From the NCBI RefSeq assembly GCF_017744255.1, contig NZ_JAGHQP010000008.1:1-64000 (forward strand): a stretch of DNA of 64,000 bases. Reading direction: 5' to 3'. Positions 1 through 64,000 of this stretch are shown piece after piece (position 1 is the stretch's first letter; each line of letters starts with the position of its first letter). The notes beneath the pieces are model-generated. The model did no database searches and was not told the origin of the DNA. It saw nothing but the letters and a program-made list of their open reading frames with translations. Origin of the DNA: Brevundimonas sp. A19_0 (GTDB lineage Bacteria > Pseudomonadota > Alphaproteobacteria > Caulobacterales > Caulobacteraceae). The position numbers and the translations under genes were made by a program.

Positions 1-38
1 CCCGTGACCGCACCCGAGAAGTGTCCCTGGAACGCGAC

Positions 39-977
39 ATGTCCGATCCGACCCCGCCCGCCCTCCGGCCTTCTGCCGACGGCCTGACCCGGCCATCGCG
101 CCGCGGCTTGCTCGTGGGCGCCGGTCTGGCGGCTCTGGTTGCGGCCTGCGATCGCGGCAGGAAGGCCCCCGAGCCGACGCCGGAGACCCCGCCCGAGCCC
201 GAAGGCCCCCCGGAGGGCAGCCTGGCCTGGGCGATTGCGGGCAACTGGCGCGGCGAGGAACGGGCGCGCGACGAATGGCGCCATCCGTTCGAGACCCTGC
301 GCTTCTTTGATCTTCAGCCGAAGATGACCGTGGTCGAGTTCTGGCCCGGCAGCGGCTGGTACACCGAGATTCTGGCGCCCTATCTGGCCCGCAACGGCGG
401 GAAATATATAGCGGTGAACTTCCAGGCGGGGCTGGGGAACGATCCGGCCCAGGCCAAGATGGTCACAGCCTATGAGCAGCGCTACCAGGCCAATCCGCGC
501 CTGTACGGCGAGATCACCTATGCCGATTTCGGCCCGACCAGCGGCCCGGTGGCCGAGGCCAATTCGGCGGATCTGGTCCTGTTCATGAGCCGGCTGCACT
601 CGTGGATGGCGGCCGGTATCGCCGAGAAAGCGTTTGCCGACGCCTTTTCCGTGCTGAAGCCCGGCGGGATTCTGGGCATCGAACAGCACCGGCTGTCGCC
701 CGAGAAGGATCAGGATCCGATCGCGGCCAGCGGCTATGTGCAGGAGGCCTATGTCCGCCAGCTGGCGGCCGAGGCCGGCTTCATCTTCGTGGCCTCGTCG
801 GAAATCAACGCGAATGAAAGGGATGATCGCGATCATCCGTTCGGCGTCGACACCCTGGCGCCGGTCCGACTGACGGCCCCGCAGGGCGAACCCCCCAACC
901 CCGATTTCGACCGTACCGAATACGACGAGATCGGCGAGAGCGATCGCATGACGCTCAAATTCAGGAAACCCGAGTGA
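39..977 (+). CDS. Tat-exported lipoprotein, predicted SAM-dependent methyltransferase (COG4798-like)
   Basis: A 312-residue protein with a twin-arginine signal (RR at 21-22 followed by GLLVGAGLAAL) ending in a lipobox LVAAC with Cys37, so it is probably exported folded and lipid-anchored. The mature part has a class I methyltransferase-like core: VVEFWPGSGWYTEIL resembles SAM motif I, and a later LKPGGILGIEQH segment fits motif III. This matches the family of predicted periplasmic methyltransferases whose substrate is unknown. I chose the ATG at 39; a GTG at 21 in the same frame is an alternative. The stop overlaps the next gene's GTG by four bases (GTGA), suggesting translational coupling. 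Confidence 0.8.
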   Translation: MSDPTPPALRPSADGLTRPSRRGLLVGAGLAALVAACDRGRKAPEPTPETPPEPEGPPEGSLAWAIAGNWRGEERARDEWRHPFETLRFFDLQPKMTVVEFWPGSGWYTEILAPYLARNGGKYIAVNFQAGLGNDPAQAKMVTAYEQRYQANPRLYGEITYADFGPTSGPVAEANSADLVLFMSRLHSWMAAGIAEKAFADAFSVLKPGGILGIEQHRLSPEKDQDPIAASGYVQEAYVRQLAAEAGFIFVASSEINANERDDRDHPFGVDTLAPVRLTAPQGEPPNPDFDRTEYDEIGESDRMTLKFRKPE

Positions 978-2089
978 ATCGAGTCGCTGCCTACGCTGCC
1001 AATGCCCCGCTGATGGGCGTGCCCGGGGCCTCGGCCCCGCCGCATGGCGAGGGTGAGTGGTTCCGGGGTGCCGGCGGCCTGCGGCTGCGGGCCGCCTTCT
1101 GGACGCCGTCCAGTCTGGTCGCGGCCAAACCCCGCGGCACGGTCGTGCTCAGCCCGGGCCGCACCGAGCCGATCGAGAAGTATTTCGAGGTCATCGGCAA
1201 CATTCTGGCGCGCGGCTTTTGTGTGCTTGCCCACGACTGGCGGGGTCAGGGCCTGTCGGCGCGTCTGCTGCCCGACCGGCTGAAGGGGCATGCCCGCGCG
1301 GTCGAGGAGTTCCTCGACGACTATGCCCGCCTGCTCGACGCCTTTGAGGCGCGGGCGCCCAAGCCCTGGATCATGGTCGGCCATTCCATGGGCGGGGCCC
1401 TCAATCTGATGAGCCTGGAGCTGGGCGAGAGCCGGTTCTCGGGGGCGGTGCTGAGCGCCCCCATGCTCAAGATCAAGACCGGCAAGCGGTCGATGTGGTC
1501 GGTCAAGCTGGCGGTGCGCTGGAACCTGCGCCACGGCAAGGCCGGCGACTATGTGCTGGACGATCCGGACGATCCCTTCGAGCACACCTTCGAGAACGAC
1601 GCCCTGACCTCGGACGAGACCCGATACGAACTGTGGCGCCAGCAGCTGTACGCCTGCCCGCATCTGGCGGTCGGGGGACCGACCTGGGGCTGGCTGGGCT
1701 TCGCGCTGGATCTGGGCGAGCGGGCGCTCAAGCCCAAGGCCCTGAAGTCCGTGCGGATTCCGGTGGCCATCGTCCAGCCGGGCGAGGACGACCGGGTCTG
1801 GAAACAGACCAACCGCTGGGCCTCCAAGCGCCTCGGCCGGGGCCGCTATGTCGAGGTGCCGGGCGCGAAGCACGAAGTGCTGATGGAGACCGACCCCCTG
1901 CGTGCCGTCTTCCTCGAGGAGTTCGACGCCATGGCCGACTATGTGTCGCCGCTGCAGGACCTGTCGCCCGTCGCGCAGACCGGGACGGAGACCGCGCCGG
2001 TTGCCGCAAGCGCCCCGGCGGAAGACCCGCTGGCCGTGCCGGACGCCCCCGATCTGGCGCCGACCGGCACCGAGCCGCGCTCCAGCTAG
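974..2089 (+). CDS. Alpha/beta hydrolase, lysophospholipase/monoacylglycerol lipase type
   Basis: 371 residues of the serine aminopeptidase S33/Hydrolase_4 fold. The nucleophile elbow GHSMGG lies at 136-141 (Ser138); the likely acid is in QPGEDDR and the likely His in GAKHEVLME near the C-terminus. HDWRGQGLS matches the conserved strand-turn of PldB-type lysophospholipases. A roughly 50-residue Pro/Ala-rich tail follows the catalytic domain. The start is a GTG overlapping the upstream stop by four bases. The stop shares a CTAG palindrome with the convergent gene at 2086. The exact lipid substrate is not predictable. Confidence 0.85.
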   Translation: MNRVAAYAANAPLMGVPGASAPPHGEGEWFRGAGGLRLRAAFWTPSSLVAAKPRGTVVLSPGRTEPIEKYFEVIGNILARGFCVLAHDWRGQGLSARLLPDRLKGHARAVEEFLDDYARLLDAFEARAPKPWIMVGHSMGGALNLMSLELGESRFSGAVLSAPMLKIKTGKRSMWSVKLAVRWNLRHGKAGDYVLDDPDDPFEHTFENDALTSDETRYELWRQQLYACPHLAVGGPTWGWLGFALDLGERALKPKALKSVRIPVAIVQPGEDDRVWKQTNRWASKRLGRGRYVEVPGAKHEVLMETDPLRAVFLEEFDAMADYVSPLQDLSPVAQTGTETAPVAASAPAEDPLAVPDAPDLAPTGTEPRSS

Positions 2090-3225
2090 AGCGCCGCGTA
2101 GAGGGCGTTGATCAGGGCCGTGGCGCGGGGATCCCCGATCAGGTGGGGCGACTGACGCGTCATGACATAGGCCGCCGTCACGCCGGTCTCCGGATCGGCC
2201 AGCGCACACGACCCGCCCCAGCCGCAGTGGCCGACGGTGTCCGGGTTGGGCCCGAAGATGCCAAGCCCCTGATTGCGCGTGAAGCCCGCCGCCCAGGACA
2301 TGTCGAACGGCAGCACACGATCCGGTCCGGAGATGCGTTCACGCGTCATGGCCGCGCGGGTCGCCCCGGACAGCGCCTTGCCCGCCACCCCTTCGGGCAG
2401 GGCCAGCGCCAGCATCCGCGCCAGCGCCCCGGCGGTCGCATGGATGTTGGCCGAGGGGATTTCCATGCGGCGCCAGTCGGCCGAGCCCCGCCCGGCCGGG
2501 GCCGAGCCGCGATCCAGAAAGGCCGCCGTCTTGATGGCGTCGATCGGCCCGAGGTCCGGGGCCGAGGTGGGCTTCTTCATCTGGGCCACGCGGCCGTGCT
2601 CGGCATCCGGCAGGCCCAGCCACAGGTCGAGGCCGGCCGGACCGGCAAAGTCCTCCTTGAGCGCCTGGCCCATGCTGCGGCCGTCAGCGCGGCGGAAGAC
2701 CTCGCCGGCCAGATAGCCGATGGTGATGGGGTGATAGCCCGAGGCCGTACCCGGTTCCCACAGGGGCGCCTGCTGGCACAGGGCCTCCAGCACCTTTTCC
2801 GGTTCGAACCAGACGGTCGGGTCGATGGCGGGCGAGAAGCCGGACAGGCCTGCCTGATGGCTCATCAGCTGGCCGAGGGTGATGGCGGACTTGCCGGCCT
2901 GACCGAAGTCGGGCCAGACCTCGGCCACCGGCGCCTCGTAGTCCAGCAGGCCGCGCTCGACGGCCCAGCCGATCATCAGCGCCATGACGGCCTTGCCGGT
3001 CGAGAACACGGGGACGAGGGTGTCGTCGGCAAAGGGGCGGGTGCGCGCCGTATCGGCATGGCCGGCCCAGAGGTCCAGAAGGACCTCTCCCCCCTGACAG
3101 ACGGTGAAGCGGGCGCCGATTTCGTCGAGGCCCTCGGGTCCGTCGGTAAAGTTGCGCCGGAAGGCGGCCTTCACCCCGTCAAAGCGGGCGGGGCAGGTGC
3201 CGTGGATGTCAGGAGCGTCGGTCAT
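2086..3225 (-). CDS. Beta-lactamase-fold serine hydrolase/esterase (CubicO/EstB-like)
   Basis: 379 residues. The class C-like nucleophile motif SxxK is seen as S75-T-G-K78, and the later GYHPITIGYLAGEV segment is typical of family VIII esterases and CubicO proteins rather than true resistance beta-lactamases. No signal peptide is visible, so it is probably cytoplasmic and acts on esters or amides of unknown identity. Its ATG overlaps the stop of the upstream flavoprotein gene by four bases (ATGA), so the two are likely co-translated. It converges on the upstream lipase with a shared CTAG stop. Confidence 0.85.
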   Translation of the reverse strand: MTDAPDIHGTCPARFDGVKAAFRRNFTDGPEGLDEIGARFTVCQGGEVLLDLWAGHADTARTRPFADDTLVPVFSTGKAVMALMIGWAVERGLLDYEAPVAEVWPDFGQAGKSAITLGQLMSHQAGLSGFSPAIDPTVWFEPEKVLEALCQQAPLWEPGTASGYHPITIGYLAGEVFRRADGRSMGQALKEDFAGPAGLDLWLGLPDAEHGRVAQMKKPTSAPDLGPIDAIKTAAFLDRGSAPAGRGSADWRRMEIPSANIHATAGALARMLALALPEGVAGKALSGATRAAMTRERISGPDRVLPFDMSWAAGFTRNQGLGIFGPNPDTVGHCGWGGSCALADPETGVTAAYVMTRQSPHLIGDPRATALINALYAAL

Positions 3226-4481
3226 GGTGCCTCCCTAGCGGGCACAGCTCCGGCGATCCAGCCCAGGACGCCGTCCGCGGCGACCACACCCGAGGCCATG
3301 ACGGCCTGCAGCAGATAGCCGCCGGTCGGGGCCTCCCAATCCAGCAGCTCGCCCGCCACGAACAGGCCCGGGTGGCCCTCGACCATCAGCGCCGGTGTCA
3401 GGGCCGCAGGATCGATCCCGCCCGCGCTGGAAATCGCCCGCTCCAGCCCCTGCAGCCGGGTGACGGTCAGGGGGATGGCTTTCAGCCGTGCCGCGAGGGC
3501 GAGGTCATCGGCGTCGGGTGGCAGGGGCGGCGCCTCGCGCAGCAGACCCGCCTCGACCGGCCTGAGCCTTGCGGCCCGGCGCAGGCGATTGGCCCGCGAC
3601 TGGCTGGACGGCACCCGCGCCAGACGGGCCGCGAGGCTCTCGACCGTCTCGGACGGGCGAAGGTCGATGTGGAGCGTGGCGCGACCGTCCCGGTCCAGCG
3701 CCCGGCGAAGATCGGGGCCGAGGGCATAGACGGCGCCACCTTCAAGCCCCTCTCGCGTCACCATGGCCTCGCCGCGGACCGTGCGATCCCCGACCGTCAG
3801 GGCCACGGCCTTGAGGGGCTGACCGGCATGGCGGGCGGAAAAATCCGGGGACCATTCCAGCACCGTGCCGACATTGGCGGGACGGAACGGGCGGGCGGCG
3901 ATCCCCTGTCCGGCCAGCAGGTCCAGGGCCTGTCCGTCAGAGCCCAGCCGGGGCCAGCTGGCGCCGCCGGTGGCGACGATAATGGCGCGGGCGGGCACGG
4001 GTCGACGTCCGATCTCGCCCTCGAACACCGGCTGGCCGGCCTCGAAGCCGGTCCAACGCGAGCCGGTGTGAAGCGACACGCCCTGATCCCGAAGACGCTG
4101 CAACCAGGCCCTGAGCAGGGGCGACGCCTTCATGGCCCGGGGGAAGACGCGACCGCTGGAGCCGACGAAGGTCCCGGCGCCCAGACCGTCGGCCCAGTCG
4201 CGCAAGGCCTGCGTATCGAAACGGCCCAGCCAGTCCCTCACCTGGGAGGCCCGGTCGCCGTACCGGGCGGGGAACCGGTCCAGCGGCTCGCTGTGGGTCA
4301 GATTGAGGCCGCCACGTCCCGCCATCAGGAATTTGCGCGCCGGCGAGGGCATGCGCTCATGGACCGCGACCGCCAGACCCGCCGCCGACAGGCGCTCGGC
4401 CGCCATCAGGCCGGCCGGACCCGCGCCGATGACGACGACGAGGCCCGCGGGGTCAGGCTGGAAAGGCGGCGGTGCGGTCAT
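3222..4481 (-). CDS. BaiN/HI0933-type FAD-dependent oxidoreductase (TIGR03862-like)
   Basis: 419 residues from the chosen ATG at 4481. Upstream codons stay open to about 4820 but read through repeat DNA, so the longer version is rejected. The FAD-binding GAGPAG is at about 19-24, followed by GRGGLNLTHSE, and the C-terminal block GELLDWEAPTGGYLLQ is characteristic of the HI0933/BaiN flavoproteins. Family members are NAD(P)/FAD-dependent oxidoreductases; the physiological substrate is generally unknown. It is the first gene of a two-gene unit with the beta-lactamase-like hydrolase. Confidence 0.87.
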   Translation of the reverse strand: MTAPPPFQPDPAGLVVVIGAGPAGLMAAERLSAAGLAVAVHERMPSPARKFLMAGRGGLNLTHSEPLDRFPARYGDRASQVRDWLGRFDTQALRDWADGLGAGTFVGSSGRVFPRAMKASPLLRAWLQRLRDQGVSLHTGSRWTGFEAGQPVFEGEIGRRPVPARAIIVATGGASWPRLGSDGQALDLLAGQGIAARPFRPANVGTVLEWSPDFSARHAGQPLKAVALTVGDRTVRGEAMVTREGLEGGAVYALGPDLRRALDRDGRATLHIDLRPSETVESLAARLARVPSSQSRANRLRRAARLRPVEAGLLREAPPLPPDADDLALAARLKAIPLTVTRLQGLERAISSAGGIDPAALTPALMVEGHPGLFVAGELLDWEAPTGGYLLQAVMASGVVAADGVLGWIAGAVPAREAP

Positions 4482-4566
4482 GAAGGGGTGTCTAGAGCAA
4501 CCGTCCGGGTCGGGCGAGAATACACCGTCTGAATCGTCTGAATGGTCTGAAATCGACTTGTTCATC

Positions 4567-4730
4567 ACCTCCCCGCTTGCGGGGAGGTGGCGCGGCGCGC
4601 CAGCGCCGTGACGGAGGGGGCGGAGGTGCGGGTGAGGATTGTGCGCGCTCCTGTGTTCTGACGGCGGCGCTGCCCCCTCCACCCTGCTTCGCCAAGGCTT
4701 CGCAGGGTCCCCCTCCCCCGGTGGGGGAGG
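4567..4730. repeat. REPIN-like inverted repeat doublet 1
   Basis: Two divergent copies of a short palindromic element. The left copy opens with ACCTCCCC (4567-4574) pairing with GGGGAGGT (4581-4588), continues with a GC-rich second hairpin and ends in a GACGGAGGGGG tail. The right copy, in the opposite orientation, has CCTCCCCC (4712-4719) pairing with GGGGGAGG (4723-4730) and an inner hairpin ACCCTGC (4681-4687)/GCAGGGT (4702-4708). Both share the order head hairpin, second hairpin, G-rich tail. It lies upstream of the flavoprotein gene and encodes nothing convincing. Confidence 0.75.
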
Positions 4731-5252
4731 AATAGTCGCGGATGTGCGGAAGCGCCCGTCCGTGTTGGCGGCGGGTTGGAGGGCAGGCGGAGCGCCGGGC
4801 CTTCGCCCGGATGAGAACAAGAAATACCGTTTCGACGAAGTCTGACGCTCCGCGCGGTGGTTTTCCGGAAGCTTGCGTCGGGTGGCGGTGTTATCGCCTT
4901 ACCGCAGCGCCTCCGGCGGGCGGGCTGGACCTGCGTTCAGTCCCGGAACGGCCGAGTATCCCCCTCGACCCTTGCCCTCATCACGCACCCGGAGGCGGTG
5001 ATCGAGGGTGTTTGAAATGGCCTACCGCTCGCGACGCGGTGGCTCGCTGCTTGAGGCCCCTCCAACCCCGCTCCATCGCTCCCGCCGCTCACAAGGTCGC
5101 AGGCCTTACGAGCCCTCCGTGCGACAGGACCCGGGGAGGTTCGCACAGGCCCGGGGTGGGGCGAGGAAGTCGGGACGGGAAACGGTGGGAGTTTTGAAAA
5201 AACGGGAAAATTTCCGCACGGCCATGATGGCCGAGGCGTTTGACCCAGCGGT
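4731..5252. other. Gene-free stretch with potential for strong RNA structure
   Basis: I see no credible protein here. The centre holds several perfect inverted arms: GCGGT/ACCGC (4885-4889/4901-4905), GGAC/GTCC (4927-4930/4940-4943), CCTCATCAC with GTGAT and GAGG (4976-4984/4998-5007, one bulge), GGCTCG/CGAGCC (5041-5046/5109-5114) with inner AGGCC/GGCCT, and GTGCGA/TCGCAC (5119-5124/5141-5146). This could be an unrecognised structured RNA or decayed repeat DNA. The strand is undetermined. I could not match it to RNase P RNA, tmRNA, SRP RNA or 6S RNA. Confidence 0.4.
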
Positions 5253-5419
5253 CCTTCTCCCCTTGCGGGAGAAGGTGGCAGGCGAAGCCTGACGGATGAG
5301 GGGTCTCTCAGTCGGGTGACGAGCGGTCGGCTTCAGTCGGCTCGATGGCCTTCCGATCTCGGCGCGACCCCTCATCCGCCCCCTTCTCAGGGGGCACCTT
5401 CTCCCACAAGGGGAGAAGG
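5253..5419. repeat. REPIN-like inverted repeat doublet 2
   Basis: Two copies of about 53 bp in inverted orientation with about 60 bp between them. The left copy begins CCTTCTCCC (5253-5261)/GGGAGAAGG (5267-5275), then a GCAGGCGAAGCCTG hairpin, then a GACGGATGAGGGGTC tail. The right copy is the reverse: GACCCCTCATCCG, a second hairpin built on GCCCCCT/AGGGGGC, then CCTTCTCCC (5397-5405)/GGGAGAAGG (5411-5419). Same architecture as doublet 1 about 700 bp away. Confidence 0.8.
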
Positions 5420-5437
5420 AGGGAGTATACCGGCGGC

Positions 5438-5968
5438 TCAGTCGTCGGAGGACGGCTCGTCCGCCTCGTCTTCCATGGAATCCATGGCCTGACCGAGGGC
5501 GTAGTCGGCCATCAGGCCATAGGTGGCCTGATGTTCGGGGTCGTCGCTGGCCCAGGCGCCATTGGTCATCATGCCGTTGCCGACGGCGACCGCCTCGGCA
5601 ATGCCCATGCCGCCGGCCAGATCGGCCTCGGCCAGCGCTTCGGCGACCACCGCCTCGACGTCGACCTCGGCGAGGGCGTCGGCCACGATGTCGGGGATGG
5701 CGACCGCGACCGACTGGGTGAAGGCCATCACGTCCGGCTGGTACTCGGCCCACAGCCCCATGATGGCCGCCTCCTTCTGGCGGTCGGTCAGGGTGTCGTC
5801 CTCTTCGATGGCCTCGGCCCGCTCGGCGAATTCGTCCATGCGGACCTCGAACGCTTCGGCGGCCGCATCGAGGGCGGCCTCGGCGGCGTCGGGATCAGAA
5901 GACTGGGCAAAGGCGGCCGAGACCGGCAGCAGGGCCAGGGCGGCGGCGAGGGACAGGGCGCGGATCAT
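5438..5968 (-). CDS. Exported acidic alpha-helical protein of unknown function (paralogue A)
   Basis: 176 residues with a clear Sec signal peptide (MIRALSLAAALALLPVSAAFA, cleavage near residue 21). The mature part is Ala/Glu/Asp-rich and predicted helical, with no cysteines or known domain that I recognise. The segment around AAAEAFEV, about 30 residues after the N-terminus, continues in the same register as the next upstream gene (6002-6448), including a conserved D-x-L...QP core, so the two look like tandem paralogues. Function unknown; periplasmic location inferred. Confidence 0.75.
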   Translation of the reverse strand: MIRALSLAAALALLPVSAAFAQSSDPDAAEAALDAAAEAFEVRMDEFAERAEAIEEDDTLTDRQKEAAIMGLWAEYQPDVMAFTQSVAVAIPDIVADALAEVDVEAVVAEALAEADLAGGMGIAEAVAVGNGMMTNGAWASDDPEHQATYGLMADYALGQAMDSMEDEADEPSSDD

Positions 5969-6001
5969 GGTCGATCTCCCGGAAGGAACGGAGGGAGGGG
6001 G

Positions 6002-6448
6002 TTATTCCCCCTCGCCTCCCATTTCGGCGGCGATTTCGCCGGACAGCAGCCCCTGGACCAGCATGTCGGAGAACATGCCCTCGATCATGGCGGCGGCCAT
6101 TTCAGCGTCTTCGGCCGTGCCGCCCTCGTCCAGGGTCTGCTGGCGAACAAAGCCGCTCAGCAGGGTGACGAACTTGTCGATCTCGGGTTGTTTGCGGTCG
6201 ATGGCCGCCTGCATGCGGGCCTGACGGTCCTCTTCGCTGAGGCTGCTGTCGGCACGGATCGTCTCGACCTCGGCGACCAGGGCTTCGAGCGTGACTTCAA
6301 AGGCCTCTGCCGCGGCCTCGACATCGGCCTCGGTGATCGGGTCCTGGGCGACGACGGCAGCGGCGACCGGCGCGGCCGAGGCCGGCAGGGCGAAAGCAGA
6401 AAGCCCGAGGGCGGAGACGGCAACGGCGGACAGGATCAGGCGACGCAT
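6002..6448 (-). CDS. Exported acidic alpha-helical protein of unknown function (paralogue B)
   Basis: 148 residues from the ATG at 6448. A further 17 codons upstream are open but would put residues before a good signal peptide (MRRLILSAVAVSALGLSAFALPASA). The mature chain is acidic and helical, and carries AAAEAFEV followed by a Leu-Ser-x-Glu-Asp-Arg stretch and KQPEIDKF, which aligns with the neighbouring gene at 5438. The two genes are in the same direction, 33 bases apart, and probably form an operon. No known domain recognised. Confidence 0.75.
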   Translation of the reverse strand: MRRLILSAVAVSALGLSAFALPASAAPVAAAVVAQDPITEADVEAAAEAFEVTLEALVAEVETIRADSSLSEEDRQARMQAAIDRKQPEIDKFVTLLSGFVRQQTLDEGGTAEDAEMAAAMIEGMFSDMLVQGLLSGEIAAEMGGEGE

Positions 6449-6581
6449 GGGGAGAGCCTCTGGGCTTGAAAGAAGGTTGCCCAAACCTCTGCCCAACACC
6501 GCGCTCCTTCAAGTGAAATCGCGGTAAGGCTGCGCCCCGCCCCGACTCAAACCCGATTCAGACCGGAATCCAGGCCGGAAT

Positions 6582-7817
<1,236 letters not shown>

Positions 7818-7931
7818 GGGGCTATCTCGAAACAGGGGTCAGGCGGCGGGGGAGGGGCCGCGTGGAAAAACGCTGGCCGCGCTTAAAGAACCAGATGACC
7901 GTCAGTGCAAGCCCTGCCGGAATGCCGGCGG

Positions 7932-8882
7932 TCAGCCCCAGGGGCCGCGGGCCGGTGCGCGGGTCGGCGTGGCAGGCACGGTCGTGCCGGAAGCCGGGGC
8001 CGCGAAGACCTCGGCCCGGCGCGGCCTCGCCCCCATGGAGCTCGCCAGCGCCATCAGGGCCTTGACCCGGTTGCCGGTGGCCGGGTGGGTCGAGAACAGG
8101 CTGTCGGCGCCCTTGCCCGCCAGCGGGTTGATGATGAACAGCTGACCCGAGGCCGGATTGCGCTCGGCCACCGGATTGTGGATGCGCCGGGCGTGGGCCT
8201 CGATCTTCTGCAGGGCCGAGGCCAGGGCGTGGGGATCGCCGGCGATGTCGGCGCCCACGCGGTCGGCCTCATATTCGCGGGCACGGCTGATCGCCATCTG
8301 CACCAGACCGGCGGCCAGCGGCGCCAGCAGCATCAGGGCCAGGGTGCCGATCAACCCGCCGGGGCGCTCGCGGTCACCGCCGAAGAACAGGGCGAAATTG
8401 GCCAGCGCCGAGATCGCCCCGGCCACGGTGGCGGTGACCGTCATGGTCAGGGTGTCGCGGTTCTTCACATGGGCCAGTTCGTGCGCCATCACGCCGCGCA
8501 CCTCGTCGCGCGTCAGCAGGTCGAGCAGGCCCGAGGTGGCACAGACGGCGGCATTCTCCGGATTGCGGCCGGTGGCAAAGGCATTGGGCTGGTCGTTCGG
8601 AATGATGGCCACCACCGGCCGGGGCAGGCCGGCGGCCTCGGCCATGGCCAGAACATCCGCCACATAGGCGCGCACCACCGCATTGGGATGATGCTCGTCG
8701 ACCGGCTGGGCCCGGTACATGCGCATGACGATCTTGTCGGCGTTCCAGTAGCTGAACAGGTTGAGCGCCGCCGCGAGGACCAGGGCGATGACCATGCCGG
8801 TCACGCCGCCGATCAGATAGCCGATGCCGACGAACAGGGCGGCGAGGGCCGCCAGCAGGATGAAGGTCTTGGCGTGGTTCAT
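7932..8882 (-). CDS. htpX: M48 membrane metalloprotease HtpX
   Basis: 316 residues from the ATG at 8882; an extra 58 upstream codons are open but unlike the family. Two N-terminal membrane segments (about 7-45) precede the zinc site HELAH (H134, E135, H138), with the third ligand expected in REYEADRVG. Two further hydrophobic segments flank the active-site region. HtpX degrades damaged inner-membrane proteins. The Pro/Arg/Ala-rich C-terminus ending GPWG is family-like. Codons downstream of the stop are discussed under rejected items. Confidence 0.93.
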
Positions 8883-8989
8883 CACCGGAGGAAGACTCTG
8901 ACAGTTGCCGGACGAGGAGGCGGGCTGGTCGGGTCGCGACCGTCTTCCTATGTGTCTCCGGGCCCGAGATGCCTCAAGAGGACACGCCT

Positions 8990-9223
8990 GTGACCGAATC
9001 GCCCACCCCGCCGGCCGAAGCCCCGCAGCACAACGCCGACGTGCCGGGTGCGACACCGGACCGCCCCCTGAGCGAGGTCGAACGGCGCGCCCTCAAGGAA
9101 GCCGCCGCCCGCCGCGCGGCCAGCGAGGCCGCCGAGGCCACGGAGGAGATCGGCGGACCGCGCGGGCCCGAGCCGACCCGCTATGGTGACTGGGAGCGCA
9201 AGGGTCTGGCCGTCGACTTCTGA
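8990..9223 (+). CDS. DUF1674 protein, SDHAF4-like succinate dehydrogenase assembly factor
   Basis: 77 residues if started at the GTG at 8990, which has AAGAGGA seven bases upstream; an ATG at 8969 would add seven residues. The C-terminal block [20 protein letters not shown] is the hallmark of DUF1674. Eukaryotic members (Sdh8/SDHAF4) bind flavinated SdhA before complex assembly; the bacterial role is presumed similar. The N-terminal half is Pro/Ala/Glu-rich and probably disordered. Divergent from htpX. Confidence 0.85.
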
Positions 9224-9324
9224 GGGAATCCGTCGCCTCGCGGGGGAATACCGAACGATCCGGCCCATATGGCGTTAACCTTTTCAGCGAAACCCGCCGC
9301 TCCGGCGATCTCGAGGACAAGGCG

Positions 9325-9978
9325 ATGTCGATTTCCCCTTCCCGCCCCGGCCTGCGTCTGGCCTGTGGCCTCGCGGCCCTGACGGCGTGTGCGACGCTGG
9401 CCGCCCCGACCGTGGCCCAGACCTGGGGCGGTGACGCCTATGGCCAGAGCTACAGCCGCAGCTATTCGCAGAACAGCTACTCCCAGAGCCGCTATTCACA
9501 GGGTTACGCCCGCAGCGAGGGCCGGGTGGTGATCGCCTATGATGCCCCCTCGCCTTACGACTACGGCTACAGCTATGGCCGGTCCGGGGTCAGCGGGCCC
9601 GTCTATGAGGGCGAGACGCGCGTCTATGCCGCGACGGGTGCCGCCGCGACCGGGCGTTCCGGCTACGGCTATGACGACCGCTATGGCTATGACCACGGCG
9701 GACGCGGTGAGGTCTGGTACCAGCCGCCGCGCCAGCATGACCGCTATGCCTGGCGCGATCGCAGGCGCCATGACGGATACGGCGACCGCCATGACCGCGG
9801 CTACGACCGGGGCGGGCGCTATGGCTACAGCGTCTATCAGGGCTACCGCGACGAATACGGCTATCAGGACGACCGGCCGCGCTCGGCCCGGCACCGGGGT
9901 TATGAGCGCCGCGACCACCGGTACGATCGCCGCCGTCACGATTGCGGCTGTGCGGACGTCTATCTCTACGACCGCTAG
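9325..9978 (+). CDS. Exported Tyr/Gly/Arg/Ser-rich protein of unknown function
   Basis: 217 residues with an N-terminal signal peptide (cleavage near TVAQ). The mature protein is low complexity: Tyr-Ser-Gln repeats first, then Tyr-Gly-Tyr stretches, then Asp-Arg-Tyr/His-rich blocks, ending in a Cys-Gly-Cys motif close to the C-terminus. Such Tyr/Arg-rich secreted proteins are common in Caulobacterales and sphingomonads but have no assigned role. The ATG at 9325 follows a GAGGACAAGG ribosome-binding sequence. The stop shares CTAG with convergent pyrF. Confidence 0.75.
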   Translation: MSISPSRPGLRLACGLAALTACATLAAPTVAQTWGGDAYGQSYSRSYSQNSYSQSRYSQGYARSEGRVVIAYDAPSPYDYGYSYGRSGVSGPVYEGETRVYAATGAAATGRSGYGYDDRYGYDHGGRGEVWYQPPRQHDRYAWRDRRRHDGYGDRHDRGYDRGGRYGYSVYQGYRDEYGYQDDRPRSARHRGYERRDHRYDRRRHDCGCADVYLYDR

Positions 9979-10700
9979 GCGATCTCGAGCATCTCGGAGG
10001 CGATCCGGGCGGCGGCCATGGCCGGACTGTCGGCTGCGACCACCGGACGGGCCACCACAAGATGGCTGGCCCCGGCCCTGAGGGCCTCGGCAGGCGTGGC
10101 GACGCGCTGCTGATCGCCCTTGTCCGCGCCTGCGGGGCGCACACCGGGGGTCACCACCAAGAATTCATCCCGGCCCGCCGCGCGGGCCAGTTCGCGGACG
10201 CGCGCCGCTTCCAGCGGGCTGGCAACCACGCCGTCCATGCCGATGTCGAGCGCCTGCTGCACCCGCTGTTCGACCAGTTCCGAGGCCGTGCGGCCATAGC
10301 CGATCTCGACCAGATCGGCGTCCGACAGGCTGGTCATGACGGTCACGGCCAGCAGGCGGGTGTCGGACCCTGCGGAATCGCGGCCCCGGATCGCCGCCTT
10401 CATCACCTGCGGCTCGGCATGGACGGTCAGCAGGTCGCAGCCGCCCTCGGCCACCGCGCGGGCCGCGCCCTCCACCTGGGCGCCGATGTCGTGCAGTTTC
10501 CAGTCCTGAAAGACCATCTTGCCCCGGGCGCGCAGTTTGTGGGCGAAGGCCACGCCGCCCGGCCGGGCCAGCAGGGTCAGGCCGACCTTGTAGGCCAGAA
10601 CCCCGTCGGCGATCCGCTCCACCAGCGCCTCGGCCGCCTCGATCGAGGGCAGATCCAGGCCGACGATCAGGCGCGGATCAGCCAGAACAGGAGAGGTCAT
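9975..10700 (-). CDS. pyrF: Orotidine 5'-phosphate decarboxylase
   Basis: 241 residues from the ATG at 10700; an ATG nine bases earlier (10709) is also possible, but AAGG lies better for the second. It decarboxylates OMP to UMP, the last step of de novo pyrimidine synthesis. The catalytic DWKLHDI (DxKxxD) segment, the LLTVH strand and VVTPGVRP phosphate-binding segment are visible. It is a single gene here, convergent with the exported Tyr-rich protein through a shared CTAG. Confidence 0.96.
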   Translation of the reverse strand: MTSPVLADPRLIVGLDLPSIEAAEALVERIADGVLAYKVGLTLLARPGGVAFAHKLRARGKMVFQDWKLHDIGAQVEGAARAVAEGGCDLLTVHAEPQVMKAAIRGRDSAGSDTRLLAVTVMTSLSDADLVEIGYGRTASELVEQRVQQALDIGMDGVVASPLEAARVRELARAAGRDEFLVVTPGVRPAGADKGDQQRVATPAEALRAGASHLVVARPVVAADSPAMAAARIASEMLEIA

Positions 10701-10795
10701 CGACGGCATCCTTGCAAGCGGCTATGGGTGGTCGCGGACGCGCCGGGGCGCGCGGCACCATCACCATACGGGTCTGAAACAGGGGGCATTCAGTC

Positions 10796-11494
10796 ATGGG
10801 CGCGGTCGATCTTGGCGTCAACCTGTTCGTGGCCCTGTTCGCCCTGGTCGATCCGATCGGCAACATCCCGATTTTCGCCGCCGCCACGGCGGGCGCGACG
10901 CTCAGCCAGCGGATGTCGGTGTCGGCCCTCATCTGCCTGTTCATCGTCGCCTTTCTGGTCTTCTTCTTCTTCACCGGTTTGGCGCTGCTGGAGTTCTTCG
11001 GCATTTCGCTGGCCGCCTTCCGCATCGCGGGCGGCATCCTGCTGCTGCTGCTGGGTCTGGACATGGCCCGCGAGGACTTCCTCAAGATCTTTGCCGACGC
11101 CGACGCCCAGTCGGATCTGGCCGATGTGCGGGGCTATGCGCGGCGGCGCTTCCAGCGGCTGATCGTGCCGTTCGCCATGCCGCTGCTGATCGGGCCGGGT
11201 GCCATCTCGACCATCATCATCCAGGCGGGCGAAGCGACCAAGATCGGACCCGCCGGCCAGGCCGCAGGCCTTGTCGCCATCGCCGGCGCCGGCATCGCGA
11301 CCTTCGTCTGCTTTGCCATGACGGGACCCATCAGCCGCCTGCTGGGCGAGGTGGGCATGGCGATCGTGGTGCGGGTGCTGGGCCTGATCCTGTGCGCTCT
11401 GGCCATCCAGTTCATTCTGGCGGGCCTCGGCGAGGCCATCCCCGGCATGTTCTCGGGCGATGTCACCACGCCCTATCCGTCAGGCGGCCACTAG
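10796..11494 (+). CDS. MarC-family integral membrane protein
   Basis: 232 residues with about six hydrophobic segments. FVALFALVDPIGNIPIF near the N-terminus and the mid-protein FAMPLLIGPGAIST block are typical of the MarC/UPF0056 family of inner-membrane proteins. Despite the name, members are not proven drug transporters and their function is unknown. An AGGGGG stretch just upstream of the ATG supports the start. The gene is followed by nested inverted repeats before the convergent SDR gene. Confidence 0.92.
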   Translation: MGAVDLGVNLFVALFALVDPIGNIPIFAAATAGATLSQRMSVSALICLFIVAFLVFFFFTGLALLEFFGISLAAFRIAGGILLLLLGLDMAREDFLKIFADADAQSDLADVRGYARRRFQRLIVPFAMPLLIGPGAISTIIIQAGEATKIGPAGQAAGLVAIAGAGIATFVCFAMTGPISRLLGEVGMAIVVRVLGLILCALAIQFILAGLGEAIPGMFSGDVTTPYPSGGH

Positions 11495-11618
11495 ACCGAA
11501 ATCGGTTGGGTTGGACGCATGTCCGACCGGGCTCAGATTTCGGTCCAGTATTACTCTGGAGCCTGATTCACGGCATCGGCGGAACCGCGAGGCGGTTCCG
11601 CCTCAACCGATCAGGCTC
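11494..11618. repeat. Nested inverted repeats between convergent marC-like and SDR genes
   Basis: Two stem candidates in tandem: GACCGAAAT (11494-11502) with ATTTCGGTC (11537-11545), and GAGCCTGAT (11559-11567) with ATCAGGCTC (11610-11618), the latter enclosing GGCGGAACCGC (11578-11588)/GCGGTTCCGCC (11592-11602). The outer arm ends at the last base of the SDR gene and the first arm begins at the last base of the marC-like gene. The placement fits a bidirectional terminator, but there is no long T-run, so a small palindromic repeat is equally possible. Confidence 0.65.
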
Positions 11619-12418
11619 TAGATCCGTTTCAGCCGTTTCGCGTGGCCGCCGACCATGGACAGGGCCATGCGGTCGGGCAGATGTTTGGCCAGGCCGGCCA
11701 TGAGGTTGTTCATGATCCCCGGCGTGACCTGCGGGCGGTTGGCCTCGCAGGCCTGCCAGCCGACGCGGGCCACATGGTCGGCCGTCTGCCACATCCAGGC
11801 GGGATAGGCCGAGGAGACCTCCTCGCGGGTGCCGTTCACATCGTGGAATTCGGTCAGGGTGTAGCCAGGACAGAGGGCGGTCACGTGCACGCCCGTGCCC
11901 TGCATCTCCAGCCACAGCCCCTGTGAGGCCTTGATCAGGAAGCTCTTGATCGGCCCGTAGAGGGTGTCGCCGCCGGTCGCGGGCATCCGCCCGGCCAGCG
12001 AGGCGACGTTCAGCACCCGGCCAAAGCCACGCTCGACCATGCCCGGCACCAGCGCGCGGCTGAGCGCCACCGGCGCGGTCAGCATCACCCGGATCATGGC
12101 CTGCTGGGCGTCGGGATCGGTATGCAGAAACCCCTCGGTGCGGCTGAAGCCGGCATTGTTGATCAGGCCATCGACCGTGAGCCCCAGGTCCGCGATCCGG
12201 TCGACGAGATCGGTCACCGCGCCGTCCCCGGCCAGATCGGCGAGGAGCACCCGGGCGTCGCAGCCGGTTGCCGCCGCCAGATCGGCCGCCAGCGCATCCA
12301 TGGGGGCCTGTCGCCGTGCGGTCAGGATCAGGTCCCAGCCCTCACGCGCATAGACGGTGGCGAGCGCCCGGCCGATGCCGGCCGAGGCGCCGGTGACCAG
12401 CACCCGCCGCCGGGTCAT
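11618..12418 (-). CDS. Short-chain dehydrogenase/reductase (SDR)
   Basis: 266 residues of the classical SDR fold. The cofactor-binding TGASAGIG is at 9-16, NNAG is in INNAGFS, the catalytic Ser is in VASLAG, and the Tyr/Lys pair is in YGPIK. The substrate cannot be predicted. Its ATG overlaps the stop of the upstream Rrf2-type regulator gene by four bases (ATGA), so regulator and enzyme form one operon. Confidence 0.9.
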   Translation of the reverse strand: MTRRRVLVTGASAGIGRALATVYAREGWDLILTARRQAPMDALAADLAAATGCDARVLLADLAGDGAVTDLVDRIADLGLTVDGLINNAGFSRTEGFLHTDPDAQQAMIRVMLTAPVALSRALVPGMVERGFGRVLNVASLAGRMPATGGDTLYGPIKSFLIKASQGLWLEMQGTGVHVTALCPGYTLTEFHDVNGTREEVSSAYPAWMWQTADHVARVGWQACEANRPQVTPGIMNNLMAGLAKHLPDRMALSMVGGHAKRLKRI

Positions 12419-12879
12419 GCGCCGGTCGCGGCCGGCAGGGCGAAACCGGCCAGCGAGGGCGGATTGTCCGCCAGCAGGTCAGCGATGGTGATGCGCGACA
12501 GGGCGGCGCCCGCCGCCTGATCCGCCGCGATCAGTGCCCGGGCCACCTGACGGGGAATGTGTTCGCCGACCGGGCATCCCTTGGCCCCGGCGGGCGGTGA
12601 GCCGAGATGGGCGCAGCCATGGACGGCCTTCAGCACCTCGTCCAGCCGGATGGTTTCGGGCTTGCGCACCAGCCAGGCGCCGCCACTGGCGCCCGAGCGG
12701 GTTTCGATCAGGCCGGCCCGGGCGAGCATGCCGGTGACGCGGCGGATCACCACCGGATTGGTCGGCACCGAGGCGGCCAGGATCGCGCTGGGCACCGCCT
12801 GGGCAGGACCATAGGCGCCCTTGTGGGCCAGATAGGCCAGGGCGTGGGCCGCGACGGGGAATCTTTGACTGTCGGACAT
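12415..12879 (-). CDS. Rrf2-family transcriptional regulator
   Basis: 154 residues. The winged-helix N-terminus reads like Rrf2 (VAAHALAYLA, then NPVVIRRVTGMLARAGLIETRSGASGG). In place of the three-Cys iron-sulfur cluster of IscR/NsrR only two cysteines are seen, in GCAHLG and KGCPVG, about 14 residues apart, so redox control by thiols is possible but unproven. It is encoded first in an operon with the SDR gene. A TATCCGGATTTA near-palindrome lies 17-28 bases upstream of its ATG and may be its own operator. Confidence 0.9.
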   Translation of the reverse strand: MSDSQRFPVAAHALAYLAHKGAYGPAQAVPSAILAASVPTNPVVIRRVTGMLARAGLIETRSGASGGAWLVRKPETIRLDEVLKAVHGCAHLGSPPAGAKGCPVGEHIPRQVARALIAADQAAGAALSRITIADLLADNPPSLAGFALPAATGA

Positions 12880-12894
12880 GAGGTTCGGGTTCCG

Positions 12895-12906
12895 TATCCG
12901 GATTTA
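12895..12906 (-). promoter_or_regulatory. Candidate operator upstream of the Rrf2-type regulator
   Basis: The sequence TATCCGGATTTA contains a perfect 8-bp palindrome ATCCGGAT at 12896-12903 just upstream of the regulator's ATG. Rrf2 proteins often repress their own operon from such positions. Assignment is inference from position and symmetry only. Confidence 0.35.
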
Positions 12907-13043
12907 GGCGTTTGTCGGAGGAATCACAAACCATGGCGGCAGGGGCCGTCCCGGGAGGCACGATTGAACCGTCCGTCGAAAGGGTCTAAAGCCCCGCGGC
13001 TTCACGGAAGGGACCGTCCTCCCACGGCTCCCGGAGACCTGGC

Positions 13044-15026
13044 ATGATCGGGGATACCCCCAGGGCCGATGCCGCCGCGTCCAGCGAGGCAGCAGGCTCC
13101 ACAGCGTCAGACGCCTGCCCGCCCGGAACCTCGCCGGGCGACGGGCACGCAGGTCACGGACTCTCGGGCAAGGGCAAGCTGGGCCTTATGATCGGCGCCA
13201 TCGGCGTCGTGTTCGGCGATATCGGCACCAGCCCGCTCTACGCCATGCGTGAGGCCCTGCATCACAGCCGCTCGGGCGGTGCCGCCGAGCTGGCGGTGCT
13301 GGGCGTCGTCTCGCTGGTCTTCTGGGCCCTGATCCTGGTCGTGACGTTGAAGTACGTCGTCTTCCTGATGCGGGCGGACAACAAGGGCGAAGGCGGGACC
13401 CTGTCGCTGATGGCGCTGGCCCAGCATGCCATCGGCAAGCGCTCGGCCGTGGTCTTCCTGCTGGGCGTCTGCGGCGCCGCGCTCTTCTATGGCGACGGGG
13501 TGATCACCCCGGCGATTTCGGTGGTGTCCGCCATCGAGGGCCTGCGCGACGCGCCGGGCATGGGCGATACCTTTGCGCCGTTCGTGGTGCCGATCGCGGC
13601 CGGCATCCTGATTGCCCTGTTCATGATCCAGTCGCGCGGCACGGCCAGCGTGGCAAAGTTCTTCGGACCGCTGACTCTGGTCTGGTTCCTGATCCTGGCG
13701 GGGCTGGGCCTCTATCACATCTTCGACGACCTTTCGATCCTGCGGGCCCTGTCGCCGCACTATGGCGTGATCTTCCTGATCGATAACGGCTTTCTGGGCT
13801 TTGTCATCCTCGGCAGCGTCTTCCTGGCCGTGACCGGGGCCGAGGCCCTCTATGCCGACATGGGCCATTTCGGAAAGTCGCCCATCCGGGCGGGCTGGCT
13901 GTGGGTGGTGCTGCCGTGCCTGACGCTCAACTATCTGGGCCAGGGCGGACTGGTACTGTCGAACCGGGCGGCCGCCGAGAACCCGTTCTGGATGATGGTA
14001 CCGGAAATGGCCTACTGGCCCGTGCTGGTCATGGCGACCATCGCCACCATCATCGCCAGTCAGGCGGTAATCACCGGCGCCTTCTCGGTCACCCAACAGG
14101 CGGTCCAGCTGGGCCTGCTGCCGCGCATCGACATCCGCAACACCTCCGAGAGCCAGGCCGGCCAGATCTATGTGCCGGCGATCAACATGCTTCTGATGGT
14201 GGGGGTTCTGGCCCTGCTGGTGACCTTCCAGACCTCGACCAGTCTGGCCGCGGCCTACGGGATCGCGGTGACCGGCTCGATGTTCGTCGACAGCCTGCTG
14301 GCCTGGTTCGTCGTGCGCCACCTGTGGAAGTGGAAGCTGCCGCTCAGCCTCCTGGTCATCACGCCCTTCCTGGCGCTGGATGTGATCTTCCTGACCTCGA
14401 ACATGCTGAAAATCCCGCAGGGGGCGTGGTTCCCGCTGGTGCTGGGCGGTGGTCTGCTGCTGCTGATGTGGACCTGGGTGCGCGGCACCCAGATCCTGAC
14501 GGCCAAGACGCGCCGCGACAGCCTGCCGCTGTCGGACCTGATCGACATGTTGTCGGCCCGTCCGCCGCATCGCACGCCCGGCACGGCCATCTTCCTGACC
14601 TCGGACCCCGAGGTCGCGCCCGTAGCCCTGATGCACAATCTCAAGCACAACAAGGTGCTGCACGAGAAGAACATCATCCTGACCGTACGCACGGCCCAGC
14701 GCCCCCGCGTACCGACGGCCGACCGGGTGACGATCGAGCCGATCAACGGCGACTTCAAGCGGGTCATCCTGTCGTTCGGCTTCATGGAGCGGCCCAATGT
14801 GCCCAAGGCGCTCGGCCTGTGCCGCAAGCAGGGGCTGAAGTTCGACATCATGTCGACCAGCTTCTTCCTCGGCCGTCGCTCGGTGGTCGCCTCGGCCACC
14901 CAGGGCATGCCCCTGTGGCAGGATCGGCTGTTCATCTTCCTGCTGCGGAATGCGGCCAACCCGACCGACTTCTTCCACATCCCGCCCGGCCGCGTGGTCG
15001 AGCTGGGCACCCAGGTGTCGGTCTGA
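13044..15026 (+). CDS. kup: Low-affinity potassium transporter Kup
   Basis: 660 residues, normal for Kup/HAK proteins, which import K+ with protons across the inner membrane. A roughly 40-residue Ala/Ser/Pro-rich N-terminal leader precedes the family signature GVVFGDIGTSPLYAMRE, followed by about 12 membrane segments and a C-terminal cytoplasmic domain of about 150 residues. The ATG at 13044 is preceded by CCGGAGAC. Three bases separate its stop from rsmB, so the two are probably co-transcribed. Confidence 0.96.
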   Translation: MIGDTPRADAAASSEAAGSTASDACPPGTSPGDGHAGHGLSGKGKLGLMIGAIGVVFGDIGTSPLYAMREALHHSRSGGAAELAVLGVVSLVFWALILVVTLKYVVFLMRADNKGEGGTLSLMALAQHAIGKRSAVVFLLGVCGAALFYGDGVITPAISVVSAIEGLRDAPGMGDTFAPFVVPIAAGILIALFMIQSRGTASVAKFFGPLTLVWFLILAGLGLYHIFDDLSILRALSPHYGVIFLIDNGFLGFVILGSVFLAVTGAEALYADMGHFGKSPIRAGWLWVVLPCLTLNYLGQGGLVLSNRAAAENPFWMMVPEMAYWPVLVMATIATIIASQAVITGAFSVTQQAVQLGLLPRIDIRNTSESQAGQIYVPAINMLLMVGVLALLVTFQTSTSLAAAYGIAVTGSMFVDSLLAWFVVRHLWKWKLPLSLLVITPFLALDVIFLTSNMLKIPQGAWFPLVLGGGLLLLMWTWVRGTQILTAKTRRDSLPLSDLIDMLSARPPHRTPGTAIFLTSDPEVAPVALMHNLKHNKVLHEKNIILTVRTAQRPRVPTADRVTIEPINGDFKRVILSFGFMERPNVPKALGLCRKQGLKFDIMSTSFFLGRRSVVASATQGMPLWQDRLFIFLLRNAANPTDFFHIPPGRVVELGTQVSV

Positions 15027-15029
15027 CGC

Positions 15030-16313
15030 ATGACGGATGATCCCGGAATTCAGGCCCGCCATGCGGCCGGGGTGTTGCTCAATGCGGCGCTGGAGCGGCG
15101 GAACGGCCTCGACGAGACCCTGGGCAAGCCGCCCGTCTCGACCCTGGCCCCGCAGGACCGGGCCTTTGCGCGGGCGGTGGCCATGGCGGCCCTGCGACGA
15201 CTGGGCGAGATCGATGCCGTCCTCGACGGGCGGCTGAAGCGACCGCCTCCGCCGGCGGTGCGCACCCTGATGCGGATCGCGCTGGCCCAGACGCTCAGCC
15301 TCGGCACCCCGGCCTTTGCCGCCGTGTCCAGCGCGGTCAAGCTGGCCGAGCGCGATCCGGCCACCCGGCCGTACAAGGCGCTGGTCAATGCGGTGCTGCG
15401 CGGCGTCGGACGGGACGGCTTCAGTGCGCCCGATCCGGTGGCCAACTTCCCCGACTGGCTGGCCGCCCGCTGGCGCCAGACCTGGGGCGAAGCCGCGCTT
15501 CAGGCCATGGCCCGGGCGGCGATTGCCGAACCGCCCACCGACCTCAGCCTCAAGCCCTCGGCCGACGGCCCGGCCCTGGCCGAGGCGCTGGAAGGCGAGC
15601 TGATGTCAGGCGACACGGTCCGCACCCGCCGGCGGGGTGACCTGCGCGACTGGCCGGCCTTCGAGGCGGGGGACTGGTGGGTGCAGGACGCCGCCGCCGC
15701 TGTGCCCGCCCGCCTGCTGGCGGCCGGCCCAGACCATACGGTCCTCGATCTGTGTGCCGCCCCGGGCGGCAAGACCTTGCAGCTGGCGGCGACCGGCGCC
15801 CGTGTCACGGCGCTGGACCGCTCCGACAAGCGCCTCGACCGGCTGCGCGCCAATCTGGAGCGGACGGGCCTGTCCGCCGAGGTCATCGCCACGCCGGCCG
15901 AAGCCTGGGACGACCCGCGGACCTTCGACCGGGTTCTGCTGGATGCGCCGTGCTCGGCGACCGGGACCTTCCGGCGCAATCCCGAAGCCCTGCGCGCTAC
16001 CCGGCCGGCGGATATCGGCAATCTGGCCGATGTGCAGCACAGGCTGCTGGATGCCGCCGCTGCCCGCGTCGCGCCCGGGGGTCGGCTGGTCTATTGCACC
16101 TGTTCGCTGGAGCGCGAGGAGGGCGAGACCCAGATCACGGCCTTCCTGCGTCGCAACGACGCCTTCCGCACCGTGCCCGCCGATCCGGCGGCCGTGGGCG
16201 CTCCGGCCGAGGCGCTGACACCCGAGGGCTGGCTGCGCATCGTGCCCGGCCAGTGGGAAGATCGGGGCGGTCTGGACGGCTTCTTCGTCGCCGCCCTGGA
16301 GCGCGTGGACTAG
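15030..16313 (+). CDS. rsmB: 16S rRNA (cytosine-C5) methyltransferase RsmB/Sun-like
   Basis: 427 residues. An N-terminal NusB-like RNA-binding domain (about 1-140) is followed by a Rossmann methyltransferase domain with the SAM motif CAAPGGKTLQLA. The two family cysteines are present in DAPCSATGTFRRNPE and in YCTCSLEREEGE. RsmB methylates C967 of 16S rRNA in E. coli. Closely follows kup, and its stop shares CTAG with the convergent kinase gene. Confidence 0.93.
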   Translation: MTDDPGIQARHAAGVLLNAALERRNGLDETLGKPPVSTLAPQDRAFARAVAMAALRRLGEIDAVLDGRLKRPPPPAVRTLMRIALAQTLSLGTPAFAAVSSAVKLAERDPATRPYKALVNAVLRGVGRDGFSAPDPVANFPDWLAARWRQTWGEAALQAMARAAIAEPPTDLSLKPSADGPALAEALEGELMSGDTVRTRRRGDLRDWPAFEAGDWWVQDAAAAVPARLLAAGPDHTVLDLCAAPGGKTLQLAATGARVTALDRSDKRLDRLRANLERTGLSAEVIATPAEAWDDPRTFDRVLLDAPCSATGTFRRNPEALRATRPADIGNLADVQHRLLDAAAARVAPGGRLVYCTCSLEREEGETQITAFLRRNDAFRTVPADPAAVGAPAEALTPEGWLRIVPGQWEDRGGLDGFFVAALERVD

Positions 16314-17329
16314 AGGCGGATCCCCGCGGCCCCGGCCAAATCCTTGAGCGAGGTCATCGGGCGCGGGCCCCAGTGGGCGATCACCTCGGCCGCAGCAATG
16401 GCGCCCAGACGCCCGCAGGTTTCCAGCGGCAGGCCGCGCGCCAGACCGAACAGCACGCCCGCAGCGTATTGATCGCCGGCACCGGTCGTATCGATGACCT
16501 TCTCGACCGGCTCGGCGGCGATGTCGGCGCGCTCGCCGCCGCGCACCAGCACCGAGCCCTTCGGCCCGTGGGTCACGGCGACCACCTCGACCTTTTCAGC
16601 CAGCGCGCGGGTGGCAGCCTCGACATCGTCGGTCTCGAACAGGGCGCAGGCCTCGGCCTCATTGGCGAACACGATGTCGGTCGAGCTGTCGAGGAAGGCC
16701 AGCAGTTCGGTGCGCCAGCGCGCGACGACGAAGGTGTCCGACAGGGTGATGGCGACCTTGCGTCCGGCCTTGTGGGCGGCGTCGGCCGCGGCCTCGAAGG
16801 CCGCGCGGGCCGGGGCCGGATCGAACAGATAGCCTTCCAGATAGACGATGGCGCTGTCGGCCACCCGGGCCAGGTCGACGTCTTCGGGGGCCAGCTGGTT
16901 GGCGGCGCCGAGGAAGGTGCACATGGTGCGCTGGCCGTCCGGCGTGACATTGATCAGGCAGCGGCCCGTGCCCGCGCCGTCCTTCAGCACCGGGGTATCG
17001 AAGGCCACGCCCGCCGCGCGGATGTCGTGGCTGAAGACCTGACCCAGCTGGTCGTCGGCCACCTTGCCGATATAGGCCGGGCGCCCGCCCAGGCTGCCGA
17101 TGCCGGCCACCGTATTGCCGGCCGACCCGCCCGAGGCCTCGACCCCGGCGGCCATGGCCGCGTACAGGGTGGCGCTCTGGTCCTCGTCGACCAGTTGCAT
17201 GGAGCCGGGCGCCAGACCCTTTTCGGTCAGGAATTCCGGGGTGCAGGGGCTGAGCACATCAACGATGGCATTGCCGACGGCGCAGACGTCGTGAGCGGGG
17301 GCGTCATGGGTGGGGGCATTTGAGTTCAT
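16310..17329 (-). CDS. PfkB-family carbohydrate kinase, adenosine kinase-like
   Basis: 339 residues of the ribokinase fold. DTTGAGDQYAAG near the C-terminus is the PfkB signature 2 with the catalytic Asp. AGNTVAGIGSLGG and the N-terminal GNAIVDVLSP are typical of the bacterial adenosine/cytidine kinase branch. Likely phosphorylates a nucleoside, with adenosine the best guess from resemblance. It converges on rsmB with a shared CTAG stop. Confidence 0.88.
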   Translation of the reverse strand: MNSNAPTHDAPAHDVCAVGNAIVDVLSPCTPEFLTEKGLAPGSMQLVDEDQSATLYAAMAAGVEASGGSAGNTVAGIGSLGGRPAYIGKVADDQLGQVFSHDIRAAGVAFDTPVLKDGAGTGRCLINVTPDGQRTMCTFLGAANQLAPEDVDLARVADSAIVYLEGYLFDPAPARAAFEAAADAAHKAGRKVAITLSDTFVVARWRTELLAFLDSSTDIVFANEAEACALFETDDVEAATRALAEKVEVVAVTHGPKGSVLVRGGERADIAAEPVEKVIDTTGAGDQYAAGVLFGLARGLPLETCGRLGAIAAAEVIAHWGPRPMTSLKDLAGAAGIRL

Positions 17330-17420
17330 GAAGGCCGCTTAGCCCGCCTGTCCGCGCATGACCAGTGCGGGGCGACGGGTCGAGGCTTTGCCGTGGACCA
17401 ATTTCCGCTATGACCCGCCC

Positions 17421-18296
17421 ATGTCCGACATCGTGATCCTGACCCCGAACCCCGAAGATCCCTCGTTTGCCGGCCAGTGGCCGCAGGTGCGCGACCGGCT
17501 GGTCGCCGCCTTTGCCGCCGGGGGTCTCGACGCCCGGTCGGAGGCCTGGACCGACCATATCGAGGCGGCAGACGGGCTGGCCTCGGCCGATCTGGTCATG
17601 CCGCTGGTGGCCTGGGGCTATCACCGCGACCACGTCCGCTGGATGAAGGCCTGCGCGACCTGGCAGGCGGCCGGACTGCCGATGATGAACCCGGCCTCCG
17701 TGCTGGCCTGGAATTCCGACAAGTCCTATCTGAAGCGGCTGGGCGAGGCGGGCCTGCCGGTGCCGCCCACGCTCTGGAGCGACCGCGTCACGGCGGATCA
17801 GGTCGCCGACGCCTTTGACGCACTGGGCGCTGACGAGCTGGTGATCAAGCCGCGCGTCTCGGGCGGCGGATGGCAGACGACGCGGCTGGCGCGGGGGGCG
17901 ACCCTGACCGAGGCGCCGGAGGGCCCCGCCCTGATCCAGCCCTTCATCGCGGCGCTGGAGACCGAGGGCGAGCTGTCGCTGCTGTTCTTTGGCGGGCGCT
18001 TCAGCCACGCGGTGCGCAAACGCCCCCGTGCCGGAGAGTTCCGCATCCAGCAACAGTTCGGCGGCCTGTATGCCCCCGAGCCGCATCCCGATCCTGTGGC
18101 GCTGGAGCTGGCCCGCCAGGTGCTGGCCACGGTCGAGGAAGAGCTGCTGTACGCCCGCATCGACCTGGCGCGCGGAGCCGACGGCCAGTGGCTGCTGATG
18201 GAGGCGGAGCTGATCGAGCCGGACTTCTACCTCAACCACGCCCCCGACGGCGGGCAGGCCTTCGTCGCCGCCGTCGCCGACCACCTCAATCGTTGA
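17421..18296 (+). CDS. ATP-grasp protein related to glutathione synthetase/RimK ligases
   Basis: 291 residues from the ATG at 17421; 21 more open codons upstream look non-coding. The central and C-terminal parts are ATP-grasp-like: SYLKRLGEAGLPVPPT, then ELVIKPRVSGGGWQT (nucleotide-binding loop) and MEAELIEPDFYL (metal-binding Glu/Asp). Family members ligate a carboxylate to an amine or thiol, but neither substrate can be named. Its last 11 bases overlap the 3' end of the convergent nth gene. Confidence 0.8.
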   Translation: MSDIVILTPNPEDPSFAGQWPQVRDRLVAAFAAGGLDARSEAWTDHIEAADGLASADLVMPLVAWGYHRDHVRWMKACATWQAAGLPMMNPASVLAWNSDKSYLKRLGEAGLPVPPTLWSDRVTADQVADAFDALGADELVIKPRVSGGGWQTTRLARGATLTEAPEGPALIQPFIAALETEGELSLLFFGGRFSHAVRKRPRAGEFRIQQQFGGLYAPEPHPDPVALELARQVLATVEEELLYARIDLARGADGQWLLMEAELIEPDFYLNHAPDGGQAFVAAVADHLNR

Positions 18297-19008
18297 GACC
18301 GAGCGCGACCGACGGGCACAGGTCGCGGATCACGCAGGCCTCGCACTTCGGCTTTCGCGCCACGCAGGTATAGCGGCCGTGCAGGATCAGCCAGTGATGG
18401 GCCTTGGGCAGCCAGGCCTCCGGCACGACCTGATGCAGCTGGGCCTCGACCTTGTCCGGCGTTCCGGCATTGGCCAGACCCAGCCGGTGCGACACGCGAA
18501 ACACGTGGGTGTCGACGGCGATGGCCGGTTCGATCTCCAGCTCGTTCAGCACCACGCTGGCGGTCTTGCGCCCCACGCCGGGCAGGGCCTGTAGCGCGTC
18601 GCGCGTCAGAGGCACCTCGCCGCCGTGCTGCTCAAGCACGATGCGGCTGAGGGCGATGACGTTCTTCGCCTTGTTCCGGTAGAGGCCGATCGAGGCGATG
18701 TAGGGGATCAGGCCTTCTTCCCCCAGCGCCAGCATTTTTTCCGGCGTGTCGGCCACCGTGAACAGCCGGTCGGTGGCCTTGTTGACCGAGACGTCGGTGG
18801 CCTGGGCCGACAGGGCGACGGCCACCACCAGTGTGTAGGGGCTGCTGAAGTTCAGCTCGGTCTTCGGCTCGGGCATGACCGCCGCCAGGCGGGCGAAGAT
18901 GGCCTCGACCCGGTCGGAATCCGGCGGCCAGACGACCGCACCGGTGGCCCGACGCGCGGCGGGCGCCTTGCGCGGTGAGGCGGCGGTCTTTCGGGGAGCA
19001 CGGGCCAT
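18286..19008 (-). CDS. nth: Endonuclease III
   Basis: 240 residues from the ATG at 19008 (MARAPRK...), with a basic Ala/Pro-rich leader before the core; ATGs further upstream are possible. A base excision repair DNA glycosylase/AP lyase for oxidised pyrimidines. The helix-hairpin-helix LPGVGRKTASVVL holds the catalytic Lys, VDTHVFRV the catalytic Asp, and the C-terminal Cys-x6-Cys-x2-Cys-x5-Cys pattern (CVARKPKCEACVIRDLC) binds the 4Fe-4S cluster. Divergent from the efflux operon. Confidence 0.95.
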   Translation of the reverse strand: MARAPRKTAASPRKAPAARRATGAVVWPPDSDRVEAIFARLAAVMPEPKTELNFSSPYTLVVAVALSAQATDVSVNKATDRLFTVADTPEKMLALGEEGLIPYIASIGLYRNKAKNVIALSRIVLEQHGGEVPLTRDALQALPGVGRKTASVVLNELEIEPAIAVDTHVFRVSHRLGLANAGTPDKVEAQLHQVVPEAWLPKAHHWLILHGRYTCVARKPKCEACVIRDLCPSVALGLND

Positions 19009-19091
19009 GGCCAAGGGCATCGCCGCCCCGGCGGGCCGGGTCAAGAGTGGGCCAGTCGTCGGGCGAGTCAGGGTCTGAAACAGAGCGTGTT

Positions 19092-19106
19092 TGTTGCGCC
19101 GCAACA
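19092..19106. promoter_or_regulatory. Perfect 15-bp palindrome, candidate TetR operator
   Basis: TGTTGCG-C-CGCAACA is a perfect inverted repeat 68 bases upstream of the emrA-like start, between the divergent nth gene and the efflux operon. The operon's last gene encodes a TetR repressor, and TetR-family operators are typically palindromes of this size. The link is inference. Confidence 0.55.
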
Positions 19107-19113
19107 TGGGTTC

Positions 19114-19143
19114 TTGATTTCTGGACGCTTCGGTCCATTTTAT
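19114..19143 (+). promoter_or_regulatory. Candidate promoter of the efflux operon with an embedded inverted repeat
   Basis: A TTGATT -35-like hexamer at 19114-19119 and TTTTAT at 19138-19143 are separated by 18 bases. The spacer carries TGGAC (19122-19126) and GTCCA (19133-19137), a second inverted repeat that could serve as an operator. Weak consensus fit; position before the operon is the main support. Confidence 0.4.
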
Positions 19144-19173
19144 GACGCACCTCCCCCTCCCGAGTACTGCGAT

Positions 19174-20295
19174 ATGGCTCTTTCTCCCTCCCTCAAGGCC
19201 CGACTGCCCCTGATCGTCGGGGTGATCGCCGGTCTGGTCGTCCTGGCCGGCGGCACCCTGTGGTGGCTGGACAAGCAGCACTGGGAAACCACCGACAACG
19301 CCTTCGTCCAGGCGGACACCACCCTCGTCAGCCCGCAGGTCAGCGGCTATGTCGTCGAGGTGCTGGTGGCTGACAACCAGGCGGTCGAGGCCGGTCAGGT
19401 GCTGGTGCGGCTGGATGACGCCGATGCGCGGGCCAAGCTGGCCGAGGCGGAAGCCAATCTTCAGGCGCTGGTCGCCGCCGTCGGCAATGTCGATGCCCGC
19501 GCGGCCCAGGAACAGGCCCTGATCGCCTCACGCGCCGCGGGCGTGGCCCAGGCCCGCGCCCAGGCCGATCTGGCCCGGGCCGAGGTGGACCGCTATGGCC
19601 GACTGGCCGAACAGGGCTGGGTCTCCCAGCAGCGGATGCAGACCGAGCAGGCCGGGGCCCAGACCGCCCAGGCCGCCGTCGAACAGGCCCAGGCCGCCCT
19701 TGTCGCCGAACAACGCACCGCCGCCGTGCTCGGCTCGACCCGCGAACAGAGTCTGGCGGCCGTCGAACAGGCCCGTGCCGCGGTCGAACAGGCCCGCACG
19801 GCGCTGGACCGGACCGTGATCCGCGCCCCCGTCGCCGGGGTCGTCGGCGCCCGCAGCGTGCGCGCCGGCCAGTACGTCAGCCCCGGATCGCAACTGCTGT
19901 CGATCGTGCCGCTGGGCGAAACCTATGTGGTCGCCAACTTCAAGGAGACCCAGCTGGATCACCTGCGGCTGGGCCAGGCGGTCGAGATCACCGCCGATGC
20001 CTTCCCCGGCCAGACCCTGCACGGCCGGATCGACAGCTTTGCCCCCGCGACGGGGTCGGAATTCGCCCTGATCCCGGTCGAGAATGCGACCGGCAACTTC
20101 ACCAAGATCACCCAGCGGGTGCCCGTGCGGATCGTGGTCGACCGCGCCGGGGGACAGCCGGTGTCGCTGCGCCCCGGCCTGTCGGTCGAGGTCAAGGTTG
20201 ATCTGAGGAGCCCGGGCGGGGCCAGCTTTGCCGAGGTCGGCAATGAGGCGCCGCAGATGGCGGGCGCGCCGGTTCTGGCGGTCGCCCGCCCATGA
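19174..20295 (+). CDS. emrA: HlyD/EmrA-type membrane fusion protein of a multidrug efflux pump
   Basis: 373 residues from the ATG at 19174; the open frame upstream covers the promoter region. One N-terminal membrane anchor (about 12-33) is followed by a biotinyl-lipoyl-like half (TDNAFVQADTTLVSPQVSGYV), a long Ala/Gln-rich coiled coil (about 95-200), the second lipoyl half (DRTVIRAPVAGVVG) and a beta-barrel. It would link the inner-membrane EmrB-like pump to an outer-membrane channel not encoded here. The stop overlaps the next ATG by four bases. Confidence 0.92.
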   Translation: MALSPSLKARLPLIVGVIAGLVVLAGGTLWWLDKQHWETTDNAFVQADTTLVSPQVSGYVVEVLVADNQAVEAGQVLVRLDDADARAKLAEAEANLQALVAAVGNVDARAAQEQALIASRAAGVAQARAQADLARAEVDRYGRLAEQGWVSQQRMQTEQAGAQTAQAAVEQAQAALVAEQRTAAVLGSTREQSLAAVEQARAAVEQARTALDRTVIRAPVAGVVGARSVRAGQYVSPGSQLLSIVPLGETYVVANFKETQLDHLRLGQAVEITADAFPGQTLHGRIDSFAPATGSEFALIPVENATGNFTKITQRVPVRIVVDRAGGQPVSLRPGLSVEVKVDLRSPGGASFAEVGNEAPQMAGAPVLAVARP

Positions 20296-21893
20296 CCGCC
20301 ACCGCCCTCGGCGGTGCGACCCCGGCGCCCGCCGCCGCCCCGAAGTCCGCGCCCGAGGTCAACTGGACCTATCTGCTGCTCGGCTTTGCCGGGATGGTGA
20401 TCGGCCAGTTCATGGCCATTCTGGATATCCAGATCGTCGCCGCCTCCCTGCCCCAGATCCAGGCCGGCATCGGCGCCTCGGCCGACGAGATCAGCTGGAT
20501 CCAGACGGCCTATCTGATCCCCGAGGTCGTGATGATCCCGCTGTCAGGATACCTGTCGCGGCTGTGGGGCACCCAGAAGGTCTTCCTGATTTCCTGCACC
20601 GGCTTCCTCGTGATGAGCGTGGCCACCGGCCTGTCCAGCTCCATCGACATGATGATCCTGTTCCGGGCGCTTCAGGGCTTTCTGGGCGGGGCCATGATCC
20701 CGACCGTGTTCGCCGTGGCCTTTACCGCCTTTCCGCCCGAGCGGCGCGTGACCGCCAGCGTGGTCATGGGCCTGATCGTCACCCTGGCCCCCACGGTCGG
20801 GCCGACGCTGGGCGGGCACCTGACCGAATGGCTCAGCTGGCGCTGGCTGTTCTTCATCAATGTCCTGCCGGGAATGCTGGTGCTGTTTCTGGTGGGCCGG
20901 TTTGCGCGCTTCGACACCGGCGATGCCTCGCTGTCCAAGGGCTTTGACTGGGCCGGTCTCGGCCTGATGGCTGTCTTTCTGATGAGCCTGCAGTTCGTGC
21001 TGGAGGAAGGCGCCAGGAATGACTGGTTTGCGGATACCGCCATTCTGGGCCTGGCGGTGGTCGCGGCCCTGACCGGACCGGCCTTTGTCTGGAGGTCGCT
21101 GACCTATCGTAACCCGATCGTCGAGCTGCGCGCCTTTGCCAACCGCAACTTCACCGTCGGCGTGATCATGACCTTCATCGTCGGCGCGGCCCTGTTTGGC
21201 GGGACCTTCCTGCTGCCGCTGTTCCTCGGGCGGGTGCTGGCCTATTCGCCGTCCGAAGTCGGGACCACCATGGTCGTCTCGGGCCTCGCCATGTTCGCGA
21301 CCGCGCCGCTGGCCGGGCGACTGGTGCGCAAGCTGGATGTGCGCGTCCTGATGTTCGTCGGCTTCATCCTGTGCGCCTGGGGCATGTGGGATGCCCGGGC
21401 CCTGACCGAGGAATGGGGCTTCTGGCAGTTCGCCGGCGTGCAGGCGATGCGCGGCGCCGGGGTCATGCTGGCCATGATCGCCGCGCAGCAGGTCACCATG
21501 TCGACCCTGCCCCCGCACATGGTCAAGAACGCCTCGGGTCTGGTCAATCTGGCCCGCAATGTGGGGGGCGCCTTCGGCCTCGCCTTCCTCAACACCTCCC
21601 TGACCACCAATACGGCGGTCCATATGGGCGAGCTGACCAGCCGGATCAGCCAGTCGGACAGCCAGATGCAGGGTCTGCTGGCCGGGATGGCGCAGCGGTT
21701 TTCCGACTCGGTCGATCCTCATGCCTCGGCGCTCAAGGCCGTCTGGGGCATGCTGCAGAAACAGGCGACCACCCTGGCGTTCGGCGATGCCTTTGCCCTC
21801 CTGGCACTGGCCTGTGCGGTCGCGGCCTTCGTCACCCTGTTCGCCCGGCCGGTGAAGGGGCCGACCGGCGCCCCCCCGGCGGAGGCCCACTGA
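20292..21893 (+). CDS. emrB: DHA2-family drug:H+ antiporter, EmrB-like
   Basis: 533 residues with about 14 predicted membrane segments. FMAILDIQIVAASLPQI in the first segment, the loop-2 motif with GYLSRLWGTQKVF, and the TVGPTLGGHLTE antiporter motif C place it in the DHA2/EmrB group of MFS exporters. It works with the membrane fusion protein encoded just upstream. Its stop overlaps the following tetR ATG by one base (TGATG). Confidence 0.93.
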   Translation: MTATALGGATPAPAAAPKSAPEVNWTYLLLGFAGMVIGQFMAILDIQIVAASLPQIQAGIGASADEISWIQTAYLIPEVVMIPLSGYLSRLWGTQKVFLISCTGFLVMSVATGLSSSIDMMILFRALQGFLGGAMIPTVFAVAFTAFPPERRVTASVVMGLIVTLAPTVGPTLGGHLTEWLSWRWLFFINVLPGMLVLFLVGRFARFDTGDASLSKGFDWAGLGLMAVFLMSLQFVLEEGARNDWFADTAILGLAVVAALTGPAFVWRSLTYRNPIVELRAFANRNFTVGVIMTFIVGAALFGGTFLLPLFLGRVLAYSPSEVGTTMVVSGLAMFATAPLAGRLVRKLDVRVLMFVGFILCAWGMWDARALTEEWGFWQFAGVQAMRGAGVMLAMIAAQQVTMSTLPPHMVKNASGLVNLARNVGGAFGLAFLNTSLTTNTAVHMGELTSRISQSDSQMQGLLAGMAQRFSDSVDPHASALKAVWGMLQKQATTLAFGDAFALLALACAVAAFVTLFARPVKGPTGAPPAEAH

Positions 21894-22492
21894 TGGCGCG
21901 CGCCCTCGGACAGGTGGATGAGCGCAAGGGCGAGGCCATTCTGGACGCCGCCCGCGATGTGTTCGCCGAAAAGGGCCCCGCGGCCACGATGGAGGAGATC
22001 GCCCGCCGCGCCGGGGTGTCGAAACAGACCCTCTACAACCGCTTCGGCTCCAAGCTGGAGATTGGGCGGGCGCTGGCCGCCCGGCGGTCCGAGGCCGTGA
22101 CCGCGCCGCTGCGCACCGCAGGCGATCCCGAGACCGTGCTCACGGCGCTGGCCACCGCCCTGCTCGAAAAGATCCTGTGCGGCGATGCGGGATCGTCCAT
22201 GCGGGGGCTGGCCCTGATGTCGCCCGAGGCGCCGGACATCGGGCGAGTCATCTATGACAGCGGACCGGGCGAGAGCCTGCGCCGACTGTCCGCCTGGCTG
22301 GCCGAACAGGACCGGCGGGGCCTGATGCGGGTGCCCGACCCCGACCATGCGGCCGAGATGTTCTCGGGCATGGTGCTGGGCCATGGCCATCTGCGTCTGG
22401 TGCTGGGGGCCGCACCGCCCCAGGTCGCCGATATCCCTGCGCGGGCGCGCGAGACGGCCCGGCGGTTTCTCAGGGCCTTTGCCCCCGACTGA
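21893..22492 (+). CDS. TetR/AcrR-family transcriptional regulator
   Basis: 199 residues. The N-terminal helix-turn-helix (about 14-58) contains MEEIARRAGVSKQTLYNRFGSK, typical of TetR. The C-terminal ligand domain resembles TetR_C types that end in a YbiH/AcrR-like helical bundle. Being the last gene of the efflux operon, translationally coupled to emrB, it probably represses the operon and is induced by pump substrates. The palindrome at 19092-19106 is its best candidate operator. Confidence 0.92.
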   Translation: MARALGQVDERKGEAILDAARDVFAEKGPAATMEEIARRAGVSKQTLYNRFGSKLEIGRALAARRSEAVTAPLRTAGDPETVLTALATALLEKILCGDAGSSMRGLALMSPEAPDIGRVIYDSGPGESLRRLSAWLAEQDRRGLMRVPDPDHAAEMFSGMVLGHGHLRLVLGAAPPQVADIPARARETARRFLRAFAPD

Positions 22493-22581
22493 GCCCCCGA
22501 TTGAGGCCACTGCCATTGGCCCCTCCGGCGGATCGGCGTAGGAAGGCGGCCCTGTTGCGTCCCCATCCGGAGTTTGTCCCC

Positions 22582-23334
22582 ATGCTGATCCACCTGTCGT
22601 CCTGGCCCGAGATCGAGGCCCGGCTGAAGACCACCAGGACGGTGGTGGTGCCGATCGGCTCGAACGAACAGCACGGCCCCACGGGCCTGCTCGGCACCGA
22701 CTGGCTGTGCCCGGAGATCATCGCCCACGCCGCCGAGGCCCAGGACGAGGATCTGGTCGTCGCCCCGACCTTCAACATCGGCATGGCCCAGCACCACCTG
22801 GCCTTTCCGGGGACCATCTCGCTGCGGCCCTCGACCTTCATGGCGGCCATTTCCGACTGGGTGAGCTCGCTGACGCGCCACGGCTTCGAGCGGATCTATT
22901 TCCTGAACGGCCACGGCGGCAATGTCTCAACCATTGATGCGACCTTCGCCGAAATCTATGCCGAGTGGAGCTTCCTCGAGGAGCGGGCGCCGTTTGCCCT
23001 CAAGCTGGTGAACTGGTGGGACCTGCCGGGGGTCCACGCCCTGTGCAGCTCGATCTTCCCGACCGGCCACGGCATGCATGCCACCCCGTCCGAGATCGCC
23101 GTGACCCAGGCCGCCTATCCGGACCACATCAAGACCGCCGACTATTCGCCGAAGATCGCCCCCGTAGGCCCGATCCGCGATGCGCTTGACTACCGCGCCC
23201 GCTTCCCCGACGGCCGCATCGGCTCGGACCCGGCCCAGGCCAGCCCCGAAAAGGGCCAGCGCATCATCGATGCCGCCGTGCCGGCCCTGCTGAAGGATGT
23301 CGCGGCCTTTACGAATGAAGTCGCCCCTGACTGA
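22582..23334 (+). CDS. Creatininase-family amidohydrolase
   Basis: 250 residues from the ATG at 22582, preceded by CCGGAG. Metal-binding residues of the creatininase fold are visible: E29 and H31 in NEQHGPTG, D40 in GTDW, the NGHGGN loop and an HATPSE segment. Family members include creatininase, FAPy-deformylase ArfB and the mycofactocin peptidase MftE. No mycofactocin or riboflavin genes are nearby, so the substrate is open. Confidence 0.87.
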   Translation: MLIHLSSWPEIEARLKTTRTVVVPIGSNEQHGPTGLLGTDWLCPEIIAHAAEAQDEDLVVAPTFNIGMAQHHLAFPGTISLRPSTFMAAISDWVSSLTRHGFERIYFLNGHGGNVSTIDATFAEIYAEWSFLEERAPFALKLVNWWDLPGVHALCSSIFPTGHGMHATPSEIAVTQAAYPDHIKTADYSPKIAPVGPIRDALDYRARFPDGRIGSDPAQASPEKGQRIIDAAVPALLKDVAAFTNEVAPD

Positions 23335-23355
23335 GCAAATGGTCTAGGCTGGCCC

Positions 23356-23859
23356 ATGACCTCCCCCAGATCGATGACCCGCGACGGCAAGCGCATGGCC
23401 CGCAATGCACGAACCGCACTGACCACGGCCAGCGACAGCCAGGACATGCTGACGGCCTCGTCCGACGTCATCGCGGCGCGCATGGAAATCATGGCGCGCG
23501 CCATGGCCGACCCCCTGCGGGCCGACATCGGTGAACTGTCCCTGATGGGCACCGAAAAGCTGGAGGCGCTCAGCGCCTCGGCCGCCTCGCTCACCGGCAA
23601 TATGGGCACCCTGGCCGCCCGGGCGTCAAAGTCGGCGCTGGCCGAGGTGGACCATGCCCGCCGGGCGGCGGTCGCCGTGTCCTCGGCGCCTACCCCGGCC
23701 GCCGCGGCCACGGCCCAATTCAACTATGCACTGGGATGGTGGGGCCGCGCCGCCAGCCAGATGATGGCGTTCAACTCAGGCCTGCTGAAGACCCAGGCCG
23801 AGGCGCTCAAACCCCTGCACGACAAGGCCACGGCCAACGCCCGACGTCTGAAGCGTTAG
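23356..23859 (+). CDS. Phasin-family protein
   Basis: 167 residues, predicted mostly helical, with no membrane segment or signal peptide. SDVIAARMEIMARAMADPLRA and ELSLMGTEKLEALSASA match the helical pattern of alphaproteobacterial phasin-like proteins that coat polyhydroxyalkanoate granules. No PHA synthase gene is present in the window, so granule binding is inferred from resemblance only. Its 3' end overlaps the convergent Rieske gene by four bases. Confidence 0.72.
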   Translation: MTSPRSMTRDGKRMARNARTALTTASDSQDMLTASSDVIAARMEIMARAMADPLRADIGELSLMGTEKLEALSASAASLTGNMGTLAARASKSALAEVDHARRAAVAVSSAPTPAAAATAQFNYALGWWGRAASQMMAFNSGLLKTQAEALKPLHDKATANARRLKR

Positions 23860-24248
23860 GCCGTCCGGATCACCCCGCCCGAGGCCTCGACCGGCCAGGG
23901 CGTGAGGCGCGCCCCCGCACAGGGCCCGCCGACGCAGGCGCCGTCCAGCGGCTCGAACACCGCGCCGTGCCAGCCGCACAGGATCAGGGACCCGTCCGGC
24001 GTCAGATAGCGGTCAAGCTCAAGCGCCATGGGAAAGCCCTGATGCGGGCAGCGGTCGACCCAGCCGGCGACCTCGCCGTCCTTCCGCACCACAAAGCCGT
24101 GGAAATACGCCTCGCCGATCTGGAGGACGAAGCCGCGCGAGCCGGGTTCGGCAATGTCGTCCAGCGCGCACAGGGCGACGCCGGGCGGGGTCTTCCAGAC
24201 GCGTTTGCGCTCAGGGTCCGGCGCTTCGGGGGCCGCGCCGTCGGTCAT
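23856..24248 (-). CDS. Rieske [2Fe-2S] domain protein
   Basis: 130 residues forming a single Rieske domain. The cluster ligands are seen as C-P-H (RCPHQGFP) and C-G-W-H ([11 protein letters not shown]). This is a small soluble ferredoxin-like type, resembling nitrite reductase small subunit or dioxygenase ferredoxins, with no partner oxygenase nearby. Its ATG overlaps the gpsA stop by four bases, so it is the last gene of a tsaD-gpsA-Rieske operon. Electron partner unknown. Confidence 0.9.
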
Positions 24249-25273
24249 CCGTCGGTTTCGGCGCGCAGCGGCCGCGACAGCAGGCCCTCGATGATCTGGT
24301 CAACCGTTGCCTCGCCCGCCAGCAGGGCAGCGACCCCATAGGCGATCGGCATGTCCAGACCCAGCTTCAGGCCCAGATCGCGGACGGCGGGCGCGCTCTG
24401 ATAGCCCTCGGCGACCGAGCGCTTGCCGGCCAGGGCCCGTTCGACCGTCTGGCCTTCACCCAGGGCCAGACCCAGGCTCATATTGCGCGACTGCGGGCTG
24501 GAGCAGGTCAGCACCAGATCCCCCAGACCGCACAGGCCCGCGACCGTCTCGGCGCGGCCGCCCAGGGCGACACACAGGCGGGTCATTTCGGCAAAGCCCC
24601 GGGTGATCAGGGCGGCGTGGGCGCTGCGGCCCAGCTGACGCCCCTCGACGATGCCGCAGGCGATGGCCAGAACATTCTTGAGCGCGCCGCCGGCCTCGGC
24701 CCCGATCAGGTCGTCGGTCAGGTACAGGCGGAAGCCCGGGGGCGAGAGGCGCGCCATCAGGGCCTCGCCCAGACCGGCGTCGGCGACCGCCAGCGTTACC
24801 GCCGTCGGCAGGCCGCGCGCCACCTCACCCGCGAAACTGGGGCCCGACAGGACCGCCGGGGTGGCCTCGGGCAGGGTCTCGTGCAGCACATCGGTCATCA
24901 GCTTGAGCGTGCCGCGCTCGATGCCCTTGGAGCACAGGATCATGGGGGTGCCGGCCCGATAGTGCGGCCGGAAGGCCTCCAGCGTCGCGCGCAGGTGCTG
25001 GGCCGGGGGCACCGCCAGCACCAGATCGCAGCCCGCCAGGTCCGCCAGATCGGTCGTGGCCGTGATCGCGGGATCCAGCGGCACATCGGGCAGGAAGGCC
25101 GCATTGATCCGGTCGCGGGTGATGCTGTCGACCACCTCGGTCTCGCGCGCCTGCAGCGTGACCGAAAGGCCCGCGCGCGCCACCACCTGGGCCAGGGCCG
25201 TGCCCCAGGCGCCGCCGCCGATCACGCCCGCCGTCTTCATCTGCATCGGTTCACTCCCGTCCTGGCGGCTCAT
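24245..25273 (-). CDS. gpsA: Glycerol-3-phosphate dehydrogenase [NAD(P)+]
   Basis: 342 residues. It reduces dihydroxyacetone phosphate to sn-glycerol 3-phosphate for phospholipid synthesis. The nucleotide-binding GGGAWG is at 19-24; [19 protein letters not shown] and [13 protein letters not shown] (catalytic Lys) are intact. The ATG at 25273 overlaps the tsaD stop (ATGA), which favours this start over the internal Met codons ten residues in. Coupled downstream to the Rieske gene. Confidence 0.96.
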
Positions 25274-26421
25274 GCCTTGGCCCCCTTGCGCCCGGGTGGG
25301 TGAGCCGGATCGGACAGGGCGCGCGCCTCGTCCAGTGGCCAGCGCGGGCGGGCCGCGACCGCAAGGTCACTGGTCAAACCCAGACGCAGCCGTTCGGCTC
25401 CCGCCAGGGCGATCATGGCGGCATTGTCGGTGCAATAGGCCATCGGCGGCGCGACAAAATCAAACCCCTTGGCCACGGCGATCCCGGTCAGCCGCGCCCG
25501 GACGGTGGCATTGGCCGCCACCCCGCCCGCCACGACAAAGGCCGGGCGGTCCAGTTTAGGGTGATGCTCGCGGAACAGGTCCAGCGCCCGCGTCGAGCGT
25601 TCGGCCAGCTGGCGGGCGATGGCGGTCTGCACCGCACGGGCCAGATCCGCCTTGTCGGCGTCGGACTCCAGCCCCTGCGACAGCCGGGCCGCGGCCGTCT
25701 TCAACCCCGAGAAGGAAAAGTCGCAGTCCCGCCGACCCAGCAGCGACCGGGGCAGGTCGAACCGTTCGGCGCCCTCATCGGTGCCGGTCGCGGCCAGCCG
25801 TTCCAGCGCCGGGCCGCCCGGATAGCCCAGCCCCATGGCCTTGGCGATCTTGTCAAAGGCCTCGCCCGCGGCATCGTCCAGAGTCGTGCCCAGCCGGGTC
25901 ATGTCGCCGATGCCGCGCACCTCCAGCAGCTGGCAGTGACCGCCCGAGACCAGCAGCAGCAAAAAGGGGTAGGCCACCGGCCGGCCCAGCCGCGCCGAGA
26001 CCGCATGACCCTCCAGATGGTTGACCGCCACCAGCGGAAGGCCGCGACCCATGGCCACGCCCTTGGCATAGCTGAGGCCCACCATGACGCCACCGACCAG
26101 TCCGGGCCCGGCGGTCGCCGCCACGCCGTCCAGCGCGGTCCAGTCACAGCCGGCGTCGGTCAGGGCGCGCCGCACAATGCCGTCTATGGTCTCGACATGG
26201 CTGCGCGCGGCGATCTCGGGCACCACCCCGCCATAGGCCGCGTGATCGTCGATCTGGCTGTGCACCACCGAGGACAGGACCTCGACCGTGCCGTCGGCCT
26301 GCTGGCGCACGACCGAGGCCGCCGTCTCGTCGCAACTGGTCTCGATGCCCAGCAGGATGAGCGGGCCGGTTGCCGTCTCCGGCCCCGTGCTATAGGGCGC
26401 GGCCCTGGTGTCCATGCTCAT
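25270..26421 (-). CDS. tsaD: tRNA N6-adenosine threonylcarbamoyltransferase TsaD
   Basis: 383 residues from the ATG at 26421 (an ATG two codons later also fits). An N-terminal extension of about 20 residues precedes [17 protein letters not shown]. The metal-binding NHLEGHAVS segment and [13 protein letters not shown] are conserved. It transfers threonylcarbamoyl to A37 of ANN-reading tRNAs, with TsaB and TsaE encoded elsewhere. Open codons further upstream run antisense through hemC and are not part of the gene. Divergent from hemC by 75 bases. Confidence 0.95.
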
Positions 26422-26496
26422 CGGTGTGGCCACAGTCCTGTTCACCGGGTCGAGGTAGCGGCCCGCACCCCGCGACGCAACGGCCACGGTCCGACC

Positions 26497-27441
26497 ATGA
26501 CGCACCTCCTTCGTATCGGCACCCGCCGCTCGACCCTGGCCATGACCCAGACCGGCCATGTGCGTCAGGCGCTGGCCGACGCCCTGGGCGTGACCTCCGC
26601 CGACATGGAGGCCCGCCTGCCGCTGGTGCCGATCGTCACCACCGGCGACCGGATCCAGGACCGGCGCCTGCTCGAGGTCGGCGGCAAGGCCCTGTTCACC
26701 AAGGAAATCGAGGCCGCCCTGTTCGACGGCCGCTGCGATCTGGCTGTCCATTCGCTGAAGGATGTGCCGGTCGAGCCGCCGCCCGGTCTGGCGCTGGCCG
26801 CCATTCCGGTCCGCGAGGACCCGCGCGATGCCTTCGTCAGCGAGCGTTTCGACAGCGTCACCGACCTGCCCGAAGGCGCGCGCGTCGGCACCGCGAGCCT
26901 GAGACGACAGGCCCAGCTGCTGGCCCTCCGGCCAGACCTGCGGATCGAACTGTTGCGCGGCAATGTCGACAGCCGGCTCAAGCGCGTGGCCGACGGCGAG
27001 TTCGAGGCCATCCTGCTGGCCGCCTCGGGCCTCAACCGGCTGGGCTACAGCGATCGCATCCGCGCCCTTTTGCCGGTCGAGGATTTCGTGCCCGCGCCCG
27101 GTCAGGGCGCCCTGGCCCTGCAGACCCGCGAGGGCGATGCCCCGGCGATCGAGGTCTGGGGGCCGGTCCTCAATCACGCCGCGACCGCCCTGGCCGTCCG
27201 GGCCGAGCGGGCCGCCATGCGGGCACTCGAGGGGTCCTGCCGCACGGCCGTCGGCGCCCATGCCTGGCACGACGGCGACGATCTGGTGCTGGTCGCCGAG
27301 CGGCTGCGCCCCGATGGCACGCGTCGCTGGCGCGAGACGGCCCGGATTCCGCTCACCGCCGATGTCGAGGCCGCCGCCGAGGCAATGGGCCACACGGTCC
27401 AGAACCGCGCCCTCGCCGACGGCGAACCGGTCGAAAACTAG
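26497..27441 (+). CDS. hemC: Hydroxymethylbilane synthase (porphobilinogen deaminase)
   Basis: 314 residues from the ATG at 26497. It polymerises four porphobilinogen molecules into hydroxymethylbilane in tetrapyrrole synthesis. RIGTRRSTLAMTQT at the N-terminus, HSLKDVP and GTASLRRQAQLL in the middle, and the dipyrromethane cofactor Cys248 in LEGSCRTAVGA are all present. Four bases separate it from hemD. The divergent tsaD-hemC arrangement is common in alphaproteobacteria. Confidence 0.96.
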   Translation: MTHLLRIGTRRSTLAMTQTGHVRQALADALGVTSADMEARLPLVPIVTTGDRIQDRRLLEVGGKALFTKEIEAALFDGRCDLAVHSLKDVPVEPPPGLALAAIPVREDPRDAFVSERFDSVTDLPEGARVGTASLRRQAQLLALRPDLRIELLRGNVDSRLKRVADGEFEAILLAASGLNRLGYSDRIRALLPVEDFVPAPGQGALALQTREGDAPAIEVWGPVLNHAATALAVRAERAAMRALEGSCRTAVGAHAWHDGDDLVLVAERLRPDGTRRWRETARIPLTADVEAAAEAMGHTVQNRALADGEPVEN

Positions 27442-27445
27442 GGCC

Positions 27446-28126
27446 ATGCGCCTCTGGGTCACCCGCACCGCGCCGGCCGCCCACGAGACCGCCGCGCGCC
27501 TCGCCGCCCTAGGCCACTCGCCGCTGGTCGCCCCCCTGCTGGTCGTGCGCCCGCTGCCGCTGACAGGCCCGGTGCCCGACCACACCGCCCTCGCCTTCAC
27601 CAGCCGCAATGCCGTGGTCCTCTGGAGCGCACAGGACCCGGACCGCACCCGTCCGGCCTATTGCGTGGGCGATGCGACGGCTGATGCCGCGCGCGCGGCC
27701 GGTTACACCGATGTGCACTCGGCCTCAGGCGATGTGCGCGATCTGGCCGCCCTGATCCGCCCGGACGCCGCCGGCCCCGTCCTCGCCCCCGGCCCGGCCC
27801 GCCCGGCCGCCGATCTGGCGGCTCTGGTCGGCGGCGAGACGCCGGTGCACACCCTGGCCATCTACGACACGGTCGAGGCGGACGATCCGGCCCCGGCCGC
27901 CTTCGACGGCGTGCTGTTCCATTCGCCGCGTGCCGCCGCCGCCTTTGCCGACCGCCATGCCGACACGACCCCCGGACGCCTCGCCTTCGCAATGTCCCCC
28001 GCCGTCGCCGCGCCGCTGGAGGCGCTGGGCTTTTCCGGGGTGCGCATCGCCGCCCGTCCGGACGAACAGGCCCTGATCGACACGCTCGATGCACAGACGC
28101 TTGGCAAGCCGCCCCGCCCCGTATAA
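27446..28126 (+). CDS. hemD: Uroporphyrinogen-III synthase
   Basis: 226 residues. It cyclises hydroxymethylbilane with inversion of ring D. The family diverges strongly, but the two Rossmann-like halves (MRLWVTRTAPAA..., then LAIYDTVEADDP and VLFHSPRAAAAF) and the position directly after hemC make the call secure. Starts at the ATG four bases after the hemC stop, so one operon. Confidence 0.9.
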   Translation: MRLWVTRTAPAAHETAARLAALGHSPLVAPLLVVRPLPLTGPVPDHTALAFTSRNAVVLWSAQDPDRTRPAYCVGDATADAARAAGYTDVHSASGDVRDLAALIRPDAAGPVLAPGPARPAADLAALVGGETPVHTLAIYDTVEADDPAPAAFDGVLFHSPRAAAAFADRHADTTPGRLAFAMSPAVAAPLEALGFSGVRIAARPDEQALIDTLDAQTLGKPPRPV

Positions 28127-28167
28127 ACACCGCCCTCGCGCCGGGTCGGTCAGGCCCGCCGATCAGG

Positions 28168-28243
28168 GCCGCTTTAGCTCAGCTGGTAGAGCATCGCATT
28201 CGTAATGCGGGGGTCAGGTGTTCGAGTCACCTAAGCGGCACCA
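28168..28243 (+). tRNA. tRNA-Thr (anticodon CGT)
   Basis: A 76-base cloverleaf with an encoded CCA. The acceptor stem GCCGCTT pairs with AAGCGGC, the D arm is GCTC...GAGC, the anticodon stem TCGCA/TGCGG encloses the loop TTCGTAA with CGT at 34-36, and the T arm contains GTGTTCGAGTCAC. It reads ACG threonine codons. bioY starts nine bases after the CCA. Confidence 0.96.
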
Positions 28244-28252
28244 CCTTTTCCC

Positions 28253-28816
28253 ATGATCCTTACCCCTTTCCGACACGCGCTGCCGTGTGCCCTTGCCTGT
28301 TTCGGCTTCGTCCTGCTGATCGCGCTGGGGGCGCGGGTGGATGTGGCGGTGCCGGGGTCGCCGGTGCCGCAGTCGTTGCAGACCCTGGTGGTGCTGGCCG
28401 CCGGGCTGGCGCTGGGGCCCCGCTGGGGACTGGCGGCGGCAGCCCTCTATGTCCTGGCGGGAGCGCTGGGCCTTCCGGTATTTGCGGACGGCGCCTCGGG
28501 GCTGTCGGTGCTGGCGGGACCGACGGCCGGCTATCTGGCCGGCTTTGTGCTGGCCGCCGGTTTTGTGGGCGCGCTGAGCGACGATCTGGCCAGGGGGCGC
28601 CGGGGGCGACAGATCGTCACCGCCCTCGGTCTGGGGCTGGTCGGCCATGTCCTCATTCTTGCGCCCGGCTGGGCCGGGCTGGCCCTGCGGCTGGGCCCGG
28701 CAGCAGCCCTGTCGGCGGGCGTTGTGCCCTTCCTGTGGGGCATGGTGGTCAAGTCGGCGATCGTCGCCTTGGCCGCCCCCCTTCTTCTGGGCCTGCGACA
28801 GCGCTTGAACATATAA
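28253..28816 (+). CDS. bioY: Biotin transporter BioY
   Basis: 187 residues with about six membrane segments. SLQTLVVLAAGLALGPRWG and LAGPTAGYLAGFVLAA match the BioY family, the substrate-binding S component of ECF biotin transporters, which can work alone in some alphaproteobacteria. No bioMN genes are next to it. It begins immediately after the tRNA-Thr gene and may be transcribed with it. Its TAA stop lies inside the palindrome upstream of metK. Confidence 0.92.
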   Translation: MILTPFRHALPCALACFGFVLLIALGARVDVAVPGSPVPQSLQTLVVLAAGLALGPRWGLAAAALYVLAGALGLPVFADGASGLSVLAGPTAGYLAGFVLAAGFVGALSDDLARGRRGRQIVTALGLGLVGHVLILAPGWAGLALRLGPAAALSAGVVPFLWGMVVKSAIVALAAPLLLGLRQRLNI

Positions 28817-28830
28817 GCATATCTTTATAT
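28811..28830. promoter_or_regulatory. 20-bp near-perfect palindrome upstream of metK, candidate SahR-type operator
   Basis: ATATAAGCAT followed by ATCTTTATAT is symmetric except for one mismatched pair and overlaps the bioY stop codon at 28814-28816. AT-rich palindromes of this kind precede methionine-cycle genes in Proteobacteria and are bound by ArsR-family SahR. I rely on recall for the motif, so the regulator is only a suggestion. Confidence 0.5.
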
Positions 28831-28876
28831 CTCTTGCGGCCTACAGTTGGCGCCCACGCCAGATCGGAGCCTGCCC

Positions 28877-30067
28877 GTGTCCCGTACCTCCTTCCATTTC
28901 ACCTCGGAAAGCGTTTCCGAGGGCCACCCCGACAAGGTCTCGGACCGGATCTCGGACACCATCGTCGACCTGTTCCTGTCCAGGGATCCCGAGGCGCGCG
29001 TGGCCTGCGAGACCCTGACCACCACCAATCGCGTGGTTCTGGCCGGCGAAATCCGCGGCAAGGGCATCTGGGAGAACGGGGCCTGGGCCCCCGGTATCGA
29101 GGCCGAGATCGAACAGGTGGTCCGCGCCGCCGTGCGCGACATCGGGTATGAGCAGGACGGCTTCCACTGGGAGACGCTCACGTTTTCCAACTATCTGCAC
29201 GGCCAGTCGGCCGACATCGCCGTCGGCGTCGACGCCACCGAGTCGAAGGACGAGGGCGCCGGCGACCAGGGCATCATGTTCGGCTATGCCTCGAACGAAA
29301 CGCCCGAGCTGATGCCCGCCACCCTGGCCTACAGCCACCGCATCCTGCGCCGCCTGTCGGAGCTGCGTCACGGCGGCGAGAAGCGGCTCGAGCCCGACGC
29401 CAAGAGCCAGGTCACCCTGTTCTACGAGGACGGCAAGCCGGTCCGCGCCACCTCGATCGTGGTCTCGACCCAGCATGCCCCCGGTCTGTCGCAGGTCGAT
29501 GTCGCCGCGCTGGTAAAGCCGGTGGTCGAGGACGTCCTGCCCGAAGGCTTCATCACCAATGAGACGGTCTGGCACATCAATCCGACCGGCGTGTTCGAGA
29601 TCGGCGGCCCGGACGGCGATTCCGGCCTGACCGGACGCAAGATCATCGTCGACACCTATGGCGGGGCGGCCCCCCACGGCGGCGGCGCCTTCTCGGGCAA
29701 GGACCCGACCAAGGTCGACCGCTCGGCGGCCTATGCCTGTCGCTATCTGGCCAAGAATGTCGTGGCGGCGGGTCTGGCCGACCGGTGCACCATCCAGCTC
29801 AGCTATGCCATCGGCGTCGCCAAGCCCCAGTCGATCCACGTCGATCTGCACGGCACGGGCAAGATTTCCGAGACGGTGCTGGAGGAGAAGCTGCTGGGCC
29901 TGATCGGCGGCGGCACTCCGCGCGCCATCCGCGAGCATCTGGGCCTCAACAAGCCCATCTATGCGCGCACCGCCGCCTATGGCCATTTCGGGCGCGAGCC
30001 CGATGCCGACGGCGGCTTCTCGTGGGAACGGACCGATCTGGTCGACCGGCTGAAGGCGCTGGCCTGA
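28877..30067 (+). CDS. metK: S-adenosylmethionine synthetase
   Basis: 396 residues from the GTG at 28877, which has GGAG eight bases upstream; a TTG start 30 bases earlier is less likely. It makes SAM from methionine and ATP. The N-terminal [14 protein letters not shown], the signature [12 protein letters not shown] and the P-loop-like [16 protein letters not shown] are intact. A 20-bp palindrome upstream may control it. Confidence 0.97.
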
Positions 30068-30070
30068 AGA

Positions 30071-30210
30071 GAGTGACGAGTAGCGAGTGACGTGTGGCGA
30101 GACCCTTTCAACTCGCTCGGTGTCGCCTTAAGGCTGGGAGGTTGCTGGATCGTCGGCTGGTTCGACCCCCAACGCTTTCCTCGCCACTCGCCACGCGTCA
30201 CTCGCCACTC
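30071..30210. repeat. 140-bp element with 31-bp imperfect inverted terminal repeats
   Basis: The left arm at 30071-30101 (starting GAGTGACGAGTAGCGAGTGA) matches the reverse complement of 30180-30210 at about 24 of 31 positions. Both arms are built of GAGTG/GCGAG units. The element fills the gap between metK and trmB and codes for nothing evident. The size and ends resemble a MITE or short interspersed repeat, but no target duplication is clear. Confidence 0.6.
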
Positions 30211-30216
30211 AAAGTC

Positions 30217-30921
30217 ATGTCCGACCCCTCTTCCCATGGCCCGATCCGCAGCTTCGGCCGTATCAAGTCGCGTGCCCTGAAGCCGCGTCAGGCGGCCCTG
30301 TTCGAGACTCTGCTGCCGCGGGTGGCCTTGCCCGATCCGGCCGCGGGACCGCTGGACCCCGGGGCGCTGATGCCGGGGGCGAAACAGGTGTGGCTTGAGA
30401 TCGGCTTCGGCGGCGGCGAGCATCTGGCCGGTCAGGCCGCCCGCCACCCCGACACCCTGATGATCGGCTGCGAGCCCTTCCTGAACGGCGTCGGTTCAGC
30501 CCTGCGCCATATCGAGGAAGGCGGGCTGTCGAACGTCCGCATCCATGCCGACGACGCGCGCGCCGTGATCGCCGCCCTGCCGGACGCCTCGATCGACCAT
30601 GTTCTGATCCTGTTCCCCGACCCCTGGCCCAAGGCCCGCCATGCCAAGCGGCGGCTGGTCCAGAGCGATGTGGCGGCGGAGCTGGCCCGCATCCTGAAGC
30701 CGGGCGGCCGCCTGCGCTTCGTCACCGACTGGAAGGCCTATGCCGACTGGGCGCTGGAGCGGTTTCTGGAGACGCCGGGCCTCGTCTGGACGGCTGAAAG
30801 CGCCGACGACTGGCGCGTCGCCCCGCCCGACCACATCCGCACCCGCTATGAGGAAAAGCGGCTGGGCGATACGGAGCCGGTCTATTTGCTCTTCGAACGC
30901 CGCGCGGCCGCCGCGGCCTGA
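30217..30921 (+). CDS. trmB: tRNA (guanine-N7-)-methyltransferase
   Basis: 234 residues from the ATG at 30217; the open codons before it lie in the repeat element. It methylates G46 in the tRNA variable loop. The N-terminal PIRSFGRIKSRALKPRQ, the SAM motif LEIGFGGGEHL and the substrate block LFPDPWPKARHAKRRL are typical. Its last 40 bases overlap the 3' end of the convergent phosphatase gene. Confidence 0.95.
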   Translation: MSDPSSHGPIRSFGRIKSRALKPRQAALFETLLPRVALPDPAAGPLDPGALMPGAKQVWLEIGFGGGEHLAGQAARHPDTLMIGCEPFLNGVGSALRHIEEGGLSNVRIHADDARAVIAALPDASIDHVLILFPDPWPKARHAKRRLVQSDVAAELARILKPGGRLRFVTDWKAYADWALERFLETPGLVWTAESADDWRVAPPDHIRTRYEEKRLGDTEPVYLLFERRAAAAA

Positions 30922-31397
30922 CGTTCGGCAAAGGCGTGGATGAAGGCATACTGGCTGTCCATTTCGGGCACGGTGCGCCCGCGCGCCGCGCCCACGCGCA
31001 AGACGGCCTCGTCCGGGTGCAGGCCTCCGGCCACCAGCAGGCAGCAGGCCAGGGTCGGCGCGCGACCGAGGCCGGCATTGCAGTGGATGACCATCCGCTC
31101 GCCCGCCTCCAGACGCTTGCGCAGTCGCTTCACCAGACGGTCGAAGGCCGCCACGTCCGGCGGCACGTCATGGTCGGGTACCGGCAGATTGTCGAAGGCC
31201 ACGCCGTGCGCCTTGCAGACGGCGGCCTCGCCCGCGATGCCGAGCCGCTCGGCCTCCTCGGCCTCCAGCAGGGTGATGACCCGGTCGACATAGCCGAGAT
31301 TGGACACCAGCACGGCCTCCATCTCCTCGCCGCCGGGCGGGCGGCGCGACACGCCGAGGCTGCCGGGCGTGTCCTGGGGTATCCAGTGAATCTCCAT
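30882..31397 (-). CDS. Dual-specificity/tyrosine phosphatase-like protein
   Basis: 171 residues from the ATG at 31397; ten further codons are open upstream. The phosphatase P-loop HCNAGLGR gives the Cys106 nucleophile and Arg112, and VPDHDVPP supplies candidate general acids (Asp75 or Asp77). Resembles bacterial dual-specificity phosphatases acting on phosphotyrosine or phosphoinositides; substrate unknown. The 3' end overlaps trmB tail-to-tail by 40 bases. Divergent from the rimP-nusA operon. Confidence 0.87.
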   Translation of the reverse strand: MEIHWIPQDTPGSLGVSRRPPGGEEMEAVLVSNLGYVDRVITLLEAEEAERLGIAGEAAVCKAHGVAFDNLPVPDHDVPPDVAAFDRLVKRLRKRLEAGERMVIHCNAGLGRAPTLACCLLVAGGLHPDEAVLRVGAARGRTVPEMDSQYAFIHAFAERQAAAAARRSKSK

Positions 31398-31454
31398 GGC
31401 CGGGGCTGTAGGCGAGGAAACGGGCATTGCAAAGGCCGATCCTTTCCCGGGGGG

Positions 31455-31483
31455 CTGACAAGGCGGCGCGAGGGCGCTATAGG
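31455..31483 (+). promoter_or_regulatory. Candidate promoter of the rimP-nusA-infB operon
   Basis: CTGACA (31455-31460) and TATAGG (31478-31483) are spaced by 17 bases. The -10 side reads GCTATAGG, resembling the GCTANAWC element of the Caulobacter housekeeping consensus. It lies about 90 bases before the rimP start, ahead of a terminator-like hairpin. Confidence 0.5.
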
Positions 31484-31525
31484 GCAGGCCACATCGTTAG
31501 ACCGGCGTCGAACGGCGTCGTGATC

Positions 31526-31557
31526 AAGCGGCGGCCGTACGGGCCAGCCGCTTTTTT
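31526..31557 (+). terminator. Terminator-like hairpin in the rimP-nusA leader (possible attenuator)
   Basis: AAGCGGC (31526-31532) pairs with GCCGCTT (31547-31553), with an inner GGCC/GGCC stem (31533-31536/31542-31545), and is followed by a run of T to 31557. It lies 18 bases before rimP and after the likely promoter, so transcription into the operon must read through it. An attenuation role is inference. Confidence 0.7.
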
Positions 31558-31574
31558 GTTGGAGCAGACCCCGC

Positions 31575-32132
31575 GTGCGCGCCAGGACCGCAGAAGACCG
31601 CGCCCTGATCGAGATGATCGACCCCATTGCCGAGACCCTCGGCCTGGCGGTGGTGCGCGTGCGCCTGATGGGGGGCAGCCAGCGGCGCCGTCTGCAGGTC
31701 ATGGCCGAGCGCCCCTCCGACAATGACATTTCGGTCGAGGAATGCGCCCGGCTGAGCCGCGCCATTTCCGAAGTGTTCGACGCCGCCGATCCGATCTCGG
31801 GCGAATATCTGCTGGAGGTCTCATCGCCCGGTATCGACCGGCCCCTGACGCGGCTGTCCGACTTCGAGCTGTTCGAGGGTCTGGAGGCACGGCTGGAAAC
31901 CGATCGCATGGTCGAGGGCCGCAAGCGCTTCAAGGGCACCCTGGCCGGCACCGAGGACGGCCATGTCTGCATCGACCTCGAGGGCGAGGAAGACACCGCC
32001 CTGATCCCCTTTGACTGGCTGGTGGATGCCAAGCTGGTCCTGACTGATGAGCTGATGAAGGCGGGCGCCGAAAAGCGCGCCGCCCGATCGGCTTCCGACA
32101 CCGAAACCAACCCCGACGATTCCGAGGACTGA
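31575..32132 (+). CDS. rimP: Ribosome maturation factor RimP
   Basis: 185 residues from the GTG at 31575. RimP helps assemble the 30S subunit. The N-terminal domain ([25 protein letters not shown]) and the [18 protein letters not shown] block are family hallmarks; the C-terminal SH3-like domain is followed by an acidic tail. Three bases separate it from nusA, the usual arrangement. Confidence 0.95.
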
Positions 32133-32135
32133 TCC

Positions 32136-33899
32136 ATGGCCGTGACCGGCGTTTCCGCGAACCGACTCGAACTGCTCCAGATCGCCAATGCCGTGGCGCA
32201 GGAGAAGAATATCGACCGCGAGATCGTCATCGAGGCGATCGAGGAGGCGATCCAGAAGGGCGCCAAGTCGCGCTATGGCGCCCACCACGACATCCGTGCC
32301 AGCCTGGACGGCAAGACCGGCGAGCTGTCGCTGACCCGCCATGTGACCATCGTCGAGGACGACTGGCAGCCCGAGGACGAGCTGGAAGAGTTCAACGACA
32401 GCGCCATGGTGCGCCTGAAGGACGCGCTGAAGCGCGATCCCGAGGCCGTCGTCGGCAAGGAATATGTCGAGGAGCTGCCGCCGTTCGAGTTCGGCCGCGT
32501 CCAGACCCAGATGGCCCGTCAGGTCGTGACCGGAAAGGTCCGAGAGGCCGAGCGCGCCAACCAGTACGAAGAGTTCAAGGATCGCGTCGGCGAGATCGTC
32601 AACGGCACCGTCAAGCGCGTGGAATACGGCAACACCATCGTCGATCTGGGTCGCGGCGAGGGCATCATGCGCCGCAATGACTCGATCCCGCGCGAGCTGT
32701 TCAACATCGGCGACCGCATTCGCACCTACATCTATGACGTCCGCCCCGAGGCCAAGGGTCCGCAAGTCATGCTGAGCCGCGCCCACCCGGGCTTCATGGC
32801 CAAGCTGTTCGCCCAGGAAGTGCCCGAGGTCTATGACGGCGTGATCGAGATCCGCGCCGCCGCCCGCGACGCCGGCTCGCGCGCCAAGATGGCCGTGCTC
32901 TCGAACGACAGTTCGATCGACCCGGTCGGCGCCTGCGTCGGCATGCGCGGCTCGCGGGTGCAGGCGGTCGTGGCCGAGCTGCAGGGCGAGAAGATCGACA
33001 TCATCCAGTGGAACCCGGACGAGCCCACCTTCATCGTCAACGCCCTGGCCCCGGCCGAGGTGTCCAAGGTGGTGCTGGACGAGGAAGCCGACCGCGTCGA
33101 GGTGGTCGTGCCCGACGAACAACTGTCGCTGGCCATCGGCCGTCGCGGCCAGAACGTGCGTCTGGCCTCGCAGCTGACCGGCTGGCAGATCGACATCATC
33201 ACCGAGACCCAGGACTCGGAGCGTCGCCAGCGCGAGTTCGCCGAGCGCACCACCCTGTTCCAGGAAGCCCTGGACGTCGACGAGGTGATCGCCCAGCTGC
33301 TGGTCACCGAAGGCTTTGCCACGGTCGAGGACCTGGCCTTTGTCGAGACCTATGAGATCTCGGACATCGAGGGCTTTGACGAGGAAACGGCCGAGGAACT
33401 GCAGGCCCGCGCCCGTGACTTCCTGGACCGTCAGGCCGCCGAGCAGGACGCCAAGCGCAAGGAACTGGGCGTCGAGGACGGCGTGCTGGACGTGCCGGGC
33501 GTGACCCTGCCGATGGCGGTCGCCCTGGGCGAGAACGGCGTCAAGACGGTCGAGGATCTGGCCGATCTGGCCACCGACGAAATCCGGGGCGGCTACGAGA
33601 TGAAGAACGGCGAGCGGGTCAAGCTGGCCGGCGTGCTGGAGAGCTTCAACCTGGCGCAGGAAGAGGCCGAAATGCTGATCCTGCAGGCCCGCGTGGCGGC
33701 CGGCTGGATCGACGCCTCGGAGCTGCCGCAGCCCGAGCCGGAGCCCGAATATGAAGCCGAGGACGGCGAGTATGGCGAGGAGTCCTTCGACGCCGACGCC
33801 GTGTTCGCGGCCCCGGCCGGCGACGACGAGGCCGTAGAGAATGTCGAGGGTGAGACCCCCGACACCGTCGACGCCGACCTCGACGACCGCGACGCGTGA
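32136..33899 (+). CDS. nusA: Transcription termination/antitermination factor NusA
   Basis: 587 residues. It binds RNA polymerase and nascent RNA to modulate pausing, termination and antitermination. Domains in order: N-terminal polymerase-binding domain (1-125), S1 (about 130-200, with [20 protein letters not shown]), two KH domains (about 200-345, with [15 protein letters not shown] and [12 protein letters not shown]), then two helical acidic repeats (about 360-515) and a long Glu/Asp-rich tail. The extra C-terminal repeats are seen in many proteobacteria. Confidence 0.97.
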
Positions 33900-33917
33900 T
33901 GGGAGACCGGACCGTCC

Positions 33918-34634
33918 ATGGGGCTCGCCGAAGCACAGGCTGAACGGGAACGCCGCGATCTGGTCACGCGCCAGGTCATGGACGAGTCTGCCCTGATCCG
34001 CTTCGTCGTGGCCCCGGACGGTCAGGTCGTGCCCGATCTGGCGCGCCGCCTGCCGGGCCGGGGCATGTGGGTGGCCGCCGACCGCGCGTCGGTCACGGCC
34101 GCCGCCAAAGGTCTGTTCTCGCGGGCCGCAAAGGCCCAGGTGCAGGCGCCCGCCGACCTTGCCGACCAGGTGGAGCGGCTGCTGGTCCGGCGCTGTCTTG
34201 AGCAACTGGGGCTTGCCCGGCGCGAAGGCGTGCTTATCTCCGGTTTCGAGAAATCTGCCGCGGCGATCCGGGGCGGGAAGGCCGGCTGGCTGATCGAGGC
34301 GTCGGACGGCGCCCGCGACGGCCGCCAGCGTCTGACGGCCCTGTTGCGACACGCACCGCGCCCTGTGGGGCTGTGCGGGGCGTTTGACGCCGAAGAATTG
34401 AGTTTGGCCCTGGGGCTGGAAAATGCGATACACAGCGTCCTGCTTGCAGGTGGACGCGCGGATCGCTGGACCCTTGAGGTCAACCGACTTGCGGGGTTTC
34501 GGCCTCTTCATCCACCGGAGTGGGATCGGGCCGGACCCGGGCGACCCTCCGGGGACGGACCGGACGACCCTCGCAAGGAAGGGCCCGACGACGGGCCCGG
34601 GCAGGCTGTGGACGGGCAGGGTTCCGACTCCTGA
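33918..34634 (+). CDS. YlxR (DUF448) RNA-binding protein with L7Ae-like domain
   Basis: 238 residues. The N-terminal YlxR domain (1-80) shows [27 protein letters not shown]; the usual Cys of the RxCxxTR-type loop is replaced (RRDLVTRQ). A second domain (about 90-185) resembles L7Ae/ribosomal L30e-type RNA-binding folds. The tail from about 200 is Gly/Pro/Asp-rich. Its place between nusA and infB is conserved. The precise RNA target is unknown. Confidence 0.88.
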
Positions 34635-34714
34635 AAGGGAGGCGGGGCGCGCTCGCCCTTTTGTGTTTGATACGTGGCGTCGGGATTGTCCCGGCGTCCA
34701 GACGAAGCGACCGG

Positions 34715-37675
<2,961 letters not shown>

Positions 37676-37710
37676 GTCGCGCCTGATCGCCCGCTGTCCG
37701 GAGACCGCCC

Positions 37711-38229
37711 ATGATCCGTCTTGCCACAGGCCTTCTGTTGCTGGCGCTCACGGCGGGCCCGGCGGCGGCGGAGACCCGCTACTGGGCCTATGATGCGGCC
37801 GACCGCGTCACCCAGGCCCTGACCAAGGGCATCACCATCGAGATCCACCGGAACTTCTTTGGCGCCGTCAGCGTGCAGAGACTGTTCTCGACCTCGGCCC
37901 GCGGCTCGGCCGAGATCCGCCGGGGCGGCCCCGCCGCCACACGGTCGGTGCTGCCGGACGGCGTCCGGGCCAATGACGTCTATCAGATCGTCAAGGAAGG
38001 CGACGGCCGCGGTCTGGTGCGGGCCCTGTGCCCGGGAGCCGACGATGCCTGGCTGCTGACCGGCCGTATCCGCCAGGGCGATCCGATCGCCATGCACGCC
38101 GTGGGCCGCTGGGCCGACGGCACCTATCGCCACTGTGTGACGCTCAGCTATGCCTATCGCGGCGAATGGAGCCTGCCCGACGGCGCCGCGGCGCCCCGGG
38201 CCGACGAAACCTCGCCCTCCGCGCGATAG
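37711..38229 (+). CDS. Exported protein of unknown function
   Basis: 172 residues with a signal peptide (MIRLATGLLLLALTAGPAAAE, cleavage about residue 20). The mature part begins with RYWAYDAADRVTQALTKGITIE and has two Cys residues (ALCPG, RHCVT) that could form a disulfide. No known domain recognised. It sits 35 bases after infB with GGAGACC upstream, so it may be read from the infB transcript. Confidence 0.72.
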   Translation: MIRLATGLLLLALTAGPAAAETRYWAYDAADRVTQALTKGITIEIHRNFFGAVSVQRLFSTSARGSAEIRRGGPAATRSVLPDGVRANDVYQIVKEGDGRGLVRALCPGADDAWLLTGRIRQGDPIAMHAVGRWADGTYRHCVTLSYAYRGEWSLPDGAAAPRADETSPSAR

Positions 38230-38301
38230 GGCTTCCGAAGCCTCGGCGATCGCTGTTAGCGTGGGAGAAATGACTCCCGCCCGCCTCACCTTTCCTGACG
38301 C

Positions 38302-38841
38302 ATGAAGCGCCTGCTCGACCTGTTCGGGGTGCTGGTGCTGGTCCTGCTGCTGTCGGCCTTCGACGAGCGTGGGGCCGAGCAGACGGTCGTGCGCGCCCGC
38401 GCCGGGCTGGATGACGTCTGGACGCGCCTGTCGCCCCGGGCGGAGACTCCCTCCTCGAGCCTGCCGACCGAGGCGGTCGACAATGGTCTGCGCGGACAGT
38501 TTGCGGCGGTGGACGAGCGGTCGCCGTGGACCCTGCTGATGGCGGACGGGGCCGAACTGGACATCGCGGGTCTCGGCCGGATGCAGACCCGGCCGCTGCG
38601 GATCGCCGATGCGTCCGAGCCGCCGCTGGCCGCCCTGCGCCTTCCGGCCGGGCATCAGGTCGAGTTGCGCGAGATCGTGGCGCTGGACCCGGCCCCCGGC
38701 GGGCAGGCCCTGTGCCCCGAATATCCGGCCCGCTATCTGGCGCTGGCCTCGCGCGGGGACCGGCTGGAACTGGCCGCCTTTGCCGACCGGCCGGAGGGCG
38801 AGGCGCGGCCTTGTTCGCGCCTGAGTTTCCGTCTTCCCTGA
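38302..38841 (+). CDS. Membrane-anchored protein of unknown function
   Basis: 179 residues. An uncleaved or signal-anchor segment (about 4-20, rich in Leu/Val) is followed by a soluble domain with two Cys residues (LCPEYPARY and RPCSRLSF). The spacing suggests a periplasmic domain with a possible disulfide. I do not recognise a family. It lies between two other uncharacterised envelope-type genes in the same direction. Confidence 0.68.
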   Translation: MKRLLDLFGVLVLVLLLSAFDERGAEQTVVRARAGLDDVWTRLSPRAETPSSSLPTEAVDNGLRGQFAAVDERSPWTLLMADGAELDIAGLGRMQTRPLRIADASEPPLAALRLPAGHQVELREIVALDPAPGGQALCPEYPARYLALASRGDRLELAAFADRPEGEARPCSRLSFRLP

Positions 38842-38866
38842 GCCGACATTCGTGGGGAGAGACTGA

Positions 38867-39559
38867 ATGGGCGGGGCTATCCGTATCCTGATCGCGGGCC
38901 TGATCGGCGCGATCCTGGGCCTGGTCAGCTGGACCGAGCAGGGTCCGGCCCTTCCTCCGCCGGGCCCGGATGCCGTCACGGTCAGTATCGAGAGCAACGG
39001 CTTTCACACCGATCTGGTGATGGATCGCGCGCCGCTTCTGGCGCGGGGCGGGCCGCTGGCCGAGCGGGTCGCGGCGCTGGCGCCGGGCGAGGCGGTGCGG
39101 ATCGGCTGGGGTGATGCGCGCTTCTATGTCGACCAGACGCCGATCATGGGGCGCCTGCCCGACGGGGCGCGGGCCCTGTTCGCGCGCGGCAATGCCTCGG
39201 TGCTCATGCTCAGCCCTGTCGCGCGGATGCGGCCGGTGCGGGATCCGGAGCGGCAGGTGCGCATCCGCCTTTCCCCGGAGGCCTTCGAGGCTTTGGCCGC
39301 ACGAATCGAGGCCTCTCTGGATGTTTCGGAGGGCGGCCCCCGGCTGGTCGCCACGGCGCCGGACGGGCGGACCCGCTTCTATGCCTCGCACGAGACCTTC
39401 TGGATCGGGCGGATGTGCAATCGCTGGACGGCCGAGGTGCTGTCGGCCGCCGGCCTGACGGTTCACCCGGGGCGGGCGCCTGTGGCCGCCTCGGTGCTGG
39501 CGGATGCGCGAGCGGAGGCCCGGGCCGCTACGCTGGACACGGGCGCACCGGGCGACTAA
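38867..39559 (+). CDS. DUF2459 (TIGR02117-type) protein
   Basis: 230 residues with an N-terminal membrane anchor (about 5-22). SNGFHTDLVMDR, the IGWGDARFYVDQTP block and MCNRWTAEVLSAAGL are the family's conserved motifs; the SNGFHTD and CN pair suggest a hydrolase-like active site with His and Cys, but no activity is established. In some bacteria members sit near PHA or envelope genes. ATG preceded by GGGGAGAGACTGA. Confidence 0.83.
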   Translation: MGGAIRILIAGLIGAILGLVSWTEQGPALPPPGPDAVTVSIESNGFHTDLVMDRAPLLARGGPLAERVAALAPGEAVRIGWGDARFYVDQTPIMGRLPDGARALFARGNASVLMLSPVARMRPVRDPERQVRIRLSPEAFEALAARIEASLDVSEGGPRLVATAPDGRTRFYASHETFWIGRMCNRWTAEVLSAAGLTVHPGRAPVAASVLADARAEARAATLDTGAPGD

Positions 39560-39632
39560 ACCGCGCCCCCTTGCCGTCCGCCCCTTGCCGTCAGGTCCGG
39601 GGCCGGGCGTCGCTGAACGGGAAGGACCCGCC

Positions 39633-40076
39633 ATGAGCCGACGCAAACACAGCGACACGGCCGGTCACGGCCCCAGCCAGCGCCAGCTGCGCGCCGGCGA
39701 ACTGGTGCGCCACGCCCTGGTCGACATCCTGCGCGAGGAAGACATCCACGACGAAGCCCTGTCCGGGGTGTCGGTGACGGTGACCGAGGTACGCCTGTCG
39801 CCGGACCTGAAGCACGCCACCTGTTTCGTCGAACCGCTGGGGGCCGGGATCGACACCGCGCCGGTCGCCGGCCACGAGAGCGAAGTGGTCAAGGCCCTGA
39901 ATGCCCACGCCAAATTCCTGCGCGGCCTGCTGGGCCGGCGGATCGACATGAAGTTCACGCCCGACCTGCGCTTCCGTCACGACGAGAGCTTCGAGGTCGC
40001 GGCCCGCATGGACGCCCTGCTGGCCGACCCGCGCGTGCAGGCCGACCTGCAGGACGACGGGGACGAGGCCGACTGA
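39633..40076 (+). CDS. rbfA: Ribosome-binding factor A
   Basis: 147 residues from the ATG at 39633, with GAAGGA upstream. RbfA binds the 30S head-body junction and aids 16S rRNA 5' end maturation. The KH-like core shows RAGELVRHALVDILRE, VTVTEVRLSPDLKHATCFVEPLG and RRIDMKFTPDLRFRHDES. Its stop overlaps the truB start by one base (TGATG). Confidence 0.94.
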   Translation: MSRRKHSDTAGHGPSQRQLRAGELVRHALVDILREEDIHDEALSGVSVTVTEVRLSPDLKHATCFVEPLGAGIDTAPVAGHESEVVKALNAHAKFLRGLLGRRIDMKFTPDLRFRHDESFEVAARMDALLADPRVQADLQDDGDEAD

Positions 40077-41038
40077 TGGGCCGCCGCAAGCGCGGGCAGC
40101 CGGTCGACGGCTGGGTCTGTCTGGACAAGCCACTGGAGATGGGCTCGACCCAGGCCGTGTCGATCGTCCGGCGCCTGTTCGATGCGCAGAAGGCCGGTCA
40201 TGCCGGGACGCTGGACCCGCTGGCCACCGGCATCCTGCCGATCGCCCTGGGCGAGGCGACCAAGACCGTGCCCTTCATGATGGACGCCGAAAAGGTCTAT
40301 CGCTTCACCGTCACCTGGGGCGTGTCGACCGACAGCGTGGACGCCGAGGGTGTCGAGATCGCGCGCTCGGACGTGCGGCCGTCGCGCGAGGCGGTCGAGG
40401 CCGCCCTGCCCGCCTTCGTCGGCGATATCGAACAGGTGCCGCCGCGCTTTTCCGCCATCAAGGTCGACGGCCAGCGCGCCTATGACCTGGCGCGGGATGG
40501 CGAGGAATTCGAGCTGAAAGCCCGCCCCGTGACCATCCATGAAGCGGCGATCACGATGTCGGACACCGACAGCGTCGAGATCACCGTGCGCACGGGCAAG
40601 GGCGTCTATATCCGCTCGCTGGCGCGGGATCTGGCGGCGATGCTGGGGGCCGAGGGCCATGTCACGGCGCTGCGGCGGGAGCGGGTCGGGCCGTTTTCGA
40701 CCGAATCGGCGGTCACACTGGATATTCTGCGGGAAATGGTGCATAGGGGCGCCGCCTCGGAAGGTCTCCTTCCGGTCGCGACCGCTCTGGACGACATCCC
40801 GGACCTGGCCGTGACCGAGACGGATGCCTTCTCGCTTCGGCAGGGACGGCCGATCGTTCTGCTTCCCCGACACGTCGAAACGCTGAAAGCCCGGCTCCGG
40901 CCCGGCTCGCGGACCGTTTCGGTATTCGGGAACGGAACCCTGGTCGCCCTCTGTTCGATGCGGGCCGGTCGGCTTGAACCCGACCGCGTTTTCAACCTCC
41001 AGCCCTCAAGCAGCGAGGCCCCGCGGGCCGAGCGATAG
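40076..41038 (+). CDS. truB: tRNA pseudouridine(55) synthase
   Basis: 320 residues. It makes the T-loop pseudouridine at position 55 of tRNA. The catalytic Asp47 lies in [14 protein letters not shown], and [15 protein letters not shown] and [15 protein letters not shown]-like blocks are conserved. The C-terminal extension of about 60 residues carries a PUA-like remnant. Coupled to rbfA and followed closely by rpsO. Confidence 0.96.
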
Positions 41039-41057
41039 GGCAAGAAAGGACTGCCCG

Positions 41058-41327
41058 ATGTCGATTACGCCTCAACGCAAGGCCGAAGTCATCACCGATA
41101 ACGCTCGCGGCGCCGCCGATACCGGTTCCGCCGAAGTGCAGGTGGCCATCCTGACCGAACGGATCGCCAACCTGACCGAGCACTTCAAGACCCACAAGAA
41201 GGACAACCACAGCCGTCGCGGCCTGCTCAAGCTGGTGTCGCAACGCCGGGGCCTTCTGGACCACCTCAAGAAAAAAGATGCGGCCCGTTATCAGGCCATC
41301 ATCGAAAAGCTGGGCCTGCGCCGCTAG
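41058..41327 (+). CDS. rpsO: 30S ribosomal protein S15
   Basis: 89 residues, exactly the family length, with the conserved [32 protein letters not shown] and KKKDAARYQ blocks. It binds 16S rRNA early in 30S assembly. The ATG at 41058 follows AAGAAAGGA. An intrinsic terminator stands 14 bases after the stop, before pnp. Confidence 0.98.
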
Positions 41328-41341
41328 GGCCAGGTGACGGG

Positions 41342-41370
41342 AAGGGCCCGCTTGACGGGCCCTTTCTCTT
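41342..41370 (+). terminator. Intrinsic terminator between rpsO and pnp
   Basis: AAGGGCCCG (41342-41350) pairs with CGGGCCCTT (41356-41364) around a CTTGA loop and is followed by a T-rich TCTCTT tail. The tail is short of a perfect T-run, so partial read-through into pnp is plausible, as known for this gene pair in E. coli. Confidence 0.85.
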
Positions 41371-41371
41371 A

Positions 41372-41465
41372 TCCGCCATCGGCGGACCGGAGGCAGACGC
41401 CTCCACGACGCGAGGGCCACGCCGGTCCTCTTCCACCCCCGCCCGGATGCGACGGCGTATCCGGG
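41372..41465 (+). promoter_or_regulatory. Structured pnp leader
   Basis: Three hairpins stand between the rpsO terminator and pnp: TCCGCC/GGCGGA (41372-41377/41381-41386), GGAGGC/GCCTCC (41389-41394/41399-41404) and CCCGGAT/ATCCGGG (41442-41448/41459-41465). In E. coli the pnp leader hairpin is cut by RNase III and used for autoregulation, so a similar role is a reasonable inference. Confidence 0.5.
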
Positions 41466-41546
41466 TTCCTGGGCCCGAAGGACTGAGAATAGCCCTGACT
41501 GTCCGCCCCCATCGGCAATCCGGCCATGGGATACGAAAGAGAAAAT

Positions 41547-43784
41547 ATGTTCGATATCAAACGCAAGACCATTGAGTGGGCCGGTCGCCCGCTGACGCTG
41601 GAAACGGGCCGCATCGCCCGTCAGGCGGACGGCGCGGTTCTGGCCACCTATGGCGAGACCGTGGTGCTGGCCACCGTCGTCTATGGCCGCGCGCCCAAGC
41701 CCGGCCTCGATTTCTTCCCCCTGACGGTCAACTATCAGGAAAAGACCTTTGCCGCGGGTCGCATCCCCGGCGGCTACTTCAAGCGTGAAGGTCGTCCGAC
41801 CGAAAAGGAAACCCTGGTTTCCCGCCTGATCGACCGTCCGATCCGCCCGCTGTTCGTCAAGGGCTTCAAGAACGAGACCCAGGTCATCGTCACCGTGCTG
41901 CAGCACGATCTGGAAAATGATCCGGACGTCGTCGGCATGGTCGCGGCCTCGGCGGCCCTGACCCTGTCGGGCGTGCCCTTCATGGGCCCGATCGGCGGCG
42001 CCCGCGTCGGCTACATCGACGGCGAGCTGGTGCTGAACCCGACGCTGGACCAGATGCCGAACTCCGATCTGGACCTGTTCGTCGCCGGCACCCAGGACGC
42101 CCTGATGATGGTCGAATCCGAAGCCAGGGAGCTGTCGGAAGAGACCTTCCTCGAAGCCCTGATGTTCGCCCACCGCGGCATGCAGCCGGTCATCGATGCG
42201 ATCATCGACCTGGCCGAACACGCCGCCAAGGAGCCGTTCGACTTCACCGCCGAGGATCACTCGGACGTGGTCGCCTCGATCAAGAAGCTGGTCGGCGACG
42301 ACATCAAGGCCGCCTATACCCACCAGGCCAAGCACGCCCGCCACGAAGCGGTCGGCGCCGCCAAGAAGAAGGCCGCCGAGGCCCTGGTGAAGACGGACGA
42401 GAACCCGGACGGCGTCGAGCCGGCCAGGTTCGCCGCCGCCTTCAAGGAATGCGAGGCCGAGGTCCTGCGTCGCGACATCATCGAGAACAGCCACCGCGTT
42501 GATGGTCGCGCCCTCGACAAGGTCCGTCCGATCGTTTCGGAAGTCGGCGTCTTCCCGCGCACCCACGGTTCGGCCCTGTTCACCCGCGGTGAAACCCAGG
42601 CGATCGTGGTCGCCACCCTGGGCACCGGCGAGGACGAGCAGTACATCGACGCCCTGACCGGGACGTACAAGGAGAAGTTCCTCCTGCACTACAACTTCCC
42701 CCCCTATTCGGTCGGGGAAACGGGCCGCATGGGCGGCGCCGGTCGTCGCGAAATCGGTCACGGCAAGCTGGCCTGGCGCGCCATTCGCCCGATGCTGCCG
42801 ACCTCGGAAGAATTCCCCTACACCATCCGTCTGGTGTCGGAGATCACCGAGTCGAACGGGTCGTCCTCGATGGCCACGGTCTGCGGATCGTCGCTGGCCC
42901 TGATGGACGCCGGTGTGCCGCTCAAGAAGCCGGTCTCGGGCATCGCCATGGGCCTGATCCTGGAGCCCTCGGGCGAGTTCGCCATCCTGTCGGACATCCT
43001 GGGTGACGAGGATCACCTGGGCGACATGGACTTCAAGGTGGCCGGCACCCGTGACGGCATCACCAGCCTGCAGATGGACATCAAGGTCGCCGGTATCACC
43101 GAGGAGATCATGAAGAAGGCCATCGCCCAGGCGTCGGCCGGCCGTCTGCACATCCTCGACGAGATGGACAAGGCCATCGACGGTGCCCGCACCGAGCTCG
43201 GCGAGTACGCGCCCAAGATCGAGCAGATCAAGATCCCGGTCGACAAGATCCGCGACGTGATCGGCACCGGCGGCAAGATCATCCGCGAGATCGTCGAAAA
43301 GACGGGCGCCAAGGTGAACATCGAGGACGACGGCACGGTCAAGATCGCCGCCTCGGAACAGGACAAGATCGACGCCGCCCGCGAGTGGATCAAGTCGATC
43401 ACCTCCGAGCCCGAGCCCGGCATGATCTATTCCGGCAAGGTCGTGAAGGTCGTCGACTTCGGCGCCTTCGTGAACTTCTTCGGCGCCAAGGACGGTCTGG
43501 TCCACGTGTCGCAGATCTCGCTGGAGCGCGTCGCCAACCCGGCCGACGTCCTGTCCGAAGGCCAGGAGGTCAAGGTCAAGTTCCTGGGCTTCGACGACCG
43601 CGGCAAGACCAAGCTGTCGATGAAGGTCGTCGATCAGGAAACCGGTGAGGACATCACCGACAAGATCAACGCCGAGCGCGCCGAACGGGGCGAGCCGCCC
43701 CTGTCGGAAGACACCGGCGGCCGTCCGAAGCGGGACGGTGACGGCGGTGGCCGCGACCGCAGCCGTGGCCGTCGTCGCGACTGA
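41547..43784 (+). CDS. pnp: Polyribonucleotide nucleotidyltransferase (PNPase)
   Basis: 745 residues from the ATG at 41547. A 3'-5' phosphorolytic exoribonuclease, a trimer that can join the degradosome. Two RNase PH domains flank a helical linker (core motifs [16 protein letters not shown] and [16 protein letters not shown]), followed by KH ([19 protein letters not shown]) and S1 ([19 protein letters not shown]). The C-terminus is extended by an Arg/Gly/Asp-rich tail that may contact RNase E. Confidence 0.97.
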
Positions 43785-43804
43785 TCGCAATCTCTGTGAG
43801 GAAG

Positions 43805-43834
43805 AGGCCCCGTCGGAAACGCCGGGGCCTTTTT
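43805..43834 (+). terminator. Intrinsic terminator after pnp
   Basis: AGGCCCCG (43805-43812) pairs with CGGGGCCT (43823-43830), and the stem runs directly into TTTTT. It closes the rpsO-pnp transcription unit before murJ. Confidence 0.9.
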
Positions 43835-43904
43835 CGTGCGCCCTCGTCGCCCCGGCCCATTCACGCGCCGTTATCGATGAGTGCGCCATCGTCGAAATCG
43901 GCCT

Positions 43905-45635
43905 ATGGCTGACATTTCCTCCGATCCTGATCCGAGCCTGCCGGTGAGCCTGCCCCCCGAGACCGTTCCGACGCCCGAGGCCACGGCCACCACCACCCCC
44001 GGCGGGACCACCCCCGCGAGCCCGCCAGCCCGGCGGGGCGGCGGGATGATGCGATCCTCGGCCATCTTCAGCGGTCTGACCCTGATCAGCCGGGGCGCGG
44101 GGTTTGCGCGCGATGTGGTGATCTCGGCGGCGCTGGGCGCCTCGGCCGGACCCGCCGCCGACGCCTACAATACGGCTCTCAGCTTCCCCAATCTGTTCCG
44201 GCGCATCTTTGCCGAGGGGGCGTTCGCCGCCGCCTTCGTGCCCGCCTATTCGCGGACACTGGAAACGGACGGGCCGGAGAAGGCCGACCGGGTGGCGACC
44301 CAGGCCCTGGCCATGATCGCCATGGTCACCGTAGTGCTGACGATCCTCGCCCAGCTGGCCATGCCGTGGCTGATGATGGTCATCAACATCGGCTTCCTCG
44401 AGGACCCGGCACGCTACAGGCTGGCCGTGTTCCTGACCCAGATCACCATGCCCTATCTGCCCTGTATGGCGGTCGCGGCCCTGTTGTCGGGGGTGCTGAA
44501 TGCTCGCGGGCGGTTCATCGTCTCGGGCGCCTATCCCATCTTGCTGAACGTGATCATGCTGGCCGCCGTCCTGCCGGCCAAGGGCAGCCAGATCGAGGCC
44601 GCCTATGCCGCCTCCTGGGCAGTGCTGGCGGCGGGCGTGGCCCAGGCCGGCCTGTGCTGGTGGGCGGTGCGCAAGGCCGGGGCCAACATCCATCTGGCGC
44701 TCCCGCGGCTGACGCCCGAGGTCAAGGCGATCATCATCACGGCCATCCCCGCGGCCGTGGGCAATTCCGCGACCCAGCTGAACGTCTTCATCTCGGGTAA
44801 TCTGGCCAGTTTCGTGGACGGGGGCCGGACCTGGCTGGCGACCGCCGACCGCCTGTACCAGCTACCGCTGGGTCTGGTGGGGGTCGCCGTGGGGATCGCC
44901 CTTCTGCCGCGCCTGTCGGCGGCCGTGGCCTCCAATGACCATGCCCGGCAGAAGGCCTCGATGGATCAGGCCGTGTTGCTGTCCATGGCCCTGACCCTGC
45001 CCGCCGCCGCCGCCCTGATGGGCATGCCCTATTTCCTGATCGACGCCCTGTTCACGCGCGGCGCCTTCCTCGATGTCGATGCCGAGGCCACCGCCCGGGC
45101 CCTGTTCCAGTTCGGCTGGGGCGTGCCGGCCTTTGTGCTGATCCGCATCCTGGCCCCGGCCTTCTTCGCGCGCACCGATACGAAGAGCCCCATGCGGTTC
45201 GCCCTGGTGTCGGTGGCGGTCAATGCGGTGCTGGCCATCGGCCTGTTCTATGCCGGCATGGGCGTGCCGGGCATCGCCGCCGCCGTCAGCGCCGCGGCCT
45301 GGTCCAACGCGGGCCTGCTGGCCCTGACCCTGTGGCGGCGCGACCATTACCGCCCGGGGCCCGCCCTCGTCTCGCGCCTGATCCGGATCACCCTGGCCGC
45401 CGCCGGCATGGGGGCGCTGGTCGCCTTCGCCAGCTGGGCCCGGCCGTACTATCAGCCCGAGATCCAGGACGTGCTGGCTGCTGCCGGCCTGTCGGTGGGG
45501 GCCAAGGAGATCGCCGTGGGGCTGGTCTCGGCGCTGGGCGGACTGGCCTATGCCGGGCTGGCGCTGGCGACCCGGGCCGTGACGATTGCCGAGCTCAGGG
45601 CGCTGGTCCAGCGCGGCAACGGCGGCAAGGGCTGA
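43905..45635 (+). CDS. murJ: Lipid II flippase MurJ
   Basis: 576 residues from the ATG at 43905; a GTG eight codons earlier is possible. It flips lipid II across the inner membrane in peptidoglycan synthesis. About 50 Pro/Thr-rich N-terminal residues precede some 14 membrane segments, with the MurJ/MviN motifs SRGAGFARDVVISAALGAS, FPNLFRRIFAEGAFAAAFVPAYS and PLGLVGVAVGIALLPRLS. The following trpS starts about 45 bases after its stop. Confidence 0.95.
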   Translation: MADISSDPDPSLPVSLPPETVPTPEATATTTPGGTTPASPPARRGGGMMRSSAIFSGLTLISRGAGFARDVVISAALGASAGPAADAYNTALSFPNLFRRIFAEGAFAAAFVPAYSRTLETDGPEKADRVATQALAMIAMVTVVLTILAQLAMPWLMMVINIGFLEDPARYRLAVFLTQITMPYLPCMAVAALLSGVLNARGRFIVSGAYPILLNVIMLAAVLPAKGSQIEAAYAASWAVLAAGVAQAGLCWWAVRKAGANIHLALPRLTPEVKAIIITAIPAAVGNSATQLNVFISGNLASFVDGGRTWLATADRLYQLPLGLVGVAVGIALLPRLSAAVASNDHARQKASMDQAVLLSMALTLPAAAALMGMPYFLIDALFTRGAFLDVDAEATARALFQFGWGVPAFVLIRILAPAFFARTDTKSPMRFALVSVAVNAVLAIGLFYAGMGVPGIAAAVSAAAWSNAGLLALTLWRRDHYRPGPALVSRLIRITLAAAGMGALVAFASWARPYYQPEIQDVLAAAGLSVGAKEIAVGLVSALGGLAYAGLALATRAVTIAELRALVQRGNGGKG

Positions 45636-45680
45636 TGCCCGCTCTTGCCACCCCGCCCCGGCTGGGGCATGGCCCTGACC

Positions 45681-46715
45681 ATGACTGATACGCCTCCCGT
45701 CTATTCCGGTCCGCGCCGCATTCTGAGCGGCATCCAGGCCTCGGGTGCCCTGCACCTCGGCAACTATCTCGGCGCGCTCAAGCGCTTCACCCAGCTGCAG
45801 GACGCGGGCGCCCCGTGCTTCCTGTTCGTCGCCGACCTGCACGCCATCACCGTCTGGCAGGAGCCGGACAAGCTGACCGCCCAGACGCGCGAGATCGCCG
45901 CCGCCTATCTGGCCTCGGGTCTCGACCCGGCCCGCTCCGTGATCTTTCCGCAGTCGGCGGTGCGCGCCCATGCGGAGCTGGCCTGGGTGTTCAACTGCGT
46001 CGCCCGCCTCGGCTGGCTGGACCGGATGACCCAGTTCAAGGAGAAGTCGGGCAAGCACAAGGAGCGGGCCTCGGTCGGCCTCTATACCTATCCGGTGCTG
46101 CAGGCCGCCGACATCCTCGTCTACAAGGCGACCGAGGTGCCGACGGGCGAGGACCAGAAACAGCACCTCGAGCTGACCCGCGACATCGCCCAGAAGTTCA
46201 ACAATGACTTTGGCGTGCCGGGCTTCTTCCCCCAGCCCGAGCCGGTCATTCAGGGCCCCGCGCCGCGCGTCATGAGCCTGCGCGACGGTCAGGCCAAGAT
46301 GTCCAAGTCCGACCCCTCGGACCTGTCGCGCATCAATCTGACCGACGATGCCGACACCATCGCCGCCAAGGTGCGGAAGGCCAAGACCGACCCCGAGCCC
46401 CTGCCCGAGACGATGGACGGGCTGGAGGGGCGGCCGGAAGCCAAGAACCTTGTGACAATCTATGCCGCCCTGTCGGACCAGACGAAGGAGGCCGTGCTGG
46501 CCGAATTCGCGGGGCAGGGCTTTGGCGCCTTCAAGCCGAAGCTGGCCGAGGTGGCGGTCGCCGCCATGGCCCCGGTGACGGCCGAGATGCGCCGCCTGAT
46601 GGCCGATCCGGCCGAGATCGACCGGGTGCTGAAGGACGGGGCCGAGCGCGCCTCGGCCGTCGCCGATCCGGTCGTCGACGAGGTCAAGAAGATCGTGGGT
46701 TTCTGGAGGCCCTGA
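45681..46715 (+). CDS. trpS: Tryptophanyl-tRNA synthetase
   Basis: 344 residues from the ATG at 45681 (an ATG four codons earlier is an alternative). A class I synthetase: the HIGH motif is seen as ALHLGNYLG and KMSKS as [27 protein letters not shown] and [13 protein letters not shown] complete the tryptophan site. One base separates it from the OsmC-family gene. Confidence 0.96.
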
Positions 46716-46716
46716 G

Positions 46717-47166
46717 GTGAGCACCTATACCGCCACGGTCGACTGGTCGCGCGGCGATCAACCGTTCACCGACGGGGCCTATTCGCGGGCGCACGACTGG
46801 CGGTTTGACGGGGGCGCCGTGGTGCGGGGCTCGTCCGCCCCGCCGGTGCCGGGCTCTGACCCCGCGGCTGTCGATCCGGAAGAGGCGCTGGTGGCGGCGG
46901 TCTCGGCCTGCCACATGCTGTTCTTTCTGGCCTTTGCGGCCAGGGCCGGCCTGACGGTCGACCGCTATACCGACGCCGCGGTGGCCGACATGGGCCGGGA
47001 CGATCGGGGCAAGGTCTCGATCACCCGCGTGACCCTGCGCCCCGACATCCGCTGGGTCGGCGAGACCCCTTCGGCCGAGGTGCTGGACGACCTGCACCAC
47101 CGCGCGCACGAGGCCTGCTATCTGGCCAACTCGATCCGCGGCGAGGTCGTCGTCGAGCCCGTCTAG
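46717..47166 (+). CDS. OsmC/Ohr-family peroxiredoxin-like protein
   Basis: 149 residues from the GTG at 46717. The two redox cysteines of the family are Cys65 in VSACHMLFFL and Cys134 in HEACYLANS. Such proteins reduce organic hydroperoxides with dihydrolipoyl partners; members of this subgroup (OsmC, not Ohr) are less well defined. It follows trpS by one base, likely one transcript, and shares a CTAG stop with the convergent gene. Confidence 0.88.
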   Translation: MSTYTATVDWSRGDQPFTDGAYSRAHDWRFDGGAVVRGSSAPPVPGSDPAAVDPEEALVAAVSACHMLFFLAFAARAGLTVDRYTDAAVADMGRDDRGKVSITRVTLRPDIRWVGETPSAEVLDDLHHRAHEACYLANSIRGEVVVEPV

Positions 47167-47912
47167 AGAGCGGGCGCCAGATCGGTCAGCAGGGCGCTGA
47201 AGCGCCGGATCGCCTCCTTCGTCAGCTCGGGGTCGTGGCGCATGGGCGGGGCGCTCATCGGTTCGTCGAAGGCATGGGTGCCCTCGGCGATCCAGGTCTC
47301 GACGTCAGCCCCGCAGTTGCGGACCATGGCATGGACCCGCTCGGCATTGCGGACCGTCGTCAGGTGGTCGGTGCGGGCGATGACGCCGATGGTCTTCGGA
47401 CAATGGCGCCAGGGCTTCATCCGGTTGGCCGCGAGGAAGCCGACGTAGGGATAGGCCAGCCAGGCGCCCTTCACCCCTGCGAGGTCGCAGGCAGCCGGGT
47501 CCGACAAGCCGAGCGCCCCGGGGCGGGGATCGGCGCTCATGGCTTCCATGATGCCCCAGCCGCCGTGGCTCCAGCCGGCGAGGCACAGGCGTCCGGCATC
47601 GACCTCGGGCCGGCGCGACAGGCCGTCGATGGTGGCCAGCACATCCCCGCCGCGGGCGTGTCCCCGAAAATGCAGACCGGTACAGACGGTGGCCATGGCG
47701 AACGTGCGGTTCCAGCCCCGGGCCGCGTAGGAATCAATGATGTATGCCCGCCAGCCCGCCGCCTTCGCCGCCTCGGCATAGAGGGGCAGGTGGTCGCGGA
47801 CGCCCCCGCAGCCGTGGAACAGCAGGACCGCCGGGCGCGGCCGGTCGTCGTCCGGTCCCACCACCGTCACATGCGGCTCCAGCCGGGCCCAGCGTTGCGC
47901 TAGCGTGTCCAT
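47163..47912 (-). CDS. Dienelactone hydrolase-like alpha/beta hydrolase
   Basis: 249 residues. The nucleophile elbow GWSHGG carries Ser115, with the oxyanion-hole segment LLFHGCGG at 31-38; [10 protein letters not shown] and EGTHAFDEP supply the likely Asp and His. The fold matches the dienelactone hydrolase (COG0412/COG4188) group, but the substrate is unknown. It follows purH by six bases on the same strand. The stop is shared with the convergent OsmC-family gene. Confidence 0.85.
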
Positions 47913-47918
47913 TGACTA

Positions 47919-49520
47919 TCAGTGCCGGAAGACCCGGGTGCCCGTAAAGGCCATGGCGATGCCCTTGTCGTCGGCGGCGGCGATCACCTCGGCGTCGCGG
48001 ATCGACCCGCCCGGCTGGATGACCGAGGTGGCCCCGGCGGCGACCGCTTCCAGCAGGCCGTCGGCGAAGGGGAAGAAGGCCTCGGAGGCACAGGCCGAGC
48101 CTTCGGCCAGAGACGGCAGGCCCTGGGCCTCTCCGGCCTCGCGGGCGCGGATGGCGGCGATGCGGGCGCTGTCGCGGCGGTTCATCTGGCCCGCGCCGAT
48201 GCCGGCGGTCTGGCCGTCCTTCGCATAGACGATGGCGTTGGACTTGACGTGCTTGGCCACGGTGAAGGCGAACAGCATATCGCGCACCTCGGCGTCGGTG
48301 GGCTGGCGTCTGGTGACAATGGTCAGGTCGGCGGGCGTGATCCGCGCCAGATCCCGCGACTGCACGAGGAAGCCCCCGGCGACCGAGCGGAACACCGAGC
48401 CGGCCTGCATCGGATCGGGCAGGCCGTCGGTCAGCAGCAGGCGAAGGTTCTTCTTCGCCGCAAAGACCGCCATCGCCTCCTCATCGGCGCCGGGGGCGAT
48501 GACCACCTCGGTGAAGATGTCGGTGATCAGCCGGGCGTCGGCGGCCGTCAGCGGCCGGTTGACCGCGACCACGCCGCCGAAGGCCGAGACGGAATCGCAG
48601 GCCAGCGCCCGTTGATAGGCCGCCGACAGGTCGGTCCCGATGGCTACGCCACAGGGATTGGCGTGCTTGACGATCACACAGGCCGGCTCGCTGAACTCGG
48701 CGACCAGTTCATAGGCGGCGTCGGCGTCGGCGATGTTGTTGTAGCCCAGCTCCTTGCCCTGCAGCTGGCGGGCATTGGCGACGCCGGGACGGCGATCGGC
48801 GGTGCGGTAGAAGGCGCCCGACTGGTGCGGGTTCTCGCCATAGCGCAGGGTCTGGGCGAGGGTGCCGGCGATCGATTTGCGGACCGGGGCCGCATCCTCG
48901 ACCCGGTCGGCGAACCAGCCGCTGACGGCGGCGTCATAGGCGGCGGTGCGGGCAAAGGCGCGCGCGGCCAGCTGCTTGCGCAGGCCCAGCGAGGTCGCGC
49001 CGTCGGCCTTGAGCGCGGCAATCACCTGATCCATGGCCTCGCGATCGACGCAGACGGCGACGTGGCCGTGGTTCTTGGCCGCCGAGCGGATCATGGCCGG
49101 GCCGCCGATGTCGATGTTTTCGATACAGGCCTCGAAGCCCGCGCCCGATTCAACGGTGGATTCGAAGGGGTAGAGATCGATCCAGGCGATATCAATCGGG
49201 CCGATGCCGTGCTGCTCCATCGCCGCGGCATGGGCGGGGGCATTGCGGACCCCCAGCAGGCCGCCGTGCACCACCGGATGGAGCGTCTTCACCCGGCCGT
49301 CCATCATCTCCGGAAATCCGGTCAGGTCGGCGACATCGCGCACCGGCAGGCCGGCCTTGTCGATCGCGGCCCGCGTGCCGCCGGTCGAGACCAGTTCCAC
49401 GCCCAGATCGTTCAGCGCCTGCGCGACCTCGACCAGCCCGGCCTTGTCGGACAGGGAGATCAGCGCCCGGACGGGGCGAACGGCATCGGGGGCGGGCGGA
49501 AAGTCGGGAGCAGCAGGCAT
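47919..49520 (-). CDS. purH: Bifunctional AICAR transformylase/IMP cyclohydrolase
   Basis: 533 residues from the ATG at 49520; 26 more codons are open but look non-coding. It carries out the last two steps of IMP synthesis. The MGS-like cyclohydrolase domain (1-200) shows ISLSDKAGL and [15 protein letters not shown]; the transformylase domain shows the Lys-His pair in [10 protein letters not shown] and ends with PGGSIRD and [16 protein letters not shown]. Good family length. Confidence 0.97.
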
Positions 49521-49631
49521 GACGGGGCTCGGTCTGGAGGGGCGCGGGGAGGGCGGCGGAAGGACCGCGCGTCTAGCATTCCCCTCGGCAATGGTCACGC
49601 CCGCCGTGCACCCGGCCAGCCGGAAGGCAGA

Positions 49632-50510
49632 TCAGCGCGCCTCGCTGTCGGCCATCTGCTGCATGTCGGCGGCCACCGCCTCGGGGCGGGGGGCGGTCTC
49701 GGCATGGCGGGTGTCCTGACGGCGGGCCAGGGTCCAGACCTTGTCCTCGACGAAGGCCGTTCCGTCGAAGGCCAGCACGGTCACGGTGATGGAGCGGTCG
49801 TCCCACTCGATGCGGTTGATGCTGGGCGGCACGCCGCGCAGCCGTCGCGACAGGGTCCCGCAGCCGACCGCATAGGATTTGTGGTCTCCCAGCTGGATGG
49901 GCAGGGCAAAGGGGACATGGACATGGCCGCTGAGCACCAGATCGACGCCGGCGTCGGCGAACAGCTGGGCGGCGCGGCGGCCGCGCTTCACATCGCCGGT
50001 GACGGGCGCACCCTCCATTTCGATCAGGGGATGGTGGACGGCGACGATGCGGAGTGCCCCCACGGGTGCGCGCGACAGGGCCTCGGCGGCCCGCGACGTC
50101 TGGTCCAGATCGATCACGCCCTTTGACCAGTTGAGGCGGGCCTGCCAGCCACGGGCGGTGGTGATGCCGCGCACCATCAGGGCGGTGTCGGTGAAGCGGG
50201 CGCTGAACTGGTGGTCATGCGCCGGGTGGCCGACCGCGTCCTCGAACGCCCCCCAGGGATTGAAGACCCGCGCCATCACATCCCAGTAGGGGACGTCGTG
50301 GTTGCCTACCGTGACGAACACCGGCGTCGGCAGGCTGTCGATCCAGCGGGCGGCGTCAAGGAATTCGGAGCGCGCGCCGACCTGGGTGATGTCGCCGGTG
50401 ATCAGGGTCAGGTCCGGCCGGACGTCGTGCAGCAGGTCGTGAACGGCGGTCACCGCCTCGGGGATCTCGCAGCCGAAATGCACGTCCGAAACCTGGATGA
50501 TCCGCCCCAC
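49632..50510 (-). CDS. Calcineurin-like metallophosphoesterase
   Basis: 292 residues from the GTG at 50510. The dimetal motifs are complete: D9 and H11 in SDVHFG, GD in LITGDITQ, GNHD, a His in VHHPL, and GHVH. This matches cyclic-nucleotide/3',5'-cNMP-type (Icc/CpdA-like) phosphoesterases as well as other subfamilies, so the substrate stays open. Its start overlaps the stop of the upstream diacylglycerol kinase-like gene (TAGTG), so the two may act together on lipid or nucleotide phosphates. Confidence 0.85.
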   Translation of the reverse strand: MGRIIQVSDVHFGCEIPEAVTAVHDLLHDVRPDLTLITGDITQVGARSEFLDAARWIDSLPTPVFVTVGNHDVPYWDVMARVFNPWGAFEDAVGHPAHDHQFSARFTDTALMVRGITTARGWQARLNWSKGVIDLDQTSRAAEALSRAPVGALRIVAVHHPLIEMEGAPVTGDVKRGRRAAQLFADAGVDLVLSGHVHVPFALPIQLGDHKSYAVGCGTLSRRLRGVPPSINRIEWDDRSITVTVLAFDGTAFVEDKVWTLARRQDTRHAETAPRPEAVAADMQQMADSEAR

Positions 50511-51463
50511 TAGACCCCTTCCTCCCCCGACGGCTCCGCATCGGCGGCAGGGGCGAGAGCGCGGAAGGCCACGGCGTCGAAGACGACCTCGGCCTCGGCG
50601 TCGAGCAGGGTCGGTTCTCCATCGATCACCGCTGGAATGCGCGAGCGGGCCGACACGGTGACGTAGCGGGTCGGACGGGTCCGGACCGAGGAATCCCGGC
50701 GCCAGTCGTCAAACAGGGCATGCGCCGCCAGACGGAAGGCGTCGACCGCCCCGCGGGTGTTCATGGCGGCGGCCTCCAGCCCCGTCGGGGCCTCCATGGC
50801 GCGCGAAATGGTGGGGCTGATGAGCACCAGGGCCTCGGCGCGGCCGGGGCCTTCCCCGACCAGGGTGTAGCGCAGGCGCCCGGTGAAGGCGCGTTTCAGG
50901 GCGCGCTGGCCATGCAGCCAGGCGAGACGCAGGCGACCCACGCGGACCGCCTCTCGCGCCGGTGCCCACAGGGCGGGCGCCCCCAGAATGGCGGCGCAGT
51001 AGAAGGGCCGGGATTCGATGCGGTCGACGACGCGCCCTCCGGCAACCGGCACCTCGGTGCCGGACTCCAGCGCGCTCCGGAGCGCCTTCTTCCAGTCTGC
51101 AGTGCCGTAAAGCGCCTTGGGCAGCATGTTCATCGTGCCGCCGGGCAGGGGCGCGATGAGCGGGCCGTCCGGTCCCGCCCGGGCCGCGATGGTCCCGGCC
51201 GTGCCGTCACCCGCCAGCACGAACAGGGCATCGGCCTTTGCGTCGAAGGCTTCGTCGATCCGGGCGTCAAAATTATCGGCGTCCAGCGCGATCAGGGTGG
51301 CCTGGATGTCGTAGTCGGCGAGGATGGCCTCGACTGCCTCGAGCGCGCCGTCGCCCACGCCGCCGGACAGCGGATTGACCAGCACCACGATCGAGCGCAG
51401 GGGCACGGCAGACGTCAGCGGCCGCGCGGTCGACGTCTCTTCAATGGTCAAGGTTTCCGCCAT
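50510..51463 (-). CDS. Diacylglycerol kinase-like protein (DAGK catalytic domain)
   Basis: 317 residues from the ATG at 51463; open codons beyond it are antisense to a small membrane protein gene. The DAGK/sphingosine kinase-type nucleotide-binding motifs are seen in VVLVNPLSGG, LFVLAGDGTAGTIAA and APLPGGTMNMLPKAL. These soluble lipid kinases phosphorylate diacylglycerol or related lipids. Its stop is coupled to the phosphoesterase start. Confidence 0.85.
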   Translation of the reverse strand: MAETLTIEETSTARPLTSAVPLRSIVVLVNPLSGGVGDGALEAVEAILADYDIQATLIALDADNFDARIDEAFDAKADALFVLAGDGTAGTIAARAGPDGPLIAPLPGGTMNMLPKALYGTADWKKALRSALESGTEVPVAGGRVVDRIESRPFYCAAILGAPALWAPAREAVRVGRLRLAWLHGQRALKRAFTGRLRYTLVGEGPGRAEALVLISPTISRAMEAPTGLEAAAMNTRGAVDAFRLAAHALFDDWRRDSSVRTRPTRYVTVSARSRIPAVIDGEPTLLDAEAEVVFDAVAFRALAPAADAEPSGEEGV

Positions 51464-51519
51464 GGCGGCTGAACGTGCCGAAGGTCCGGGTGTTCCAGCC
51501 GCCAGGGACGAAGACCCGA

Positions 51520-51879
51520 TCAGGGGTTCTTGAGTTCCTCGGCCGTGCGCTCGGCACCGGCTTCGAGGGCGTCGCCGGTCTTTTCGGCCAGATCCCCGGC
51601 ATCGTCGGCCACGGCTTCGGCCGCTTCGGGCGCCTGACCAACCAGACCCCTGGCGCCGTTCACGCCGCTGGTGAGCCAGCGGTCGATCGTGGCACCGCCT
51701 TCGGCGACAGACCCTTCCTTGATGCCCAGCGCCACCGTCAGGGCCCCGAACACGGCCAAGAGGACGATGATGAGTCCGATGATGCCCGACAGGCCGGCGC
51801 CCGAGCGGCGCTTCTTGCGGGCCCACACGGGGCTGGCATGCCCGTCGTCGGCCATCCGAGTGATCTGGTTGAAACGCAT
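51520..51879 (-). CDS. Small single-pass membrane protein of unknown function
   Basis: 119 residues from the ATG at 51879; a TTG two codons earlier is open too. A basic cytoplasmic stretch (KKRRSG) precedes one membrane segment (about 31-52, LSGIIGLIIVLLAVFGALTV), followed by an acidic Ala/Glu-rich region likely to form a helix. No domain recognised. It is divergent from the glycine-zipper lipoprotein gene; the shared intergenic region contains a CtrA-type box. Confidence 0.7.
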   Translation of the reverse strand: MRFNQITRMADDGHASPVWARKKRRSGAGLSGIIGLIIVLLAVFGALTVALGIKEGSVAEGGATIDRWLTSGVNGARGLVGQAPEAAEAVADDAGDLAEKTGDALEAGAERTAEELKNP

Positions 51880-51946
51880 ACGCAAATACCCCCTGGTTCT
51901 TGAAGGGGCCCCGGCTGGTATGCCCCCCGGCCCCGTCTCCCGGACC

Positions 51947-51961
51947 TTAATACAGTCTTAA
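51947..51961. promoter_or_regulatory. CtrA-type box TTAA-N7-TTAA
   Basis: TTAA-TACAGTC-TTAA at 51947-51961 matches the Caulobacter CtrA consensus (TTAA-N7-TTAA) without mismatch in the two half-sites. It lies in the divergent region between the small membrane protein gene and the glycine-zipper lipoprotein gene, about 80 bases upstream of the latter. The same bases can be read as CTTAAT direct repeats 11 bp apart. Confidence 0.65.
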
Positions 51962-52041
51962 TGCGAGATATAGTCGAGGAACCGGGGCCATAATCCAGCG
52001 TTCTCACCCCGGGGGCGAACTGAAGGGAAAAGGGATTGACG

Positions 52042-52398
52042 ATGAAGAGAGCGATTTTCGCCATTGCGGCCGCCGGCCTGTTGACCACGGCCTGCGCCAG
52101 CGACCCGTACGGCTACGGCGGGACCAACGAGACCGTCCGTCAGGGCGCGGCCGGTGCGGCCATCGGCGCAGTCGCCGGTGCCATCATCGGGAACAATGTG
52201 GGTGACGGCAGTGCCGGCACCGGTGCGGCCATCGGTGCCGCCGTGGGCGGTGCCGCCGGCGCCATCCGCGGCTCGAACCAGGACCGCGCCAACCAGCGCC
52301 GCAACTACGACCAGCAGCGCGGCGCCTACTACTACTGCTACCCCGAAGGGGACTGCTATTGGGAAGACGGTACGCGTCGGAACCCGCCGCGGTACTGA
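52042..52398 (+). CDS. Glycine-zipper lipoprotein
   Basis: 118 residues from the ATG at 52042, with AAGGGAAAAGGGA upstream. A lipobox LTTAC near residue 18 marks it as a lipoprotein. Two Gly-zipper stretches (GAAGAAIGAVAGAIIG and GAAIGAAVGGAAGAI) resemble 17-kDa antigen-type outer-membrane proteins. The tail is Tyr/Arg/Gln-rich. Function unknown. Followed by a terminator. Confidence 0.82.
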   Translation: MKRAIFAIAAAGLLTTACASDPYGYGGTNETVRQGAAGAAIGAVAGAIIGNNVGDGSAGTGAAIGAAVGGAAGAIRGSNQDRANQRRNYDQQRGAYYYCYPEGDCYWEDGTRRNPPRY

Positions 52399-52420
52399 TC
52401 GGACCCGAATCTGAAGGAGA

Positions 52421-52455
52421 AGGCGGCCTTTCCGTGCGGAGGGGCCGCCTTTTTC
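52421..52455 (+). terminator. Intrinsic terminator after the glycine-zipper lipoprotein gene
   Basis: AGGCGGCC (52421-52428) pairs with GGCCGCCT (52443-52450), followed by TTTTT. It ends about 35 bases before the OmpA-like gene. Confidence 0.9.
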
Positions 52456-52489
52456 TGTTAGGGTGAGGGCCAGGTTGGGGAGATATGGC

Positions 52490-52957
52490 ATGGCATCGGT
52501 ATCGATTTCGCGTTTTGCGGCACTGGCGGCGGTCGCCGGTGTCGGGCTGGCGAGCTGTTCGGGATACGGGCCGTTCCGCGACCGGAGCGACCTGGTGGTC
52601 GAGCCCGCGACCTGCACCGCCAAGCGGTTCGACATCTATTTCGCCGAGGGTCAGGCGCGCCTGACGGACCCGGCGATGCAGGCCATCCGCATGACGGCCG
52701 ACCAGCTGCGCGGGTGTGACATCCGCAAGGTCGTGGTCATCGGTCTGGCCTCGTCGACCGGATCGTCGGCCGCCAACCAGACCCTGTCGGAGCGCCGGGC
52801 CATTGTGGTGACCGAGGCCCTGGAGGCCGAGGGCTGGCCCCTGCCGGTGTTCGAGATCGCTGTGGCGGGCGATACGGGCGCGACGTCGGGCGACGGGACG
52901 GCCGTACCGCTGCGCCGCCGGACCGAAGTGCTGATCGAGGCCGCGCCCCCGCGCTAG
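52490..52957 (+). CDS. OmpA-like periplasmic lipoprotein
   Basis: 155 residues from the ATG at 52490, with GGGGAG upstream; nine extra upstream codons are non-coding. A lipobox LASC near residue 23 indicates a lipoprotein. The C-terminal half resembles an OmpA/MotB peptidoglycan-binding domain (FDIYFAEGQARLTDPAMQAI, then LSERRAIVVTEAL), though the canonical NR/DRR-type residues are only partly matched. It may tether the outer membrane to peptidoglycan. Confidence 0.75.
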   Translation: MASVSISRFAALAAVAGVGLASCSGYGPFRDRSDLVVEPATCTAKRFDIYFAEGQARLTDPAMQAIRMTADQLRGCDIRKVVVIGLASSTGSSAANQTLSERRAIVVTEALEAEGWPLPVFEIAVAGDTGATSGDGTAVPLRRRTEVLIEAAPPR

Positions 52958-53071
52958 GCCGTGCGTCCCGCCGTCGCAGATCAGGCATGAGCGTCCCCGA
53001 GGGAGGTGACCCGGCGCGCGCGCGCGCCTAGGGTCGCGCCGTCCTCATTGCTTCGGGAGCCCAGAGCGCCG

Positions 53072-55237
53072 GTGCCGACCCTGTTCCTGTTCCTGCGACG
53101 GCTGCTGCCGGTGGCGCTGCTGGCGCTGTCGGCCGTCGCCCCGGCCCATGCGCAAAGCTCAATCGCGGCCAGGACCGGCCCGGCCTCGACCGAGCGGATC
53201 ACGGCGGAACTGGTGTCGATGACGGCCAGCGCCACGCCGGGATCGACCCTGATCCTGGCGGTCCGACAGGACATCCGGCCCGACTGGCACACCTATTGGC
53301 GCAATCCCGGGGATTCCGGCGGGGCCACCACCCTCAGCTGGCACCTTCCCGAGGGGCTGGAAGCCGGGGAGATCGTCTGGCCGACACCGGAGCGCCTGCC
53401 GCTCTCCGGGCTGATGAACTACGGCTATGAGGGCGTCGTCTATCTGCCGGTGCCGGTCGCCGTGCCCGCCGATGCGGTGCCGGGCGAGAGGCTGGATCTG
53501 TCGGTGACCGCCCTGTTTCTGGTATGCAGCGCCGAAATGTGCGTACCGGACCAGCTGGAGCTGGCCCTGAGGCTGCCAGTCGGGGCGGCCGACCAACGCG
53601 CGCTCGAGACCCCCCATGCCGACGCGATCCAGGCCGTGCTGGACAGCGCGCCCCGCCCCGCAGGTCTGGAGGCCCGCATCGAGCGAGACAATGACGGCAC
53701 CCTGACGCTGGCGGTGACCGGGGATGCGCTCAAGGGCGAGGGCGGTCCGGGGCCGGTCTATTTCTATCCGTTCGCGACGGATGTGATCGACCATGCCGCG
53801 CCCCAGACCGGGACCTGGGGGCCGGAGGGGCTGGCCCTGAAGCTCCGCCCGGGCAGCCGGCCTGCGGACGGGCCGCCAGAGCCGATCGCCGGGGTGCTGA
53901 CCACCGCGCGCGGGGCCTATGAGATCATTGCCCGACCCGGCCCCCTGCCGGAGGGCACGAGCGGCTCGGGGGCGCTCGACAGCGACGCACAGGCCCGGGG
54001 CGGGTTCGATTTGTCGGCCCTGCTGCAGGCGGCCCTGCTGGCGCTGGCGGGCGGGCTGATCCTCAATCTGATGCCTTGCGTCTTCCCCATTCTGGCGATG
54101 AAGGCGGCGGCGCTGGCCCGCGCGGCCCATGATCCGCGCGAGGCGCGACGCGACGGTCTGGCCTTTATGGCGGGTGTGCTGGTCACCTTCCTGTTGCTGG
54201 CCGGGCTGATGCTGGGCCTGAGGGCAACGGGAGAGGCGATCGGCTGGGGCTTTCAGCTGCAAAACCCGGTCGTGGTGCTGTCGCTGGCGCTGTTGACGCT
54301 GGCGGTGGGGCTGAACCTGTCGGGGGTCTATCATATCGGCCAGTCGCTTCAGGGGCTGGGCGAGGCCCGGCTGGCGCGCCTGCCGGGCGGCACCGGGGCC
54401 TTTTTCACGGGCGTGCTGGCGGTGGCGGTGGCGGCGCCCTGTACTGCCCCCTTCATGGCGGCGGCGCTGGGCGCGGCTCTGGTCATGCCCTGGGCGGCCG
54501 CGCTGATCGTGTTCCTGATGCTGGGGCTGGGTCTGGCCCTGCCGTTCGTGGCCATCAGCCTGAGCCCGCCGCTGCTGGCACGCCTGCCGCGGCCGGGACC
54601 GTGGATGGACCGGATGAAGGGCCTGCTGGCCTTTCCCATGTATGCGACGACGCTGTGGCTGATGTGGGTAGCGGCACGGCAAGCGGGCAGCGAGGTGCTG
54701 GCGCTGGGCCTGCTGGCGGGTCTGATGCTGGCCTTTGCCCTGTGGCTGTGGGGCACGCGACAGGCAGGCGCCGGGCGGTGGGCGGTGGTCCTTGGCCTGA
54801 TCTCGCTGCTGGCCGCAGGGGCCGCCCTGGCCGTGGCCGCCCGGATGGAGCCGGAGGTGTCGGCCGCGTCCGCAGACGGGGCCGAAGCGCTGGTCGCCGG
54901 GGTCTGGTCATCCGCAGCGGTCGAGGCCGCGCGGGCCGAGGGGCGCCCCGTGCTGGTCAATTTCACCGCCGACTGGTGCGTGACCTGCAAGATCAATGAG
55001 CGGGTGGCCCTGTCATCCGGCGAGGTGAGCGAGGCGCTGGCGGAGACCCGCGGCGTCTATCTGGTCGGCGACTGGACCGTGCGCGACCCGGCCATCACCC
55101 GCGAGCTGGAGCGTCACGGGCGCTCGGGCGTGCCGCTGTATCTGCTCTATGCGCCCGGACAGGCGGAGCCGCGCGTCCTGCCGCAACTGTTGACGCCGGG
55201 GCTGGTGGCCGAGGCTGTCCGCGACGCGGGCCGCTGA
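53072..55237 (+). CDS. DsbD/ScsB-like thiol:disulfide interchange transmembrane protein
   Basis: 721 residues from the GTG at 53072; a GTG at 53006 would add 22 residues before the signal peptide. The periplasmic N-terminal domain (about 30-300) has a CSAEMC pair, as in ScsB. The central part has about eight membrane segments with MPCVFPIL and APCTAPFM, the cysteine pair of the DsbD family. The C-terminal thioredoxin domain has ADWCVTC. It moves reducing power from the cytoplasm to periplasmic partners. Convergent with the next gene. Confidence 0.9.
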   Translation: MPTLFLFLRRLLPVALLALSAVAPAHAQSSIAARTGPASTERITAELVSMTASATPGSTLILAVRQDIRPDWHTYWRNPGDSGGATTLSWHLPEGLEAGEIVWPTPERLPLSGLMNYGYEGVVYLPVPVAVPADAVPGERLDLSVTALFLVCSAEMCVPDQLELALRLPVGAADQRALETPHADAIQAVLDSAPRPAGLEARIERDNDGTLTLAVTGDALKGEGGPGPVYFYPFATDVIDHAAPQTGTWGPEGLALKLRPGSRPADGPPEPIAGVLTTARGAYEIIARPGPLPEGTSGSGALDSDAQARGGFDLSALLQAALLALAGGLILNLMPCVFPILAMKAAALARAAHDPREARRDGLAFMAGVLVTFLLLAGLMLGLRATGEAIGWGFQLQNPVVVLSLALLTLAVGLNLSGVYHIGQSLQGLGEARLARLPGGTGAFFTGVLAVAVAAPCTAPFMAAALGAALVMPWAAALIVFLMLGLGLALPFVAISLSPPLLARLPRPGPWMDRMKGLLAFPMYATTLWLMWVAARQAGSEVLALGLLAGLMLAFALWLWGTRQAGAGRWAVVLGLISLLAAGAALAVAARMEPEVSAASADGAEALVAGVWSSAAVEAARAEGRPVLVNFTADWCVTCKINERVALSSGEVSEALAETRGVYLVGDWTVRDPAITRELERHGRSGVPLYLLYAPGQAEPRVLPQLLTPGLVAEAVRDAGR

Positions 55238-55254
55238 TCGCTTCAGCCGAGGCT

Positions 55255-55737
55255 CTATTCGGGGAAGGTCTGACCCGGGGCGGTGATGACGGCGATGTTG
55301 TCGTCGAACAGGTGCACCAGTTCCGACAGGGCCAGATCACGGCTTTCGCGCGTGTCGGCGGCCTCCATGTCGGCGATCCGGCGCGGCATGTCCTCCGACA
55401 GGCCCCGGAGTATGCAGGTCATGTCGCCCTGGCTCTCGCGCGACTTGAGGATCAGGTGGCCCTGCATGTCGAGGTCGCTGAGGGCCAGCGCCTCGGTACG
55501 GAAGCTGAGCCAGTCTTCGCCGGTCAGGAAGTTCGGCTGGTGCACGGCGCCGCTGGCGGCCCAGCCCTCGGTGACGCCCTTCAGGTGTTCGGCGCGCGAG
55601 ACGATGTCGACGAACAGGGGCTCGGTCACCAGACCGGTCAGGTCGGCCGGCACGGCGGCCGGATCGATCGAGGCGGCGAGCGCCACATCGGGATTGGTGA
55701 GCAGCAGGGCCGTGGCGACCGCCAGTCCACAGGACAT
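55255..55737 (-). CDS. Exported protein of unknown function
   Basis: 160 residues from the ATG at 55737, preceded by GGAAAGG; a GTG six codons upstream is possible. A signal peptide (SCGLAVATALLLTNPDVALA) is clear. The mature part has one Cys (DMTCILRGL) and a Met/Arg/Asp-rich helical half. No known domain. It shares the upstream region with divergent pgi. Confidence 0.72.
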   Translation of the reverse strand: MSCGLAVATALLLTNPDVALAASIDPAAVPADLTGLVTEPLFVDIVSRAEHLKGVTEGWAASGAVHQPNFLTGEDWLSFRTEALALSDLDMQGHLILKSRESQGDMTCILRGLSEDMPRRIADMEAADTRESRDLALSELVHLFDDNIAVITAPGQTFPE

Positions 55738-55822
55738 GATGACCTTTCCGGGCACGGGGGCCCTTGAATGGTGTCGACCCGTCGGCGCATCCCGAATCAG
55801 GTCGACCGGGGGGATTGCACCG

Positions 55823-55843
55823 GTTTACGCCCGAGCCGTAAAC
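55823..55843. promoter_or_regulatory. Inverted repeat GTTTACG-N7-CGTAAAC upstream of pgi
   Basis: Perfect 7-base arms (55823-55829 and 55837-55843) lie 38 bases before the pgi ATG in the divergent intergenic region. The size fits a dimeric regulator site; no regulator is suggested. Confidence 0.4.
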
Positions 55844-55881
55844 GAGGCCTTGACGTTCCCCGTCCTGTTCCGGAGCTGCCC

Positions 55882-57516
55882 ATGACCCCCGCCCTGCCCG
55901 AGACCGATGCCAAACGCCGGGCGGATGCCTGGACGGCCCTTGAGGCGATCGCGCGGCGTGACCGCGATGTGCGGATCGAGACCCTGTTCGAGGCCGAGCC
56001 CGACCGGGTGGAGCGGCTGACGCTCGAGGCGGCCGGGCTGTGGCTGGACCTGTCGAAACAGGCCTTCACCCGCGAGGGACTGGAGGCCTGTCTGGCGCTG
56101 GCGGACGCCTGTGACGTGCCGGCCTGGAAACGGGCCCTGTTCGGCGGGGCGGCGGTCAATGACACCGAAGGGCGGGCGGTGCTGCATCCGGCCCTGCGGG
56201 CACCGGACGGCGCGCATTTCGAGGCGCTGGGCGAGCCGGTCTCGCGCGAGGTCGAGCAGGTGCGCGACCAGATGGTGGCCTTTGCCGAGGCGATCCGGTC
56301 GGGCGAGCATGCCGGGGCGACCGGCGCCCGCTTCCGCGCTGTGGTGCATGTCGGGATCGGGGGATCGGATCTGGGCCCGCGGCTGGTGTGGGATGCGCTG
56401 CGGCCGGTCGATCCCGAGGTGGACGTTCGGTTCGTGGCCAATATCGACCCGCGCGAGATGGCCGAGGCGCTGAGCGGACTGGATCCGGCCTCGACGCTCG
56501 TCATCGTGGTCTCCAAGACCTTCACCACCCAGGAGACCCTGGCCAATGCGGCGCTGGCGCGCGACTGGCTGGCCGCTGCCCTGCCCGCCGAGGGGCTGCG
56601 GCGCCATCTGGTGGGGGTGTCGGCGGCGCCGGACCGGGCCGAGGCCTTTGGTTGTGGCCGGGTGTTCGGTTTTTCGGACTGGGTCGGCGGGCGCTATTCC
56701 CTGTGGTCGGCCGTCAGCCTGTCATGCGTGATCGGCCTGGGCGGAGAGGCTTTCCGGGACCTGCTGGCCGGGGCGGCGGACATGGACCGGCACACGCTGG
56801 AGACCCCGCCGGGCTGGAATGCGCCCGTGCTGATGGCGCTGGCCGAGATCTATAATGTCGAGGGGCTGGAGCGGCGCGCCCGCACCGTGGCCCCCTATGC
56901 CCACGGCCTGCGTCGCCTGCCGGCCTTTCTGCAGCAGCTGGAGATGGAGTCGAACGGCAAGGGCGTGGTCCGCGACGGTCAGGCCGTGGCGCACGGCACG
57001 GGGCCCGTGGTGTTCGGGGAGCCCGGCACCAATGGCCAGCACGCCTTTTTCCAGCAGCTGCATCAGGGCCCGGAGGCGGTGCCCGCCGACTTTATCGTCG
57101 TCCGCGAGACGATGCCCGGGGTGGACGGCGCCCCCCTGTGGTCCAATGCCCTGGCGCAGGCCGAGGCCCTGATGCGGGGGCGGAACACCGCCGAGGCGCG
57201 CGAGGGGATGATCGCCGACGGGCTGGATCCGGCCGAGGCCGACCGTCTGGCCCCGCACCGGACCTTCCCCGGCAACCGGCCCTCGACCACGGTGGTGATG
57301 GATCGCTTGACGCCGCACGCGCTGGGGGCGCTGCTGGCCCTCTATGAGCACAAGACGTTCGTCGAGGGCGTCATCTGGAACATCAACAGCTTTGACCAGT
57401 GGGGCGTCGAGCTGGGCAAGGTGATGGCGAAGCGGGTGCTGGCGGCGGCCCACGAAAAACGGGCCCCACAGATGTGGGACCCGTCAACGCGATCTCTGTT
57501 CGACCGGCTGGCCTGA
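55882..57516 (+). CDS. pgi: Glucose-6-phosphate isomerase
   Basis: 544 residues from the ATG at 55882, preceded by CGGAG. It interconverts glucose 6-phosphate and fructose 6-phosphate. GIGGSDLGPRLVWDAL, the GEPGTNGQHAFFQQLHQG block and NINSFDQWGVELGK are the PGI signatures. Normal family length. In many alphaproteobacteria it serves gluconeogenesis and the Entner-Doudoroff pathway. Confidence 0.96.
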   Translation: MTPALPETDAKRRADAWTALEAIARRDRDVRIETLFEAEPDRVERLTLEAAGLWLDLSKQAFTREGLEACLALADACDVPAWKRALFGGAAVNDTEGRAVLHPALRAPDGAHFEALGEPVSREVEQVRDQMVAFAEAIRSGEHAGATGARFRAVVHVGIGGSDLGPRLVWDALRPVDPEVDVRFVANIDPREMAEALSGLDPASTLVIVVSKTFTTQETLANAALARDWLAAALPAEGLRRHLVGVSAAPDRAEAFGCGRVFGFSDWVGGRYSLWSAVSLSCVIGLGGEAFRDLLAGAADMDRHTLETPPGWNAPVLMALAEIYNVEGLERRARTVAPYAHGLRRLPAFLQQLEMESNGKGVVRDGQAVAHGTGPVVFGEPGTNGQHAFFQQLHQGPEAVPADFIVVRETMPGVDGAPLWSNALAQAEALMRGRNTAEAREGMIADGLDPAEADRLAPHRTFPGNRPSTTVVMDRLTPHALGALLALYEHKTFVEGVIWNINSFDQWGVELGKVMAKRVLAAAHEKRAPQMWDPSTRSLFDRLA

Positions 57517-57519
57517 CGC

Positions 57520-58038
57520 CTACCAGCGGCGGTCGTAGCGATAGTCGCGGCGGTCGTCGCGGCGATCCCGACGATCGTACCGGCGGTCGTAGCGACGGTC
57601 ATAGCGATCATCGCGGCGATCCCGACCGTAGTAGTTCCGGTCGCGGCTGTTGATGCCGTGCTCGCGCTCCCAGTGGCCGCGGTTCCGGTAGCAGCGCCCG
57701 TCGCGATAGTAGTCGCAGTTGTCGCCACGGTTGGCCGTGGCGCCGATGGCTGCACCGGCCACGGCTCCGCCGAGGATGTATTCGCCGTCACCATTGCCGA
57801 TCAGGGCGCCCGCCACGGCGCCGACGGCGGCGCCGATCAGCACATCTTCGGTGCTGGAGGACCGGTCGCGGTCCGGATAGCGGTCATAGCGATAGGACTG
57901 GGCCGCCGCCGGATCGGCCGCCATCAGGCCGGTCGCCACGGTCGCGGCGGCGATCAGGCCGGCGAGGACCGCCGGGCGTGCGGTCGGCGCGGGGCGGGCC
58001 ACGGCACGGGCATGGATCTGGCTTTCGGAGCGGTTCAT
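57520..58038 (-). CDS. Exported glycine-zipper protein with Tyr-Asp-Arg-Arg repeats
   Basis: 172 residues from the ATG at 58038, which has GGAAAGGG upstream; extra upstream codons are ignored. A signal peptide of about 50 residues (including a long n-region) ends near AAAQ. A Gly-zipper (VLIGAAVGAVAGALIG and ILGGAVAGAAIGA) precedes a Cys pair (NCDYYRDGRC) and a C-terminus made almost wholly of DRRYDRR-like units. Function unknown, probably outer-membrane associated. Confidence 0.8.
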   Translation of the reverse strand: MNRSESQIHARAVARPAPTARPAVLAGLIAAATVATGLMAADPAAAQSYRYDRYPDRDRSSSTEDVLIGAAVGAVAGALIGNGDGEYILGGAVAGAAIGATANRGDNCDYYRDGRCYRNRGHWEREHGINSRDRNYYGRDRRDDRYDRRYDRRYDRRDRRDDRRDYRYDRRW

Positions 58039-58117
58039 GGGGTGTCCCTTTCCTGAAGGTGGCGTGAAGCTCATGAGGCCATACTGGGGGCGCGGGCCTG
58101 AACCCGCCGGGAGGGGA

Positions 58118-58139
58118 CCGTTCATCCGCCGTTCATCCG
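58118..58139. promoter_or_regulatory. Two tandem 11-bp direct repeats (CCGTTCATCCG)
   Basis: Perfect tandem copies at 58118-58128 and 58129-58139 in the divergent region between the glycine-zipper gene and the TPR gene. Direct repeats with an 11-bp period are typical of OmpR/PhoB-type response regulator sites. Regulator unknown. Confidence 0.45.
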
Positions 58140-58201
58140 GTCAGATTCCGTCAAGGCGCACGCCCTTGTATGAAAGCGGTGTTCGGCGCACCTTGCCGCC
58201 G

Positions 58202-59710
58202 ATGATCGCGCGCGCCGCCCCTCTTCGTCGAAGTCTGGCCCATCTGCTGCTGGCAGCGGGGACCCTGCTGGTCGCGCTGCTGCTGGCCCAGGCGGCGATG
58301 GCGCAGGATCGACCGCCACCGCCCCCACCCCCTCCGCCGCCACCCCCGCCGACCGATGTCCGGGTCTCCACGCCCGACGCGCTGGCCCGACAGACGCTGG
58401 AGGCGGCCGCGGCCGCACGCGACGCCGGGGATGTCGCCGCGGCCGAGGCGGGCTTTGTCTCGGCCGCCGAGGCCTTTGCCCGACTGGACCAGCCGGTCGA
58501 GGCGTCGAACGCCTGGATCGATGTGGCGCGGCTGAGGCTGGCGGATGGCCGGGTCGAGGGTGCGGGCGAGGCCCTGACACAGGCCGTCCGGGTGATCGAG
58601 GACGCTCGGGGACCGGAGGATCCGGCGCTGGTCCTGCCGCTGCAGATTCAGGGGAAGCTCTATTACATCCAGGGGCGCTATGAGGCGGCGCTGACCAATA
58701 TCGCCCGGGCGCGGGCCCTGCTGGCCGACCATGGCGACGGGGTGGTGGTGGCTGAGCTGCTGTTCGAGGAAGGCCGGGCGCTGGACGCGCTGGGGCGGTT
58801 CGCGGAGGCCGAGACGGCCGCGCGGCTGGGACTGGGCCTGAGGCTGGACCTGCTGGGCCCCGATGATCCGTTCACCGCGGATACGATGAACCAGCTGGCC
58901 AATGCCCTGATGGCCCAGGGCCGGTTCGCCGAGGCCGAGCCGATCTTCCGCCGGGCCCTGTCGGTCTATGAGGTGGCCTATGGGCGCGACAGCGACACGG
59001 TGGCGCTGGTGCTCAGCAATCTCGGCAATGTGCTGCGCCGGACGGGCCGGATGGAGCAGGCCGAGGCCGCCTATGCCCGGGCGGTGGGCATTGCCGAAGG
59101 GGTGGGCGACCCCTTCCTGCTCGCCCAGCTGCTGAACAATTTCGGCTGGTATCTGCATATGGCGGACCGCGATGTGGAGGCCCAGCCGGTGTTCGAGCGG
59201 GTGCTGGCCATGGCGCTGGAGCTGGCCGGGCCCGAGCATCCCTTTACCGGCATTGCGCGGGCCAATCTGGCGATCACCCTGTCGGGGCAGGGGCGTCATG
59301 CCGAGGCCCTGCCGCTGTTCAGCGAGGCGCTGGCGGTGCTGGAGCCGGGCCTGGGCGCCGACAGTCCCGATCTGGTCACGACGCTGGAGGGGCGGGCGCT
59401 GGCGCTGGCGGAAACCGGGGACGACGGGGTGGCCGAGGGTCTGTACCGCCGCGCGCAGGCCATCGTGGCCGCGCGCCTCGCGCCCGGCCATCCCGAGGCG
59501 ACGCGTCTGGCCGGCACCATGGCGGGCTTCCTGACCGACCGGGACCGGCCGGCCGAGGCCCTGGCCGTGTTGCGACCGGCGCGGCGGGATCTGTTCGCCC
59601 GCAACGGCATGGTGCTGGAGGGGCGTGACCCCCTGCGCCGCGCCGCGCCCCTGTTCGCCCAGCAGGTCCGGGCCAGCTGGGACCTCGCAGAAACCCTGCA
59701 GACCCCCTGA
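58202..59710 (+). CDS. Exported tetratricopeptide-repeat protein with a polyproline tract
   Basis: 502 residues from the ATG at 58202. A signal peptide (cleavage near AMAQ) is followed by 13 consecutive prolines, then about nine TPR-like units of roughly 42 residues (for example LYYIQGRYEAALTNIARAR, NALMAQGRFAEAEPIFRRAL, NLAITLSGQGRHAEALPLFSEAL) of the kinesin light-chain type. A periplasmic scaffold or binding protein is likely; partner unknown. Confidence 0.85.
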   Translation: MIARAAPLRRSLAHLLLAAGTLLVALLLAQAAMAQDRPPPPPPPPPPPPPTDVRVSTPDALARQTLEAAAAARDAGDVAAAEAGFVSAAEAFARLDQPVEASNAWIDVARLRLADGRVEGAGEALTQAVRVIEDARGPEDPALVLPLQIQGKLYYIQGRYEAALTNIARARALLADHGDGVVVAELLFEEGRALDALGRFAEAETAARLGLGLRLDLLGPDDPFTADTMNQLANALMAQGRFAEAEPIFRRALSVYEVAYGRDSDTVALVLSNLGNVLRRTGRMEQAEAAYARAVGIAEGVGDPFLLAQLLNNFGWYLHMADRDVEAQPVFERVLAMALELAGPEHPFTGIARANLAITLSGQGRHAEALPLFSEALAVLEPGLGADSPDLVTTLEGRALALAETGDDGVAEGLYRRAQAIVAARLAPGHPEATRLAGTMAGFLTDRDRPAEALAVLRPARRDLFARNGMVLEGRDPLRRAAPLFAQQVRASWDLAETLQTP

Positions 59711-59740
59711 CAATTTTCGCAGCCTGACCGGGCCGGACCC

Positions 59741-59769
59741 TTGACGGGCCGGGGGTCGCGACCCTACGT
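59741..59769 (+). promoter_or_regulatory. Candidate groESL promoter
   Basis: TTGACG (59741-59746) and CTACGT (59764-59769) are spaced by 17 bases, resembling the housekeeping-type element. A sigma-32 promoter could overlap; I cannot resolve it by eye. It lies just upstream of the CIRCE-like site. Confidence 0.45.
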
Positions 59770-59779
59770 GCAGGCCGCA

Positions 59780-59806
59780 TTAGCACTCTCGACCTGTGGC
59801 TGCCAA
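59780..59806 (+). promoter_or_regulatory. Degenerate CIRCE element upstream of groES
   Basis: The left arm TTAGCACTC matches the CIRCE consensus fully, the spacer is the standard 9 bases, and the right arm GGCTGCCAA matches GAGTGCTAA at 6 of 9 positions. CIRCE is bound by HrcA, and Caulobacter groESL is known to be under HrcA control. Whether the weak arm still binds is open. Confidence 0.7.
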
Positions 59807-59846
59807 AGCCGGGGCGGGGGACCATTCCAAAGGGAGATACACACAG

Positions 59847-60134
59847 ATGGCGTTTCGTCCTCTCGGCGACCGCGTGCTGGTCAAGCGCGTGGAAGAAGAA
59901 TCCAAGACCAAGGGCGGGATCATCATCCCCGACACCGCCAAGGAAAAGCCCCAGGAGGGCGAGGTCGTCTCCGTCGGGCCCGGCGCCCGTGACGACAGCG
60001 GCAAGGTCAACGCCCTGGAGCTGAAGGCCGGCGACCGGATCCTGTTCGGCAAGTGGTCGGGCACCGAGGTCAAGATCGACGGTGAAGACCTGATCATCAT
60101 GAAGGAATCGGACGTCCTGGGCGTGCTTTCCTGA
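59847..60134 (+). CDS. groES: Co-chaperonin GroES
   Basis: 95 residues from the ATG at 59847, with AAAGGGAGA upstream. It caps GroEL in ATP-dependent folding. [19 protein letters not shown], the mobile loop [14 protein letters not shown] and [14 protein letters not shown] are conserved. The groEL start follows after 54 bases on the same transcript. Confidence 0.98.
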
Positions 60135-60149
60135 GCACCCGGCGCCTGA

Positions 60150-61835
<1,686 letters not shown>

Positions 61836-61927
61836 GGAAGTCTGTCACCCGGCCAACGAGGGAGGCGCCTCAGCGCCTCCCGAGCCCGAGCCGGGACGTC
61901 CGGCCACTCAGGCTGAACAAGCAGAAG

Positions 61928-61958
61928 AGGCGCTCCGGGAGACCGGGGCGCCTTTTTT
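61928..61958 (+). terminator. Intrinsic terminator after groEL
   Basis: AGGCGCTCCGG (61928-61938) pairs with CCGGGGCGCCT (61943-61953) over 11 pairs including one G-U, around a GAGA loop, followed by TTTTTT. A second perfect hairpin without T-run (GGAGGCGC/GCGCCTCC) stands at 61861-61880. Confidence 0.93.
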
Positions 61959-61990
61959 GTTGGGGGGTCATGGCTGACCCACTGCGTAAC

Positions 61991-64000
61991 TTACCAGTCA
62001 AACCGTTCGTGCCGCTCTCGGTCGTTGTCTGCCTCCCACTTCCTGGTCGCCTCGACTTCGTCGCGAAGTTTCGGAATAGCAGCTTGTACCCAATCCCGAA
62101 TTCGTTGGTCCGGATCATCGGCGAGCGCTAATATTAGAGCTTCGCGACGGGAAAGAATTTCCGCGAGCGATCCGCTCCAACTCGATGGCCGGAAGTTCTC
62201 CTCAAACTCTTTGAGAACAACAACCGGGTTAGGTGCTTCATGGATTAAACGCAGTGCGGTCGGCGTCCATTTCAATCCTCTAGTCTCGTCCTCATCCTCG
62301 GGCGCGATGTCGCGGATCAAATCGCTCTTCGTGCCCGTCCAGCCAAGAACGGATGCTGCGAGTGCCGGGAAGCGCGTCTCAGGCCTTTCAAGCGCCCAAC
62401 CGAGTAGTTCATCATCTGCGATCTTCCGAAGCGGGCAAGGGCGGCTCTCCCGAAAGTGTCCGAAAAGTCCACGACGCGACCCTGCTTCGGCTTCATCCGG
62501 CTCGAAAGCTGCTTCCAAAACCACTCGTGGAAAACTGGCGGCCAGCTCGGTCACGACTTCGCTGAAGTCCCACGGGGCCACCTTCCATTCACCAATCGCA
62601 GCTAGGAGACGCTGGCAAATTCCCCTAGCAAGTTCGGTATCTTCCGGATTGCGGAGACAGAGCCGCACGACTTCCGCCAACATGTGGGGTTCCCGGTTCT
62701 TTTTATCGTCGAACATAGCTTCCGGAAGCAGAAGCCGCGCGACGTCTCGCTCAACCTCTGAGACAGGCTTCTTGTCCGATCCCAAAGAAAACAGTCGCAT
62801 GTACAGAATCTGGATCGCTACGCCGAAGCCGTCTTCCTTGGCCGCGATCGACGCCATAAGTTTCTTGAAGTCCTCTCCTTCCAAGTCGTCCGTTGCCCGC
62901 CCGCCGATCAGAACACCCAAGTTTCCCGCGGGAAGGGCAGGCGACTGCACGACGGCAATCAGGCGCTCGGTTCCTGCCTTGTCCAAGCCCACACTCAGTT
63001 GCATTTGAGGCAGGAATGGATGCCATTCAGGCTTCGCGAGCGCGGCATCGAGCAGCTTGCTGGCGTGATCGCGATCACGCTCAGATAGCCCTAGCAGGAA
63101 CCCGCTAGGGACGTTGTATATCGTGGTGTTCCGCTCAGCTGAGAGCACGGCGTCTTCGATGATTTTCCAAGCAGTGCCGGCGTCAGAGGTCTGCTTCCCG
63201 ACCGCCTTGGCAAGCGTGAAGACCCTGTCGGAGTTTGACGCTAGCAAATCCGGGATGTGCAACCGAAGGGCTCCCAAGTCTCGGGCCAGCTCAGCACCAA
63301 TGCCTTCGCAAACTTCTTCGATTTTCCTTTGAGCTCTTCCGTATCGCTTCTCGTCTTCGATATCGATGTCGGCGACGTCGAATGCGCTCCATCGCGCGGG
63401 CAACACATAGGTTGCTATCCGATGCGCTAGCGATCCTGGCGCAACCTTCGACTCCAAAGCACTGAGCTTACGCACGCTCTCGGAAATCTCGGCCTTCTTG
63501 GCTTGGCGCAAAGCGCGGCAGACACCCGCCCATCCTTCAGGCCATCCACCATCGCTCACGAACCGCTCCGCAAGTGCGATCAGGTCATCGAGCCGCACAC
63601 GCGGCGCGAGGTAGCTGAACTGGGCAGCCACCATCGAGCGAACTGGAGTTCTCATCGCCGGAAGAGCCGCAAGGTCGCCCGCCAGCAAAAAGGTTTCCGC
63701 GTACCAATCCCATTGCTCTCCATAGGTGCGAGGGTGGAAACCGTAGTCTCGCTTGCGCGTACCGAATTCAAATCCGTAGCTGGATGAGAAGTGGGAGCAC
63801 TCGAGCATGGCATCCAGCCCTGCCAACACGAGAGCTTGGTCTGAATCTGCCCCCGAGGAGGCTAGCTTCCGGAGAAGATCCGCTCTCTGCTTCGGAGCAG
63901 CGTGGGTTCCTGATAGATGAATGTGGAACAGCGATTTAAAGACATTTACTGCGTCGCTCATGTTGTTCGACTGTGTTTTCGATCGGGCGAACTCGGCAAT
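61991..64000 (-). CDS. Partial large protein of unknown function, alpha-solenoid-like (truncated by the window edge)
   Basis: At least 656 residues from the ATG at 63961. The 39 bases beyond it up to the window edge are also open in frame with no good ribosome-binding sequence, so the gene probably starts outside. The residues look helical, with segments such as VFKSLFHIHLSGTHA, DAMLECSHFSSSYGFEFG and a charged C-terminus ending RERHERFDW. From recall this resembles the C-terminal region of some large multidomain proteins carrying effector or NTPase domains at the N-terminus. No catalytic motif is seen here. GC content is visibly lower than in neighbours, which suggests transfer. Confidence 0.7.
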   Translation of the reverse strand: MAEFARSKTQSNNMSDAVNVFKSLFHIHLSGTHAAPKQRADLLRKLASSGADSDQALVLAGLDAMLECSHFSSSYGFEFGTRKRDYGFHPRTYGEQWDWYAETFLLAGDLAALPAMRTPVRSMVAAQFSYLAPRVRLDDLIALAERFVSDGGWPEGWAGVCRALRQAKKAEISESVRKLSALESKVAPGSLAHRIATYVLPARWSAFDVADIDIEDEKRYGRAQRKIEEVCEGIGAELARDLGALRLHIPDLLASNSDRVFTLAKAVGKQTSDAGTAWKIIEDAVLSAERNTTIYNVPSGFLLGLSERDRDHASKLLDAALAKPEWHPFLPQMQLSVGLDKAGTERLIAVVQSPALPAGNLGVLIGGRATDDLEGEDFKKLMASIAAKEDGFGVAIQILYMRLFSLGSDKKPVSEVERDVARLLLPEAMFDDKKNREPHMLAEVVRLCLRNPEDTELARGICQRLLAAIGEWKVAPWDFSEVVTELAASFPRVVLEAAFEPDEAEAGSRRGLFGHFRESRPCPLRKIADDELLGWALERPETRFPALAASVLGWTGTKSDLIRDIAPEDEDETRGLKWTPTALRLIHEAPNPVVVLKEFEENFRPSSWSGSLAEILSRREALILALADDPDQRIRDWVQAAIPKLRDEVEATRKWEADNDRERHERFDW

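Follow-up and report, generated by a model that had tools for sequence, protein, structure and literature searches.

A CtrA-type box, TTAA-N7-TTAA, lies between two divergent genes for small envelope proteins in the 64 kb window (the whole stretch of Brevundimonas DNA analysed here). Its most likely target is the minus-strand gene for a small membrane protein, for which it would serve as operator. The best explanation of the locus, to which we give a probability of about 0.58, is that this gene is repressed by CtrA and is situated between two envelope genes driven by promoters of the SigT/EcfG general-stress type. The coordinates of the relevant features are given in Table 1.

Table 1. Features of the locus and related genomic sites. 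Positions are those of the window unless a contig is named.
Feature	Position	Strand	Basis or remark
Diacylglycerol-kinase-like (lipid-kinase) gene	50510..51463	minus	PF00781 DAGK_cat, 47.1 bits (cut-off 23.6)
Second predicted SigT/EcfG-type promoter, GGAAC-N16-CGTT	51472..51496	minus	8 bases before lipid-kinase ATG
Small membrane-protein gene, 119 aa	51520..51879	minus	One hydrophobic segment (by eye); box tracks this gene
CtrA-type box, TTAA-N7-TTAA, TTAATACAGTCTTAA	51947-51961	.	Exact match; half-site register conserved in relatives
Predicted -10 of membrane-protein gene, TATATC in window	51967..51972	minus	Conserved minus-strand TAnnnT in relatives
Predicted SigT/EcfG-type promoter of glycine-zipper gene, GGAAC-N16-CGTT	51978..52002	plus	Motif and conservation
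Predicted 5' end of glycine-zipper mRNA, GGGGGCGAAC	52011..52020	plus	GGGGCGAA in 78 of 86 sequences
Glycine-zipper protein gene, 118 aa, putative lipoprotein	52042..52398	plus	PF13441 YMGG-like Gly-zipper, 38.7 bits (cut-off 28.9)
Genomic TTAA-N7-TTAA boxes L005 and L006	G000:C42:69739-69753 and 69804-69818		65 bases apart
RF01529 (CC3552) sRNA	L219 8277-8381 (G000:C43)	minus	Rfam, 78.6 bits; beside NepR and sigma genes

An earlier note on this DNA had reported a single intergenic TTAA-N7-TTAA between two small envelope genes. This was confirmed: TTAATACAGTCTTAA is present exactly at the position given in Table 1, the window contains no second match, and 100 dinucleotide shuffles produced none. 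The minus-strand gene starts at 51879 and the plus-strand gene at 52042, with 67 bases between the box and the first ATG and 80 bases between the box and the second. Across the genome (2,922,979 bases or 2.92 Mb in 47 contigs) the pattern was found 8 times and its backward control 6 times. The pattern is thus rare but not clearly over-represented, and whole-genome over-representation was dropped as support for the box. Two of the other genomic boxes (L005 and L006) lie in tandem between hemE and a PpsR-type gene, an interval corresponding to that of the Caulobacter replication origin, and a further box (L003) precedes an SLT transglycosylase gene by 24 bases; all three are plausible, unproven CtrA sites. 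The remaining genomic boxes are L001, L002, L004 and L007; the L007 box falls inside a 2-hydroxyacid dehydrogenase frame when this frame is read at its full length.

The genome encodes CtrA, one gene scoring over the cut-off of NF045991 (415.4 versus 350 bits). In B. subvibrioides, sciP transcription was abolished when both halves of its CtrA site were mutated (PMC7987155). Purified Caulobacter CtrA bound a Brevundimonas phage region containing such boxes, with a competitor control, and mutating the boxes abolished binding to a probe from another phage; when CtrA function was reduced in Caulobacter, expression of the Brevundimonas phage gene rose (PMC9437464). The open-access literature searched, mostly without full texts, yielded no CtrA ChIP data for Brevundimonas and does not name the present locus.

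Conservation of the box was examined in 94 loci in which the membrane-protein gene is divergent. Their intergenic regions gave 86 distinct sequences, which were anchored on GGAAC; 84 of these are from Brevundimonas, that of the window included, and two are from another genus. When the 55 bases upstream of GGAAC were scanned, at least 7 of the 8 box letters were found in 24/86 sequences and all 8 in 7/86. In letter shuffles the means were 0.335 and 0.005, respectively, and the largest counts 4 and 1. Among the control motifs, TAAT-N7-TAAT also scored 24 at 7/8, since it overlaps the same letters with a shift of one base, and the other 40 scored between 0 and 10. TTAA occurs 65 times in the 7893 bases upstream of GGAAC in the 86 sequences and 52 of these occurrences are in half-site positions, 16 at -32/-31 and 36 at -21/-20 relative to GGAAC, an offset of 11 bases that corresponds to the N7 register. 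At least one perfect half-site is present in 45 sequences. The box spacer varies among groups of sequences (TACAGGC, CGCAACC, GTCATCG) with the halves unmoved. Where the in-register second half is intact (36 sequences), the next two bases are CC in 23, giving TTAACC, the ending of the classical CtrA site.

The above results indicate that the box is present beyond chance, as it is conserved among relatives, and together with the encoded CtrA they support the assignment in the earlier note of a CtrA-type box to this divergent region. The conservation check which that note proposed has a divided outcome: the half-site register is conserved in Brevundimonas relatives but the full box is kept in only some of them. 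Of the 84 Brevundimonas sequences in which the membrane-protein gene is present, 37 score 5/8 or less, and boxes of at least 7/8 occur in 9 of 37 sequence clusters, perfect ones in 4. In the window's own cluster, perfect boxes are found in three of five members, the window counted. Those 37 low-scoring sequences, and the near equality of the genome-wide count with its backward control, are what would be expected if the box had arisen by chance or were a decaying relic with no function in this species. We consider this very improbable, since 52 of 65 TTAA stand in register, the 24 boxes far exceed the shuffle mean and perfect boxes recur in the window's cluster.

An alternative is that the stretch serves as the operator of a regulator other than CtrA, or as a 5' stem-loop of the membrane-protein mRNA, with the TTAA being coincidental. 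One large group of sequences contains the dyad AGCCT-N5-AGGCT, centred at -27 where the box is centred at -24, and this is the sole centre with a paired fraction (0.48) above 0.36. The N7 spacer, which need not be conserved in a CtrA box, is conserved in this group. However, the dyad is lost in other groups, where the TTAA halves remain in register with different spacers: L160 has TTAACGCAACCTTAACC, L162 differs by one base and the group of L017 retains the second half only. In addition, no Rfam family reached its gathering score in 50500-53500. This alternative is unlikely in our view.

The distribution of the box was compared with that of the neighbouring genes. The membrane protein, for which no family scored over cut-off in Pfam or NCBIfam, has a match in 84 of 131 Brevundimonas genomes. 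Within Brevundimonas, a box of at least 7/8 is present in 24/84 sequences where the membrane-protein gene is found and in 0/42 where it is missing, and one of at least 6/8 in 47/84 and 3/42, respectively (Fisher p = 2e-5 and 3e-8, values which ignore relatedness, many of the 42 gene-less sequences being near-identical). This comparison supersedes a smaller one (24/84 versus 0/16). The 42 sequences come from the 47 Brevundimonas genomes without a membrane-protein match; in the five left out, either the glycine-zipper match was missing at E 1e-20 or the piece lay at a contig edge. Absence of the gene was judged by searching whole genomes with the window protein (E up to 0.001) and the fetched neighbourhoods with eight queries. 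Two loci, L229 and L238, have lost the gene, probably in one event, and have kept the stress promoter and the CCAG described below; their box and minus-strand -10 have decayed, leaving the relic TACAGGCTT. Given the 24/84 versus 0/42 distribution, the box is assigned to the membrane-protein gene and not to the glycine-zipper gene. Of the two genes which the earlier note suggested might be cell-cycle controlled, the membrane-protein gene is the likelier candidate; the glycine-zipper gene has its own predicted stress promoter whether the box is present or not.

A candidate transcription start for the membrane-protein gene lies within the box. CATAG is conserved just upstream of GGAAC and reads on the minus strand as TATGCT or TATGAT, the commonest forms in relatives. 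A minus-strand TAnnnT (T1, A2, T6) was found within one base of the expected offset in 57/86 sequences and at the exact offset in 50/86; on the plus strand, TAnnnT was found at the same place within one base in 5/86. The window's own hexamer, TATATC, ends in C, departs from TATNNT and is outside the 50 exact-offset sequences. The -35 appears weak by eye, and a scan of 51500-52500 for sigma-70-like promoters found no minus-strand site. Transcription from this -10 would begin about 7 bases further on, near 51960, and the box would cover approximately -2 to +13 of the predicted start. As the box overlies this start, repression is the likelier role for CtrA at the membrane-protein gene. Activation in Caulobacter is associated with full CtrA boxes near -35, and CtrA sites with their first base at -14, nearer the start, are read as repressing (PMC4287350). 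The predicted position of the present box is further downstream than the -14 repressor sites and this counts against the preferred reading.

The sole sigma-70-like site found by the scan in 51500-52500 is on the plus strand, TTAATA-16-TATAGT (9/12; shuffles mean 0.1). These hexamers, the former containing the first TTAA of the box, would be exactly the -35 and -10 of a second promoter for the glycine-zipper gene, starting near 51981 and activated by CtrA, and the lipoprotein would then be under both cell-cycle and stress control. The 5' base of the box would lie near -34, an activating position in Caulobacter (PMC4287350). Against this, the TAnnnT at this place is found on the plus strand in 5/86 sequences and on the minus strand in 57/86, and none of the 42 loci with the glycine-zipper gene but without the membrane-protein gene has a box of at least 7/8. 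Activation from this plus-strand promoter is, in our estimation, improbable. CtrA action on the glycine-zipper gene was rejected as the main reading on the same two grounds, the unconserved plus-strand -10 and the absence of such boxes where the neighbouring gene is missing.

The glycine-zipper gene, whose product has a signal peptide followed by LTTAC (read by eye), is predicted to have a general-stress promoter of its own. The earlier note missed a GGAAC-N16-CGTT between the box and this gene, suitably spaced from its start codon. The same motif is found at SigT-dependent promoters in Caulobacter (PMC4287350). The strict pattern GGAAC-N15-17-CGTT precedes the glycine-zipper gene in 42/42 Brevundimonas loci without the divergent gene and in 75/86 sequences with it, the 11 exceptions replacing CGTT, as judged by eye, with CATT (9) or TGTT (2). 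Outside the genus, a looser pattern was present within 350 bases upstream in 25/25 evaluable loci, two at odd distances (30 loci were fetched, hand-picked from the best matches). Five of 71 loci (L057, L061, L070, L074, L075) were dropped as tblastn did not recover the protein, and several others have extrapolated starts. The spaced pattern alone is not rare. It occurs 3 times in the window, where 0.93 are expected (N15-17), and 24 times forward and 13 times in reverse across the genome (N16-17), where its backward control occurs 18 and 11 times, so the promoter call is carried by conservation. GGGG is found at about the same leader position as the predicted mRNA 5' end in many loci without the divergent gene.

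Two further observations concern this region. A CCAG at 51995-51998, directly before the -10 CGTT, is present in 85/86 sequences with the divergent gene and, by eye, in 2/42 without it, although the choice of anchor prefers CCAG sites and so favours the former count; the minus-strand promoter may include it. A gene for an OmpA-domain protein (52490-52957) directly follows the glycine-zipper gene on the same strand, and none of the window's three stress-type motifs precedes it.

The components of a general-stress response were found in the genome. NepR is encoded (54.4 bits, cut-off 25.7; NF051865, 104.9, cut-off 100), a sigma-70/ECF gene overlaps the NepR gene (TIGR02937, 71.8, cut-off 42.9) and would be of the EcfG subtype judging from its neighbourhood, and PhyR was identified by eye. 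GGAAC-N16-CGTT precedes both the NepR gene and the opposed response-regulator gene and served as a positive control. The sRNA beside these genes (Table 1), which may be a GsrN relative, lies behind GGAAC-N16-CATT and has a run of seven C around its predicted loop. This run is complementary to GGGGGCG of the conserved glycine-zipper leader (GGGGCG). The leader was rejected as a target of a GsrN-like sRNA, since 563 of 1000 random window stretches gave a duplex energy as good as or better than its -42.8; as the energy is no better than random, the pairing is only a lead.

The lipid-kinase gene lies downstream of the membrane-protein gene on the same strand and is preceded by the second stress-type promoter, one of the three matches of the spaced pattern in the window; its mRNA is probably near-leaderless. 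Of 60 loci in the set, 59 have a kinase match (L034 has none), and in 57 of these a looser GGAA[CT]-N15-18-CGTT precedes the kinase gene, or in 50 of 52 genomes when repeats were removed by hand. In the two misses, L129 and L131, the start was probably set wrongly. Where the membrane-protein gene is absent, for example in L022, the two stress promoters are directly opposed to each other. The literature searched, mostly without full texts, does not name the glycine-zipper and lipid-kinase genes as SigT/EcfG targets.

In the preferred reading, phosphorylated CtrA would occupy the predicted start of the membrane-protein gene and block RNA polymerase, so that high CtrA would silence the gene and low CtrA would allow its expression. 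The glycine-zipper gene would be driven by its own SigT/EcfG promoter and the lipid kinase likewise; with both neighbours stress-driven, a cell-cycle-controlled gene would stand between two stress-controlled envelope genes. This suggests, without proving, that cell-cycle and stress control meet at the locus. Comparison of relatives shows the TTAA register, the minus-strand -10, the two stress-type promoters and the joint occurrence of box and membrane-protein gene, while CtrA binding, sigma dependence, the start sites and repression are inferred. More tentatively, and with less confidence than in the preferred reading, the locus could be viewed as a crossroads at which a CtrA-repressed membrane protein is kept between two opposed stress promoters. 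Within 0.5 kb, cells low in CtrA would make the membrane protein and stressed cells its envelope neighbours, CtrA bound at the box or transcription under stress might influence the other promoters, and the box would decay once the gene is lost.

Both CtrA and the EcfG stress response are well-studied programmes of global control in these bacteria, and in our judgement the DNA stretches which they share are of interest. The locus offers a compact test case in Brevundimonas, with relatives lacking both gene and box as a natural control, and the analysis adds a lipid kinase and a lipoprotein not yet characterised to the probable stress regulon. By itself the locus is a predicted regulatory site made of known kinds of element and presents no new mechanism.

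The stress-type promoters agree with known SigT/EcfG promoters in exact motif and spacing and are conserved in nearly all the orthologues examined. OsmB is controlled by the stress sigma factor RpoS. The enterobacterial glycine-zipper proteins OsmB and YmgG resemble the present case in that a small envelope protein is placed under a general-stress sigma factor, here a predicted one; the sigma factor differs and the likeness is by domain only (PF13441). At the P1 and P3 promoters of C. crescentus ctrA the repressor site is at -14, whereas the present box lies on or just after the predicted start. Relative to the CtrA promoters of C. crescentus in general, many relatives here have half-sites only and the target gene is unnamed, but the locus is like them in motif, in spacing, in the presence of an encoded CtrA and in the location of the site near a predicted start.
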